Origin: Sphagnum magellanicum
Lineage: Eukaryota > Streptophyta > Sphagnopsida > Sphagnales > Sphagnaceae
Length of the DNA stretch: 64,000 nt
Assembly (NCBI GenBank): GCA_021904315.1
Contig: CM038907.1
Location: 30,883,223 to 30,947,222, forward strand
Reading direction: 5' to 3'
Shown here: in pieces, positions 1 to 64,000 of the stretch
Layout of the letters: every line of letters starts with the position of its first letter
Numbering within the stretch: the first letter of the stretch is position 1
Program-made: the position numbers and the translations under genes
The notes under the pieces: generated by a model
What the model was told of the DNA's origin: nothing
The model's database searches: none
Seen by the model: the letters and a program-made list of their open reading frames with translations, nothing else

Positions 1-47
1 GAATAATAGTCAAACACAGCGCAGCAAAGCTGAGTTCAATGGCACAC

Positions 48-3000
48 CTCATAGGAGGGAAATATTTGGGCTATGTCAAAGGGGTTGTCATCCAGCATGA
101 AACCTGAGAAAGCCAATACAAGTACTTTTGTGGTCATGGTTATCCCCACTATGTAAAAAATGCCAGTAATGTCAAGAAACTGCTCATATAGCACATGTCT
201 GGAGCTCAGCAACTACCATGTATATAAATGATTCATCTCTCGAATCCTCAGTGTGAAAATTCTGCCATGGATCTGAGATACACAGTGCATCCTACCGTAG
301 TACAGAAAAAGGTTGTCATTAGCTCGGGGGCCAAATGATGCAAAAAGTTCTTCCCCTTTTGATATCTCACGCCTTGCAATGATCTCAAGCTTGCCCCCCC
401 ATATGGGCTGTGAAATCCAGTCTGCCTGTAGTATACAAACAATGATAGACAAGATGGTTTGAAACATGCCTGATTAATAAGATAGGTACTGCAAAAACAC
501 ACAAAAATGGTTTTGGAATGTGAGCAAGGTAGGATCAGAACCTGGTAGTGATAATGATGGTTGATCATGTCCATGTAAGGCATCATCACATATGGTGCAT
601 ACTGGTCATCTGGTTTTACAGGAAGTGTGAATGCTCGACTGTGGACCATGATGGCTGCCCACTCTGTTACAGTCAAACTTTAATTGAGAATAAGGATGAA
701 AATCCTTTTGCATTCCACTCGAGCTTTTCTGAATTGCTATGCTTGTCTATGGCATTTTAATTAGTTCCGGTATGCAAGATAGAAACTAAGTCCCCTCAGC
801 TCAAATGCTCCAAAAGAGTGCAACTTTTGACTTACTGTACTCTTCATAGTCTGCCCATGCCAAATCACTCCTACTTAGTAAGGTGAAACTCTCTTTGATG
901 GACTTCCGCACTTGGACAAGCTCACGCAGAACTGGCAACCATTGGACCTCCACCAGTTCCTGTAGAATGAAGATAACAAGATCATTCCCTCCTGCATTTT
1001 AGAGCAGCATGGCAAGGCATTCTCTCTTACTCTTTTGTCTTATAAGAATATCAAAGCCCTCGTGCATCCATCATGTAAAGCTATTTGAAATGGCCACCAC
1101 ACAAGTCTCATGTGTCCAAACTTGAAAACAGAAGTGTCCAAAAATAGAGGACAGATCTGGGTATCAACTCGAGTTCAACACAGGCATTCTATCAAATGGG
1201 ATCACCATCCCTCTCCATTTGATAAATCTGTTTGATGTAACATACATGATCATCTAGGTTGATTGGAGTTGCCATCTGTGAGGGAAGAATGGCAATGTAT
1301 GGTGCCCAGCTTGAACTGTTGCCTTTGGCCCTGCAAGAATATTAAACATCTAGATCTTTAGTCTGACTGATAAGTACAATGACAGAAATGATCATCAATG
1401 TCAGAAAAGTATGGTAAACCTTACAGGATGCACATTGGGCAGAGAGAGTAGTTTTGATTGCAAGAAGAGAGGAAAGTACTTTTCTCGAAGCAGTCGGGCA
1501 GCTGCTCTGTCCCATGCATCAACTTCACCACGAACCTCCGTCTCATTATCATAAAGACCCATGTCTAACTGAGATGATGAACCAAAGAACAGTTAGTGTG
1601 AACATCCATCAAAACAATATTCGCTCAGATTTGAACCAAAAACTTGCAAACAATCAGATGCTTTCAAGAAACATGACCTACAATCTCACTTCATGTCACT
1701 AGTCTCTGGTAAGTTGGTCAGGATAGGAGTACCGGTAAGTTGCAAAGAGTTTCACCCTGCTGTATGTCTTTGAGAACCACCACTCCACGCACAGGGTCAC
1801 CATCTCCAGCTTTAATGTGGGTGATTGCCAATTTCTCCGAGATACTAAACTCAGTCTCTTCCATCCAGGTCACAAACTGTCCAGGAACCATCTCTCACTC
1901 AATAACTTGGTCCATCCTACATGCCTGATCAGCATCCCCACATAGATGTGAAATTGTTGAAACTTGAGCCTACCTCTTGAACAGATGAGTTCACATTGAC
2001 AGTGTTGCTGTCCTTGACTCTGCTGTGACTGCTATTCTGAGCATCAGTACAGGGAATTTCAGAGATGCATTGGTGAAGCAATTCTTTGCGAGAAGAGCGG
2101 TAAAGCACAGCAATGTTGTCATTGAAGCTCATCTCCTCAAGTTGCCACTGGCAGGAAGCACACCCAGACTGAGTCAGCCCTGTACCACTAAACTTCTCCC
2201 ATGAAGCTGCAGCTAGAAGGGCTTTGTCCTCTTCCAAAGAGCTTGAGAAGGAATTCAAAAGACTTTGCATGCGCCAACATACAGCTTCAAATGCCAAGGA
2301 TAGAGCAAGCTTGAATCTGGGATCAACTCCATGTATGGTCTTACAGGTGTAGGGATCTGAATGGGAAAATTCTCTGATTAGGGCATCCAGTTTCTGCTCC
2401 CAGACTGTGCCTACTTTAATATCCATATCAGCAATATAACTACTGATGTGATTTCCACTACTGACCAGTAGCTCCTTCCCATAAGAAAGAGTTGCAAAAG
2501 TGCAGATAATGCGGGAATCAATACAGCCATCAGAATTCAGAGAAAAATCTGAGACTAATTTTACATTTGACTGCTCAAGGTGTGATGTTAAGAGTTCATG
2601 AGAATCATGTGCAAGTTTCAAAGTCAAATATTTGTTGTTGTTGACGCCTCCATATTCCGTTACATACCAGTCCACCAGATCCTGCACAGAATCAGGGTCA
2701 ATGTGTTAAGGCATTTCAGGGGATATTGCCATCCATCCATATTGCAGTCCAAGGATCTTTTGACTAGAAATTGATGAACACAAAAAAAAACATACAGATT
2801 TTTAGTAAGCATACCAGTACACTTGTAAAAAGCTGAAAATGAGTTTGATTGCTTGAAATTTGACCTTCAAAACCAACAAACATCTCAATTTGTCAATGTG
2901 TCATATCATTAACTGAATGTATTGCCACAATGGGTTCTGTAAGTGCTTCTGCTGCAGTGGATCTCTAGCTGGTGTAGATCCGGTTGCATTGGAATAAGAC

Positions 3001-5372
3001 ACATTTGCATGTTTACCATGGAATAGGAAAAGGTCACTTGGATGGCTTGATTCATATGTGAGTGAAATAGGCATCTCTTGAGCAATGCCTTTGCTTGCAA
3101 TGAGATTTATGTGTCCATCCATATAAACTGCACTCACTGATCAAGAGACACAGAGAATCAGAAATGCTTTCAAAAGGGATTCCACACCTATCTAAGTTAG
3201 TCTCTAAAATATGCAGGAACTGACTGACAGATAAAATAGCATATTGGTCTAGGCCACCATCCGCAGTCAAAGGAAGAAGGTGCCATACATTTTGCATTTG
3301 GCTCAATACTTGAGCTTATGAAAGGAATGAGGAGACGAAGTGACAAATCTCCATGTGTAAATTGGCATGCTGAACTATACACAATTGCCATAGCCCAAGC
3401 TGCACAGATTTCAAGACAAAACAAAGTAGAGAATTACACAAACAAGGGACATGCACACATATGTGCAGAAGTCAATTAAGATTACCTAAGAAACTTGGCA
3501 TTTGCACAGTAGGAACAAGGTATAGGGGTGCAACTGAAATTCATGCAAACTGCCATCCATACCAAAGTCATTGAATTTAGCCCTGGATCTTTCTTCCACT
3601 GTCAGAGCCTGAAATGCCATCTCTATAAATCTCCTCATCTTCAAAACCTTGTCTACTATGGATGAATCTTGGATGTTCTTTAGTTCCTGGCAACCAGAGA
3701 ATAAAATAAGACGAGAAAACACTTACAATCATCATTGCAAGAAAGGTGATCATGTACATGGTCAAACAATACTTTGCGATGAAGCAGTCAGGAAGTATTC
3801 TGATGGTACCAGATCTGTGAAAAAGATTGGCAAGAAGACAAATTGTGGTAACACATTTATGTATGCCACCCATTCTGAATCTGAACCTTTAGATCTGTGC
3901 AATACCTGAGCCAAGTGTCAGTTAAAACCCCAACATTCAGTTTTTGGCAAAAGGATGTAAGCAAGAAACAAAACAAACCCTTCAACTTTCATTGCTGTGA
4001 ACCATGGCAGCTGAGAGCAACAAGTTGGCCCATACACAACAATACACCAGAACAACAGGTGAGTCAAGAGCACAGTTAAGAGATGAGAAGCATGCCTTTC
4101 ATGTAGAAGTCTGGAAGCAAGGCGCACTTCCCATGGAGCCCCTGACAGTGAGACTTTGTTTTCAAAAACACCTGCATCAGATAAGCACTGGTCCAGCTGC
4201 CAGGCCCCCAGCACTCTCAATCTCTAAGTTGTGTGCATGGTGATTCATTTACTGCAATCACTACCAGTCTGGCTATTGCAAAGATTTCTGATAGCATGTG
4301 TGATTGCTACAGACAAACAAAGAAACTCCCTAGAGCTATGAGAATGACTCATTACAACAAAAATCTGAAGTTTGCAGCATGAGAATCAAACACCCTCCCA
4401 CCTGCACTTCCCAAATTGTGCTGCCTTCGTTTATATCCAGTGTTGCATAGGTTGTCATCATCAGGCTGCTCTCTATCACCAGTCCCAACAGAGGAAGAAT
4501 TTGCCTTCAAAACATAGAAAAGCATGTTACCTTATCTCTTAGATCTCCATTGAAGAAAAAAAACTGCTCTTTCTGCTGGAGGTCAAGTCTGGTTCTTCTG
4601 TAGCTCAGGAAGTGCACTAAGCAGTCTCATTGTCACTAAATGAGAACACCACAAAGGGGTTGATGCAGTAAAATTCTGCTACTGAAATAAAACATGCTCA
4701 CAACTGAGAGTACCTTCAGATTTAAAGCCTGGTCTCTCCATTGGCACGACAGAAAAGTTATGGGGATGTGTTGAGTTGCTCTCTGCATTTCCATGGAGCC
4801 AGTTTACAAACTACAAAACCCAGCACATGTGTACACATAATAAGTACTTGTGATGCTCTCAACTATCAGCTCCAACTATCTGCTCAGCTTCCAACTATTT
4901 TATAACACAATTGTAGATGCAACCTGGAACTGCATGCTGTAAGGCAACTGAGAGGAGGCAAAAGAGGAACACAAAGATCCTGCAAAAAACTCATAGAAAG
5001 TTCATTCAGAGGGACTTTGCAACAAAAGAAAAAAGGCACAACAAAGTGGTAAGACCCTGTTGACAGGTCAGAGAGACAATGGAACAGGGGAAGAGTTATG
5101 CATCTGATCAAAGACCAAACCTACAGCGGATGATCAGAGACAAAAATAAAAGCATGGCTACAAAAGTGCAGACAGTGTTCAATACTAGGTGACTTCTAGA
5201 CCTTGTGTGATGCTAGGGTGGCTGCATCCACTTGAACTGGCCCTCGATCCCCAAGAGAACTTTTCAATTGTCCTAAGTTGGACCACTGTGCAGAGGTCAA
5301 TGTCCCAATGTTTTTGTTGTGGAGCTTGTCTGCTAGCCATGTTTTGGCAGACACTGTTCTGTCTGTGTACTC
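48..5372 (-). CDS. SET-domain / Rubisco-LSMT-type protein with two SET modules (partial at 3' end)
   Basis: Likely a SETD3/LSMT-class protein-lysine (or histidine) methyltransferase relative; substrate unknown. Exons, 5' to 3': 5372-5202 (probable), 4810-4714, 4472-4402, 4187-4096, 3894-3810, 3686-3563, 3399-3289, 3127-3017, a link not resolved between 3016 and 2682, 2681-1974, 1876-1733, 1568-1480, 1330-1246, 959-836, 663-542, 425-296, 103-48. All resolved junctions keep phase. Module 1 opens with FVNWLHGN (4810), then DINEGSTIW, EWVAYINVLP, WAMAIVYSSACQ and INLIASKGIA. A substrate-binding-like domain follows in 2681-1974 (SSLEEDKALL, then NDNIAVLYRSSRKELL). Module 2 opens with FVTWMEE, then VRGVVVLKDIQQGE, WAPYIAILP, MMPYMDMINHH and KLEIIARREISKGEEL. 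The second binding domain would lie beyond position 1. Exon 2681-1974 ends in phase 0 and joins 1876 in phase 0 over a 97-base intron, so one transcript is favoured over two genes. The N-terminus is unresolved. Confidence 0.75.
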
Positions 5373-6620
5373 CTGCATAATTACCACAAACACCCACTTC
5401 AAAAGAGCAAACTCACAATTGACAACTGACTGTGAAACTAGCATCTGCTGCTGCAATTCACTATGCAAACACAAAAACCTTGTGTCAGTCACGCAGAGAA
5501 AAACTTGAACAACCTCTGTATCAACAAAAGATGCAACCTCAACAATGCATTCCATTAGTGATGCATACAATAGTCCTACTAACCAAGAATCTGTGCAACA
5601 ACCCTAAACCCTAAAATCTGTACAACATGAATAAAACACAAAGTTCCAGCTAAAATGAAACAATGAAAGTAAAAAATGGAAGCCAATCAGCAGCAGCCAG
5701 TCCAAATTTCCTCATCAAAGTCTTTTCACATCAAAACAAATGACCAAAAACATAGATCATATGGAGCAACAAGAAGATGAGAAAATTCCAAAGAAACCCA
5801 TCTATCGTAAACTGATGATTAAGCAGGTAATCAATCACTGTGAAATTGTGATTAGAATTAGGGGAGCGTGATTATTCATCGTTACATCTTGATGCCAAAA
5901 TAGCCTTCATACACATTGTATTGTATGAAAGGGATTCCCTAGCACCAGGAATTTCCAACGCAAGCAAGGTTCAAGATTCATAATTCAGAGACGACAAAAA
6001 AACAAAATCCGGGAAATAAGAAAAAACAGAGCTCTTGCAGTACGTACTATGTCTTCAGATTTCTGATCAAAACAAACTGTTGGAACAAAAAAGGTGTTGA
6101 CGAAACCCTCTCACCAAAAGGAAGCCGTCCTAATCCCGATCCAGCTGCTTGAACAGAACCCTGGTGAAACAAAACCCCGGAAAAACAACAATCCGAAGGA
6201 AAGGGGGGAAAAAAAAAAGAGGAAAGAAAACAAGGTACCGGAAGGTAACAAGTGACGGAGCACGAGCAGCAACGAAACGTCGAAAGCATGAGGAGCAGGA
6301 GCACCAACAGCTGAATGAAGACAGGAGGCAAGATCATCGTCATCATCATCATCCTTGTGGCTGTTGTGATCCTCATCGCCATTGCTGGCTCTCCATCTCT
6401 TTGCTTCTTGCTTGCGTGCGATTGCGAAAATGACGATCTGAGAAACAAACGCATTCTCGCTCGATTTTGGCGAACCGGATTTGCGCGCGGTTGCTTTGCT
6501 TTTGTGGGTGGAAAGGAGGACGCAAACAACGCTGCCTCCAAAATCGGCGCGAATTTATTTTTAATTTATCCAAAATTGGGACTCTGGTGAGAAGTTTTGC
6601 CAAATTGAGAAAAACAATTT
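5373..6620 (-). other. Probable 5' exons, leader and promoter of the SET gene
   Basis: GC content rises in 6050-6560, as expected for the 5' end of the minus-strand SET gene. Splice-like signals are present, for example an exon-like piece reading LMECIVEVASFVDTE near 5535-5590 with a donor after GAG. An open frame from about 6541 to 6047 contains many Met, Leu and Ser residues and runs through likely donors, so it is more probably leader plus intron than protein. A telobox-like sequence (accctaaaccctaaaa) sits at 5601-5616. I cannot choose the true start codon. Confidence 0.4.
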
Positions 6621-6849
6621 TAATAAAGGAATATTCTTTTCGCAATATTGACGCTACTTGTGAAAAAAATCGCCAAATTTCGAGAAAAACAAATTAAAAA
6701 CATTTCGCCACATTTGAACTGTGCTTTTAGTTTGGTAACAGTTTTTAAACTAGTTTTTTATTTTATTTTTAGACAGTTTTTAAGAACCTATTATCATTTA
6801 ATGCTAAATTCCACTTGGGATGCTAGCCAATGATGCAACATCAGCATGA

Positions 6850-6892
6850 CGCATTGGGATTAGGGTTTAGGGTTTTAGGGTTTAGAACCCTA
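6850..6892 (-). promoter_or_regulatory. Telobox cluster upstream of the SET gene
   Basis: Several AGGGTTTAG units lie between 6858 and 6885, that is AAACCCTAA on the minus strand. In plants this short interstitial telomere motif (telobox) is common in promoters of cell-cycle and translation genes. It lies some 250 bases upstream of the GC-rich leader of the minus-strand SET gene. It is too short and degenerate to be a telomere. Confidence 0.5.
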
Positions 6893-6894
6893 TA

Positions 6895-8465
6895 GGACCC
6901 TATACATGATGCATTGTACATTGCACAATGTTGCAAAATGCATGATGCCAATACTTAAGTTTTAGTGTTGTTAATATGTTGCCAAACACACTCCTATGAT
7001 AGGTTTTTTCAAGCTAAAATCACCTACTAGGAACAAGACCCAAACATTAATGAACATTGAAGAACCCATGTCTAACATCACAACTTTCTTACCCTTCCTT
7101 CAAGGATCAAGTAGGAAAAGCAACCATTTTTTTTCAAGTGAGGATGGTGATCACATTACCAATAACATGCTACATGATATAGGCATCATAAAGTCATATA
7201 GATCTATAACCCTATAGTTTCCCAAAAAACCTTGGAGTTCATGCATATTATACATAAAAATTTGAAACATCCATATTACAAACTTGATTTAATTTTTAAA
7301 TTTAAATTTCATTACATCACACGTCATGTGTTTGTCTTCTTGAAAAAAAACCCACAATCGTATATGAGTTCATTGTCTTCCATCAAGGTGTCTTCAACAT
7401 CAATGAACTCATTCAATGATCATCGAATGAAAGTTGTTTTTGTATTTCACAATTGACAAGAACATCATCATGCTGATTCTTGTTGATCATAATCAACTAA
7501 TTTAAATTATCCACTCTAAGTTATGACCATTGTAAGTTAATAATCACTAGATTTCAATTTGAAAGTCAACAATTTCTGGGGATTTAACAAATTAACATAA
7601 CATGATGCGGAAATTGAATCTTGTGTGCAAGTCACCCATCATAAATTTACCAAGCTCCATAGGTTCGTACAAATTTCATTTGAAATTTGATTTTTTATAG
7701 GTTCATACAAAAATTTCATGAATTTCATGTTATGGTTAATATGAATGATATTTGTGCATATTCAATATGTTAAATATTCAAGCAGATGATAAATTATTTT
7801 TGAATGACATATGTGAATGTTAATGTTTAATACATAAAAATCACATAGTTTTATACAAAATTACATCATGATAATTGCACAAAGTTAGTAAAAAGGTAAA
7901 TCATAAATATTTCATATCAAAATATCATAAGTACAAAAGACACATCATTTACATAAAAGTAATATATGTATTTTTCATGCCATTTTTACACTTCAAAGCC
8001 CACGAGTTTTGCACGAACATGTTGTTTTATGATTTTTGCACACATTTTATTGAAATTTCATGATATTTGAAGTTTGTGATGTCATACCAATAGGTTCTCC
8101 ATATCTTTAAAGTTTAATTATAAACATTAATACATGTGGAACTCATTTTTTAGTAATGGGTGCATCACATCATCACTTGCTCATGAAACATCCAAAAAAA
8201 TGAAGTAATCACAATTTGTATCTTTAACAAAATGTATCTTTTTGTAACCACAAGCAACAAAATGTTAATAATCATTTTTGTAATAATAATTGTCTAACAT
8301 TAGTGCTTATAAATTAATTATTTGACATCCATAGCACAAATTGGTTGTAGCCATGCATTTAAATGTTTCTTGAAGAAAAAAAATACCAAATGCTCCCTAG
8401 ATTTGTTCTTTTATCCTTCACAAATGCAACCACCTTGCCAAATAACCCAAACAAACCCAACAAAA
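6895..8465. other. AT-rich intergenic DNA, no gene seen
   Basis: The open frames here are short, AT-driven and without recognisable motifs. Imperfect words resembling gccaaatttcgag near 6670 recur in other intergenic parts of the window (near 41500 and 63200), suggesting old dispersed repeats. I see no RNA gene. Confidence 0.6.
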
Positions 8466-8469
8466 TTTC

Positions 8470-9140
8470 ATTCATTCAACCATTGCACTACTGATAGTAC
8501 TTTCAACATTAAACATGTTAATCATCACATGAAATAACACGCAAAAAGAATTTATGAATGAAACAACAAGGGCAAATGTATCATTACCACCTCGTGACAT
8601 CCATAAGTTAAAAGTTGTCATGCACATCATATAATCAACAAACATTGAGTTCACAAACTTCTCAATGTTTTGGGTAACCATGTTAAATAACACCTCATTC
8701 ACAAATTGATTTCTCGATGGGAAAACAACTTCCCCACATTAGTGTAAACCCAAGTGCTTCAACCATGGGTCTACTATAGTTGATAAAAAGTGGTGACCTT
8801 TAACTATCTACAACAATAAATCCTCCAAAAATGCATATTGTGTGGGATCATTCTTATGGCAAGGTTTGGATGAACCAAAGAACTTTGTAATGGCAAATGG
8901 GCTTGGAGAATTGTTTTTCTTGTCCATGGTTGGCGACCACCTCTTTCACTTTTGTTATGTTTTAAGTCAATATTCCATTTGGTAGGTTCTTGCATGTGGT
9001 GTTTGGATACATGTTTATTCATTGTTGTTGTACCACTATTCTTGTTGTATGATATCATTCTAGGTTTACCATGTGTGTTATGTCGAGTGGGCACACTATG
9101 ACATAACACATAACACAATGCATTGTTTAGGTGCAAAAAA
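8470..9140 (-). pseudogene. Decayed hAT transposase fragment (BED finger plus start of catalytic region)
   Basis: Reading the minus strand from about 9140 down, the first frame contains SYNKNSGTTTMNKHVSKHH, which resembles the C-terminal half of a BED zinc finger. Next comes a stretch with in-frame stops that still reads YAFLEDLLLL and CGEVVFPSRNQFVNEVLF. The end reads FNLWMSRGGNDTFALVVSF, a hallmark block of plant BED-hAT transposases. Stops and frame changes separate the blocks, and the rest of the RNase-H-like domain and the dimerisation domain are not found downstream. It is a dead, truncated element of the same family as the copy at 54.7-57.2 kb. Confidence 0.75.
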
Positions 9141-12100
9141 ATTCACCTTTGATCCATCATTTATAACAAAAAACACCCAATAGATCTTTGTCCTATTGTG
9201 TGTTGACCAAATACCCCCAAATGGTTATTGGGTTTTGTAATAAAGAAATCACAATGTCTATTAACACAATCTATCTAGTTTGAATTCATGGGAGTTGTTT
9301 ATAAATTATTTTTCTAGCTTCCAAAATCATTATTTACAATGTTGCATTTTTTTTTGGGAAAAACAAGACCTAAAAACTTTTTTTTTATTATTAAGCTTTG
9401 ATATAAATACCTTTAACACAAGGAAAATGAACAATCAAACCCTAGCAAATTCATTCCATAAATTCAAACCCTTGATTTCCATCCAATCCATCTAAGGACC
9501 GACCATTCTTTGTCAAACCAAGAAATTTAATTTTATAAATTATATTGGCAGATGTACTTTAACTACTTTCATAGTAGTAAACTAGAAATATGGGATCTTG
9601 TAGAATCTAATTAGTCTAGTATAATGTCCATGGTTTTTTTACAATTGTTTACCATTTTCTTAACATATGTACTAGTGTCAATTTGTTAATTAGTTATTTA
9701 TTTATTTGGATAGGCTTGAGAAAGAAACTTTTTGGCCCAAAATAAACAACTTGAACTATAGATTGATTTTTGACTAATCACATTTGTGTCATGACTAAGT
9801 TGATTTCCCTTCCCCTCACCACTATGAGACCTTTGAACCTACACATTTTTTGTCAAACACTATAAAGTGGTTATTTCCCATGGTTTTTTTTTTTTTTTTT
9901 TTTGCCATGATTTTTATTAAAGGCCTTAATAGTTGACAATCCTTGCACATTTTTTCAACTACTTAAGTTGGTTCCTATTTTAAAATTATTTGTGGATGTT
10001 TGATAACTATGACAATTAATTACATTAGTCAAGTTTTTGCCTAAATTGGGTCTTGGGTTACTTTTCCACACATATCTTGACATAATTTTTCTTGAAATAT
10101 ATAACCCATTTTCAAGTTGTGTGCGCGTGTCAAGTTGGTTAACCTAACCAATTAAAAGAAAACACCAAAAAACATAAAACCTTTAAACTTTCCCACGGAC
10201 CAACTTTTCACACACATGATGGATTATTGGCCCAAGATGCCACATATTGTTCTATGGGAGTCAAACGCACATGTAAGAATATGGGTATTATTTCTAATAA
10301 AAAAGCCCCGCATGGCACATTAATGATCAATTGATAGAACTTAACATATAAGAAACATTCAATAAATGAAGACCAAAAATGGTTAAATCAACAAACCCTC
10401 GAAAAGGATTAGTTATACATTTAAGGGTGGAATAGATTGTCCATCTAATACTAGCATCCTGCTTCTACCAAAATAAAACTTAGAAAAAACAACAATGATG
10501 GTGATAATAATGGTTACAATATTTCCCTTCTTCAAAGCCATACTTGATCATTTTTCATCACCTGACCTTCTTCTCCCCTTTATTTTACTAATTTTACCAT
10601 CCAATCTTATCACGACAAGATTTATGTTCTCTTAAAACAATTTACCTTGGTGAAGCATTTGGTGATGAAATTTACTCAATGAATTTATTTTTTTCAATTA
10701 ATCATCACATGAATAGTTATGATTTATTTCATCATTTACACCCTCACTAAATATTACAATAACCTTTTTAATATTTTCGCACCTTATTGATTGTGCACAT
10801 AATGCATCTTCATTTTCGTATTCCTACAACCTTTGACCACACATCTACCCATCATCAAATGACTTTAAGATAAATGGATGAACATTTTTTTTAAAAAAAT
10901 TATATCTATAGGAATAGACTCATTAAAAAATTGCTTGTTATTTGGTGAAATCTTTTGAGAATCTTTCAAAATAAAATAATTGTAAGAAATTTGTTTTGGT
11001 TTTTAATGATCAAATCGTGACCAAAACATCCCACTCTTTTTACAAAGTTCAGGTGCTTGTTAAAGTTAAGGTAAATATAACCATTCATCCCACTTAATAG
11101 TAGTGAACCGATTTTCAATTTTTTCAAAAATTACAACAAGCATTTGGTATTTAAAAAAAACAAACACAAAGCATTTTATATGGATGGAATTATTTGTTGT
11201 CAATATTAGTTTATTTACTAATGCTAAGTCATTAGCCAAATCCATTATTCTATCTTTACAAAAAAATTATAGGATTTCAAAGACACAAAGTTTTTGCATG
11301 AAAATTGAAGTCTTTGCATGCCTTATCCGTGATAATATGGATAATATTTTCATAAATTGATTGAAATTAGCTCATTGTTTTCTTCACAATGTTTGCCACT
11401 CTACCATGTCTCTTAAAATGGACACCACCTTTGAACACAAGCCAACACACTGGTTGCTAGGAATTGTGCCAATATCTTCATCACTTTTAAAAATTATTTG
11501 GTAAATTTTGTTGTCATTATTGTCAGCCATGACAATCGGTTTGTAAGCCACTTTGATGTAAATAGTTAGGTGGAATGTTTGTTTATGGAACCAAACTACA
11601 ACATAGAAAAACATCATTACATCACACACAAAAAATATATTAATGCAATTTTCTTTTAAAATTGGCCAAAAATAAAACTCATTCCTACCTATTCACTTCC
11701 TTGCACATGGAATTTTACACAACATCCTAGGAATATTTCACAACCTTCATTAGTGAATGTGAATGGCATAAATAAATTAAATAGACAACACTTACATTAG
11801 ATGGTAGTGTTTGATGAAGAAAACAATCACAAAAAACTATTGAATGTTTCAATGTTGCACGCACCTACCATCCTCCTTATGTTAAATAGTTTTCTTTACT
11901 TAATCTCAATGCAATTTTTATGCTATCTTGTTCATGATTTTTAGATCAAAACCATATCATAGATTCTTTTTTAAAATTTTACATATATACTACTACACTT
12001 GTGTGATGCATGCAACCAATTAGGTCAATTAGAAAGTAGAATATGGAACTATTATATGTGAAAACACAACATTGTGAAGGTATGTATTTTGTCTTTATTA

Positions 12101-14695
12101 TCATGATATCTTCTTAAATATTGTACAAAATGTGACTCAAATAAAAGAATGTTAAGATGCAAGGTACATAGATTGAATGGCTTCCACATTAGGCATTTGC
12201 CTCCAACCATGTAATTAGTGTTATTTGACCATAGTAACTATATTAGAAGATGATTTTAAAAGCAAGAATGGAAGACCCAATTGCATTAAATACCAATGGG
12301 TAGTTTAGAATTTTTGCCTAATGTTGAAAGATTTTGCAAATAGATCATTCCACGTTTGAAAAAACCTACAACTGAGAATGTGAAAAGTGATTATATATAT
12401 ATGAAAAATGGGTAGTTGCAAGAGAGGGTGGTTCACTTTTTGTGTCACATTGGACTTTTTATAAAATGTATTTTATTCAAATGCCACAAAGATATGGTAA
12501 AATCATCACTATGGAAATTTTCTTTATGGATTAATATTGTCAAATTGAATAACAATATATATTTGATAATGAAATTCAATAAATATTCACAAAACATATA
12601 GTAATGAACTTTTAAATTGGAATCATGGACTATGCTATGAAATTTGCATGAAAATTCAAATGTGTTTTTTGATATCACTTCATTTCAAGATGATTATATG
12701 GATTCAATATGTGATACACGTTAGAAAAACAAACAAGTATTCCAAAAAAAATTATAAAAAACATGAACCGAAAAATAATTATGGGTGTCCTAATGACCAA
12801 ATTTGAACCTTATTTTCAAAAGTCCTTATTTTAATCATTTTTTGTTGGATTAATGGTTTTATTCCTAGCATGTATGTCAAAGAGTTGTTTAATTAGGCTC
12901 CTGTTCATATACATTTTGTTAGTTCATTAATCAACACATAATCTACATTTAACATTGGTTTATAGGGTTTTTTTTCATTTCAATGTTTAAATGTGAACTT
13001 TTGAAAACTTGCATCTATCAAGAATGAACCTACCCTACAACCACATGAGTGATTTTTCTTAGTGATTTCACAATTGTTTTAAAATCATTAAAAATTTAAA
13101 GTACCTCATGCCATTGACACCACAATGAATTAATTACTTTGGCCATGGAAATTAATTTATACATGCCAACAAGCATTTTGCTAGTAAAATTGTTTACAAC
13201 AAAACACAAAAATAATAATATTCAATTTAAAAGTTGGTAAGTTCATTTCAACTTCCACCTAAGTTAAATATTTGTTGCTTGCATTATAAGTTTACAAATG
13301 TGATTGGTAAGGGAAGTGGTCACAAAATCCATTAAATTATTAAAAACTTAATAAACAATTACAAGCTAACACCATTTTTATTGGCATATAAAGGCCCATT
13401 TATTTGAAAATGTTTGAGAAAAAATATTTGAAAAAGAAAAAAATAAGTTATTTTAAAAAAAATTTGGAGCCCAAAAACTTTGACAAATCCTTTTCACATT
13501 TTGTTTACCTTCAATTATTTTTTACATCTTTTACCCAACCATGGGTTGTTCAATTAGTAAATGGTTGATCATGATGTTCCCTTCATCATTTGTTAAAAAA
13601 ACATAGTTTTTGCATCTTCATTGACCATGTGATAATAAAGAGCAAACATGTTTCTTGCTAAACAAAATATTATTCAATGATTTACAACAATGGTGACATT
13701 TAAACTTGAAAGACCATTTGTCTTTCTTTTCGAAACTTAAAACCTTTTTCTAACAAATCATGGGGTGTATTTCATAAATCAACTTGAAACAATTTAAAAG
13801 TAAAATGTTAATGAGTTGTATACATGTTCATTTTATGTTCATTAAAATGGAACACCATGAAACTCCTACTTCTACCATTGAAGGCCCAAATTGTGGACTT
13901 TTTATTATTTCATATTAAATATGAAAATTTACCATTTTCTTTTGACTAATTAGATGAAATTATCTCAATTTACTTGTAACCCAATTTACTTGAAAGAAAT
14001 GAGCTTGATTTGTAATCAACAAATTTGCAAAATATAAAAGTAGGGCTATGGGTCAATGCTTTAAATATCTGAAGTGTTAACATAACATAATAGAGTTAAA
14101 AACACTATGGGACCATATTTGATGTGTCTAATAACTTCCATATATGAAAAAGGGAATAATGAATGAATACAATATTTTGAAGACATGTGTTGTTGTGATT
14201 TGAAATTAGGTAGGATAATGTAGATATGTTTATCAATTGAAATCTTGTTGCCTACTTTACTAACATTTATGTCAAAAATGCACCCATTAAACTAAGAAAA
14301 AATGGCTTTTTTTTAACCAAAAAGTTTTCAAATGCATGTCATTTTCAACTATGTTACAACTTTATATCTTTTTTTATATTTACAAAAATTCCATGTGATT
14401 GCCAACTAAGTTGATTCATATACTAATTTGGTACAAAGTTTAGAACGAGCCTCAATTGAGGGGTCACATTCAACATATTTTTGGTGTCAACTAACTTCCC
14501 AATTTAACTATAGTTGACACATCAACTTGAGATATCATGTCATGAAATGTCATATAATTGTTGAATGAAATGGTTACATCATAAATTGTTTGTTTGATTA
14601 TTTTGGCAATCTTGTTTTAGGGATGGATGGAAAAAATACTAGGTGAGATGAATGAAATAATGTGCACATTTGCAACTTTACATCCAAGCAAACTC
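9141..14695. other. AT-rich intergenic DNA, no gene seen
   Basis: Over 5 kb of AT-rich sequence with only short, uncharacteristic frames. A run of 20 T lies at 9884-9903. Frames of 60-85 codons at 11103-11629 and 12416-12678 have AT-biased composition and no recognised motif, so they are not called. Confidence 0.6.
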
Positions 14696-14699
14696 CTTT

Positions 14700-16500
14700 A
14701 GACCCTTTTAAAATACATATATACATAGGTATACATAGATTTATACTTAGCTTAATTATGTAGGTGGTTTAAGTTAAATTACCTATCTATAAAGCTTAGT
14801 TTATGATGTATGTATTATATGAGTAGCCTAACTTATATACATGGCCTAATTCTAAAACTAGCTTAGGTGCTAAATGGCATGGCCTAGGTTTAGGCCTAGG
14901 TCCCATGTGCCATATACATGTGGTCTAGGCATAGGTGCCACATAAGCCATGTTAATTAATAGGTTAGGTGAATTAGTAGGTAGTAATTATATAAGTTAAA
15001 TTAATAGGGAGTAGGTTAAACTAGGTAATAGTTGTTGGTAGGTAGTTTATTGGTTAATAAATAAGGTTAATAGGTAATAGGTTAAATTATGTATTAGCAG
15101 TTGGTAGGTCATACTTTAAGTTAGGTTAAGTAGGTAGTTAGGTAGTAGTTGTGATTAAAATGTTCATCCCATATCGTTTGTTTTCCATCTCAATTTTCTA
15201 AGCTATATAAGGAGGTACATTAGGAACATTGGAAAACACAAAAAACATTACAATGGAAATGTCATTTGGGATGAGTAAAAAAAAGGTTCAATTTTAAAGG
15301 TTAAACTCAAAATGATTTTTTTTCCTAACTTAATGCCAAGTAGCTTTAATCTAGGCCTAGCTTAAGTGCCATGTGGCCTAGGTTTAAGTTGAACCTAAAT
15401 GCCACATAGACTATATTCAAGTTTAAGTTTAATTTAAGTGCCACAAGGTGACCTAGGCCTAGCTTATGTGTCATGTGGCTTAGCTTAGGTGCCATGTGGC
15501 CTAACGTACCTACCTACTTCATAAATCACCACATTGAAAATTTTGATAAGTTAATAAAATAGTCACACTTTAGTTACAAATTTGTGCCACATAAATTGTA
15601 TTTATATGATTTGGTTTAAGGATGACCTTGTCATCTTTGATCATATATTTCATCCAAAATTTGATAATGTCATCTTTTACATCATGTTGCTTACAACTAT
15701 TTGTCACTTGTGATTTGTCTTAGATGATTAATGTGAAAATTAAATAATCACATGTTGCTTGCAATTACAAAATAGTTACAAGTGGTAATCACAAATTTTG
15801 ATTTTTCTTTTAGTGTTATATACCTAGCTTACCTACATAGGCTAAGTACATATAAATAGGTAGTTTAGGTATGTAAGCTAAGTACTTATAGGTAGTGTAG
15901 GTATAGGTTATTATATTTATTTACCTATCTAAGGTACATTAAATAATGTGTAACTTAATAATTAGGTACTAATTCTATTGTAATTAGCTCATACATCAAC
16001 TTAATTTTAGTGTATGTATCTAACTACCTATCTAATTATTGTGCCTACATTTTTAATTGCTTAATTACCTAGTTAATGCACCTTCCTTTTAATTACCTAC
16101 CTACTTACCTAATTGGTGCACCTATTTAACTACCTAAAAATAATGTTGTATGACATAAAAAGTTCTAGTGTTACATGGGATGTGGGAATGCTTATCATTC
16201 CCAAAAATTTATCCCCTATTGTTTATCATCTTTTCAAATTTATAAATAATATAAATCAGTGCATTCCAAGCATCCACAAAGCATAAAAATATAAATTTTA
16301 AGATTTTCATTTTGAATGAGCCAATAAATGTTCCTTAAAGGTTAAACTCAAAAGGAAATAGGATTTTCTTAAGTCTAGGCTTAGAATAGGTAGCCTAAGT
16401 CTAAACATAACCTAGGTGCTACATGGCCTAAGTCTAACCTAGGGGTGACACATGCTATTGAGATTTAACATAGCCTAGGCATCACCTAATGCTAAACCAG
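14700..16500. repeat. Degenerate TAGGT/ACCTA-rich tract
   Basis: About 1.8 kb is dominated by words such as ttaggt, taggtag and cctaggtttaggcctaggt. Between 14700 and 15140 the plus strand is mostly TTAGGT/TAGGTAG. Blocks at 14870-14950, 15340-15510 and 16370-16490 share a longer word built on CCTAGG and gtgccatgtggcct. Between about 15900 and 16130 the complement (acctacctac-like) prevails on the plus strand. It is an old expanded microsatellite or satellite with mutated units, and no protein-coding frame is supported. Confidence 0.7.
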
Positions 16501-18780
16501 TGGGTGAGCCTATAATTAGCTTAGTTGTAACATATATAAACTTGTAATTCAAAATTTGATAATGTCATGCAATGTCAATGAATGAAGTTCATGCACTAGT
16601 GGGTTATAGTTGAAAATGATCTTTGATTATACTGGTAACTATCATTTGCAATTAAAATGGTTATTGTCATGGTGTCGACATGTGGTTGTTGTTTTCAATT
16701 ATAATGTCATTCTTGACTTATACTTGTCAACTTTTTTGATGTGTTGTTGAAAAAAAAGTTTCAATTGCAAAAACAATTGGAATTGTAACTATTTGTTTTC
16801 AACTAGACTTTTAGTTGAAGACAGGTTGAAAGCCCAATTACAAATATGGGGTTTTTTTTAAAGGCATGCATAAAACCACAAAGCTTCCATTTGTTCCTCC
16901 TATCATAAATCATTTCCCCTCCTCTACATCACATTTCAAAACAACCAAATAAACCTCCCCAATATAATAACATTAAAGCCATGTTATATATATATACAAT
17001 ATATATTATATATTTCAAACTTGCCACAAAACATCATTTCACCATGTTCTTCCGTTTCAAAACCTCAAATGAAAAAGAGATAATAAATCTATATGTGGGA
17101 TTGAAAAAATATGTTTGTACAAAAGGAAGTGGAAAGATGAAACCTAGAATGAATAAACCTTTTACAACAATGGTTGAAGATGACTTATAGGTTTAAGTTG
17201 ATGGACCAAACATTGAAAACAAACTAGCCCAATATGTGTGTAATAAATAAATGTTGTATATAATTCTTTAAAAAAAAAGTTCTTTTAGCTTTTAATCATA
17301 TCTATTCATCCATTTACATATTCACAAATAACAAAAGTTCCCTTTATCATTTCCACACTTACAAAACTTCTTCATCTTTGAGGTTTGCACCACCATCATT
17401 GTGGTAAACACATTTGTATCACTATCAAGTTTCCAAAATACAACACCATATAACCATCTATTATAAAAGATTCCATGACCAAAATGTTTATCAAGTCATG
17501 AATTATTAGCCATAACCTTCTACATTTCTATCATTAATGACATGCTAGCTAGCATGAGGAACAATGTTGACCTTTCATTGGCCCAATGGTAACATAACCT
17601 CTATTGCATAGATAAATGTTTCCATGACATCTCCTTACATAGATGAAAGACTACGTCTTATATTTCAAGATAATGGTTATGTCCAATACTTGGTTCAAAG
17701 TCACCAGCTATGGGAAGTAACCTTGAGGTTCCATACCTTAGCTATTTTTGTTAACCAACGACCTTTTGTCAATTATTTAGTCCACAAACACTTGGGTTAT
17801 CTCTTTTAAGTTTCATTCTCATGTTAGTATTAAAAGGAATGCCATCATTAACAAAATTTTCAAAGTAATGTTTCCACCAACTTCAATATGTCCATCTACA
17901 TCTATCACCTTTCTATATATTTCATCCTACATAGTCGAGATTTTTGCTCAAACCTTATATGTAACATTCATATTAATGACCTTTATGCAATTTTTGCAAG
18001 TATATTAAACCTTTTATAAGTTCACCCATCACAATATTACTCGAGTGAAAGTGCGCCTAACTTTAAAGTTATTACATAATCTTGTTTAATTCATTTAGTT
18101 TTAATTTTAAAAATCATTTAAAATTCAATAACTTTTGTTTTGTTGGTTAAAAAATTACAAATAACAAACATGCACACCACCTTATTGATAAATTTCTAAC
18201 GATACTAACAACAAATATTATATGGGGGGAGGAGGGGTGGAGAGAAAAATGGGAGGGTTATGACATTCTCACATCCAAACTAAATTTTAAAAAGCCCATT
18301 TTAATATATATAGATATATATTGATTTATCTTACATTGATCATATCTTACCTTCCCATTCCCATAATTCAACATAAAATTATGTTTACAAAATTAGTAAT
18401 TAGCAATGGTAGAAGCACCATTATGACCATGTGTAAATGGCACTTTAGTTTAAATTAAATTAAATTATTTTTGATTCCCTAGAAGAGGAAAAAAAATTTT
18501 GCTTCAAAAATGTATTAATTTATTTTCCAAATAAAATATTTCACAAAATAATAAAGAAAATTCCCCCAAAAAATTTGTTTAAAAACATCAATGGTGGGAC
18601 ATGCATGCACATTCCTGAAGCATAATGGTTTCATGTGGGCTTGTTTGCATATTTATTTATTTATGTTTGGTAACCTTTACTAGGCATTAATTTATTTGTT
18701 TTAAAAAATTACCAAATAAATTAAAAATCCCTGCCCTAAATAAATTTTCAAGTGTTGGTTTGAAATTTTGGACTTGCCCA
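16501..18780. other. AT-rich intergenic DNA, no gene seen
   Basis: Short AT-rich frames only, for example 16981-17190 and 17624-17809. None shows a domain motif, splice pattern or rise in GC. I see no mobile-element signature. Confidence 0.55.
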
Positions 18781-18810
18781 AATTCCATTACCGAGCACAA
18801 TGGGTACCTA

Positions 18811-18903
18811 TCCTAAACCCTAAACCCTAAAATCGCTCCAACGGTCATGTGCCCGTTACGTACTTGATCTGTCTTTTACACAACTTGCTATCTTTTTCCT
18901 TCC

Positions 18904-18930
<27 letters not shown>
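18811..18930 (+). promoter_or_regulatory. TPX2 promoter or leader: telobox pair and CT microsatellite
   Basis: At 18811-18832 two AAACCCTAA units occur in tandem (taaaccctaaaccctaaaa). A CT-repeat follows at about 18906-18930, ahead of a GC-richer leader. Telobox plus CT-rich leader is a known combination in plant genes expressed in dividing cells. The TPX2 start codon is about 580 bases downstream, so the transcription start is probably between 18850 and 19100. This assignment is inference. Confidence 0.5.
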
Positions 18931-18934
<4 letters not shown>

Positions 18935-19415
18935 TTCCTGGCGAGGCTCGCAACGCAGTTGTACGCTTCGCGTTCGGGAATGTCTCTCGCTGTCTCTCTT
19001 CTGTCTCTTCTGTCTCTCTGCCTTCGCGTGAAGCAGTTGCGCCATTTTTTTTCTGCTGCAAATTGTGGCTGAGTAATTGCTTTTCATGGTTCTTTAGATA
19101 GGTTTTGTTTTTTGATTATTATTATTGTTATTATTTGGAGGGGAAACTCGCTTGCTGGAGTTTTGAGAGTGCGATGATTTTTTCTGGAGGAGTAGGACTT
19201 GAACGAGTTCTCAACCGGCGTAGTTCGGTTTTCCAAGTGTGATGATATTCGAAAGCGGCTGTGAGAAAGAGAGGAGGAGTTCTCTGGTGCGCGAGCTGGC
19301 TGATTAGATGTGATTTGATTGCTCCTGTTCATTTTGTCTACTGAAAAGGAGAAGGAGGAGGCTGGACTTGAAGAATCTTTTTTTGTGATTGCGAGTGTGA
19401 GGATACCAAAACAAA

Positions 19416-22400
19416 ATGATGGAATCGTTCGAGGTGGATTGCGGTGGACGTCGTTGTCGAGAGAGTTTCGAGACGGATGAGTTTTACGAAAGCATTGAAG
19501 CTCCCAAGTTCTACGACTTCACGGCCCCGGAAGAGCCTATTGATCCTGAAGCCTGGTTCAATGGGAATCCTGGTACGTCTTCACACATGATAAAAGTATC
19601 ATGCCTTGTTGTTCCTCTTTCGTTTCGTCCGTCTTAGAATCCTCTTCCGGTTTCATCGGTCCCACTCTGCTGCGATGTGTCTAATGGAATGTGTGTGCAA
19701 GTCTAGCAAGAGCAGCCGTGCACACGCATATTGAAAATGCATGCCGTTGGTTGAGGACGGAGAGGGTTTAGGGTCCCTGTATACGTAGCTACAGTTGGAC
19801 ACATCTGCTTGTGGAACCAGTTAAGCGGCTTGGAGGACCTAGGATTAGCATGCTTCACTTCCTTCTTCCTCTCGCTCAAAGGTAACAACAAGGACTTAGC
19901 TCAACAAATTGTGTTGTTGTGCAGGAGGTAAGACCAAGAAAGTGACTGAGGTTTTGCGTGCAGTCCACAACCCTAAGATCCAAAAGGTACAGGCTTGTTC
20001 CCTCACAACCTATTCAGAGAGCAAACTCAAAACCAGGCCCAGGGGATGGGCACAAACTAGAGAGTTTTCTTGAATTGTTCCAATATTTTGAGCTTGAAAT
20101 TTTCCTTTAGAAACTTAGGAACAGGTCATTTTGTTGCAGAGATGGTAGATTCTTCAACCTTGAAAGCTGCAACAGTCTGGACATGCCACATTTGACAAAC
20201 TGTGACCACCTGAATTGAGCAAGAATTATCTTCATACAATGATTTACATATCATGATGATGCAGGAAGTGGACAGCAAGACCAAAGATGGACATGGCGGC
20301 AGCTCGCTGGGGAGTCTGCATCAATCCCATTGCAAAAGTCCTGTAGCTGAGAAGGCAGTCAGGTTGATATTCTACCAACAAATCGTTGTTTCTTTGTTGC
20401 TGATTCACAGTCTTAAGCAGCACAATTGTTCATACTGGTATTCCACCTTGTTTTGTGCAATTGGGGAGTATAAGGGGAGGAGGAGTGAAAATTTCTTAAT
20501 GTAAAAGACTTGGGGCTGACTCTTTGATGCAGTGCTGCGGCTGGTGGGGCAAAAAGTCATCAAGGTTCTATCTCAGTCTCTGTATCTCCTCTTCTGATGA
20601 GCAAGTCCTCAAGAAATGGGACCAATATGCATAATAGTCCCTCCAATCATCCCATCTTGGTGGAAAAATTCAGTGAACTTGCTCTCAAATCAACATCAGT
20701 GATGAAGAAGACCCGGCAACCTTCTGAGAATGATGACCCCAATCCAGTTACCAGTATGGCAAGAAATTACGCAGTTGTCACTCCATCACAGCCTGGAAAG
20801 CATTCAAGGAGACCACCACCACCAGCTGTACTCCTGGGACATTTACCAGTCAGCTGCACAACTGACATGAAGTGTGCAGAGGCAGCACTTCCTTCCTCAC
20901 AGCCTCAAACCACTGCTGTTGTTGCTGGGGGGAAGGTTGTTCTTGGAGATGGTGGAAGCAGTATTCTTGTGGATGGGAAGTTGGTTGATCAGTCCTGTGC
21001 CAAAGCTTCACCCTTGAAGAAAGAGATAACAGTTGTGAAGGCTCAGAGATCAAACCATGGTGAGGCAAGATCATCGCCAGCAGCCCTTCTCCGCTCTGCA
21101 CCTCAGGAACATAGCACTCTAGGGACAGGTGCCACTTGCAAAACGCCCATTAAGGAGCCTGCTTCTTCTAAAGTCTTGGAGGATTGCAGTGAACACAAGA
21201 AACTAACAGCAGGCAATGAGCTCACCGCATCACCTTATAGTGGTCACCATTGCCGGTCATCTCGATGTGCTGCAAATGACCCTAACTATAATTCTCCTGC
21301 CTCGATTCCAAGGAAAAAATACCTGATGGCCCGGCAGGGTACTCCTGGTTGCAGGGCTCTCTTTGGTTCTGTCAGAGCCAACCCAGAGTATCAGGAGGCT
21401 GGTAGAGTCCAAAACCATTTGCAACAGATGAAATATCCTTCAGATATCAGCATGTCCAAGGATAGGGTTCCAAATAATGACAATCTTGAAGAGGTGCTAC
21501 TGGCTGCGGCTTACCCACAGTGTGATCAGAAGGAAATGGATGTGCAAAAGACATTGGACATGGAGAAGCTGCAACTTCCAAAGGAAAGTGAACAGCCACT
21601 CTCTGAGCATATTGTGCAAGTGGAGAAGGCTGCAGCTGATCCATTGTGTGATCAGAAGGACATGGGTGTGCAAAAGACATTGGACATGCAGCAGCTGCAA
21701 GAGGAACTTCCAAAGGAATGCAAACAGCCACTCTCTGAGATTGTTGTCCAGGACTCACATGAGGGCTGCAATCCTACAGACATACATCATGCTGTAGTGC
21801 AAGAGGAAAATTCTAAGGCAAGTGTAAGGCCACTTTCTGAGCACCTTGTTGAGGACTTGCAGGAGAATAGCAATCCTGAAGACATGCAGCATGCTAAAGT
21901 GCAGGAGGGAATTTCTAAGGAAAACAAAACGCCAATCTCTGAGCACTTCATCCAGGATACCCAGGAGAGATGCAATCCTTTAGAAGTCACAACTGACTTG
22001 CACTTAGGGAATGGCCAAGAGGTACATTCAGTGAAGGATTCCAACAGTGAAGAGGGGACTTTTACAGAAGCATTAGTTATGGTGAATGATGAGGGAGCTT
22101 CAACAGGAGCACTGTTTGATGTGAGTGACAAAGACATTCCTTCAAGTTTCAAAGAACATCTCTCTATTGAGGATGTTGCTACGAGGCCTTCTTCAGAAGT
22201 AGTTGAGAATCAAAGAGTGATGATTGAAAAGGGGAAAGCAGAGCAACACCTCATGGTGTCCTTCCTCTTCCAATCAGGAAGGAAAAGGTAAATGTCCACA
22301 AAGGCTAACACTGCTTATTTGTGCTCAAAAATTGTAGCTTTGACTGTTCATGTGCTTACCTGGAAAGTCACATCTTCACAGGCTGACTTATTTCCTTGTT

Positions 22401-23804
22401 GCAAACAGAAAGAGCCAAGGGCTAGAATTTGAAGTATGCATCAAAAAAGCAAATTGCTTACATCAAGTGTCAAGCCAACATGTAAGTGAATGCCTGTTGA
22501 TTGACATCAGTGTATTTATATGCAATCGTGACAATTGATATGCACTGCATCATTTGTCTAGCCTGCTCCAGAATGAAGTGGGTTGTGTTACTATAGTCCT
22601 CAAATACCTTTGTTGTTTTCACCAGACCAAAAGTCACACAAAAGAAGCTACATCTGGATGCAAAACTAAGCCACGGAAGAAGTCAACAAACCCTCGACCT
22701 TTCCGGTTGCGTACCCAGGTATAGCACCAGGCCTAGAATTCTCACTTAATTTTCTTGCCTCTGTTCAGGTATATTAGAATCAACTCCCTGCACAAATCAC
22801 TCATTGACCTGTCATTGCTGCCCATGCACAATCTATTAAATGGCTTTACAAGATACAGGGGATCTCTAATTATAGTCTGTGGCACAGGAAAGAGGAGTGC
22901 TCAAAGAAATTGAGTTTAACAAGAAGATGGAGGAGTATCTTGCAGCCAGAGAAGGATTTCTCTCTGCCTTTCAAGGACTTTCAGTGCTTGAACCCCGGGT
23001 GACTATTTAACCAAAACATATGTTCTCTTCCAAGCTCCTGGAACAGATGCCTTGGAAATAAAAGTGACAAATGCTAGAGCCTGTTAAAAAAAATCTTGAA
23101 CAATATGTGTTGTTGCCAACTTCTTTCTTGCAACTTCACAGTAGCTCAACCTATTCCCATGTATCATTGCAGGTTGTAGGTAAACCACCCAGGCAAGTAG
23201 CCAAGGACCCAAGCATGCAGCCCAGACATCATGTGTTCAGTGCCAAACGTGCTGATCCTGCCGAGAAGGTTTAAGACTGCACCTTTCATGATTCCTTGGT
23301 TTCATAGTGAAATCTGTCTGGAGACTAAGGTATCATCAGAATTACATTCTTGCAAAGCCAGGTTATCAACCACTGTGGTAAAATGTTTTGTGGTCACACA
23401 GTTTGCCGTAGTTTTTCTCACAAAATATTCCATAGGTCTCAGAAGTAGCTTATGGAGTATTTTGCTGTATTCAGACACTGTACCTTCTAATAGGATCTTT
23501 GACTTTAAACAGGTGGCTGAAGATGATGGCGCCATGAAAAATGATAAGCAGACAATGATCCATGCACAGAAGATGCCAACATTTGACCATCCATTCAAAC
23601 CACACAGGTGAAGATAGGTTCCATGACTTGTGTATGTGCTTAGTATGTTTGCTCATGGGTATGCTTGACTCTGCTGCAAGGAGTAAGAACATGTTGATTG
23701 ACAGTGCTTTGAATCACAGGTCCACAAAAAAGCTGACAGTTCCACAAGAGTTCAAATTCCACCCAATGAATGGGACACGCACTTGTCCCCTACATAGTCA
23801 ATGA
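19416..23804 (+). CDS. TPX2: TPX2 (targeting protein for Xklp2), spindle microtubule-associated protein
   Basis: TPX2 proteins nucleate spindle microtubules and activate Aurora kinase; they are released from importin near chromosomes. Exons: 19416-19572, 19925-19986, 20265-20362, 20533-22287, 22409-22481, 22626-22718, 22888-22998, 23173-23268, 23513-23607, 23720-23804. All junctions are GT-AG with phase kept, giving 874 aa. Diagnostic pieces are the N-terminal EAPKFYDFTAPEEPIDPEAW (about residues 29-48) and NPRPFRLRTQERGVLKEIEF (about 737-756). The C-terminal block MPTFDHPFKPHR (residues 836-847) is followed by STKKLTVPQEFKFHP. Exon 4 (1,755 bases) encodes a long, probably disordered middle with internal repeats. 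Two adjacent ATGs open the frame; the first is used here. The donor after residue 783 (GTGACT) is weak. The C-terminus stops soon after LTVPQEFKFHP, so a further alternative exon is possible. Confidence 0.9.
21505..21990 (+). repeat. Internal protein-coding repeats in TPX2 exon 4
   Basis: Within exon 4 about four imperfect units of roughly 35-40 codons follow one another (residues about 430-595). Their common core reads PLSEHIVQ, PLSEIVVQDS, PLSEHLVEDL and PISEHFIQDT. The first two units also share CDQKEMDVQKTLDM / CDQKDMGVQKTLDM, and the later ones share CNPTDIHHAVVQEE / SNPEDMQHAKVQEG. All stay in frame. I know of no TPX2 function tied to such repeats. Confidence 0.8.
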
Positions 23805-24180
23805 CCTTCATTATCATCATCATTGGGCCTTGTTGCAATGGCAACATCATGACTGGTGGAGTTGAGAGAATGTACTTGGTTGTCCTAGTCAAACCCAGTT
23901 CTATTAGTATGCTGCTGTTGAGAATGTTAGGTTTGGCATTGAATTTTGTAGATAATTGCAGCACCCATTTTGCTACCCATTAATTATATAAGCTATGATG
24001 ATTCATTCAACAGGGACTTATAAGTTTGGCCATGAAATTGTTAGCAGTTACGAGCATCACTTCTGTAAGACATAAAAACTTCATTGAAGCAGGTGACATG
24101 CATGACATCAAAGGCCGCTACTGCCATGAGGGTATGTGCAGAACTTCTAAGGGCCACCTGCCATCTTCTCCAAGGTAGGC
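23805..24180 (+). other. TPX2 3' region, possible extra 3' exons
   Basis: After the TPX2 stop the sequence stays fairly mixed in composition for about 370 bases. Splice-like signals include an acceptor at about 24092 (gaagcag) and donors at 24131 (gtatgtg) and 24176 (gtaggc). These could be untranslated exons or an alternative C-terminal end. No clear polyadenylation site was chosen. Confidence 0.35.
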
Positions 24181-27100
24181 TTTTTCATGTCTTTCCAGTT
24201 GTTTTGAATTGGTTGACCTCAGCCTCCCACTAGAAAGTTCACATGTAGAGAGATAAAATGGGTGGAAGAAAAATCAGACATTTGCATTTGCAATGTAATA
24301 TGGTCTACTGGTCAACTGTTTTGACAATTAATGTGAAATTTGGCATGTTTGTCACTTCGGCTACAGCACAAAAGTCATTAAAATAACATTGATCAGATCC
24401 ACCCCTCTTTTGTGAGAAAATCCACACACGGTCACAAAATTTTGGGAAGGACTGTTGTAGAAAATTCAATATTTTAAAAGAAAATTACCAAAAAGTAAAA
24501 ACCACCAGTCAAGTAGTAGCCTAAAATATATAATAATGTTTAATTTTGTTGGCCTTGCCTACCAAGGCAAGGACAGTGTTTAGATGCATTATAGAGTATA
24601 GTAGCAGAAGGGAATTTTTTGGTCCCTACATAATAGGGCTATAATATGACGATCTTTGAAAGATGATATTTTTGGCTTGTGTTGAAAGTTGAGATTAGCC
24701 ATAATATCTTGATGAATTTTGGTCTCTTTTAGAGAATTTTTTGAAGATTATATTTTGCATGGTGATATATTTGGGGTTTCTGTAATTCTTCTTTTGCCTT
24801 AAGATACACACTTTAATGTAAATGGCAAGTGACACACCACCCCTTGTTCCTTTTTGTATTTTGAGAAGAGTTAAATTTGGCTAAAAGAGCTTTTGGTTGC
24901 TTCTCATAAAATTGGAAAAGAAAAATGCTCACAGGATGAAACCCAATTTCCCAATTCCAGTTTGGTGTGAGGGAAAATATGAAATGAGCACCTTAAGAGC
25001 AGGTGACAATACTTCAACACAATTCAAGCTTCTTCACTTGACATCCAAAAGTTTGATCCAATTAAAAAAATAACACGATATAAAAGGCAATGAATTATGA
25101 AAATAATTAATTTACCTTTTAATATGGCCCACCCCAAAATAAGCACTAGGCCCTTAGTGCCTTGTAAGTAACTCACAGCCTCACCAATAGAAGCAGTTAC
25201 TAGCTGGTTACTAACTTACTGCAACTTCACTACTGTAGTATAGGGGCAGCCTCAACACATACATGTCTGTCAAATTATTAATTAATTTTGAAAGATTCCA
25301 TGGTGAAAAATTATTAATAAAAGTGTTCCAAAAGAGTCTTTATTTCACTTTACAAAACCTTTTCTCTTTGAAAAAAATATTTTTGAAAATTTGTAGGATC
25401 AACATTCAATTTGAAGGATGACAATTTGATAAAATGTTTCAGTAATTGCAATTAACAATCATGCAATTATGCAATTTCATTTTGCACATTGAAACAGTGG
25501 AAATCAGCTTGAAATCCAGCTAAAAATGAAATGGGTTTAAACAAATTTTGAAATCATTTCAAGATTTTATTTCAAGATCTTGAGCTCTACATGAAAGTTT
25601 TTTTTTTTCCTTTCATAGTCCATTTCGCATTCATGTGTTGAAATCCTACAAAGGGATTTTAATTCTAGGTCCTTTAGGAATTCATGTTTCTTTGCTCTTC
25701 ATGACTTGATTGAAAGTTTGTGCAAGGTTAAGAAACACTAGATTAGAAAATTAATTCAACATTGTGTGTTGGAACTAACATCATTTTGTGCTGTCCAAAT
25801 GCAAACATTGTCCCAATTGGCATCGTGTAGAATATTAAATATGCCATGTCAAATTGCCAAATTTGTACTAAAAAAACCATAACAAAAAATGTTCCAATAT
25901 TTTAGATTAATTTTAGGACATCATGAAAATGTTGAGACACCATCCTCAAGGCCCAACAAAACATCCAAGGATCTCCATTATTGATGAGATATCTCAAAAG
26001 GTACCTCACCTTAAATGTAAAATAAACTTTCAAATTTAATGATGATAATTTAGTTATAAGTTATAACCTTCAAGAATTTTTTTTGATTTGTTTTGCAAGG
26101 TAGGCAGTTTCATTTTTGACATTGAAGTTGAGGTGGAGATTAATTTATTCATAGTAAAAAATGAAATGATTTAAACTTTAAACAATTTTTTTTTCTTGTT
26201 CAATGAATATTTTTTGGAGTTTAAACTCTTTTTCTTATCCTATGTATTTTGGATTGGCAAAATCATCCACACCACATATAGTGTACATGGTCATTTTGCT
26301 TATTCCATGTCCTACATGACCAGATCTTTGAAAGTGTTGGAGTTTTAAAAAATTATTATCTTTCCTGTCGGAGTGTAAAAATGAAGAAGAAAAAAAATCA
26401 TCAAGAAGTTGAAGAATTGATAAAGGTACTAAGGTAGTCCAAAACATTGGACTATCACATTACATAGTTAGTATTATTATCTCAAATATATGCAATTAAA
26501 TATAATCAAAATTAAATTAATTGTTTTTGTTTGCATATGTGAGACTTCAATATCTTCAGGTCAAGTCCTTAATGGAAACAATGAATTTTTAAAAAAAAAA
26601 TGCATTGCACATTTGGTTTATGGATACAATTTGAAGGTTCACAACCAAATTTCTAAGTTAAAAAATTTCAATAGCAATGTTCATCCTTCCATAGTATATA
26701 CCAATATACTAAAATGATTGAAAATTGAAAAGTCAAAAAATTTGAAAATTGAAAGTTAAATAATGATTAATCCAATATGTGAAGGTTGAAACTTAACATC
26801 CTATAGAAAAATAAAATAAAATATAAATTTTTTTAAAGTCATAAATTTGCATTTAAATTGCTAACATCCAATCACACATTTTATAAATATTTAAAGTGGG
26901 CATGAATTGGGGCTTGATGTGAGAATTCAACCTTGGGTGCATTGAATTTAATCTATCATGGTCAAGGTTTTATAAAGTTCAACCTCTTTGTAATTCCAAA
27001 AAGTAAATTCTTCCATGCCACAAATTTGTATCCAAATTGTCTCTATGTGTACTTTAAAACAATTTTCAACTTCACAAAATATATACTCAAAACCATGAAT

Positions 27101-29960
27101 TACATTTGGAATAATTGATATGTAATACTTTGCAAATTTGATCAATTTAATATGGTTTTCTCAGGCACTTGTTCTATGGTCCACTAATGTTATGATTGTC
27201 AAGTCAGACTAATGACTCCATATATGGTACCCCATGGCCAAATGATGGTTCATGATTGTCCATCACCATTTCTTGTTTCATATGGATACATGTATGAATC
27301 ATCATGTAAGTGATAGGTTTTCAAGCTTCTTTTTTTGCCAAGTTAGTTGTTGTTACACTAAATGGTTGTTCATGAGACTCATGTAACTAGCCATGTGTTC
27401 AATAAAATGATTAGAGAACAATAGCACCCCACAATTAAAAAAACACCAATAACAATCCAATCATCGATGACAACATAGTTATCTCCAAAGTTATTTATGC
27501 AAGAGGCCCATGTCTTATATTGGAAAAAGGTAAATTGAAATAATCATTTGATAATATGAAATGTAAAATACCCCTTTTTTATTATTTTGATTAATTAAAA
27601 ATGTGTTTTCATTTAATTTAATGGCATTGTGTTATGAAAATAATTTTAACACATAGAGTTGACTTCAAACCTGTCAAGAATTTGCAAAACCAACCCACTA
27701 ATAGAATTCATGAAATTTCATCAAACCCTTCTTTACAATTCACGATGTATTTTATTTCCTTTGCAATTTTGCGTGTTGTGTAACTTGGTGTAGACATTGG
27801 ATTAATGTAATTTTGGCATTGTTTAAATACATTATATAACTATTCAATTTTGCAACGTAGGCACACTAATGGTCATCCACAAGAGGAATTATCCAAATTT
27901 GGCTATAGGTTAAATATGAAAATATAAAAAATAAGATCCTAATATATCTTGGTGACTTGCTAGAGCCTATTGTCAAAATATCAGATTATGGATTCCATAA
28001 TAATCCTCTATATGAGTCACATTAGATTTTTTCTGTCACCTAGGGGTGAAAATTTGTTGGTCACAAAATAATAAAAATAAAAATAAATCTTTTGATCCTA
28101 ATAAATGTGCCACACATAGTTGCATCCAAAAAATTTAAACACTTATATTTAAGGCTTCCAACTACATGCACTCATGATATAGTGGTAAATTCACATTCAT
28201 TGTAATTCTTTTGGAGTATTTTTAAGAGATTCAAAAAAAGTTTTAAAATGACATCTACTGATTGTGATGAGGAAAAGGCCTTGTTTATTCATGTTTTATT
28301 ATTAGCTATTGTTGAATCATTTGAAACCATAGTACAATGAACTCATATTATTTCTATTATGAACCTTAGAAGAACCTTTACTTGTTCAATGTGTATGAAA
28401 AAATAGGCTTAACCTCTCATGTAATTTATTCATTCAAATTTTTCTCATTTTCCTTATTGGTAAAGTATGCCCCTTTAGTAAACTCTATGTCATTGATGTC
28501 ATATGCAAGAGCCCAATATTAACAATTGTGTTTCCATTTCATAAAATTATTATTTATAAATGAAATATTTTAAAAAACATGCCCACTTTGGTAGAATTAG
28601 ATAAAAGATTTCTTATTGAATATGAGGCAATTCATTATGCCAACATGAAAAGGAATAGTGCATTTTGTTATTAAAACCATATAATGTCTATTTTTTACGT
28701 ATTTATTTATAAATTAAAATGTAAATGAAAAAAAAAGTACCAAAGCAATAAAATGTCAGCATTACACATGGACATGATACAAATAATGTAATTATAATTA
28801 ATATAGGTGAAATAAGGAATTGGTTTCTTGTATAATATTTTTATAATTAAAAGTTTAGTAAAAATAAAAGGTAATAAAACAAGGAGATTCATCAATGGCT
28901 TGGCATGGTGACCAACTGTGTGAATTTGAGTTTGAAAATAATGGGAGGATTGTGAGGATGAAGATGAAGGTCAAGTCACCTTGTGAAACATAGTGGCAAA
29001 CATAGTAACAAGTTTTAGAATTTTGAGTAAGCACCAAATCTTTTATTCTACATGGTTGTGAATGAAAAAATGACATATAGGTTTGGCTTATTATTAGAAA
29101 ACTTCAACAATGCTTCAAATAACTTTTGTGTGTAGTGTGTATGTTGAAGTGAATTGCAACTTATAACATCTCCAATGATGTTTAATATGTGTGCTTGGAA
29201 AAAAAATCCCTCATCTGAATTTAGTTATTTATTTTTCTCAACCCCACCCAAAAGACTAAAATTGGGATTGCAATAGGTGGGAGACTATTGATGGCAAACC
29301 ACTTTAACTAATCATAATGATTGGCCAATCAAAAATAATAATGAATAATAGTTAGATCATATTTATCACACACTTTTCTAACAAATGTTAGGCTTTGCTG
29401 TGCCTTTCACATGTCTTAACAAACTATGCAAAAATGTTGGGCCAAAACCATTTTTTTGGGTCAAATTGTTGTGTTTTGACTTTTTTTCCATCCAATTTTA
29501 ACTTTCATAAAGACTTGACTTGAGGAAGGTCATTCAACACCTTCCTAAACTGAAAAAGCTTCACATGCAACATCCTAATCCATTATGATTATTGTGATTA
29601 TACATATTTTGACCATTGTTTTAGTTATTATGATCACACATTTTGGCAAATTTTGGGATTACAATGAATTCACAATCACTAATTGAACTAATGGTATTTC
29701 AATGGACTAAATTTACAAAAAATTATAGTTTTATTTTGGGACTAAACCAAATGGTTGATTTTCTTTCTTTCCATTTTTTTCTTGGTGATTTAAACGTGCA
29801 CCCAATACCATCACACTTTATCCTACAAGTTTTGCCCAAAATTGAACTATCACAACCTATAAATGTGGACAATAAGAAACTTCACCATGATTCAATTGTA
29901 AGGATGTCCATTTATAATTCATCATATAGAGGATCATGTTAATGTGATAGTATCCACATT
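24181..29960. other. AT-rich intergenic DNA, no gene seen
   Basis: Nearly 6 kb of AT-rich DNA with scattered short frames lacking motifs. The segment 29190-29290 is similar to 62626-62720 (both contain tttagttattta, a C-rich run, aaattggga and aggtg-gaga words), so it is part of a dispersed repeat. Confidence 0.6.
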
Positions 29961-29984
29961 GGACAAAACCTCAATTATGTCACA

Positions 29985-30590
29985 TATTTTGATGCCTTCT
30001 AATGTTTTCATATCTCTTTACTTTGTTATTGCACATTCTTACTCAATGGTTGGCCGAACCTCATAACTGACATTCTTCTTGAATGAGAGCTGCTTAGTTA
30101 TATCATGTATCTTTTTGCCTTTTAATATTTTCACACTTCCCTAATTCCTTCTTGCACAAAGTTTGCAAGTTCTTGGTCATTAGTTGCTTAAACGTCATAA
30201 CTCACACTCTTTTTTAACACGAGATCCCTAGAGATGTTGTGCATCTTGTTGTCTTTTAATATTGTTGTAGCTCCTGAATTCTTTCTTGCACAAAGTTTGC
30301 ACGTTCTTGGTTGATAGTTGATTGGGCCTCATACTCATGCTCTTCTTTAATGGAGCTCCCTAGTTATACCATGTATCTTATTGCCTTTTAATATTTTCAT
30401 ACTTTTGTAATTCCTTCTTGCACAAAATTTGCATGTTCTTGGTTGATAATTGATTGAGCCTCATAACTCACATTCTTTTTGAATGTGAGCTCCCTAGTTA
30501 TATCATGTATCTTGTAGCCTTTTAATATTTTCATACTTTCGTAATGCCTTCTTGCATGAAGTTTGCATGTTCTATATTGGCAATTAAAAA
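29985..30590. repeat. Minisatellite, about 133-base period, five units
   Basis: The marker cttcttgcacaaa-like word occurs at about 30029 (poor copy), 30151, 30285, 30417 and 30551, giving spacings of 132-134 bases between the last four. Each unit also carries ccttttaatattttcatac and cctcataactcac words. A partial copy (ggttgaacctcataactcat) lies outside the array near 31430. A minus-strand open frame across 30397-30714 is a by-product of the repeats. Confidence 0.85.
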
Positions 30591-30808
30591 GTGCAGCACA
30601 CAAAAACTTTCCATAACATAATTTTTTGTCCCTACATAAGGCAGGTGTTGCCGTTATGAGGAGTTTTGACATATTGGCTATGCACCAGAAACTTGTTCTT
30701 TTACTGAAAGTCACATCGAGTAGATTTCAGGACCCCGTGTCCTAACCAAAACTCAGTTGTTTCTATCACTGATCTGCCGCCTCTCATTCAATTGTTTCCT
30801 TTCTTCAG

Positions 30809-31193
30809 CTTCTTCCAGCAATGGCTGGTGCTCTGTGCAATGCATCGGTTATCAGCCTGCTGCATTGTGATCTTACTGGCATTAGGAGGCTTTATTGTTT
30901 CCAAAGGTACCACTTTGCCATGTTCCCCTCCCAAAGATGTCTCTTCTACCAGCCTCATAAGTCTTGCAGGGTTTAGACATGGTTCTTTTTTGAAGTACTG
31001 GCACATTAAGATGGTAAGCTTGTTTTGCAACTAAAGTCCTGAAGTATATGTTGTCTGACATATGCTCTACATATCAATCTACTCTACAACGAATATTCCT
31101 CCTTAGTGGATTTGGGGGTATTGGCTGTCACCATTCACCTATGCACTAGATGTTCTTTCTGTAAATGAGTTTCTAGCTCCACGGTGGAACAAG
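30809..31193 (+). pseudogene. Orphan fragment of a PDR-type (full-size) ABCG transporter
   Basis: Three exon-like pieces match the end of the transmembrane region of plant PDR/ABCG transporters. The first (30809-30906) reads AMAGALCNASVIS in one frame and IVILLALGGFIVSK in another, so a frameshift or indel separates them. The second (about 30970-31014) ends with WHIKM before a GTAAGC donor. The third (31107-31193) reads [16 protein letters not shown] and then [10 protein letters not shown], ending at a GTATGC donor. Functional PDR proteins have about 1,400 residues with two ATP-binding domains. None of the rest is found nearby, so this is a broken gene fragment that kept its introns. Confidence 0.75.
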
Positions 31194-32890
31194 GTATGCA
31201 TATCTTAGTGTGTCCATGTGATTATCCCTTGCATCTTCTCTTGCATGAGAGTGCCCCTAGGAGCCTGAGGCACTTCAGGTTAGAGCGTAATGCGACAACA
31301 GCCTTTGGGAGGTTTCTAGATATGAGTTGTGTCATCTAGACTACTCTTCATTGTCTCATCCACTGCTAGATTTTTAGTGCCTCAATGAAGTTTAAATATT
31401 TCCAATCTGATGATGAATTTGTGAGTTCGTTGGTTGAACCTCATAACTCATGTTTTTTTATGTTTCATAACCAATTAGTTCAATGTGTCAGTTGGCATGA
31501 TGAGTTGAGGTGTATGATCACACACTTTAATTATTCACAATGACTTGTGCACTCTCGCCAACTACCTAGTCCAATTCTTTTGTTGCAATGGGCCAATCAA
31601 AGTGGCTCCTTGTGCCCCCCCCTCCCCCCCCAAACTTTGGGAGAGTTCCCACAACTAATTAATTGACTAACAAATTACAAAAGGTACCTACATTACAATA
31701 TGACTACACTAAGTTAACATTCCACATTCAAATATATTTAAGAGATCTTGCATACATATATTTAATTGTTGAAATTTTCAAATGTTCAAATTGGGGCTAT
31801 TGGATTCAATTCTCAAAGTAATTAGATATTTTGACAAAATTTGTTGATTATCAATGGCATGTATGATAGTAGGTAGCATTTTTATTTTTATTTTTAAATG
31901 TAACATCATATTAACAAGGATGTTAAACATAGTGTAATGTTGTTAAAAATTTGTAAAATTTTGATGAAACTATAGAAAAATGGCAAAAGACCACCACACC
32001 CCCCTCCCCTCCCCCCCCAGCATCAACCTAAAAAAAAAGGACGTGTGAAACGTGACAAAATTTTCAAACCGAAAAACATTTCTAATAATTGTCAAATTTT
32101 TTTCTAAAAAATGGTGAATTTGCAACAAAATGTTCCTTTTTAATTTTTGATGTTGTAATCTTGTAAGCTTTCGCCAAAAATAAAAACATTTGTAGGTATC
32201 TTTGTACATTTATTATGAGCATGTTTTGCTACTCCACAAGTAAAAATCACACAAGTGCATGGTAGCATATCTTACCCTTTCAAAATGTTATCATAGTTTA
32301 TATTGACACTAGTTTTAAATTGAATGCCAGGACTTAAGTTTTCAAAGGGAGACCTTAAACACCCCTTGCCCCTTGCCTGCCCCCCAAAAAATAAAAATAA
32401 AAACTTGTTTTGACACACATTTCAATTTTTTTTTAATGTTATGCTACCAGCCAGATTTGGACTAGGGACTCCAAGGAGACTACCATACTCCCTGGTTGGA
32501 TTCAGCAACAAATTGCCAAATAATTAATTAAAATTTAAATCTTAACTTGGACACTTGGTTTTTAAATTTTGAAAATTTCGATAGGTAATGGTTATATAAA
32601 ATAATAAACAAACTTGTGATATGCTTATGGGAACTGCTCAGTACTAATCTGAGTCTTAAGTTCTTGAATTTTATAAAGGTTTTGCAGATCAAACCTGACA
32701 ATTAAACTTTCAGATTCTTAAGTTTATAAAAATTTCGGCACAAGTAATAAATATTTTTAAAAAAATTCAGCAAAACAAAAAACATTCTGGAGCTCTATTT
32801 AGCATTTTGCCCAATTGACGGATGTAGCAAGGGCACCTTTCCAATGAGTAGCTACACCTTCAGGATTTGGAAGACCCAATTGCTCTTTCC
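31194..32890. other. Intergenic DNA, no gene seen
   Basis: AT-rich with two C-rich patches (31614-31630 and 31995-32020). No coding motif was recognised. The expected downstream exons of the ABCG fragment were looked for here and not found. Confidence 0.55.
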
Positions 32891-32894
32891 ATTG

Positions 32895-33125
32895 GCATTA
32901 AATTCTGGAGCTGAAGGCGCAGCTAGAGTTCTGTAATAATGCAAGTCCCCCAGAATCTGAATTGCAGATCTAGAGCATTTGGAGTCAAAACCAGTAAGTT
33001 AAACTTCCAAAGCTGAAGGTTCAGCTAGAGTTTTGCAATGCAAGTCCTGCAACTCTAAATTGCAGATCTAGTGCATTTGGAGTGAAAAGCTGTAAGTCAA
33101 AACTTCCAAAGCTGAAGGTGCTGCA
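32895..33125. repeat. Tandem repeat, about 100-base period, 2.3 units
   Basis: The word gctgaagg recurs at 32910, 33012 and 33111. Flanking words repeat with it: gcagatctag, gcatttggagt, and cagctagagtt in the first two units. No reading frame is conserved across units. Confidence 0.75.
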
Positions 33126-34491
33126 CCTACTCAAGGGAAAGGTACTTTAATGGTATAACTAATGTTTATTATTATAATACTGAATCCCCAAGTGATTTCC
33201 CATGATGGATGTGAAGGAATAGGTACCCAACATGTTAAAACAGGTAAATGAACTTTCCGAAATTCTCTCATAAAATGATTGTGGAATTGTTTCCCATGCA
33301 AAAAATGTGCTTTCACCCTTTCACATAATCTGCAATCCTCAGGTGAATTTGCAAGCTAGCAAACAATTTTTCCAACTCCTGTATTGGCAATCTCTTGCAC
33401 TACCATCTCCACTTTAACATATAAATAGTTCAAAAACAGTAGGGGTGAGACAAACTTCTTAACCTATTGGACAACTGCTTGTACTTATCTGGAATATTTT
33501 GTGTGTGATTCCCTTCAAAACAGGGTGCTGCTGCACATCCTTCTAAAGGAAATGGAAATTCTACACTAGGCTGAACCTGGATGCATACACTATCCTCTAA
33601 ACTCAACCATATACGCATTCTTCTTCCCTTTGCTGCCTGGTAGTTGCTTCATCTGTTTCTTCATGTTTCTGTCTGAAATCCTTCATGTGACAACTACAAG
33701 TCAGAAAGGCATTAGAAGGAGACACAATCAGGCTTTTTTTTCAATTTTGTGAGGTATGTGCCATGCCAATCATGCACCAGAGGACTTAGCCAATTTAAGA
33801 GAGGAAAGCAGAAACATTTAGGAATCCTGCTATATTTTTGCAACATGCTGGAACCTACTGTCTAAATCTGGCAATTTCAAAAAAAATTCCCTCAATCTGT
33901 TGACTTTGAAAAAATCTTTTGTAGTAGTTCCACTGGTTTTTTTTCATTGTTGTCAAGTGGCAAAAATTTCACCCAAAAAAAAAACACTGCGCACAATATC
34001 ATGCTTAGTGATACAGCGAGACAAGAAAGTTTATAGCTGCATGACATCCATGCAATGAAATTGGGAACATTACAAGCTCCACCCTGATCTATGAACTTCA
34101 TGTGTTGCATCTTTTGAGTGGTTGCATCAGCATACACCCGATCATCACGCATCATGTAGACACAAGGGAATCAGAGAGATACCCACCATCTCAGTGCACA
34201 CAAATAAGAATCATTGCTTAGTATGCAAACACAGCTCATCCTAAAAATGAACCTTGTTCAAAGCCCTTATAATAGCCATAAAAAACAGGAAAATACCACT
34301 CTCAGGCTCTTTTGTGACCTCCAAGCATCAAAGGTTGTCAACCCCAAACCTTTGTCTGGTGCTTTCCAAAAAATAGGGCTGGCCTCACTGGACAGAATCT
34401 CAATAGATCCACCATAGTAGAAGAAACAATCTCCTCCTCTAGCTTGCACATCCATCCTTTGATCATAAATTGATCATCAACAGGATTTGTT
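33126..34491. other. Downstream flank of the MIF gene, no separate gene seen
   Basis: Mixed composition with frames of at most 87 codons and no recognised motifs. Part of it nearest 34491 is probably the 3' untranslated region of the minus-strand MIF gene. No polyadenylation site was assigned. Confidence 0.45.
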
Positions 34492-35037
34492 TTAGAATGT
34501 TTTGCCATTCCAACCAAAGTCAGAACCCTGCGGACACCACACACAAGTTGGTTAGGCAGTAGAACAAAAATAAAATAAAATATTCTCAACGGTGCAAACT
34601 ACAGTGCATGAGAGGGGGTGGAAGAACTGATGATGGATTTCAAATGAGAATATGCATATGGATATGTAGGACAACACACACCACAACAGAGCATATTACA
34701 ATCAAAGGCCTGATGGAAGATCTGATGTAAATTGGTAGTTTCTTTCTTGTTTATGGGTTCAAATTGTCTTTGCAAAAAGAATTGCAGAATCTGACTGCTG
34801 GATGCAGAAAGAAACAAATATATTGCAAAATCATTATACAAACATCTGCAGATCTGGAGTATCTATTGCAATTTTCAGAAGCAACAGGAAGACTTGTTTA
34901 GTCATGGTGATGACTATCATCACTCAAGAGACATATATAGCAAATAAATGTTTTTTGCAAACTTCAAGTCAGGGAGTCTTGAAGGGCTCCAAGTACCACC
35001 AGCTCTTCTACTAGCACATGTATTTTCCTCTCAGACA

Positions 35038-35068
<31 letters not shown>

Positions 35069-35583
35069 CTAAACCTTAAACCCTAAAGAAACCTGGGTCT
35101 GTGGACTACTTACTTACCTTGACATCATAAAATTTGATGTAGAACCTTGAAGGTTGCACTGACAGTTTAGACTGTAGAATCTCTGCAAGTGCTGCACTCA
35201 GTTGCTTGTTTTTGTCTGGAGTCAAACCTCCGATGGAAACAAGCTCACCATATGCAGTAGGTTCTTCACTTCCTCCAAATGACATCGGTACGCCTCCTTT
35301 GAGTATTACCAACACATACTGCAAAGCAAAGAAAGAGGAAGGAACTCGTAGCTTACATACACTGCCCCCCAATGAAAAAACAAAAACAAAAACCAGGAGA
35401 CAAGAGATAATATATACAAACATCAAAAAATAACAGGTTGAAACAACCAGACAAGAGCCAAAAGGAGTTTACAGATTCCGGCTTGCCGAGGATCCTGGCC
35501 ACGGTCTTGCTTGCATCCTTGAGAATATCCGAAGTCACAACACTGTCCACGGGAACGTTGGTCTGCAGATTCACAGTCGGCAT
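34492..35583 (-). CDS. MDL: MIF / D-dopachrome tautomerase family protein
   Basis: Plant MIF/D-DT-like (MDL) proteins share the macrophage migration inhibitory factor fold, a trimer with tautomerase activity in many members. Exons on the minus strand are 35583-35473, 35318-35118 and 34527-34492, with phase 0 at both junctions and donors GTAAAC and GTAAGT. The product is 115 aa, the usual length of the family. Proline follows the initiator Met (MPTV), the position of the catalytic N-terminal proline. Further family blocks are YVLVILKGGVPMSFGGSEEP, AYGELVSIGGL, RFYIKFYDVK and the C-terminal FGWNGKTF. Intron 2 (590 bases) holds a GAAA microsatellite. The gene is divergent from MHF2 and shares its promoter. 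Confidence 0.92.
35037..35068. repeat. GAAA tetranucleotide microsatellite
   Basis: Eight AAAG units in a row, inside intron 2 of the MIF gene and just 50 bases from the exon 2 donor. Plus-strand purine here is pyrimidine on the transcribed sense strand. Confidence 0.95.
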
Positions 35584-35686
35584 GGTGGTGGCACCCGGTG
35601 GCTCCGAGCAGGGAAACGAGAAAATCTTTTAGTGTAAACCGCAAACCTTGATCAGCACCGGCACAAGCTTCTATGCTCCAAATTTC

Positions 35687-35865
35687 CTTGCGATGTGCGA
35701 GGGCTTAACCTAGTAGCTCCGAGCGAAGAAGAAGGTGAAGCAAAAAGATTAGGGCTCTAGGGTTTAGGGTTTAAAGAGCTTGAACAACTGCTTTGCTTTT
35801 TCCTGTAGTGTTGTTGCCCTCTGCTTTCAAGCGAACCGATCAAGATTTGTGGGTTGCTTCATGGA
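35687..35865. promoter_or_regulatory. Duplicated bidirectional promoter segment, copy A
   Basis: This copy matches 35893-36057 in order: gcgatgtg/gcgacgtg, tagctccgag, gaaggtgaagca, telobox-like agggtttaggg, gagcttga, gctttcaa and gtgggttgcttcatgga. Offset is about 195 bases. It holds a telobox and a preserved ATG (35861) in the same context as the MHF2 start. It lies between the MIF start (35583) and the MHF2 start and probably carries the MIF promoter. Confidence 0.85.
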
Positions 35866-35892
35866 CAATTTTACTTGCTTGCAGGTGGAGTT

Positions 35893-36057
35893 TTGCGACG
35901 TGGGAGGAATTAGCTCCGAGCCAGAAAGAAGGTGAAGCACAAGGATTAGGGTTCGGGTTTAGGGCTTAATGAGCTTGACACCTGCTTGCTTTTCCAGTAG
36001 TGTTTTCCGCCCTCTGCTTTCAACGCAGAGATCGAGCTTTGTGGGTTGCTTCATGGA
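35893..36057. promoter_or_regulatory. Duplicated bidirectional promoter segment, copy B
   Basis: Second copy, immediately upstream of MHF2, ending in its start codon (gttgcttcatgga). The telobox is slightly changed (gggttcgggtttaggg at 35946-35963). Small indels separate it from copy A, so the duplication is not very recent. It is probably the MHF2 leader and core promoter. Confidence 0.85.
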
Positions 36058-37949
36058 GCGGACTACCACCATGTTTCAGCCTGTAAGTGGGGTTTGTGTG
36101 TCTCTGTTTCTCTTGCTTTTTGTGATGGGTCTCTGTGTCTTAAACTTTGGCTCTTTTTGATGGATCAATGGATGTTCTGCACTTGGTGATCGTATCTGCT
36201 TTGCTTTCTTTTGAATCGTGTAATGCTCTGTATGGTGTTTTATTTTTCCTAACATACAAAAGCCTTTTGAGGTAATTATGTTTGTTGCTACAATCTCCAG
36301 TCTGTTTGCCACACCTGGGGGCTGTGCAACGTAAATATGTTGTGGATATATGCAGGACACAGTTCACGAGATTTTCAAGCTTGTCTGGGGACAACTTGCT
36401 TCCAAAGGTCTGTACTTCTCTGATATCTTTTCTGATTTTTTTTCTTTCAATGGGAAGTCCCTTGGTTCACAGCTCTGCTCAAGTTTTTGAAAATAGCATG
36501 TTCTTCTTCTTTGTTTGTTTGGCACAATACCTTAAATCTGATTGTATCAAGAGCCAAATTTGATTGTATCAAATGTGGTTTATATTTTTTGCTTGTGGAA
36601 ACATTCATTCCAGGACATCTTTGGGGCTTCTATTTTGGGTCTTTTGCATTCGGTAAGTGGATTGCAAAGATTGAAAACACTCATGCTGTTGGGTTTCTGC
36701 AATTTGGTTCTCATAGTTTGATTCAATGTTTTATGCAGCAGAACGGGCAAAAGATGATCTAGATGACATCCCTGAAGGCGAGGTACAGAAACTTTAAAGC
36801 ATGTGTGGTGAATCAAGAAGTAGAAGTATGCTATTTTTTATCCATAAAGAAGACCTTGTGATTTCATCACTGTGAAGAAGAGTTGTGCTGCTGTAGGCAT
36901 TGGGTGATGGCATTCTTGTGGTATGCTTTTGGGTCCAACAAAAGCTTTAGAGCACAGGGTTGGTAAAATGGATAATTGATCACTTGTATCAATGCAGAAC
37001 AAAAGTGTTTACTTTTGGTTCCTAGTAGGAAACTTTTCAGAGTATACCCAACAACATTTTTAGTAACTCTGTCATCATGTTGTAGTTACTTCTTATATTT
37101 GTAGTATTTGTCTGTTGATTTGGATAAGCTTTTGAGACTGTTGATATGGGCCTAACTTGGATTCTGGGAACCAGGTGGTGGCTGCAGCTGGAACAACCAA
37201 GAAAATCCGCTCAACTAGTGGTAAGTTCCTTGTGGCATTCTTGGTCTGACCATTCTGGGAAGACTGGAGTAGTCTCATTTCTCCTTCCTGCAGATTTCTG
37301 TTTGGATCTCTTGTTGTTCAATTTCAAAATCCCATTAGCCTCAAGCATGAGGTCATCTCACTCTTTCTGTTTGCCCGGGCCTTTCAAATTCATAATTCAT
37401 CGTGCTGTTGTGAACTTCACACTCTGGTACACTACATGTGCTTCTGACAGACAGACAAATGAACAGCTAAGCTACAACCATATTCTTATTGTTGCTCAGT
37501 GAGGAATTTCTGATAATACTTTTGGAGCTGGTTTGGTGAAAGATAATTTGTTCCTGTCATTGAATTCATGTGTTCTCCTAAGAGATTTTCTATTTTTGCT
37601 GTAGCAAATGCGAATGCATTGAAGTTGAGCTGTGAACTTCTGCGCCTTTTTGTCTGTGGTATGTTCCTCGATTTCAACCCAGCTGTAGTGAAGATAATGC
37701 TGCACATGTATAATATCCAATACTAAATAGACTTTCAAAGACATTGATTGCTGCACTTAGAGTGCGTCACCTCACCCTTTTGTGTCTAGCAAAAAAACTA
37801 CTGGAAGGTAATCTATTTAGGCTGATGGGGCATGGTTGGTTTCAGAAGCAGTTCAGCGGATGGCAATCATTGCTGAAGGGGAAGGACTTTCCACAATTGA
37901 GGGTACCCACTTAGAACGAATTCTGCCACAGTTGCTCCTTGATTTTTGA
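36053..37949 (+). CDS. MHF2: MHF2 / CENP-X histone-fold protein
   Basis: MHF2 (CENP-X, FAAP10) pairs with MHF1 (CENP-S) in a histone-fold complex that binds DNA, supports FANCM in fork repair and crossover control, and sits at centromeres. Exons: 36053-36082, 36356-36407, 36614-36652, 36739-36782, 37175-37220, 37605-37658, 37846-37949; all GT-AG and phase-consistent, giving 122 aa. The histone fold starts near residue 71 (ANANALKLSCELLRLF) and ends with THLERILPQLLLDF at the C-terminus, the family's signature. Upstream TVHEIFKLVWGQL (residues 12-24) matches the N-terminal helix of plant homologues. Exon 3 (39 bases) starts and ends in phase 1 and could be skipped. A second Met at residue 7 could also be the start. 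Confidence 0.92.
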
Positions 37950-38736
37950 ACAGCAACTGCACAAGTGTTGGGTGTGTGGTTTGCCTGCAACAATATTTAT
38001 TGAGAAACTGGGAAGACCTGTTGGAAGTAAGATCTCCCCATGATCACTACTACTACGAACACTGTTGTGTCATATTTATTTCATAACTTGACTTTCATGC
38101 TCCTCCTATGTGTATGCCATCTCAAGAGAATGCCAAAATCTCTAGGTTGTTTCAGACCTTGCCAAATTTGGATGTGTTCTAAAACTCTTGCCAAAGCCTT
38201 GTCTAGTCTATTCTGGCACTGCTCTTCATTGTCATTGCCAGCATCCGCACTTCACACCCTTTTCAACTTGTACCCTCTCCACAAGTTGCTGGCTTTGTAA
38301 TTCAGAATTGAGCATTTTTGCTAGTATTGTCCTCTCAGCTTGCATTGACCATATGCCCTGCAACTCCAAAGTGCAGATGCTCTTCCTGACCCTCCCCTAT
38401 ATTTTTTGGGTGCTCTATTAATTTTCCTTGCACAAGAATTGAACCACCTGTTCTGAATTGTTCATTGCCACACCTGTTTCAACTTCTGGCTTAATCAACT
38501 TCACAATTTGCACTATTGCAAGTCCTTGGTAGCCTTTTCCTCTCATCAGAATTTTGTTACGCACAAAATGTGCTTTGCAAAATGCAAAGCTCCCCACATT
38601 GTAAGATTAAGGAACTACAAAACAATTTTTGCATTCATGATCAGAAGACTTAAAAAAGACAAGATGTCAACATGATGATCAAATCTGAAACCACAATATA
38701 TACATGTATGTTATTAGCAAAAACAGAAAATGGACA
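37950..38736. other. MHF2 3' flank, no gene seen
   Basis: About 0.8 kb between two convergent genes. Frames such as 38040-38300 have no recognised domain. Composition is mixed rather than strongly AT-rich, so part may be untranslated region of MHF2. Confidence 0.45.
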
Positions 38737-38890
38737 GTATTTGAACAAACTGAGATCAGAACATACAAACTTGATGTGCACCTCAAAAAGAAAATGAATT
38801 TGAATCCCACAAGGTATTTGAACAAACTGAGATCAGAACATATAAACTTGATGTGCACCTCAAAAAGAAAATGAATTTGAATTCCACAAA
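38737..38890. repeat. 77-base direct tandem duplication
   Basis: The segment starting gtatttgaacaaactgagat at 38737 is repeated from 38814 with only a few changes (acatac/acatat, atccc/attcc). Near identity means a recent event. It lies downstream of the START-domain gene, about 180 bases past its stop codon. Confidence 0.95.
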
Positions 38891-39072
38891 GTGAAGATGC
38901 AGCCGATTATCTGAGAAACATACAAAAACACTTTCCAAAGTGAGCTTAGTGAAAAATGTTCTGATTAGGGCCCAAATTAAAGCTTGCACCCAAAGCACAC
39001 TAGTCAAAGTGTTAGAATTGTCTAGTGGACTTGTTCAGAGGAGCTGCTTGAGAGGCAGCTGATGGTCAGCTG

Positions 39073-40122
39073 CTAGTTGTCAAGATGCCAATATGGATGC
39101 ACACTGGGAGCGCCACCATTAGCATTTGTGCCTGGTGTAAAAGTTGTGCCACCATTAGCTGCAGTTGTGTGTACTGCCACACGGTTTGCTGCAAGGTCCA
39201 GCAATGTGGGAACAGCTACACGAAGCTGCTGAGGAGGAGGAGGAGGTGATGACTCTAGCATGGGTAAGTTTGGGGACTCGTGCTGGAGGGTGGTAAGCCA
39301 TCGCTGCGCTGATCCGAAAGCCAACTCGCTGCTGCTCACCGGAGTTCTCATTACCGGCTGTAGTTCAAACGCGGGGTCTGCGATGTAATACTCCAGGTGC
39401 TCCACTGCAGTGACTTGACAACAAGGTTCTCGGCCACCTCGGCCTTGATCATGCGATCGGATCAGTACTCCCGAAGGTCGCCGACGAAGGCGGATCGAAG
39501 ACGGAGGTGCAGTTGGGTTGATGCTGCCCAAGTTGTCCACGGATACGTCTACAATTGCCCAGAAACCAGGCTGCTGCTGCTTGCAGTAGCGGAGGAAGTG
39601 AAGCCGGCGAGCCGCCGTGGGTACATTATGAGCTGATGGGGAAACCGCTTCTGGAATCATCTCTGCCATCATGATCAGCAAGGCACCATGACGGTTTCCA
39701 GGAACACCAGCCTCCAGAATAGCAAGAACTTCAGCTCGTGAAACCATGCAAGCAAAAGTGTCCATCCACGTACATGGGTTCATGAAGCTCTCGACTATAC
39801 GAGGGCCATCCGCCTCCACCAGAATTCTGTCTCGTGTAGCCTCGGTCTTCATACCCCGGCGAGTTCGTCGAATACCAGCCAATGTGCCTTCTGCAAACTG
39901 ACGCAGGTACTGAGCCAGGTTGAGCTGTTCCATCCGTTGTTGCGGGACGTCCTGGTTGTCTTCTCCTGCATGATCATCATCAGGAGGAGCAGGTAGGAAC
40001 CAGAGAGGACTCTGGGCTTGAGATACATGCATGAACTCTGCCATGGCTCTTTCAGCCAGCTCCACCACCTGTTCTTCGTAGGCTGCAGTGATCCGAGCAG
40101 GGCGAATAGAAACTGAAGGCAT
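39073..40122 (-). CDS. START-domain protein related to HD-ZIP IV factors, no homeodomain
   Basis: One coding exon of 349 aa. Residues 21-285 match the START (lipid-binding-like) domain of plant HD-ZIP IV transcription factors: ELAERAMAEF (21), SPLWF (38), LVEADGPRIVESFMNPCTWM (101-120), FLRYCKQQQPGFWAIVDVS (176-194), RPSGVLI, VEHLEY and AFGSAQRWLTTLQ (268-280). Residues 303-324 recall the conserved segment just after START. HD-ZIP IV proteins are usually about 700-800 aa, with an N-terminal homeodomain and leucine zipper and a C-terminal HD-SAD half; both are missing. No homeodomain frame is present upstream to 41300. Upstream of the ATG is a good acceptor (TTGTAG, AG at 40129-40128), so the frame begins within exon 2 or later. 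It may act as a lipid- or protein-binding regulator, but this is inference. Confidence 0.85.
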   Translation of the reverse strand: MPSVSIRPARITAAYEEQVVELAERAMAEFMHVSQAQSPLWFLPAPPDDDHAGEDNQDVPQQRMEQLNLAQYLRQFAEGTLAGIRRTRRGMKTEATRDRILVEADGPRIVESFMNPCTWMDTFACMVSRAEVLAILEAGVPGNRHGALLIMMAEMIPEAVSPSAHNVPTAARRLHFLRYCKQQQPGFWAIVDVSVDNLGSINPTAPPSSIRLRRRPSGVLIRSHDQGRGGREPCCQVTAVEHLEYYIADPAFELQPVMRTPVSSSELAFGSAQRWLTTLQHESPNLPMLESSPPPPPQQLRVAVPTLLDLAANRVAVHTTAANGGTTFTPGTNANGGAPSVHPYWHLDN

Positions 40123-41215
40123 ATTTGCTACAACAATGTAACGACAACACAATGACCACTTCAACACCACAATGTTAGAACTTAGAAGCCCACCCAATTG
40201 CAGCAGCTGATGAAAGAACTTGCACAAGAAAGACCTGTTTCTTGAACCATCTTGTGAGCATCAAACAGGAGACTCATTAGCAACAAAGCCTAATATGAAG
40301 GAAAGCTTTAAACTCTGAACATACATGCATGATCTATAACCACACTGATCAGTACACGGCATGCATATAGATGTAGCTAGCTAGCTGTGACACGACATTA
40401 AGAATATAGCAAACGTGACATGCAGTGCACACACGAAAGTAAACTACAATCTACAACAGTACTAATACTATGACCTGCTAGAAGGCATCTACTAACAAAG
40501 AGTAGTACTCTGATGATTATAAGGAAAACTAGAATATGACTGTAAGGATTCGGATTATAAGCAAAAGGATGATCGATACATCAGTCATTTGACTAGATTT
40601 CGCGATTTGATCAAAGTCGTGAGGTTTAATGATCTTGGCAGCACTAGAATGCATGTGGGTAGCAGAAGAAGTTGAAGAGAACTTACTTCAGCAGCAAGTT
40701 AAAGAACCAAAGATCAGAATCGCGCGAAGAAGAAAGCGAGTATCTTAGTCGACCAAGTTAAAGAAGCAAGAGAATGAAGGTATTGTGCGACTTACCTAGA
40801 AAGTTTGAAGAACTGAGAGAATGGCGCTGAATATTCGCTTGCTGTTGCAAGCGCTGCTGCAATGAAGAGCTTCCGGACTAAAATGGAAGGTGAGAAGCTA
40901 GGCGCAATTAATGTTATTGCAGCTAGCTTCCTGTTGAGGTCGCCGGAGATGCAGGAAGAATTAGGTATAGAGAGAGATGCGAAGAAGTAGAGACGAGGAA
41001 GGAGATGGGGGAAATCGTCAAAGCAAGCGAGCGCGGCAGCTTGCTACGCCATGGCAGCTTCTGGTGGTGAGAGAGAGAGAGTCCCCTGAGACAAGGCGCC
41101 GTGCGTACGCACCAAGTGGGACTGATCGCGACTGGTCCTACGCGCGGCGACGCTTGGGCGGCAAGTGCTTGGGCGGGTGTCGATGGATGGATGGATGAAT
41201 GGATGGATGGGGACG
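40123..41215 (-). promoter_or_regulatory. Leader exons, leader intron and promoter of the START-domain gene
   Basis: On the minus strand a strong donor (CTAG|GTAAGT) lies at 40796/40795 and another (GTAAGT) at about 40684. The acceptor before the coding exon is at 40129-40128. This fits a leader with one or two introns. The region 40840-41200 is GC-rich with GA and GGAT runs, as expected near a transcription start. No coding exon with a homeodomain was found. Confidence 0.6.
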
Positions 41216-41660
41216 GGGGAAGAGGAGAGAATAGTGGGTCCCGTTCAATTTTGTGATGTTGTCACACTGGCGATCATCCACAAGGAGAATCAGCCACACC
41301 TGGCTATAGTCCAGCTATGAAAATAAAAGTTTATTAAAAAAATCCTTTTATATTCTGGCTACTTACTTTTGAACTATGTGTAGATTCATAGCGATTTTTG
41401 GAGATTTTTAAAAGGGAACATTTGGTGATTTTTAATTTTTTTATATTAAAGGGAATATTTGACAGAATTTTTTTTAAATAAGATTTTTTTTTTGCCAAAT
41501 GGTGAAAATTTGCCAAAAAAAAACAGCTGGGTGGGTTTGGGTGGATGGATGGGGACAGAGGGGAGAGAAGAGACTAGTGGTTCCAGGCCTAGGGTTTAGG
41601 CCCAGAGAATCAGGGTTTTGAATACCTAAGGGGTTTTCATTTTTCCCATCACCGGATCAA
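41216..41660. other. AT-rich spacer with repeat-like words
   Basis: No gene. Sequence around 41390-41520 (gatttttggagatttttaaa, then gccaaatggtgaaaatttgcc) resembles other intergenic DNA of this window, probably old dispersed repeats. A telobox-like word (agggtttagg) lies near 41591. Confidence 0.5.
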
Positions 41661-41862
41661 ATCACATGACTGGATGGATACCTCTTCCTTCCATTTGTGA
41701 CTGGATGAAACCCCATAACCTGACACCTCTTCCTTCCATGAGGGGGACCTATTTCCATAGCCGAACACCTCTTTCTTCCATATGTGAGCAGATAGAATCC
41801 TATAACCAGATGTTGCTTCCTTCCATGTGAGACCAGATTGGATCCCAATAACCGGACACCAG
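41660..41862. repeat. Tandem repeat, about 44-base period, four to five units
   Basis: The marker cacctcttccttccat or a close variant recurs at about 41681, 41726, 41768 and 41811. Spacings are 42-45 bases. Units also share ggat and cataaccgga-like words. An open frame on the minus strand repeats GRKR but is a by-product. Confidence 0.8.
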
Positions 41863-41870
41863 TTGAGGGC

Positions 41871-42015
41871 ATCTATCTATGAAGGAAGGTTGTTTGTTTG
41901 TTCTGTTTGTCATGTTCACACCTTCAAAACCAAGGCACCTTAATGAGTCACATTGCACTCAGTTGGTTTTATAATGGTGGAGAAGTTATTGAATGTTGAA
42001 CAATTTTTTCACTGA
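41871..42015 (+). repeat. Dispersed repeat, copy 1 (plus)
   Basis: Contains atctatctatgaaggaagg, then ttgtttgtttgt, tttgtcatgtt, gttggttttataatg and ttattgaatgttgaacaatt. The order is shared with copies 2 and 3. Internal parts present in the other copies are shortened here. Confidence 0.8.
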
Positions 42016-42384
42016 AAGTTCTTTTAGATCAAGACTTTAAAATTATAAGGCAATTTGGGCATGCTCTTTCTATCGTTGAAAAGCCCTCAATGAGTAAAGA
42101 TTTAATGAAAGTGATTTGAAATTTTTAGACCTAAGGTGCAAGAGATATTGAATTTTTGAAATAAAAATAAAAATGTCATTGAAACTTCAATTAAATCACA
42201 AAAAAATTGTTTTGGATAGAAAAATTTCTTAGGTAACCAGTTCCACTTGGGCCAATGGCACAGGCATTACACTAATGCATGTAATGAATGCTTGCTTGGC
42301 TCGGAAAGCACCAGCAGAGATTTGACCAACAATACCAAGAGTGTGCTCAAATTCATTTTTAGTTTTAATTTAAATGAATTTTCA

Positions 42385-42595
42385 GTGAATTTAATTATTC
42401 AATATTTAATAACTTCTCCACTGTAGGTCAAAACATTATAAAACCAACTCAGTGCACCCCAACTCATCAAAGGGCTTTCCAACAGTACAAAGAGCATGGC
42501 ACGATGCTGCAGAGGTTTGGGAGATCTCAACAACATGACAAACAAAACAAACAAACAACCTTCCTTCATGGATAGAGATGACCACTGTTCCATTT
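42385..42595 (-). repeat. Dispersed repeat, copy 2 (minus)
   Basis: The reverse complement reads ccatgaaggaaggttgtttg, then tttgtcatgttg, gagatctcccaaa, actgttgg, ggttttataatg and gaagttattaaatattgaa. It is inverted relative to copies 1 and 3. A translated frame on this strand resembles one in copy 3, which reflects shared sequence rather than a gene. Confidence 0.8.
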
Positions 42596-43187
42596 CCTCA
42601 ACATTCATTCACAGTAAGCAATACACAACAAACAGCAGCGGCATCCATGGGAGATGGAGGAGCAGTGCTCACAGATGAAAAGACTTCCTATTTCCTTGTT
42701 GCAAGAGCAGCAGAAGTAGCAACTCTGGCAGCTGTCAGTTGTGAGATTTCATTTTAATGATCATCTTCAAAGTCTTTGTATGGATACAATTGAAGCAGCA
42801 GGTTGTAGCAAACCTTTGGCCAAAAACTCTTCATCCCAAAAAACTAAAAGGTTTGTGCAAAATTCAATCTTGATGTCTAGCAACAAATGTGCATCACTTC
42901 TTGCATCATCAAACTTGGTCTCAAAAAGCAAAAAATGCACATCATTAATCAGTCTGCATTCATCAAAAATAAAATGTGCACAACTTGCATCAATCAAGCT
43001 TGGTCTCAGAAACAAGAAGATGTGTACCAGTGTTGGCCAGGTACCCACTTTGGTGGGTAAGACCGCTGGTTCTGGTTAGTAAGATCCAAACTAGAACCAA
43101 GTCTGATTTTCAGTACCAGAACCAAAATCGGAATCAGCTACCTAGAACTGGGTTTCTGGTTCTATTTCCATATGGAACTGGGATTGA
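42596..43187. other. Spacer between inverted repeats, no gene seen
   Basis: Between the inverted arms lies about 590 bases of mixed composition. Frames on either strand (for example 42741-43079 and 42767-43048) have no domain motif. The segment 42835-43020 holds three degenerate copies of a tcaaacttggtctcaaaa / aagcttggtctcagaaac-like word with agaaaatgtgcac-like flanks, suggesting an old internal tandem repeat. Confidence 0.5.
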
Positions 43188-43385
43188 GAGACATCTATCT
43201 ATCCAGAAAGGTAGTTTGTTTGTTTTGTTTGTCATGTTGAGATCTCCCAAATCACACCGCCCCGCCCACTATGCATTTGATACTGTTGGGAAGCTCTCAA
43301 CAAGTAGGGGTGCATGGAGGTGGTTTCATAATGTTTAGACATACAGTGCAAGAGTAATTGAATATTGAACAATTTTGTCGTTCAA
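43188..43385 (+). repeat. Dispersed repeat, copy 3 (plus)
   Basis: Same order of words as copy 2: gtagtttgtttgttttgttt, gtcatgttgagatctcccaa, actgttggga, tttcataatg, ttgaatattgaacaattt. Together copies 2 and 3 make an inverted pair about 1.0 kb across, with 0.6 kb between the arms. Confidence 0.8.
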
Positions 43386-43635
43386 TACAAATTGAGGTCT
43401 GTGACAACCAACATAAAAAGCAGTACAAGTAGCCTTGGCTCACTTTACTGATACCAAACTTTGTCGCTTCCACAAATCAGAATGATTAAAGAGACTCAGC
43501 CATGAAATCTCACTGCAAAACAGGAACTACATTACGAGGATTCTACAAAATGGTTGCCCTTCTGCAACCTTGGGGGGAGTGATTTATATATCTATATAAC
43601 ACACAAGGTTACTACCAGGGAGGAAGGGCAATGCC

Positions 43636-46600
43636 TTAGTGTTTACCTGTACTTCTATCATACACTTCAATAATATCATCATCCTCCATGCCCAGTTCCT
43701 TGGGTGTGCTATTTGGAGGAAGTTGGTCTCCATCAAACTGGAACATGAACTGATCAGATGATGAGGCTCCCACGTGTTTTGCATATGCTGTAAAAAGCCT
43801 CTCAAACTTGTCACCCTGTTCCATGCACCCCCTCCCCAAAAAAACCACATTGCACAGATGTTATTAGAGGAACTTTACCAAAAGCAAGAAACAAATTACT
43901 AACAATCCAGCTAACTCTGAACTCCTCTCACTAGCCCACTGGTGCTTATCAAGTCAAACACCTCAAGAGTTGCACATGCATTGAGAGATACAGCTGTAGT
44001 CATAAAAGAAGAAATTGTTAGGCATCAAGGAGATGACTAAATTTCCCCTGCCGAAAGAAACCCTAGTCTTGCTGCAAATTGAATTTCAACTATGGAAAAA
44101 GGGAGGAGACACATATTCGTGCAATATGTATCACTGAGTGGGTCATCTTTCATCAACCTAAAGGACTACTGCCTCATTCAAAATGTATCAAAATTTCAGA
44201 ATTGCCATAATGGGGGTCCAATGCAGTTGCACAATCCTCCCCAAGGTTTAACCCCTAGGTACACACATGGCTTTCAGTGACCATTTGAACCAGTGACCTC
44301 TATTATAGCTAGGTTGGCTATAGTATCATCTAGCATGGCCTAATGCTGCTTGAACTCAGAACTTGCAGGACAGCCATGAGTCCCAACCACTCGGGCTATC
44401 AGCTTGATGCTATATCATTCACACACATACTTGCATCATGAAAACTTCATTCACTTTGCTATAGATAAAAAAGTGGTGCTCAACAGATTACCAACCAGAT
44501 ATATTCGAAGAGGGAAAATGGATCCACTCTTATTCTGTACCCTCAGCACGATTTTCTCCTTCCCTACAGCTACATGCGGATCAGCAACCTTCTCCACATG
44601 GTTTAGACTTTCTGTTTTCTTCACAGCAGTGGGTGCTTGCTGATGTCTGATCTGTGCTTCCAACCTTCCAGACTCCTCCACACACCTCACTGCTCCTGAT
44701 GCTTCAGTCTCCAACAAAATTAACTCAGCCCTTTTTTGCCTGTTCAAAGACACACAACACCATGAAATTTGTGTCAGATGAAACCTGGAGCAATATCCCA
44801 GCTCTGGGCCATTCTGCTGGGTACATTATTCTCCTTTGAGTTGAAATATATCTTGGAACACTAACTTGGAATGGAGATTTCAAGCCCACTTGTAATTCAA
44901 GATGGGAGCCATGATCGTTGCTTAACCCCACCTATTTCTTACTTCTAACTAATCACAGTATCCCAAAAAAGGAGACTCGTCTGTCTTGTAAATCTCACCC
45001 CTAGGCATCCACTTTCTGCCCATGGTTAAGCATATGCCACGCTATGAGAAAATTGTGCAAAATAGAAGACAAATGGCAATCAAATGTGACCATCCTATTG
45101 GCAAACAGTAGATGGCTCAAGAGAAGGAATTGTAATGGGAAGTAAAACACTTTAAAACAAAAGTTGAGAGGATATGAGAATCTTCAACAAAAATCTCACC
45201 TCAACTGCTGTAATGTGGAGTCTCCAGAAAACAATCCTACCACCTTTGCCAGCTTGGGGGGTGAGGGAAGCCAGTCATCATCATTGCTGTCCTCACTCTT
45301 TGGCACTTCTTTCACCACTGGTTTTTCTATCCTTGTTACCTGTACAATCTTCATTGGAAGTGCAACAAGTCAACAGCACTGAATGAACCCAACATCTCCA
45401 ACTGCATGAAAATGGGATGATGTTGAGTCCCTGAGAAAGTCTCACAGAGACTTCAACAGGAAAATGAGAAAGTAAAGTGCCACAGATTTCATGTACAGCA
45501 GCACAATTCACATTACATGTTTGTCGGCAAGAGGTGTTGGAATCCACCTTAGTGAGCATGTTACCAGCACAGCGTTTGGTTGCACCATATCTTTGTTGTG
45601 TTGTGACAATAACCTCTTCTTCATCACTGTCATCTGCTCCATTATGCACAGGGGAAAAAGAAATTGAGGAGAATTAACAGAACAAACTCCCAGTCAAAGT
45701 GCAAGTCTGAAAATTGAACAGCCACATCTAGCATGAGAGTTCCAACCAAAAACATACAACTTCTCATCTGTCATGGACAAAGACATGACAGGCAATTGCA
45801 GGGCATGATACTTACCTTCCTGAAATTTTGGTGGAGAATCATACACCTTGCTGTAATCAAAGAGAGGCTGAAATCCATCATCTTCCTCCATCTGCTAGTT
45901 CATTTCCAACACAAGATTTTGCTCCACATGATCATTTTCTTCAAAAGCAGGGCTCTGAGAAATTTGCACATTTGCATATGACCAGACATGGTGCAAGATG
46001 CACCTACCTTCTGACTTGATAGAAAGTACACCACTGTGAGCAACAAGGGGAGGAAAAGTCTCAAGTCTCAAGGTCAGAAACTTCTAGAGGTATACAACAT
46101 CTATATGTGACAACAGGATGTGAATTGATGAATTTCAAGACAATCCACGATATGGAGTTTCAATCATATACAGAGAAGCATGCAGCCACATCAGAAATGA
46201 ACTGTCACAAAGATGTTTTTTTTCTGAAGACCAAAGACTTATGGACTTTCTGCTGCTCGTTGTCTCTTCAGAACCGGACGACATAAAACTCAAAAGTACG
46301 CTTGAAGGTAGCCCTGCAGCACTGAGGCTGAACATCTGGTTCAAATGCCGTTCCATCACCCTTTGCCACAGGATGAAACAGACAAAACACAAAGTTTTGG
46401 GGGCCTACAAGACCAGGAGACATGCAGCCATGACTCCTCCTTAACAGTAACCCTCACTTGCAAGAGGCAACCACAGATCAACGTCAATTCCATACTAGTT
46501 CCAAAAAAGCAGGTTCTTGTTAAAAAGTGCAAAAGAGTACCTCAACCTTCTCAATAATAGTAGCTCCATGAAAGAGATCACGAAGTGCAACTTCCGACAG

Positions 46601-46988
46601 ATTCATGATCCAGCAACACTTCAAGAAAAGGCATTCAAGCCACGGAATGTAGCAAATGATACAGCGATTGCAGGGGGCAAGGCAAATATTTGAAAATTTG
46701 CAATCTTTAAAAGGAAGGGGCCAAAAAAAGAGAGCCCTTGTCACTAAAAGGCTGTCATTTCTTCTTCCTCTTCACAGCAGCGAAATCCTGTCTACTCAAG
46801 CAAACGAAAACCTGTGCTAATAACATACACTGACTACTCCGAAAAGCAGAACAAAAGGCATGATTCCACAGTCCGAGAATGTTATAATTTCTTCCGAAAT
46901 GTTGTAAAGAAGATACTGAATTCACAGAGACCAGCAGCAACAGAGAATGTTATCATACCTTATCAGCAGTCGAAGCATCCAAATTCAT
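43636..46988 (-). CDS. SUMO-like-domain protein (Rad60-SLD / NFATC2IP-like)
   Basis: Proteins of this type carry a C-terminal SUMO-like domain and are linked to SUMO pathway and genome-stability functions. Exons: 46988-46959 (optional), 45891-45816, 45633-45548, 45339-45200, 44739-44496, 43815-43636; phases agree throughout. Starting at 45891 gives 241 aa, opening MEEDDGFQPLFDYSKVYDSP, very like the plant homologue family. Exon 46988-46959 encodes MNLDASTADK, ends in phase 0 at a GTATGA donor and joins directly to the ATG at 45891 (acceptor CTAGCAG), giving 251 aa. The middle has an acidic stretch (DDSDEEEV) and DDDWLPSPPKL. The C-terminal domain includes KIVLRVQNKSG, FMFQFDGDQLPP and TPKELGMEDDDIIEVY. 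The donor at 45547 (GTGGAT) is weak. Confidence 0.9.
45892..46958 (-). other. Intron 1 of the SUMO-like-domain gene, with unplaced exon-like pieces
   Basis: The 1,067-base interval contains minus-strand pieces that look coding-like, such as LSEVALRDLFHGATIIEK (about 46545-46600, donor after GAG) and RVMERHLNQMFSLSAAGLPS (about 46295-46355). They do not join in frame to the flanking exons in a way I can support. They may be alternative leader exons or chance. Confidence 0.35.
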
Positions 46989-47113
46989 AGCGATTGCTTG
47001 CATTCGAAATCCGCAACGTCTGCACCGATTTTGCCGCCACCGCGCGCACACACACTCTCTCTCTCTTCTCTCTCCCTCCTTCCCTGCAAACCCTTACTCT
47101 TGCTCGCAGTTTC

Positions 47114-47215
47114 GGGACCTCGAAAGCTCCCGACAGAAATCCCCCCGGGGGCCTATCGAGACCTCGAAAGTTCTCGACAGAACTCCCGGGGGGGGCCTAT
47201 CGGGACCTCGATCAA
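47114..47215. repeat. GC-rich 44-base tandem repeat at the SUMO-like gene promoter
   Basis: Units begin at 47114, 47158 and 47202 (g-g/a-gacctcg). The first two share acctcgaaag, ctcgacagaa or cccgacagaa, a C-run meeting a G-run, and gcctatcg. The third is cut short. The C6G4 and C3G7 junctions are self-complementary. This is the most GC-rich part of the window, and it lies about 130-230 bases upstream of the MNLDASTADK ATG. A CT-repeat is at 47053-47075. Confidence 0.85.
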
Positions 47216-47219
47216 GTGA

Positions 47220-50200
47220 CGACCTCAAAAGGTTCATCACATGTAAGCTTGCCCCTAGAATTTAGGGAAATTATTTTATTTTGTTTTATTTTAGTGGATA
47301 TGCATAATTAATATTACATAATCTCTAACTTGAACTATGTGCACTAGTTGAAAAATAATACAAAATAATAAAATTCTTTATCTACATAATGTTTAGATAC
47401 ACAATAACATTCATCCCATCCTTTAGGATGAATAAAAGTTTTTTTTCCATTGGGTTAATGTGATCACGATAATTGAATGAAAAGTCATGTGAGCCTTTGG
47501 TTCATCCAATTGCTTTCCATTACATAATTATAATCATAGGCTAAAAAATGTATAAACAAATGAATGTTAATAGATTAATAGTTCTATCTACTTTCTAGTG
47601 ACCTTTTAGTTACACATAGGTTCCAATAAATAAATAAAAGTTGAAAAATGTCGTTTTTTTGGTAAATTCATAGTTTAATTCACAATCCTCACAATTCCTA
47701 CATTTGATCAATGTGAAGCCCTAAAAGTTGTGAGATGATTCAAAAGCTCAATTTGGTGAAAAAATTATATAATGGAAAAGGGTTCTTACAACAAATTCTA
47801 TCATAACAAGCCCATGGTGGAAAAATGTGCTAACACCCATGAGGTGAGGTTCTTGGACTCAAGAACTACTTTGTCCTAAGCCCCTTATTTGGGAATGCCT
47901 CCCACTCTTGGGTTCTACACTACACAATATAGTTATTTTCCATCACATATATTCAAGTTTTGAAAAACTCTCATTAGATTAAATTAGTTCCAAAACTCAT
48001 TTTTTAAGAATTTGTGACACCTAAAAATGTGAATGATAATGTGAATTTTTTATTAAAATAAAACCCCAAGGTGAAAGCACTCTCAAAATAAAAAGCCTAA
48101 CATGAAAACACTTTGAAAATAAAAGGCCTAACATGAAAGCACTTTGAAAATAAAAGGCCTAAGATTAAATGGTAAATCAATTCAACTTCACATTTTGGCA
48201 ATGTTGCACTTATAAGCTTTAACCACACTTGAAGGCTCAAAGCTAATACCCACCACCAATGACAATCAATTGATAAAAAACTGAATTAATTTTGTGAAAA
48301 TTAAGTTCCATTCAAATGAAAATATTGAATAACATCACATGCAACTTGAATTAAATTAAATTAAATTTAGATTCAATTCAATTTAATTCGAAAAAATTAA
48401 TTTGATTCAAATACATTGAATGGATACATGAAATACATTCAAATTCAATTGAAATCAAATTTAGTTGGATTCGTATTCAATCAAATAAAGTCCACCTTAG
48501 GTTGAATATTGATGATTTTGGAGTAATAATTTCAAATTTGGAAATATAAAGATGTTAACTTCACTTGTTTGAATAATTTTTCAAATATTCTCATAGTGCA
48601 TATGAAGTTGCATACAATATTATTGTAACTTGGACACATGAAAAAAGCCATGTATTTAATTAATTCCAGACTTTTGAAAAGTTTAAAATTAACAAATGAC
48701 CATTTTAAAGATTGAAAATTTGGAGAGAAACTTTGATTTGGTCGCCACCATATGATGCAATAATAAATATTAATAATGATTTCTCTCACTGGATGAAACA
48801 ACAAATAGATGTTTTCAATGTTTTGCTTCAAATTCAATAAAAAAACTTGATCCTAACAACCAAAATTTTAAAAGTCTAAAATTAACTAAATACATGTTAA
48901 ATATGGAAAATTATATTCCAAAATGGTAATGATCAATAATTAACCTAAATTCACAAGAGATATGTCCACAATAAGCATTGTAAACAAGTGAATAGTTTCA
49001 ATAACATGTCCTTCACCACTACAAGGTGGTTCTTGTGAACCATCCAAAACATTAATACATGTTCTTTTGTTTCTTAGGCCTTCCAAGGGACATATCAAAC
49101 TCTAGTAAGTTCTAACAAAAACATATAGAAATTTGTGCACTATTGCAATGGAAAAGTTATCAACATAACAGCAAGCAAACATCAAAGGTGAAAGGCCAAG
49201 TGGTACAAACAAAATGTATATAGAACCTTGTATGTGAAATTTACTATTACAAGTAAAATTTGGAGCACCGAATGATTAACACATCAGATATTAAAAGAAA
49301 TTTCCACCAACAATGCACCACATTGCTAGGTTTAATACACTATGTACCTCCAAGACAATTTATTCTTGCGATTGTTGTTGTAAAAAAACCCCCCAAGCAT
49401 ATCCAATATTAACATTTTTGGATTAGCTCCAACATTTACAAGCTCTAAATAAATGTATTAATAAAAAAGGTAATTCATTGCAATATATGCATAAACTGCA
49501 TCCACAAACACAAAGCATGGTTATTTGTTATGTAAACTTTGTAAAACAATTTGTTTTCTTAGCTTTTGTGTCACTTGTGGGCTAAGAACTAAATGTATCA
49601 TTTGAGACCTTCATTTTCCTTCTCCCTCACATAATGTTTATTGAAACATTAGGTGTTTTTGGATGATTTAGACTATGTTCTAACACTTTGCTAATTTACA
49701 ATGGGCTATGTTGCATAATGTTCACATAACCTTGTCCACCATCAAAGGTATCTAGTCTATCCTTGACACTAATTGTGGGAATTTGTTTTTAATTTGGAAA
49801 CTAACTTGGAATATAAATTGAATTACTAATGGGCCCAATTTGAGGATTTTTTTGGAGCAAAGGACCATTAAAGTTAGGTAGGTGTAGCATTAGATACATT
49901 TATTTTATAAAATGCTTCTTAATTTTCAAAATAAAATCCTTTTTACATTTTTTTGGGTGGTCAAAAATTACTAAACACACTAAAAAGGCATTCACAATTT
50001 AAAAGTTATAAAATTTGAAAATTTTAGTAATTCAAAGTATGTTTCAAAATGTTAAGAATATTTTATAACATGTAAATGGGGTGTAATGTACATGACATAT
50101 ATAAAACAAAGTTGTAGTTTATGATGGGTGAAAACACAATCAAGTATACACAAAAAGTAATCCAAGAAGTTGAAGTCATATGTTTATACATAAATGTAAG

Positions 50201-52400
50201 AAAGTAGAGTCAAAAACTTTTCATTGTGGTGTTAAATATTGAATTTATGATATGTTGTATACAAAGTTTGAATTTTTTTAATGTACTAAAATTAGGTCAA
50301 AAGTATTTTTGAAATTGATTAGTGGAATTATAATTTTAAAAAACTTTTACATTGGAAAATTGATATATTATTATTATTATCTTGAAGTTGAAAATGCATA
50401 AGTAAATTTTAAGTAGCATTAACCAAAAAAGTAGAAAAGTCTAATAGTTCATTTACTTTTTTAAAAAAAATTGAATTTAAACAACTTGCAAAATAAATAA
50501 AAAACTATTTGGATTTTGGAAAAATCTACTTAAACATATTTTAAACACATGATTCTTCAAAACCATTTCCATAAATTTAAAAGACATGTTCATATTGATC
50601 ATTTAAATAAATAATATTTATAAATTTAATACATGAAGGCTTAGTTTATGGTTAGTTTACATTTTTCTTTACAAGCATCATGAAGTGTGTATTTGATTGT
50701 GTTTTCACCTTGATATGAAAAAACTACAACCTAAAGTAGATTATGCCATATTTTTGTTTGATTTGAAATTACAAATAAAAGTTCAAAAACAATTAACAGA
50801 ATTTGGAAAAACTTACGTATTTTTGCAAAATTCATATTTATTCAACAATGACTAACATAAACATGTGATATATTGAAGCAACTAAATGTATTTTTAATAA
50901 CAATTTGCAAAAGATTTCATTCAAAAATTCCTTCATATGACAAAATGAAAAGGATTAAAAAAAAACTTACAATTTTTTTTTTAAAGTACTTTCATTGGCT
51001 CCTTTGAATTTATTTGTACCTTTAATTTTGATCTATTTCTTCACTAATTTTTTCATTGAAATACTACAAGAAACTCTTCCCTTATCGGATTCAATTATGT
51101 GTTCCAATTTTTTTTCCATTACTTGAATTCTTTAATTAGACAATAAAAACTTTAACACATTGAGGAAACAGGATACAACATTGATACCAATGAACCTTTC
51201 TTGATTGAAACCAAGAAAGAAATTCAAATTCTTGTTTTTCACCTCCAAAAGACTAACCAAAAATTTCTTTGGTTTCATTAAAATTGACATTTGGATCAAG
51301 ATGGGGGGATGGTGATAGTGAAAAATGTTGTCCCAAGTTGAATTTTTGTTGGTAGACATGCTGCATCAACACAAATATTCATATCCCTAACTCCTATAAA
51401 GCTCATACTTGAGTTCAAAAAATAGCCAAACACAATGATTTTTGAATAAAATGTTACAACACTTATCAAGAGGGACAACTAAAAATTGAAAAAAAATCGT
51501 TCAATTTTTTTTGTGTGATGAAATGAAAGAGTATAATAGATCATGCAATTACATTTACCAAATCACAAATCCCTACATTGAAAACGAAGTGTTGAAAACC
51601 AAAAAATTTCTCATGTTCAACTTCCTTTATTAAGGTGTTCAACAACAAGATTTGAAAATAACATGACACAATGGATGCAAGTCATCACATTTTACTTGAG
51701 ACAAATCAATAATAAAACTCTTGCACAAAAAATGTTTGTGACAAATGAAAGGAAAATTTGCGCACAAAAAGAATTCACTTGCTTGACACTAAATGCTTCT
51801 TGCCATAACATAACCATTGTTAATTATGTAGGACTTGGCACAAATGTAACCACACTAAGAAGAACCAAACTAGAAGTCTACTATACTAAAAACAAACTAG
51901 AAAAACTAAGTTAGAACAAAACTTAATAACAATTAAAGACTTGCAACATTAATACAAATTTTGACATAAAAACATGAAAAACTAAGTTTCATTTGTAGAT
52001 GTTTGTTAACTCTACATGAAGATTTTTTATTTTCTTTGGCACTCCTCATGATTGTTAGTAGTGTCCCTATCCTTTTCAACTCCTAAAGCTTTTTTAAAAC
52101 ATGTTGATTTTGCAAATTTCCCAACTATTTTTTCCTACCATTGCCTATCTTTCTAGGTTGCATTTGTATTTCCATCTTTAAAGATAATTTAAAAGCCCAC
52201 CACTTAATTATACAATTTTTTTTAATACCTATATTTATCTCCTTCCCCCAAGATTTGACATTGTTAAGTACCCACATTTCTAATCTTCTTTCTCCAAGGT
52301 ATAAATGTAAATATAAAACATATATACATATAGATATTTAAAGGTTTCAAATAAAGATAGGTAAATATTGGTATAACATCAAAGCTTTTCAAGCTTGGCT
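47220..52400. other. AT-rich intergenic DNA with a small minisatellite, no gene seen
   Basis: Over 5 kb of AT-rich sequence. At 48073-48165 three units of about 31 bases repeat (gaaagcactttgaaaataaa and aggcctaacat words). The segment 48340-48480 is a simple aattaaat/attcaatt-rich patch. Open frames at 48532-48837 and 51132-51478 lack motifs and show AT-driven composition, so they are not called. Confidence 0.6.
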
Positions 52401-52439
52401 TCAAATGAGCAAGAGGGTTCACTCTCGGTCCCCCCTCAT

Positions 52440-53120
52440 GGTTTGCTCCCCACTTTTTTTTCCGTTGTTAGTGTGTTATGTGTATCAATGTCATCTTGTT
52501 CCCCTTTTCTTCTTTCTTGTTTGTAGGGGTGGGAACATGTTCTTCAAGCTCAAGCTTTAAGTGAACATTTCTATTCACTGGCTATGTTCTTCTTGTGTCC
52601 ACATTCTTCCCATGTCTATGTGTGTGTAATCTTGTGTTTTTGTGCACACCATTATGTGTTTTTTGGGACCCCATAATTTTGCTCCCTTTCTCTTCTTTCC
52701 TATTTGCAAGGGTGGGGATGTGGTGGTTGAAGCATGATCACCATCACCGAAGCTTCTTCAAGTTCGGGCTTCAAATGGACACCTTCGTTTTATGTCTGTT
52801 GTCTTCTTGTGTCCATGTTATTCTCATGTCTATGTGTGTAATCTTGTGTTTCTATGCATACTTTTACATTTTTTTGGGCCCCTAGACTTTTGCTCCCTTT
52901 TTGTTGTTTTTTTTTTGGTAAGGGTGGGAACATGATGGTTGCAATAGGAGTGCCATTATTCAAGTTTTTTCAAGTTCAAGCTTCAAGCGAGCATTTCCGC
53001 CCCTTGTTTGTGCTCTTTTTGTGTCCATGTTTTGTTTGTGTCTATGTGTCTTGTGTTTTTATGTGTGCCTTTCATGTGTTTTTTAAGTCATAGAGTTGTG
53101 TTCCCTTTTTTGTTTGCAGG
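52440..53120. repeat. Minisatellite, about 210-base period, 3.5 units
   Basis: Landmarks recur in order: ttgctccctt (about 52680, 52890, with variants near 52447 and 53098), gggtggga or gggtgggg, tcaagttc, cttcttgtgtccatgtt and ctatgtgtgtaatcttgtgt. Spacing is 208-235 bases. T-rich runs give it mild pyrimidine bias on the plus strand. Frames in it are shifted between units, so it is not coding. Confidence 0.8.
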
Positions 53121-53480
53121 GGTGGGAGTGCAACAACAATAGTAATAGTAACAATAATTGCTTTAACAACAATAACTTCACATCAACATCAACAACAACT
53201 TCAACACCAACTCTAGATACAATAGTAGCACCTATAATAGTAACAATTTCAATAACATTTTCAAACATAACAACACTTGCAATAACAATTCCAACTACAA
53301 CAACAACACTTACAATAGTAACAATTTTAGTAATTGTAACAACAACTCCAACTATAGCAGCAGAACTTACAATTGTAACAACTTCAATAGTTGTAACATC
53401 AATTCTAATTATAGTACTAACACTTGCAATATTAACAACTTCAGTTGCAATAACAACATCTTTAAAGGTGTTGGCAAGGT
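53121..53480. repeat. AAC/AAT trinucleotide-like tract, part 1
   Basis: About 360 bases of degenerate acaacaataa / actccaacta units with a three-base rhythm. The rhythm keeps both strands open: plus-strand frame rich in Thr, antisense frame rich in Val and Ile. It directly follows the last 210-base unit. It is a decayed microsatellite rather than a gene. Confidence 0.75.
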
Positions 53481-53661
53481 AAAGTAGAGAATTTTTGCTC
53501 CTTGTCACAAAATGAAACAAGTAGCCATAAACAAGTTTTAATGTATTGAAAGTAGAAATGTTTTTTGATTCAATGATCAAAATCAAGATAATATTTAATT
53601 TTATCACAATGATGTTGATTAATCACATATCTAATATGCATTCAAGTAGACTTTTAAAAAA

Positions 53662-53665
<4 letters not shown>

Positions 53666-53695
<30 letters not shown>
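53666..53695. repeat. TA dinucleotide microsatellite
   Basis: Fifteen TA units in a row inside AT-rich DNA between the two AAC/AAT tracts. It can form a cruciform. Confidence 0.95.
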
Positions 53696-53697
<2 letters not shown>

Positions 53698-54079
53698 TGT
53701 CTAAACTTGTACAAGTAGGTGAAAGTAGATGGATTAATGAATATTCTCCATTTTCAACACGATGTAGCTTTAAAATGTACTTGTAAGTTTTCAAAGTTTA
53801 GATATTATATTAGAATACATTAAAATTCTAATGAAAAAATAGGTTTAAATTCAATTTGACTATTAATTTTCAAACATACTTGTTATTTATTTTTATTGTG
53901 CCAAAGTTTTTCAAATTTTGTAATCACCTCATTATAAATTCAAAGAAAAACATCGTGCTTTTATTATGTTATTTTCAATTATTTTCAATCTATTTTCTTT
54001 TACTTGTGTCAAAAACTGGTCCATTTTTTTATTGCCTTGGAAATAACTATTTTTTAGTATACTTTACCATGCTTTCACC

Positions 54080-54310
54080 CTTAATAGTAATAATTTTAGT
54101 AGTTGTAATAATAACTCCAACAATAGTAGCTTAAACAATAGTTTCAGCAATAATTTCAACAACAATTTTTTGTTTCCAACAAAAAATAATTATTTCTCCA
54201 CTCCAATAATAAAAGTTCTCACAAATAATCTCCAACAACAACAACTTTAAAAGATAATCTTTGACAATTGCAATAGTTTTAAGTTTTTAGTAACAACAAT
54301 ATTTTTCCCA
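54080..54310. repeat. AAC/AAT trinucleotide-like tract, part 2
   Basis: The same kind of sequence resumes here (aataataactccaacaatag, ttcagcaataatttcaacaa). It is separated from part 1 by about 600 bases of ordinary AT-rich DNA. The frame is broken by stops. Confidence 0.65.
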
Positions 54311-54744
54311 TTCTAACAACAATTCATTCAAACTTCAATAAATAAAAACTCCAAAGATTCAAGTGAATTTTCTTCATTTTTTTCAACTTGCACATTTTTA
54401 TTTGGATTGTGTGAGGACAAAACGATAGAACCTAAAGTGTGATTATAATTTTGAGTCCCTTCTTTTAAAATGTTTAGGGATTAAGCAATGGCAAGAAAAT
54501 AATAACATTACACATGATTGGACACCTTAGCCTCATTGCCCTTTCATGTAGATGAAGATGATGTGCGTTTGGTTTGAGTTAGTCCATGTAGTCCTCCATT
54601 TAGGGGAACATCATCCCCATCTAAGGGTGTTGGTATGAATACCCAAAATTTTGCTATGAGGGAGCAAGATTGAATAACGTCTTTGTTGATTATACACTAA
54701 TAAGCCAAGTTTTGGACTACTTATAGTTGCAAATATGTTCCATG

Positions 54745-54857
54745 GGCTTTCTTTGTTTTGAACAATGGGGACAATATTCCAAATGGTGACCTTGTTCAAA
54801 AATTAAGATGTAATATTTGTTTCCCACATGTTGTCCTTGTTTTGATTGAAAAAAAAA

Positions 54858-54894
<37 letters not shown>

Positions 54895-57210
54895 GATCAT
54901 TGTATACAACAAGTTTTTTGGAACAAATTTTATGAAACAACATGTTGAATATGAATATGTTGAGCTTTTAACTGCAATATATGTTGTTGATGTTTCTTGC
55001 CATTGAAGGCATTGAAGGTTCACAATCAATGAGTGATGAAGGTGGTAAGTCATGTATGTAGCCTATTAAGAAATGCCCAAAAATAACATGAAGTGTAATT
55101 TCATCTTTCTTTCAAAGCAAAATCCTTTACAAAAAACAAGACGGGGGGGCAAAAATTGTTTCTAGAAGACTTGGTGTTGTTCATGACTAAAAGATATCTC
55201 CCTTGAACACTAGTGAAAATCTTTGGATGTGTAGATTAGTATTGAGGCTTATCCAAAGTTGGTGTTTCCTTCTCAAAGAACATTATCAAAAGAAATTATT
55301 TTAGCCATGGTTGTTAAGTGTTTAGATTTGTATGTGTGACCTCAACTTTATGTAACACCTATAGCCACAACTACTTTTGATCTATGGATGAATAAAGAGC
55401 AACAAGACATTTTTGCTCTTGTCATCAATTTTATATTTGTAGATTGAATGCCTTAGCATGTCATGATAGGATTGTTTGAGGCCAATGACATTAATGGTGC
55501 TAGGTTATCAAAGTAATTGAAAGTTTTGTTGGAGAAGTTTGGTTTCACATCAAAGGTTTTATGTTATGTCAAAGATGAGGGAACCAACCTAGAGACCATG
55601 ATCGCAACCTTGAAATCAACTATTTCATGTGAGGCATTGAATTTGCCTGCTCCATTTGCTAGAGCATGCTATGAGCAAAGCAGCTCAATATGCAACCATT
55701 GATGACAAGGTTTTTAAGGACTTGGGAGTAGTTAGCATCAAATCTACTCAATCATCACTTCAAGCTTACATCACATGACCCAAGAAGTCTAGTATGTTGA
55801 TAAAATTGGTCTTGGCATTGCAAACATTCATAGGTTGTGCTTATGTATTGTATAATGGATCTTTCTTTTCCATTTCCATTGTGGATTGCAGGCAAGGGGG
55901 AAAAGTAATGGAGGTAAGCTTATTTGGATTTTGGTTTGCTTGAACAAAAACTTATAACTTCATTGAAAACATGTTTGCATCTAAAGTTGCAATGTTTGAG
56001 CAATGCTTAGCTTATCAAGTTGCTATCATGTGTTATAGTCATCAAACAAAAGTTTTACCCAACATGATTCTTGAACTATACAAAATTGAATAATTGTTGG
56101 GGTAATTTGTGATGCATAGTTTCCTATTGTGTTTGCATGTGTACTTAACCAATGTTATGGATATTGGTTACTATTAAATGTTCTTGCCACAACTATCAAG
56201 TTGTATGTCTAGCTTTCTAAGGATAGTTTGGATTTGCAAGTAGATGTTGATGTTGAAGAGGACATCGATATGCACATGAAAGTGAAGCAACTTGGTGGCA
56301 ACATGCCATTACAAGTAACTATTGTGTTGAGGCTTTTATTGGATTTCATGGATTCTTTCAAGTTGTCTAAAGCCCACAATATGCTTGCTTTAATTTGAAA
56401 TCCCTAGTTTAAGGACTTGAATTTGGTGGGGGATTATGTTGGCCATGCATCAACAATTGAGATTGTTGTAGCATATGACACCCAATTTTTGCTCCCAACC
56501 TTCATTACTTTGATCCAAAAAGTGCATGGGCAATTGAGTGCAAAAGTGTTATGTAAAAATTGCAAGACATATTAATGTTGTTTTTGGAATGGGAGTACTT
56601 GAAGATGAGACTTGTTTGGAACAAGTAAGTGTTCTTTTGATCATTTGTAGGACAATATGAAGACACTTGATTTCTTCTTTGTAATTTATAGTTACACTTG
56701 ACACATTTCAATAAGTTTCTTTTTTTCCATTTTGTGTGGAAGTGCAAGTTTGACGAAAGTTGTCTTGCTTTCACATTTGATGTGCCTTTGGAAGAAGTAC
56801 AAGACCCCCTTCTTTGGTGGTCAAAACATAAAGGGCAGTTCCATATAATTGCATATCTAGCTAGAATGATTCTACATATTCCTTGGAATCAGATCAAGAT
56901 GGAGATAATATTTTCTATTGCAAGGATTTTCACCGGTCTTTGTTGATGTCAACTTGGTGCAAAATTTATGGATCTTTTAATTCTTTTAATCGAAAGAATT
57001 GGCTTGATGATCCTACTATTAATTTTGACAATAGGATAGGACTTGTAGACTTGGATGGGTTTGGTGAAGTTGAGGAAGACATCCTAAATGTCATAGATTT
57101 TTGTTTCCTCATGAGATTCAAGGTCATGTAAAGGATTGCATCTAGGAATGAGATATGTATCCGTGATTTTGATATTGTATTGTTTGAGATGCACATGCTA
57201 CTTATTTAAT
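54745..57210 (+). pseudogene. Decayed BED-hAT transposase
   Basis: Blocks of a plant BED-hAT transposase occur in order but in shifting frames with many stops. A CxxC start of a BED-like finger (KLRCNIC) lies near 54805. Then come FDLWMNKEQQDIFALVINF (about 55379), KVLCYVKDEGTNLETM (about 55553), ENMFASKVAMFEQCL (about 55965), HNMLAL and FKDLNLVGDYVGHAS (56375-56450). The C-terminal dimerisation block EVQDPLLWWSKHKGQF (about 56795) is followed by SIARIFTGL. Members also end with an NRKNWLDDP-like segment, seen near 57000. A 36-base G run interrupts the N-terminal part. I found no terminal inverted repeats or target-site duplication by eye. Confidence 0.85.
54858..54893 (+). repeat. Homopolymer of 36 G
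   Basis: An unbroken run of G after nine A, in an AT-rich surrounding. Such a tract can form G-quadruplexes and is prone to slippage and to sequencing error, so its exact length is uncertain. It lies within the hAT pseudogene between the finger-like and catalytic blocks. Confidence 0.95.
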
Positions 57211-57214
57211 TTTG

Positions 57215-57950
57215 TTTGAAGTTTGACCTTTATGCCCTTATTAACACTTTCTAATGGACAATGGAAATTGGAAATGCATGTTTATAGCCCTTCAGGTGAA
57301 TAAAATTGAAGTTTGCATCTTGTGGCATCTTCTTTGATACATGTTTAATTTTTTTTTGGATTTACACTTACATGATGTGTAAAAATAGTGTAAAAAATTC
57401 ATTTACATTGTTTTTACACTTCCACTTGTTTATAGGGTGTGTAAAAAAAATGTAAATGTAACTTTTACACTTACACACTTTTTACTTAGCAAAAATTTAT
57501 GTACATGATTTTGCACTAACATGCCTCACCTTGACCATTTACACTTACACGTTTGGACTTTAAAATGTATACACACACAATAGTTGTTTGTAGGTAGGTC
57601 TGAATGACTCAAACAAATACATAATGTAGACATTGGCTTTAAAATTTTACATACATTATTAGCATTCATACTTCTAAATTCTATGTCATGAACAACTAGC
57701 TTGACATTACTTCAATGTTCCTAGCCTCTTGATAATAGGTTACACCCAACTATGCATTTTTTCAAACCCATACACCAACTACCCTACTTATCAAGCAATG
57801 AATTGTTGGAATTTGAGAGGGATTGTCGAAACACAATAGTTATGTATGAGAATTCGGATATGGTAAAATGTTATGATATGTAGATCCTTTTAAAGGTTCC
57901 TAAAACATTCATGAATAAAGATAACCAAAACATAGGTATGGAATACTCAT
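57215..57950. other. AT-rich DNA with repeated TTTACAC/GTGTAAA words
   Basis: Between 57358 and 57560 the words tttacac and gtgtaaa alternate at least ten times on the plus strand. Because they are reverse complements, they can pair in many ways. No gene is seen in the rest of the interval. Confidence 0.6.
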
Positions 57951-57954
57951 TTGC

Positions 57955-58250
57955 CAAGTTCACTTTGCCAAATCACAAAGTCTGAAGCACCCAATTGTCA
58001 AATCCATGGTGCCAAGTCCACTTTGCCAAATCACAAAGTCCCTAGTGCCCAATTGCCAAGTCCATGTTGGCAAGTCCACTTTGCCACATCACAAAGTCCG
58101 TAGTGCCCAATTATCAAGTCCACTTTGCCACATCACAAAGTCCATAGTGCCCAATTGTCAAGTCCATGTTGCCAAGTCCACATTGCCATGTGGCCAACTC
58201 CACATCACCATGGCAACATTGTCAAATTGCCCAGTCCACTTCACCCTGTG
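57955..58250. repeat. Minisatellite, mainly 58-base period, four units plus decayed ones
   Basis: The word cactttgcca begins at 57961, 58019, 58077 and 58121 (spacings 58, 58 and 44). Each unit carries tcacaaagtc, gtgcccaattg and caagtcca. Decayed units with caagtccac continue to about 58250. An open frame over it (58006-58452) is produced by the repeats. Confidence 0.85.
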
Positions 58251-58912
58251 GACTGACCGAAATGAAATGAGCTTCAAGCTGCCCACGATTTTTTTCTCAG
58301 CTGCCCATTGCCCGAATCTTTTCCCATGTACCAAAACTTTTGCCCCAAAAAATCAAAGTGCCCCTGATTTATTTTTTTCAGAGGCTGCCCGTGTCTCCCC
58401 ACCCCGTGCCCCTTTCCTTCCTTCTCTCTCTTTTTGTTCAAGGAGCAGGTAAAGGGATGTTTGGCTCATTATTGAAGGCCATGATGTCCATGTATGTCCA
58501 TAGACAAGGGATGTCCTTTCCAGCAACCATAATTTCATGATGAACCTTATTCCATGAAAGTTCATATTTTCATCCATCATCCATTGAAAATTCATAGATG
58601 ATATTTCATGGATGTTCATTCATGGAATTTGGATGTCTTTTAATGCAAAAACAAATTGTGAATAAACTACACTTCATGGATTTATTATAGATGATATTTC
58701 TTAGATGAACTTTATTACATCATAGGGTTTCATGAATTTTCATGGATGCACTTTCATTCCATTAGGATGGCTTCATATCCACAACATTCCTAAAAATGGA
58801 TACAAAAGGAAACATGAAATTTGAGATCAAAACTTTTCAATTTTCTTTCAATATGTTCAACAACTAATTTAGAGGGTAGTTTTAATTTTGAAAGGGCTTC
58901 TCTCCATGTTCA
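58251..58912. other. Spacer with TTCATGGA-rich words, no gene seen
   Basis: Between 58550 and 58750 words such as ttcatggatg and gatatttcatgg recur irregularly, again suggesting a decayed short repeat. No gene motif was seen. Confidence 0.5.
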
Positions 58913-59145
58913 AAAGATAATTAAGGATTTTTTACTTAATTTCAAGTATAAATTGCCATATTTGTATAACTCCTTAGTTTTCATTGTGTAGCCAAAAATA
59001 TATATATGAAAAAGATAATAAAGATTTTGTACTTTATTTCAAGTAGAAATTGCCATATTTGTACACCTACTTGGTTTTCATTGTGTAGCCAAAAAAAAAA
59101 AAAAAGATAATTAAAGATTTTGTACTTTATTTCTAGTTTATAGCC
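58913..59145. repeat. Tandem repeat, 92-98-base period, 2.4 units
   Basis: Units start with aaagataat at 58913, 59011 and 59103. The first two also share aaattgccatatttgta and ggttttcattgtgtagcc-like words. A run of A (59092-59105) marks the second boundary. Confidence 0.85.
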
Positions 59146-59716
59146 AACCCTCACTAGCAAACCAAATTAACTAACTCATCAAACCTTAAGAAAGGGTGAT
59201 TTGAAAAAAATATCTCAAGATCTCACAAGTTATGGATGGATGGTAAAAAGAGGATGATGGATGAATCGAGGACCATTAATATCAAACATGTAAAGTACCA
59301 TAAATGAATGTTTTGGTCACAAAAAAAGTGTTGATTAAAAAGCATGGTTTAACAAGGCAAAGAAAACACTCACACATGTATTTCCACCAAATCTAGGAAT
59401 GTGTAGTATGTAGAGAGAGTATGTACCAAGCATAATTTTAGTTACAAAATTATCACATATTTAGCCTAGCTACCAAGTGATGATTGTGTATTTTTTTGAA
59501 AAGATGTTGGTTGCTTTGAGCCCTACTACTCTTAACAACTTCCTTTTCCAATGGAGGAGATATTATGATTTTGCAAATGCAATTTTATGTTTTTAATTGT
59601 GTGGATTCCAAAACAAAACATGTTTGAAATATTTTTTGTTATTGGAGAGATTTGATCAAAGTTCAAAACAAGTTGCATTTTAGAAATCAAAATTTGATAG
59701 CTATAAAATCCCAACA

Positions 59717-60121
59717 ATGTTGATGCAAAACCAAAATGGGAACAATCGTAGTAGTAGTGAGGAAGAAGGGCAAAGTTCTTCGGGGAATTTCATGTTGGGA
59801 GTGGGTGATCCACCTCCGCTTAAAATTGGAACTAGATCATTCGTTCCAATACAATTCGAACACCACACGCCACGAGACAATCTACAACCTAGTTATGTGA
59901 GAGTCGTCCCCGTCCCGGACAAGAATTTGGCATCGAAAAAGAAGAATACCTACGATCGTGGCACGTCTATGGACCACTTAAAAGGAAAATCTGGAATAAA
60001 ATGGAGCCAAAAAAATTCACCCAAAAAAATTGGCGACTTTATCCAACACCGCCCGGCCATGAAAGTGCAAGAAGTGCCCGGTGGCCCATCATCTTTAGGA
60101 TACATTTTTGGTGGAGAATAA
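59717..60121 (+). CDS. SP1L: SPIRAL1-like microtubule-associated protein, single exon
   Basis: A 134-aa open frame whose C-terminus reads IGDFIQHRPAMKVQEVPGG followed by SSLGYIFGGE, the conserved end of SPIRAL1/SP1L proteins. These small plant proteins bind microtubule plus ends and control cortical microtubule order and cell elongation. A weaker match to the N-terminal repeat is seen at EEGQSSSGNF followed by GDPPP (about residues 21-38). The middle is basic and unlike the family. Base composition is clearly richer in GC than its surroundings. No intron is needed, while family genes commonly have them. A TATAAA word sits only 13 bases before the ATG and three overlapping AATAAA words follow the stop directly. 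Gene, retrocopy or recent pseudogene remain possible; no stop or frameshift is present. Confidence 0.75.
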   Translation: MLMQNQNGNNRSSSEEEGQSSSGNFMLGVGDPPPLKIGTRSFVPIQFEHHTPRDNLQPSYVRVVPVPDKNLASKKKNTYDRGTSMDHLKGKSGIKWSQKNSPKKIGDFIQHRPAMKVQEVPGGPSSLGYIFGGE

Positions 60122-60124
60122 TAA

Positions 60125-62395
60125 ATAAATAAATAATTCCCCTTGTGGATTTCAAAAGTGGGTAATTAATTATGTTGGAAGGGAATTTTGCTTGGGATTT
60201 GAAGTTTTTGACTGAAGTTGAATGAACAATTTTTTTCTTGTCAAAACCAAAACTTGTTTGCTATTGTAAAAATTCATATAATTTAGTTTGCCATTTTAAA
60301 ACATTGGTTTGAAAAATTTTCATGTTATATTTGTTTCAAAACACAACATCTCATATTTGTAGAGAATACAAGTGGTATAGAAAAAATAGCAAGTTCAAAG
60401 GTCTTTGTACCAATCTATGTTGGTCTTTGTTGCACACATTGATCATGTGCACAACAACACAACACAAATTTTTATCAAGTTTTTGGTTTTGAGATTCCTA
60501 GTATTGAACTCACATTATCCAAAATAACCAACGAATTGTTTATATAAGAAACACTTCTCTTCTAAATTTGTGACAAATTTGTAATTTATAATCAAATCAA
60601 TCCATAATTTGATTATCATACATAACTTTTGGCACATAATCAAAAATTGCATGTGTATTATGTGGCTATTTTGGGTTGTGTAGGACATACATACATGCTT
60701 TCTAAAAGTTTGTTGTAAGAATTTTCTCATAACGATTGAGCCAAAAATGTTGTTAAGCTTTGTCGCTTATTATTATTATTTTATTATTTTGGTGTCTTTG
60801 CATCATTTAATTGCCATTTATTAACATATTTTGTGTAGTAATGTCTTGCCTTGATTCAAACCAAACCTAAAATTCGGCCTCTTCATTGCAATGCAAACAC
60901 ATTTCAGCTTGAATGTTTTGCATGTTGGGAAGCGATGACAAGATGTTAGATAACTAAAACACAAAGTGTTTGGAACATCAATACCACACAATGTACACAT
61001 TTGTGCACATCCTATCTTTTGTAACAAGGATAGCTAAAACAACCTAAAATGATGAATTTGTTATTTGCTTAACTTGTTCAAGCACAATTTTTTTGAGTTA
61101 ATTGCCACTTCCACACAATTAAGTTATGGTATAGAACATGATTGTTGTTATCTAAAGATTTTCAACGAGTATTTGGAACAATGTTTTTATTTTTGGTGAA
61201 ATTTTGCATTTTGGTGACAAAAAAAGGGGGCCCTTGTGATAAGTACAAAGGGCTTTTTTGGAAGAAGAAAAGGGGCACATTGTGATCACATTATGAAGAT
61301 TATTTCTTTTAATTTGTCACATTTAGATAGTAAGTTTTAGCATGTTGCCAACATATAGTACAATTCCTAAACTTTTTTATTTTCCTCTCTAAATCGTAGC
61401 CAAATTTGGCTAAATCCTCTTTTGGACAATCACCAACCCACGTATCTCACAATTTTGAAGAAAAGAGATTGATTTGGAATCCTTAATGTTCTTTTATGTT
61501 AGATGAGCTTTTTACCCAAAGTTTCTCGTTTATCTTAAGAGTAAAGGTGATAACTAAAAGCTTGAAATTTAGGCAATGATTTGAAATTTTGTTGAACTTC
61601 ATAAGACCTCAAAGAATGCATGAAAGAAATGTGCATATGTAAACTTACAATTACAAAACCAATCCATATGTTACAATTTGAAAAAGTTCATCCACTTAAT
61701 CTAAGGGCATTAATTTACAATATGATCACACATATATTTTCATATGTAAGGTTGATAAGTTTTGTTGCATTTTAATATAACCTTATAGCCAACAAAGTCA
61801 CCACTTGAACATGCAATTAGATGTAAGTAGTCATAGAAAATAGAGAACATGATTTTTCATTTTATTGTATGTGAGAAGGGGAGTTGCAACCTCAAAAGGG
61901 GTATTTACTATTTGCCACTTGGATAGCCAACTTATTGAAAGAAAAAAAAATGATGTGCAAAAGTGTATTTGATAAATTTTTTTGGTATTATTATGAGAAG
62001 CAAACTCTCATCATCTCTTTTATGATGGTGATGCTATTAGCAATGGTGATGATGCTAAATAGTATTTTTTGAGAGGTGAATTTTCAAATAACATTCACCT
62101 CAAAAATTACAAGATGGAACATTTTTCTACAAATTCCCTATTTCAACGAAGAATTTTGCCAAAAAAATTTCTTTCTTTTTTTTTTTCCTTTTTTTTTTTT
62201 TTTTTTCCTCCCCCTATTTTGAAACAATTTTTTTTACATTTTAATGTAACTTAAAAATCTAGGGCAATTTTTCCCCAATTTTGATAGTTTTCCAAAAAAT
62301 GTAAACAGATTCTTAAATTTTGACTATAGCCAAATTTGGCTAAATATTCTTGCAGATGATCACCAGTTTGGCTATATCACAAGATTAGGAGAAAC

Positions 62396-62426
<31 letters not shown>

Positions 62427-62600
62427 CTAGTTCAGATTTTAAGTCAAAGGAAAATAACAAGCTTGCCTCATGGGTGAGCAAGCACTTTTGAAAAATATTA
62501 CTTTTGAGTCAATATCACAAGTAAAAAAGTCCACTTTAGGGGTCCGAATGAGCCCCCCCTTGCACCATCTAGTAGCTAAGAGCATCTCCCAGCTATGCTC
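60125..62600. other. AT-rich intergenic DNA, no gene seen
   Basis: No supported coding frame. T-rich run at 62168-62206 and a run of 29 A at 62396-62424 that ends in accctag. The word agccaaatttggctaaat occurs twice (61399-61416 and 62328-62345), marking another dispersed repeat. Confidence 0.55.
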
Positions 62601-62625
62601 AGTACGTACGTGACCCTGCAAAATG

Positions 62626-62725
62626 TTTCTCACATCTAAGTTTAGTTATTTACTTGTCTTTTTCCACCCCCACACATTACAACTAAAAATTGGGAACTGC
62701 AAGTAGGTGAGAGACGACCGACTAC
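62626..62725. repeat. Dispersed repeat shared with 29190-29290
   Basis: Shared order of words: tctcacatctaa / cctcatctgaa, tttagttattta, a C-rich stretch, aaattggga and aggtg(a/g)gaga. Divergence is moderate. It may be the end of an old element whose other parts I cannot recognise. Confidence 0.65.
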
Positions 62726-62744
62726 TGTAGTAAGTAAGTAGCCT

Positions 62745-63022
62745 GGCACATTCAACACTTTTTGGTGGCGAATATTTTTTTAATTATATATTTTCAAAAA
62801 CCATTCAGAAGAATTTTTTAAAATAATTTATTAAAATATTCAACGAAGGTGTCATTTGATAAGTCACTTTGACTTGTCTGTCAAGGGTACCTTATTTCCA
62901 AGTAAAATATCAAAAGAAAAATTTCCAAGATTTTTGACACTAAATTATTCATGTTTGAAAATCACTACATTTTTTTCTAATAATTAATTAATTAATTAAT
63001 TAATTAATTACTGCCTGACCCT
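62745..63022. repeat. Diverged direct repeat, left copy
   Basis: Words in order: ggcacattcaacactttttg, gaatattt, a T-rich stretch, catttgataag, catttccaagtaaaatat-like, ctaagattt-like, gaaaatca, then taattaatta and ctgcc. The same order is found from 63472. The TAAT run at 62978-63010 is a microsatellite expanded only in this copy. Confidence 0.65.
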
Positions 63023-63471
63023 CCCCTATGTATGCATGCAGCTAAATGAATGTCTGAGTGATTTTATTTTTTTAATTAAAAATAATTATGTTTTTTTGGG
63101 GTTTTCGGTGGGTGAATTTATATAATATTTCAACCTCAATTTTTTAGAAAATATAAATATTTTTTCACTAAAAATTCTCTATTTTAAAGGGGAAAAAACG
63201 CCAAATTTTCAAGAAAAATATGCTTTTGTGGACAAATTTGATCACATTTTGGACACAGTTTTTAATTTCAAGGCAGTCTTTTGTCAGTGTTTTACTGTTT
63301 GTGGAGAGTATTCCACAAGCATGTCGCCAATTATTGGCTAAATCTATTTTGATTTCACAAAATTGGCAAAAAAGAAAAATTTGCTGGAAAAACAATTTTT
63401 TTTTGGCAAGTCTTCGACTGAATAACTTATCTGTGATCCCATTTGAACAAAAAATCCTTAATGCTGTATTA

Positions 63472-63726
63472 GCATGGCAGATTCAGCACTTTTTTGGATG
63501 AATATTTAATTATATTTTGGAAATTTTTTAAAGGCAAAATCAAAGAAAATTGATCAAAATATTTGGCAAAATTATTTACTTGACAGTCATTTGGTAGCCA
63601 AATTATCTCATTTTCAACATATTTCCAAGTAGAATATTAAAAGGCATTTCTAAGATTTCAGCAATTTTTTTTTTTTGAAAATCATTGACTCTTTAACAAT
63701 TAATTACTGCCAAATCTGTCAGGCTC
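63472..63726. repeat. Diverged direct repeat, right copy
   Basis: Matches 62745-63022: ggcagattcagcactttttt, gaatattt, catttggtag, catatttccaagtagaatat, taagattt, gaaaatcattga, acaattaattactgcc. Offset is about 725 bases. This could be a duplicated repeat or worn long terminal repeats of a short element. Confidence 0.65.
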
Positions 63727-64000
63727 GTATTGTGGTCTCAACCAAGGGTTTTTATTTAATTATTTAATTTATTTAATTTATTTTTTTCCAATTTTGTGAT
63801 ACCATAAGTACCTTGACAACCTTTGCCACTAACTATCCTATTTTCTGAAATGTTAAATTAAGAAAAATAAAATTCAAAGAAAGAAAAAATTGTGTGAAGG
63901 AAAATATTAAACCATCAAGAATATTTTATTTGTAGAAATGAAAATTCCAAAACTAATTAGTCATTCAATAGAGATGTATTGAAGTTACCAAGGTACTATG
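63727..64000. other. AT-rich end of window, no gene seen
   Basis: Low-complexity tttaatttattt-type sequence without coding or RNA features. Confidence 0.6.

Follow-up and report, generated by a model that had tools for sequence, protein, structure and literature searches.

A candidate plant gene joining two LSMT-type SET modules in one reading frame, the first with an apparently degenerate active site

The minus strand of the window, i.e. the whole 64-kb stretch of DNA analysed here, carries two LSMT/SETD-type SET modules in head-to-tail order. Module 1 (4810-1974, 489 codons in nine exons) closes with an exon that weakly resembles a substrate-binding domain. Module 2 (1876-48, 250 codons in seven exons) is cut off by the window edge, with the gene running on beyond, so that a binding domain of its own would fall outside the window, past position 1. 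Combined with two upstream exons, the 16 module exons form one stop-free frame of 844 codons (Table 1). This model and spliced alignments in both directions bear out the original prediction of two homologous LSMT-type SET modules with a common intron anatomy and a one-frame join. We interpret the locus as probably a single plant gene for a long two-module SET protein, in which the divergent module 1 is a pseudoenzyme and module 2, linked to it, the enzyme.

In mechanistic terms, one plant nuclear gene would encode a class VII SET protein of the SETD/LSMT type, with two modules and over 840 residues. A block of exons, bounded by the phase-0 intron ahead of FVxW and by a phase-0 intron that follows the substrate-binding exon, would have been duplicated in tandem, with the second block spliced onto the first, and module 1 would have turned into a non-catalytic pseudo-SET. 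Module 1 and its binding-like domain may then form a built-in recruiting or regulating arm, although we give a recruiting role slightly less than an even chance, while the S-adenosylmethionine-dependent methyltransferase activity would reside in module 2, acting on a non-histone substrate and on lysine more likely than on histidine.

Table 1. Exons and linker intron of the two-module gene model, in order of transcription
Feature	Position	Strand	Remarks
Candidate first coding exon (MAMRITTATRMMMM...ILPPVFIQLLVLLLLML...)	6239..6382	-	open frame; hydrophobic N-terminus; phase 0 out
Candidate second exon (EYTDRTVSAKTW...ATLASHK)	5202..5372	-	phase 0 in and out
Module 1 exon 1 (FVNWLHGN...)	4714..4810	-	phase 0 in, 1 out; place corresponds to FVTWM of module 2
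Module 1 exon 2 (ESSLMMTTYATLDINEGSTIWEVQ)	4402..4472	-	weak acceptor; least certain exon
Module 1 exon 3	4096..4196	-	weak acceptor; GC donor AAAG/GCATGC (cut at the slash); rival start 4171
Module 1 exon 4, 85 nt	3810..3894	-	twin of 1330-1246; spliced alignment
Module 1 exon 5, 124 nt	3563..3686	-	twin of 959-836; spliced alignment
Module 1 exon 6 (FISSSIEPNA)	3289..3399	-	faces YMDMINHHY of module 2
Module 1 exon 7 (ends ...LFLFHG)	3017..3136	-	faces LFLYYG of module 2
Module 1 exon 8, 50 nt	2815..2864	-	phase 1 in, 0 out; twin of 103-48
Module 1 exon 9, 708 nt	1974..2681	-	substrate-binding-like domain and hydrophilic linker; phase 0 in and out
Linker intron, 97 nt (GTAGG...GACAG)	1877..1973	-	phase 0; retention leads to stop at 1931-1929
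Module 2 exon 1 (FVTWM...CNLP), 144 nt	1733..1876	-	phase 0 in
Module 2 exon 2, 89 nt	1480..1568	-	spliced alignment
Module 2 exon 3, 85 nt	1246..1330	-	spliced alignment
Module 2 exon 4, 124 nt	836..959	-	spliced alignment
Module 2 exon 5	542..663	-	bears DMINHH; alignment with SETD3
Module 2 exon 6 (SFGPRANDNLFLYYG)	296..425	-	alignment
Module 2 exon 7 (FMLDDNPFDIAQIFPSYE), 56 nt	48..103	-	donor close to window edge

Intron anatomy and origin of the two modules

Intron anatomy was compared with a spliced aligner that is blind to intron positions. When aligned with splicing to 5000-1950, the module-2 protein scored 121.8. One hundred shuffled queries gave a mean of 36.4 (sd 4.0) with a top score of 50, and the best score in 76 other chunk/strand combinations from the window was 40. 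At the intron cost used, this alignment spans residues 50-158 of the 250 in module 2. The score was 146.1 in the reverse direction, where 100 shuffled queries averaged 35.8 (sd 4.8) and peaked at 50. In both directions, three introns fell at the same codon and phase (77/2, 106/0, and 147/1 in module 2; 89/2, 118/0, and 159/1 in module 1). The proposed sharing of intron positions and phases thus holds for these three introns and extends, for phase, to seven of eight module-2 boundaries (four of these seven partly picked by homology), but fails at one boundary (188/0 vs 196/1) and at an extra module 1 intron at 32/1. Likewise, matched exons had been described as identical in length, which is correct for the 85-nt (3894-3810 and 1330-1246) and 124-nt (3686-3563 and 959-836) pairs and for only these two of the seven pairs, the others being unequal (144 vs 97+71, 89 vs 101, 122 vs 111, 130 vs 120, and 56 vs 50). 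Both modules do open in the same way: a phase-0 AG leads into TTTGT(A/G)A, and the encoded residues are FVNW in module 1 and FVTW in module 2.

Because the reverse alignment misplaced later module 2 boundaries (donor 620 for 542, and an extension past donor 296 to 252), the aligner is considered unreliable in the diverged second half. The 3' half of module 1 exon 6 was missed at high intron cost. The 3' boundary of module 1 exon 3 (4096) was recovered by unsupervised spliced alignment. Further upstream, the start of module 1 (4714-4196) depends on weak acceptors at 4472 (-3.5) and 4196 (-5.3). Under set score limits, 2426 phase-consistent chains were obtained for this start, and splice score alone favours chains (16.3) other than the best one with DINEGSTIWE (6.4) or the chosen one (-3.8), DINEGSTIWE being missing from the best 12 of the 2426. 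The homology-based DINEGSTIWE chain is preferred here, a choice that is uncertain; in its exon 2, DINEGSTIWEVQLD aligned to DIQQGETLCNLPLD (MAFFT).

At the other end of the SET module, the originally predicted join from 3017 to 2681 proved to be out of phase (phase 1 into phase 0). A previously overlooked 50-nt exon (2864-2815) mends the frame between these positions. Among the 18 exons of compatible phase listed for the interval 2960-2735, it ranks first (8.2; runner-up, 1.4). Codon score does not tell its three open reading frames apart (3.6, 2.7, and 3.0). Two other phase-compatible solutions were rejected, namely donors 3003 (-1.3) and 3009 (GC, -0.9) spliced to 2681, for which splice sites are weak, and donor 3017 spliced to a weak acceptor at 2647 (-3.5).

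An internal tandem duplication, as originally suggested, is a plausible source of this arrangement: module 1 aligned to module 2 with a z-score of 25.2, compared with 13.5 to SETD3 and 16.2 to the pea LSMT stretch. It is not proven, however, because module 2 scores higher with SETD3 (179) than with module 1 (158), over a longer core. This asymmetry, along with the boundary of differing phase and the extra module 1 intron, would also fit a fused gene built from two different old SETD paralogues set side by side. We consider such an origin improbable, since over the first ~100 core residues the two modules match each other with a z-score of 28.4 while either one matches SETD3 with only 9.5-15.2, and the three identical introns, though possibly family-wide, point in the same direction.

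The junction between the modules

As predicted, exon 2681-1974 joins position 1876 in frame over a 97-nt intron, phase 0 to phase 0. This exon is the nearest one upstream of 1876 with a phase-0 end, and its donor at 1974, with a score of 3.2, ranks third among the model's 16. The acceptor before FVTW, at 1877, has the same place and phase as that before FVNW. Its score of -1.4 speaks against the join, and two module-1 acceptors are weaker still. Judging from this gene anatomy, we expect with good confidence that both modules are joined in one mRNA.

The locus might instead comprise a tandem pair of independent genes: a divergent SETD-like one upstream, terminated by the stop at 1931-1929, and an active one downstream that begins with the ATG at 1891. 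Exon 9 extended past 1974 does run for 14 more codons into that stop, and ATGGTTCCTGGACAG stands in frame before TTTGTG. However, only 37 nt separate the stop at 1931 from the in-frame ATG at 1891, the acceptor at 1877, module-1-like in place and phase, would be idle if a gene started at 1891, and the high-ranking donor at 1974 likewise argues against a gene end, so that this arrangement has a low probability. In a softer form of this alternative, there is a single gene whose transcripts skip module 1: exon 5372-5202 ends in phase 0 and its direct splicing to 1876 is possible, and a single-SET isoform could arise by such in-frame skipping. On the sense strand, AATAAA was observed 0 times vs 1.06 expected, which is not significant and proves nothing. 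A bacterial promoter and terminator scan around the junction carried no information for plant DNA.

Domain identity and predicted activity

The SET domain of module 2 (PF00856) scored 34.6 bits, over the Pfam cut-off of 22.4, and 16 of its 17 matches to solved proteins at E<=1 were to SETD3, LSMT, SETD6, or pTAC14, the last one being a cytochrome oxidase subunit (0.38). Across the 844-residue model, two stretches matched Pfam SET at E<=1, the better of which, the only one given with its position, lies in module 2 (9.4e-12), and a two-module profile matched the pea Rubisco LSMT/class VII family (E 1.7e-10). Taken alone, a truncated module 1 model reached 16.3 bits for SET, under the same cut-off of 22.4, and the list for the 489-aa model showed no SET match at E<=10. 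Module 1 matched module 2 by BLASTP (E=5e-19, 26% identity, 202 columns), in a comparison based on an earlier module-1 model that ran from YATLDINEG, did not yet include the 50-nt exon, and took the 708-nt exon from 2647. Searches of NCBIfam (E<=10) and Rfam (gathering scores) returned nothing, and among possible relatives viral_contigs gave no match and genome_contigs seven pattern matches, none of them confirmed.

The NH motif and the tyrosine of YGF are active-site elements of LSMT-type SET domains. In module 2, DMINHH aligns with DMCNHT of SETD3, retaining NH, and LYYGF aligns with IHSGF of SETD3, which does not have that tyrosine; we take YGF to correspond to the motif carrying the catalytic tyrosine in LSMT. 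With YYGF and SFG differing from HSGF and FYG, the module 2 active site is not SETD3-like. Since phenylalanine (SFG) replaces the tyrosine of SETD3 (FYG), activity of module 2 is not certain either, and from its residues we predict a reasonable, if not high, chance that it is catalytically active. In module 1, NH is replaced by SS according to BLASTP or EP according to MAFFT, the usual NHSC.PN pattern also placing SS at NH, and the tyrosine column holds histidine (LFHG-Q; MAFFT). Given the replacement of both the NH motif and the catalytic tyrosine, we classify module 1 as a pseudo-SET that is very likely inactive; the cofactor-loop glycine would also be replaced if exon 4402-4472 is correct.

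The substrate-binding-like assignment of the last module 1 exon derives from a Rubis-subs-bind (PF09273) match of the 489-aa module 1 that lies under the cut-off of 21.6 (E=0.061, 14.4 bits). A PDB search with this part of module 1 yielded no match at E<=10, and the predicted structure of exon 2681-1974 folded alone had a pLDDT of 33.5 and a pTM of 0.20. By chance, its 708-nt frame stayed open in 0 of 20000 first-order Markov sequences, and its codon score is only 1.1. More broadly, the chosen frame had the top codon score in nine of nine module-1 and six of seven module-2 exons (the exception being 1876-1733), a score that partly restates the openness of a frame because it penalises stops.

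That module 1 is instead a decaying pseudogene copy, with module 2 as the sole working gene, we regard as very improbable: the lost catalytic motifs, the sub-threshold Pfam score, some weak splice sites, and a reduced GC content at third positions (0.40 as against 0.49) would fit decay, but nine exons and 489 codons are stop-free despite ~26% identity (in a chain that was, however, picked as stop-free), and both the open 708-nt frame and, with the bias towards open frames just noted, the top-scoring frames of all nine exons speak against it.

Known relatives and possible meaning

The closest solved relative of module 2 is SETD3, the actin-histidine N-methyltransferase (PDB 6v62, 3smt; E 2.5e-13), which has one SET only, as opposed to the two found here. 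Pea Rubisco LSMT matched module 2 at E 2.4e-7 (PDB 1mlv) and 2.3e-7 (2h21), and was the best solved match of the truncated module 1 model (E 0.0021). Module 2 is also related to the SET domain of PAP7/pTAC14 from the plastid RNA polymerase complex (E 3.8e-5), a single-module protein whose chain in PDB 8qma has 483 residues.

For cotton class VII members, the relevant passages of one survey give these domain layouts: a single SET with a single binding domain, SET alone, and TPR with SET (PMC5013442). The only plant-lineage protein named with two SET domains in the relevant part of another is, like the model presented here, a two-SET protein, namely a Chlamydomonas class IV-C Su(var) protein (PMC5725981). 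Unlike our model, it belongs to another SET class with a SAD_SRA and PreSET architecture, and an LSMT-type binding domain is not mentioned in that part of the source. As far as these portions of the plant SET surveys go (PMC5725981, PMC5013442), they agree with the original expectation that a double protein would be unusual, and among the matches listed in a literature search of few terms and narrow coverage, which took in titles, openings of abstracts, and passages of text, no double SETD/LSMT protein was described. A degenerate SET is not new by itself, as truncated SET domains are reported for Arabidopsis class VII in the pertinent section of PMC8879272. The doubled SET module appears to be an unusual form of a known family of plant proteins, without being revolutionary. 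Passages of PMC3991674 describe pTAC14 as a class VII SET protein within a complex whose substrate is unknown, and several plant class VII SET proteins as being without known substrates.

If true, the fusion of a dead and a live module would demonstrate that a pseudo-SET module can be retained for binding or regulation, and it would offer a direct test of substrate-binding arm function. The corrected gene model also matters in practice, as automatic annotation could easily cut the gene in two. More speculatively, and with a probability we would place well under even, the protein may be a single-chain pseudo-heterodimer in a conserved plant lineage, in which a dead LSMT-type SET module and its own substrate-binding arm covalently control or aim the live one, with possible secretory or membrane entry via the hydrophobic N-terminus and with a dead module that splicing could drop in frame; this would represent a new architecture in the SETD/LSMT family.

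For this N-terminus, the donor 6239/6238 links the candidate first coding exon in frame to exon 5372-5202; the latter, translated with another, unused candidate exon, had no match in a Pfam search. An in-frame ATG at 5378 could serve as the start instead. Within the candidate first coding exon, the Kyte-Doolittle mean over 15 residues peaks at 2.67.

Exon anatomy of a probable doubled SET gene

Judged from its exon anatomy, the doubled SETD-type gene, in which two SET modules of LSMT/SETD type lie head to tail, is real and is probably expressed. As originally predicted, the 708-nt exon closing module 1 (2681-1974) would join module 2 in frame, since its good donor cuts in phase 0 and module 2 opens in that phase too. 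Retention of the intervening 97-nt linker intron (1973-1877) would introduce a stop at 1931, and an in-frame ATG at 1891 leaves just 37 nt for a gene border. The acceptor before FVTW, the opening residues of module 2, is the twin of that before FVNW, which opens module 1, and the closest upstream exon with a phase-0 end is the 708-nt one. Phase 0 is likewise the exit phase of the candidate N-terminal exon 5372-5202; in-frame skipping of the whole of module 1 is therefore possible, and a single-SET isoform lacking it could exist alongside the fused form.

Once this exon and the candidate first exon 6382-6239 are added, the frame runs for 844 codons with no stop; Pfam SET matches it at 9.4e-12 and covers two stretches with E<=1, of which the better (residues 624-814) lies in module 2. 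The candidate first exon encodes a strong hydrophobic stretch, ILPPVFIQLLVLLLLML, an N-terminus unexpected in a stromal or cytosolic SET enzyme, and has a rival start codon in the ATG at 5378.

The original prediction joined 3017 directly to 2681, which sets phase 1 onto phase 0 and breaks the frame. Among the 18 phase-compatible exons of at least 15 nt listed between 2960 and 2735, the 50-nt exon 2864-2815 had the top splice score (8.2 vs 1.4 for the next); it sits opposite the 56-nt exon 103-48 of module 2, with equal entry and exit phases. With this model, the predicted common intron phases were recovered at 7 of 8 module-2 boundaries, module 1 having one extra intron, while equal exon lengths were confined to two of seven matched pairs.

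Exons of the two SET modules and other open frames in the window
Feature	Coordinates	Strand	Details
Module 1	4810-4714, 4472-4402, 4196-4096, 3894-3810, 3686-3563, 3399-3289, 3136-3017, 2864-2815, 2681-1974	minus	489 codons
Module 2	1876-1733, 1568-1480, 1330-1246, 959-836, 663-542, 425-296, 103-48	minus	250 codons
MIF-family ORF	35106-35468	minus	PF01187, 9.9e-14
START-domain ORF	39073-40260	minus	PF01852, 3.8e-15
Open frame	20528-22291	plus	587 codons; no Pfam family above cut-off

Relationship between the modules

Module 2 is a plain SET domain (PF00856, 34.6 bits, Pfam), cut by the window edge ahead of its binding domain. Its best solved match is SETD3 (2.5e-13), and it also matches the solved structures of pea Rubisco LSMT (2.3e-7), SETD6 (1.6e-6) and PAP7/pTAC14 (3.8e-5). 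By BLASTP, it matched module 1 at 5e-19 (26% identity, 202 columns), module 1 being represented by an earlier model lacking the first and 50-nt exons and beginning the 708-nt exon at 2647.

We also used a custom spliced protein-to-DNA aligner, blind to the other module's introns. Module 2 scored 121.8 against 5000-1950 (module-2 residues 50-158 covered), compared with a mean of 36.4 (sd 4.0, maximum 50) for 100 shuffled queries and at most 40 in 76 other chunk/strand combinations of the window; module 1 scored 146.1 against the module-2 region (100 shuffles: mean 35.8, maximum 50). Three introns fell at identical codon and phase in both directions (module 2: 77/2, 106/0, 147/1). Loose intron costs added spurious short exons, and the reverse run, even at high intron cost, moved the donor of 542 to 620 and overran 296 to 252. 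The aligner is unreliable beyond that core, and we limit the shared-intron claim to these three.

Module 1 resembles module 2 (z 25.2) more closely than it does a pea LSMT stretch (16.2) or SETD3 (13.5). Module 2, however, scores higher with SETD3 (179) than with module 1 (158), and origin by internal duplication is thus likely rather than established.

State of the first module

Module 2 keeps DMINHH, aligned opposite DMCNHT of SETD3, and LYYGF, whose Tyr is catalytic in LSMT. At these places module 1 carries FISSSIEPNA and LFHGQ; NH of module 2 falls on SS by BLASTP and on EP by MAFFT, and NH was absent from module 1 in both alignments. Module 1 may also have lost the cofactor-loop glycine, since LMMTTYATL, in the uncertain exon 4472-4402, replaces PVRGVVVLK. 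We infer that module 1 is unable to use the cofactor, and from its motifs it looks dead. The weakest piece of its exon model is the first part (4714-4196), where the homologous chain adopted had a splice-site score of -3.8, compared with 6.4 for the best chain containing DINEGSTIWE and 16.3 for the best overall. Intron 4095-3895 has an apparent GC donor (AAAG|GCATGC), picked unprompted by the spliced aligner.

Despite the motif loss, all 489 codons of module 1 remain an open frame, and 708 nt stayed open in 0 of 20000 Markov sequences. The chosen frame had the best codon score in 15 of 16 module exons (exception 1876-1733), a score weighed on by stops and only 1.1 for the 708-nt exon itself. 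That exon bears a weak likeness to the LSMT substrate-binding domain (14.4 bits vs a cut-off of 21.6); its structure model was uninformative. The retention of a non-catalytic module beside a catalytic one suggests that module 1 might act as a recruiting or regulating arm.

No double SETD protein was found in the literature searched, which is weak evidence of absence. In the portions consulted, the sole double-SET case named by a survey covering 16 Archaeplastida and 506 SET proteins is a Su(var)-type class of Chlamydomonas (PMC5725981), and cotton RBCMT architectures comprise SET plus Rubis-subs-bind, SET alone and TPR plus SET (PMC5013442). Part of a Brassica napus survey describes a truncated SET domain in some Arabidopsis SETD members (PMC8879272). 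Several Arabidopsis plastid SET enzymes lack a known substrate or await characterization, and a double protein is not mentioned in the corresponding excerpt (PMC3991674).

Surrounding features of the window

The window looks to be of plant origin, given its spliced genes, telobox excess and START-domain ORF, which presumably resembles a class IV HD-Zip protein. The telobox motif AAACCCTA, often a mark of translation-related plant genes, occurs 15 times vs 2.7 expected. Three copies lie at 6861-6883, ~480 nt upstream of the doubled gene's candidate start codon, and one at 5606-5613, inside its first intron; others are paired at 18815-18829 and at 35758-35772, the latter upstream of the MIF-family ORF. 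Within the 587-codon frame, a 102-nt unit is repeated imperfectly in tandem (21727-21979). A 134-nt tandem array occupies 30059-30573, and an unbroken run of 36 G lies at 54858-54893.
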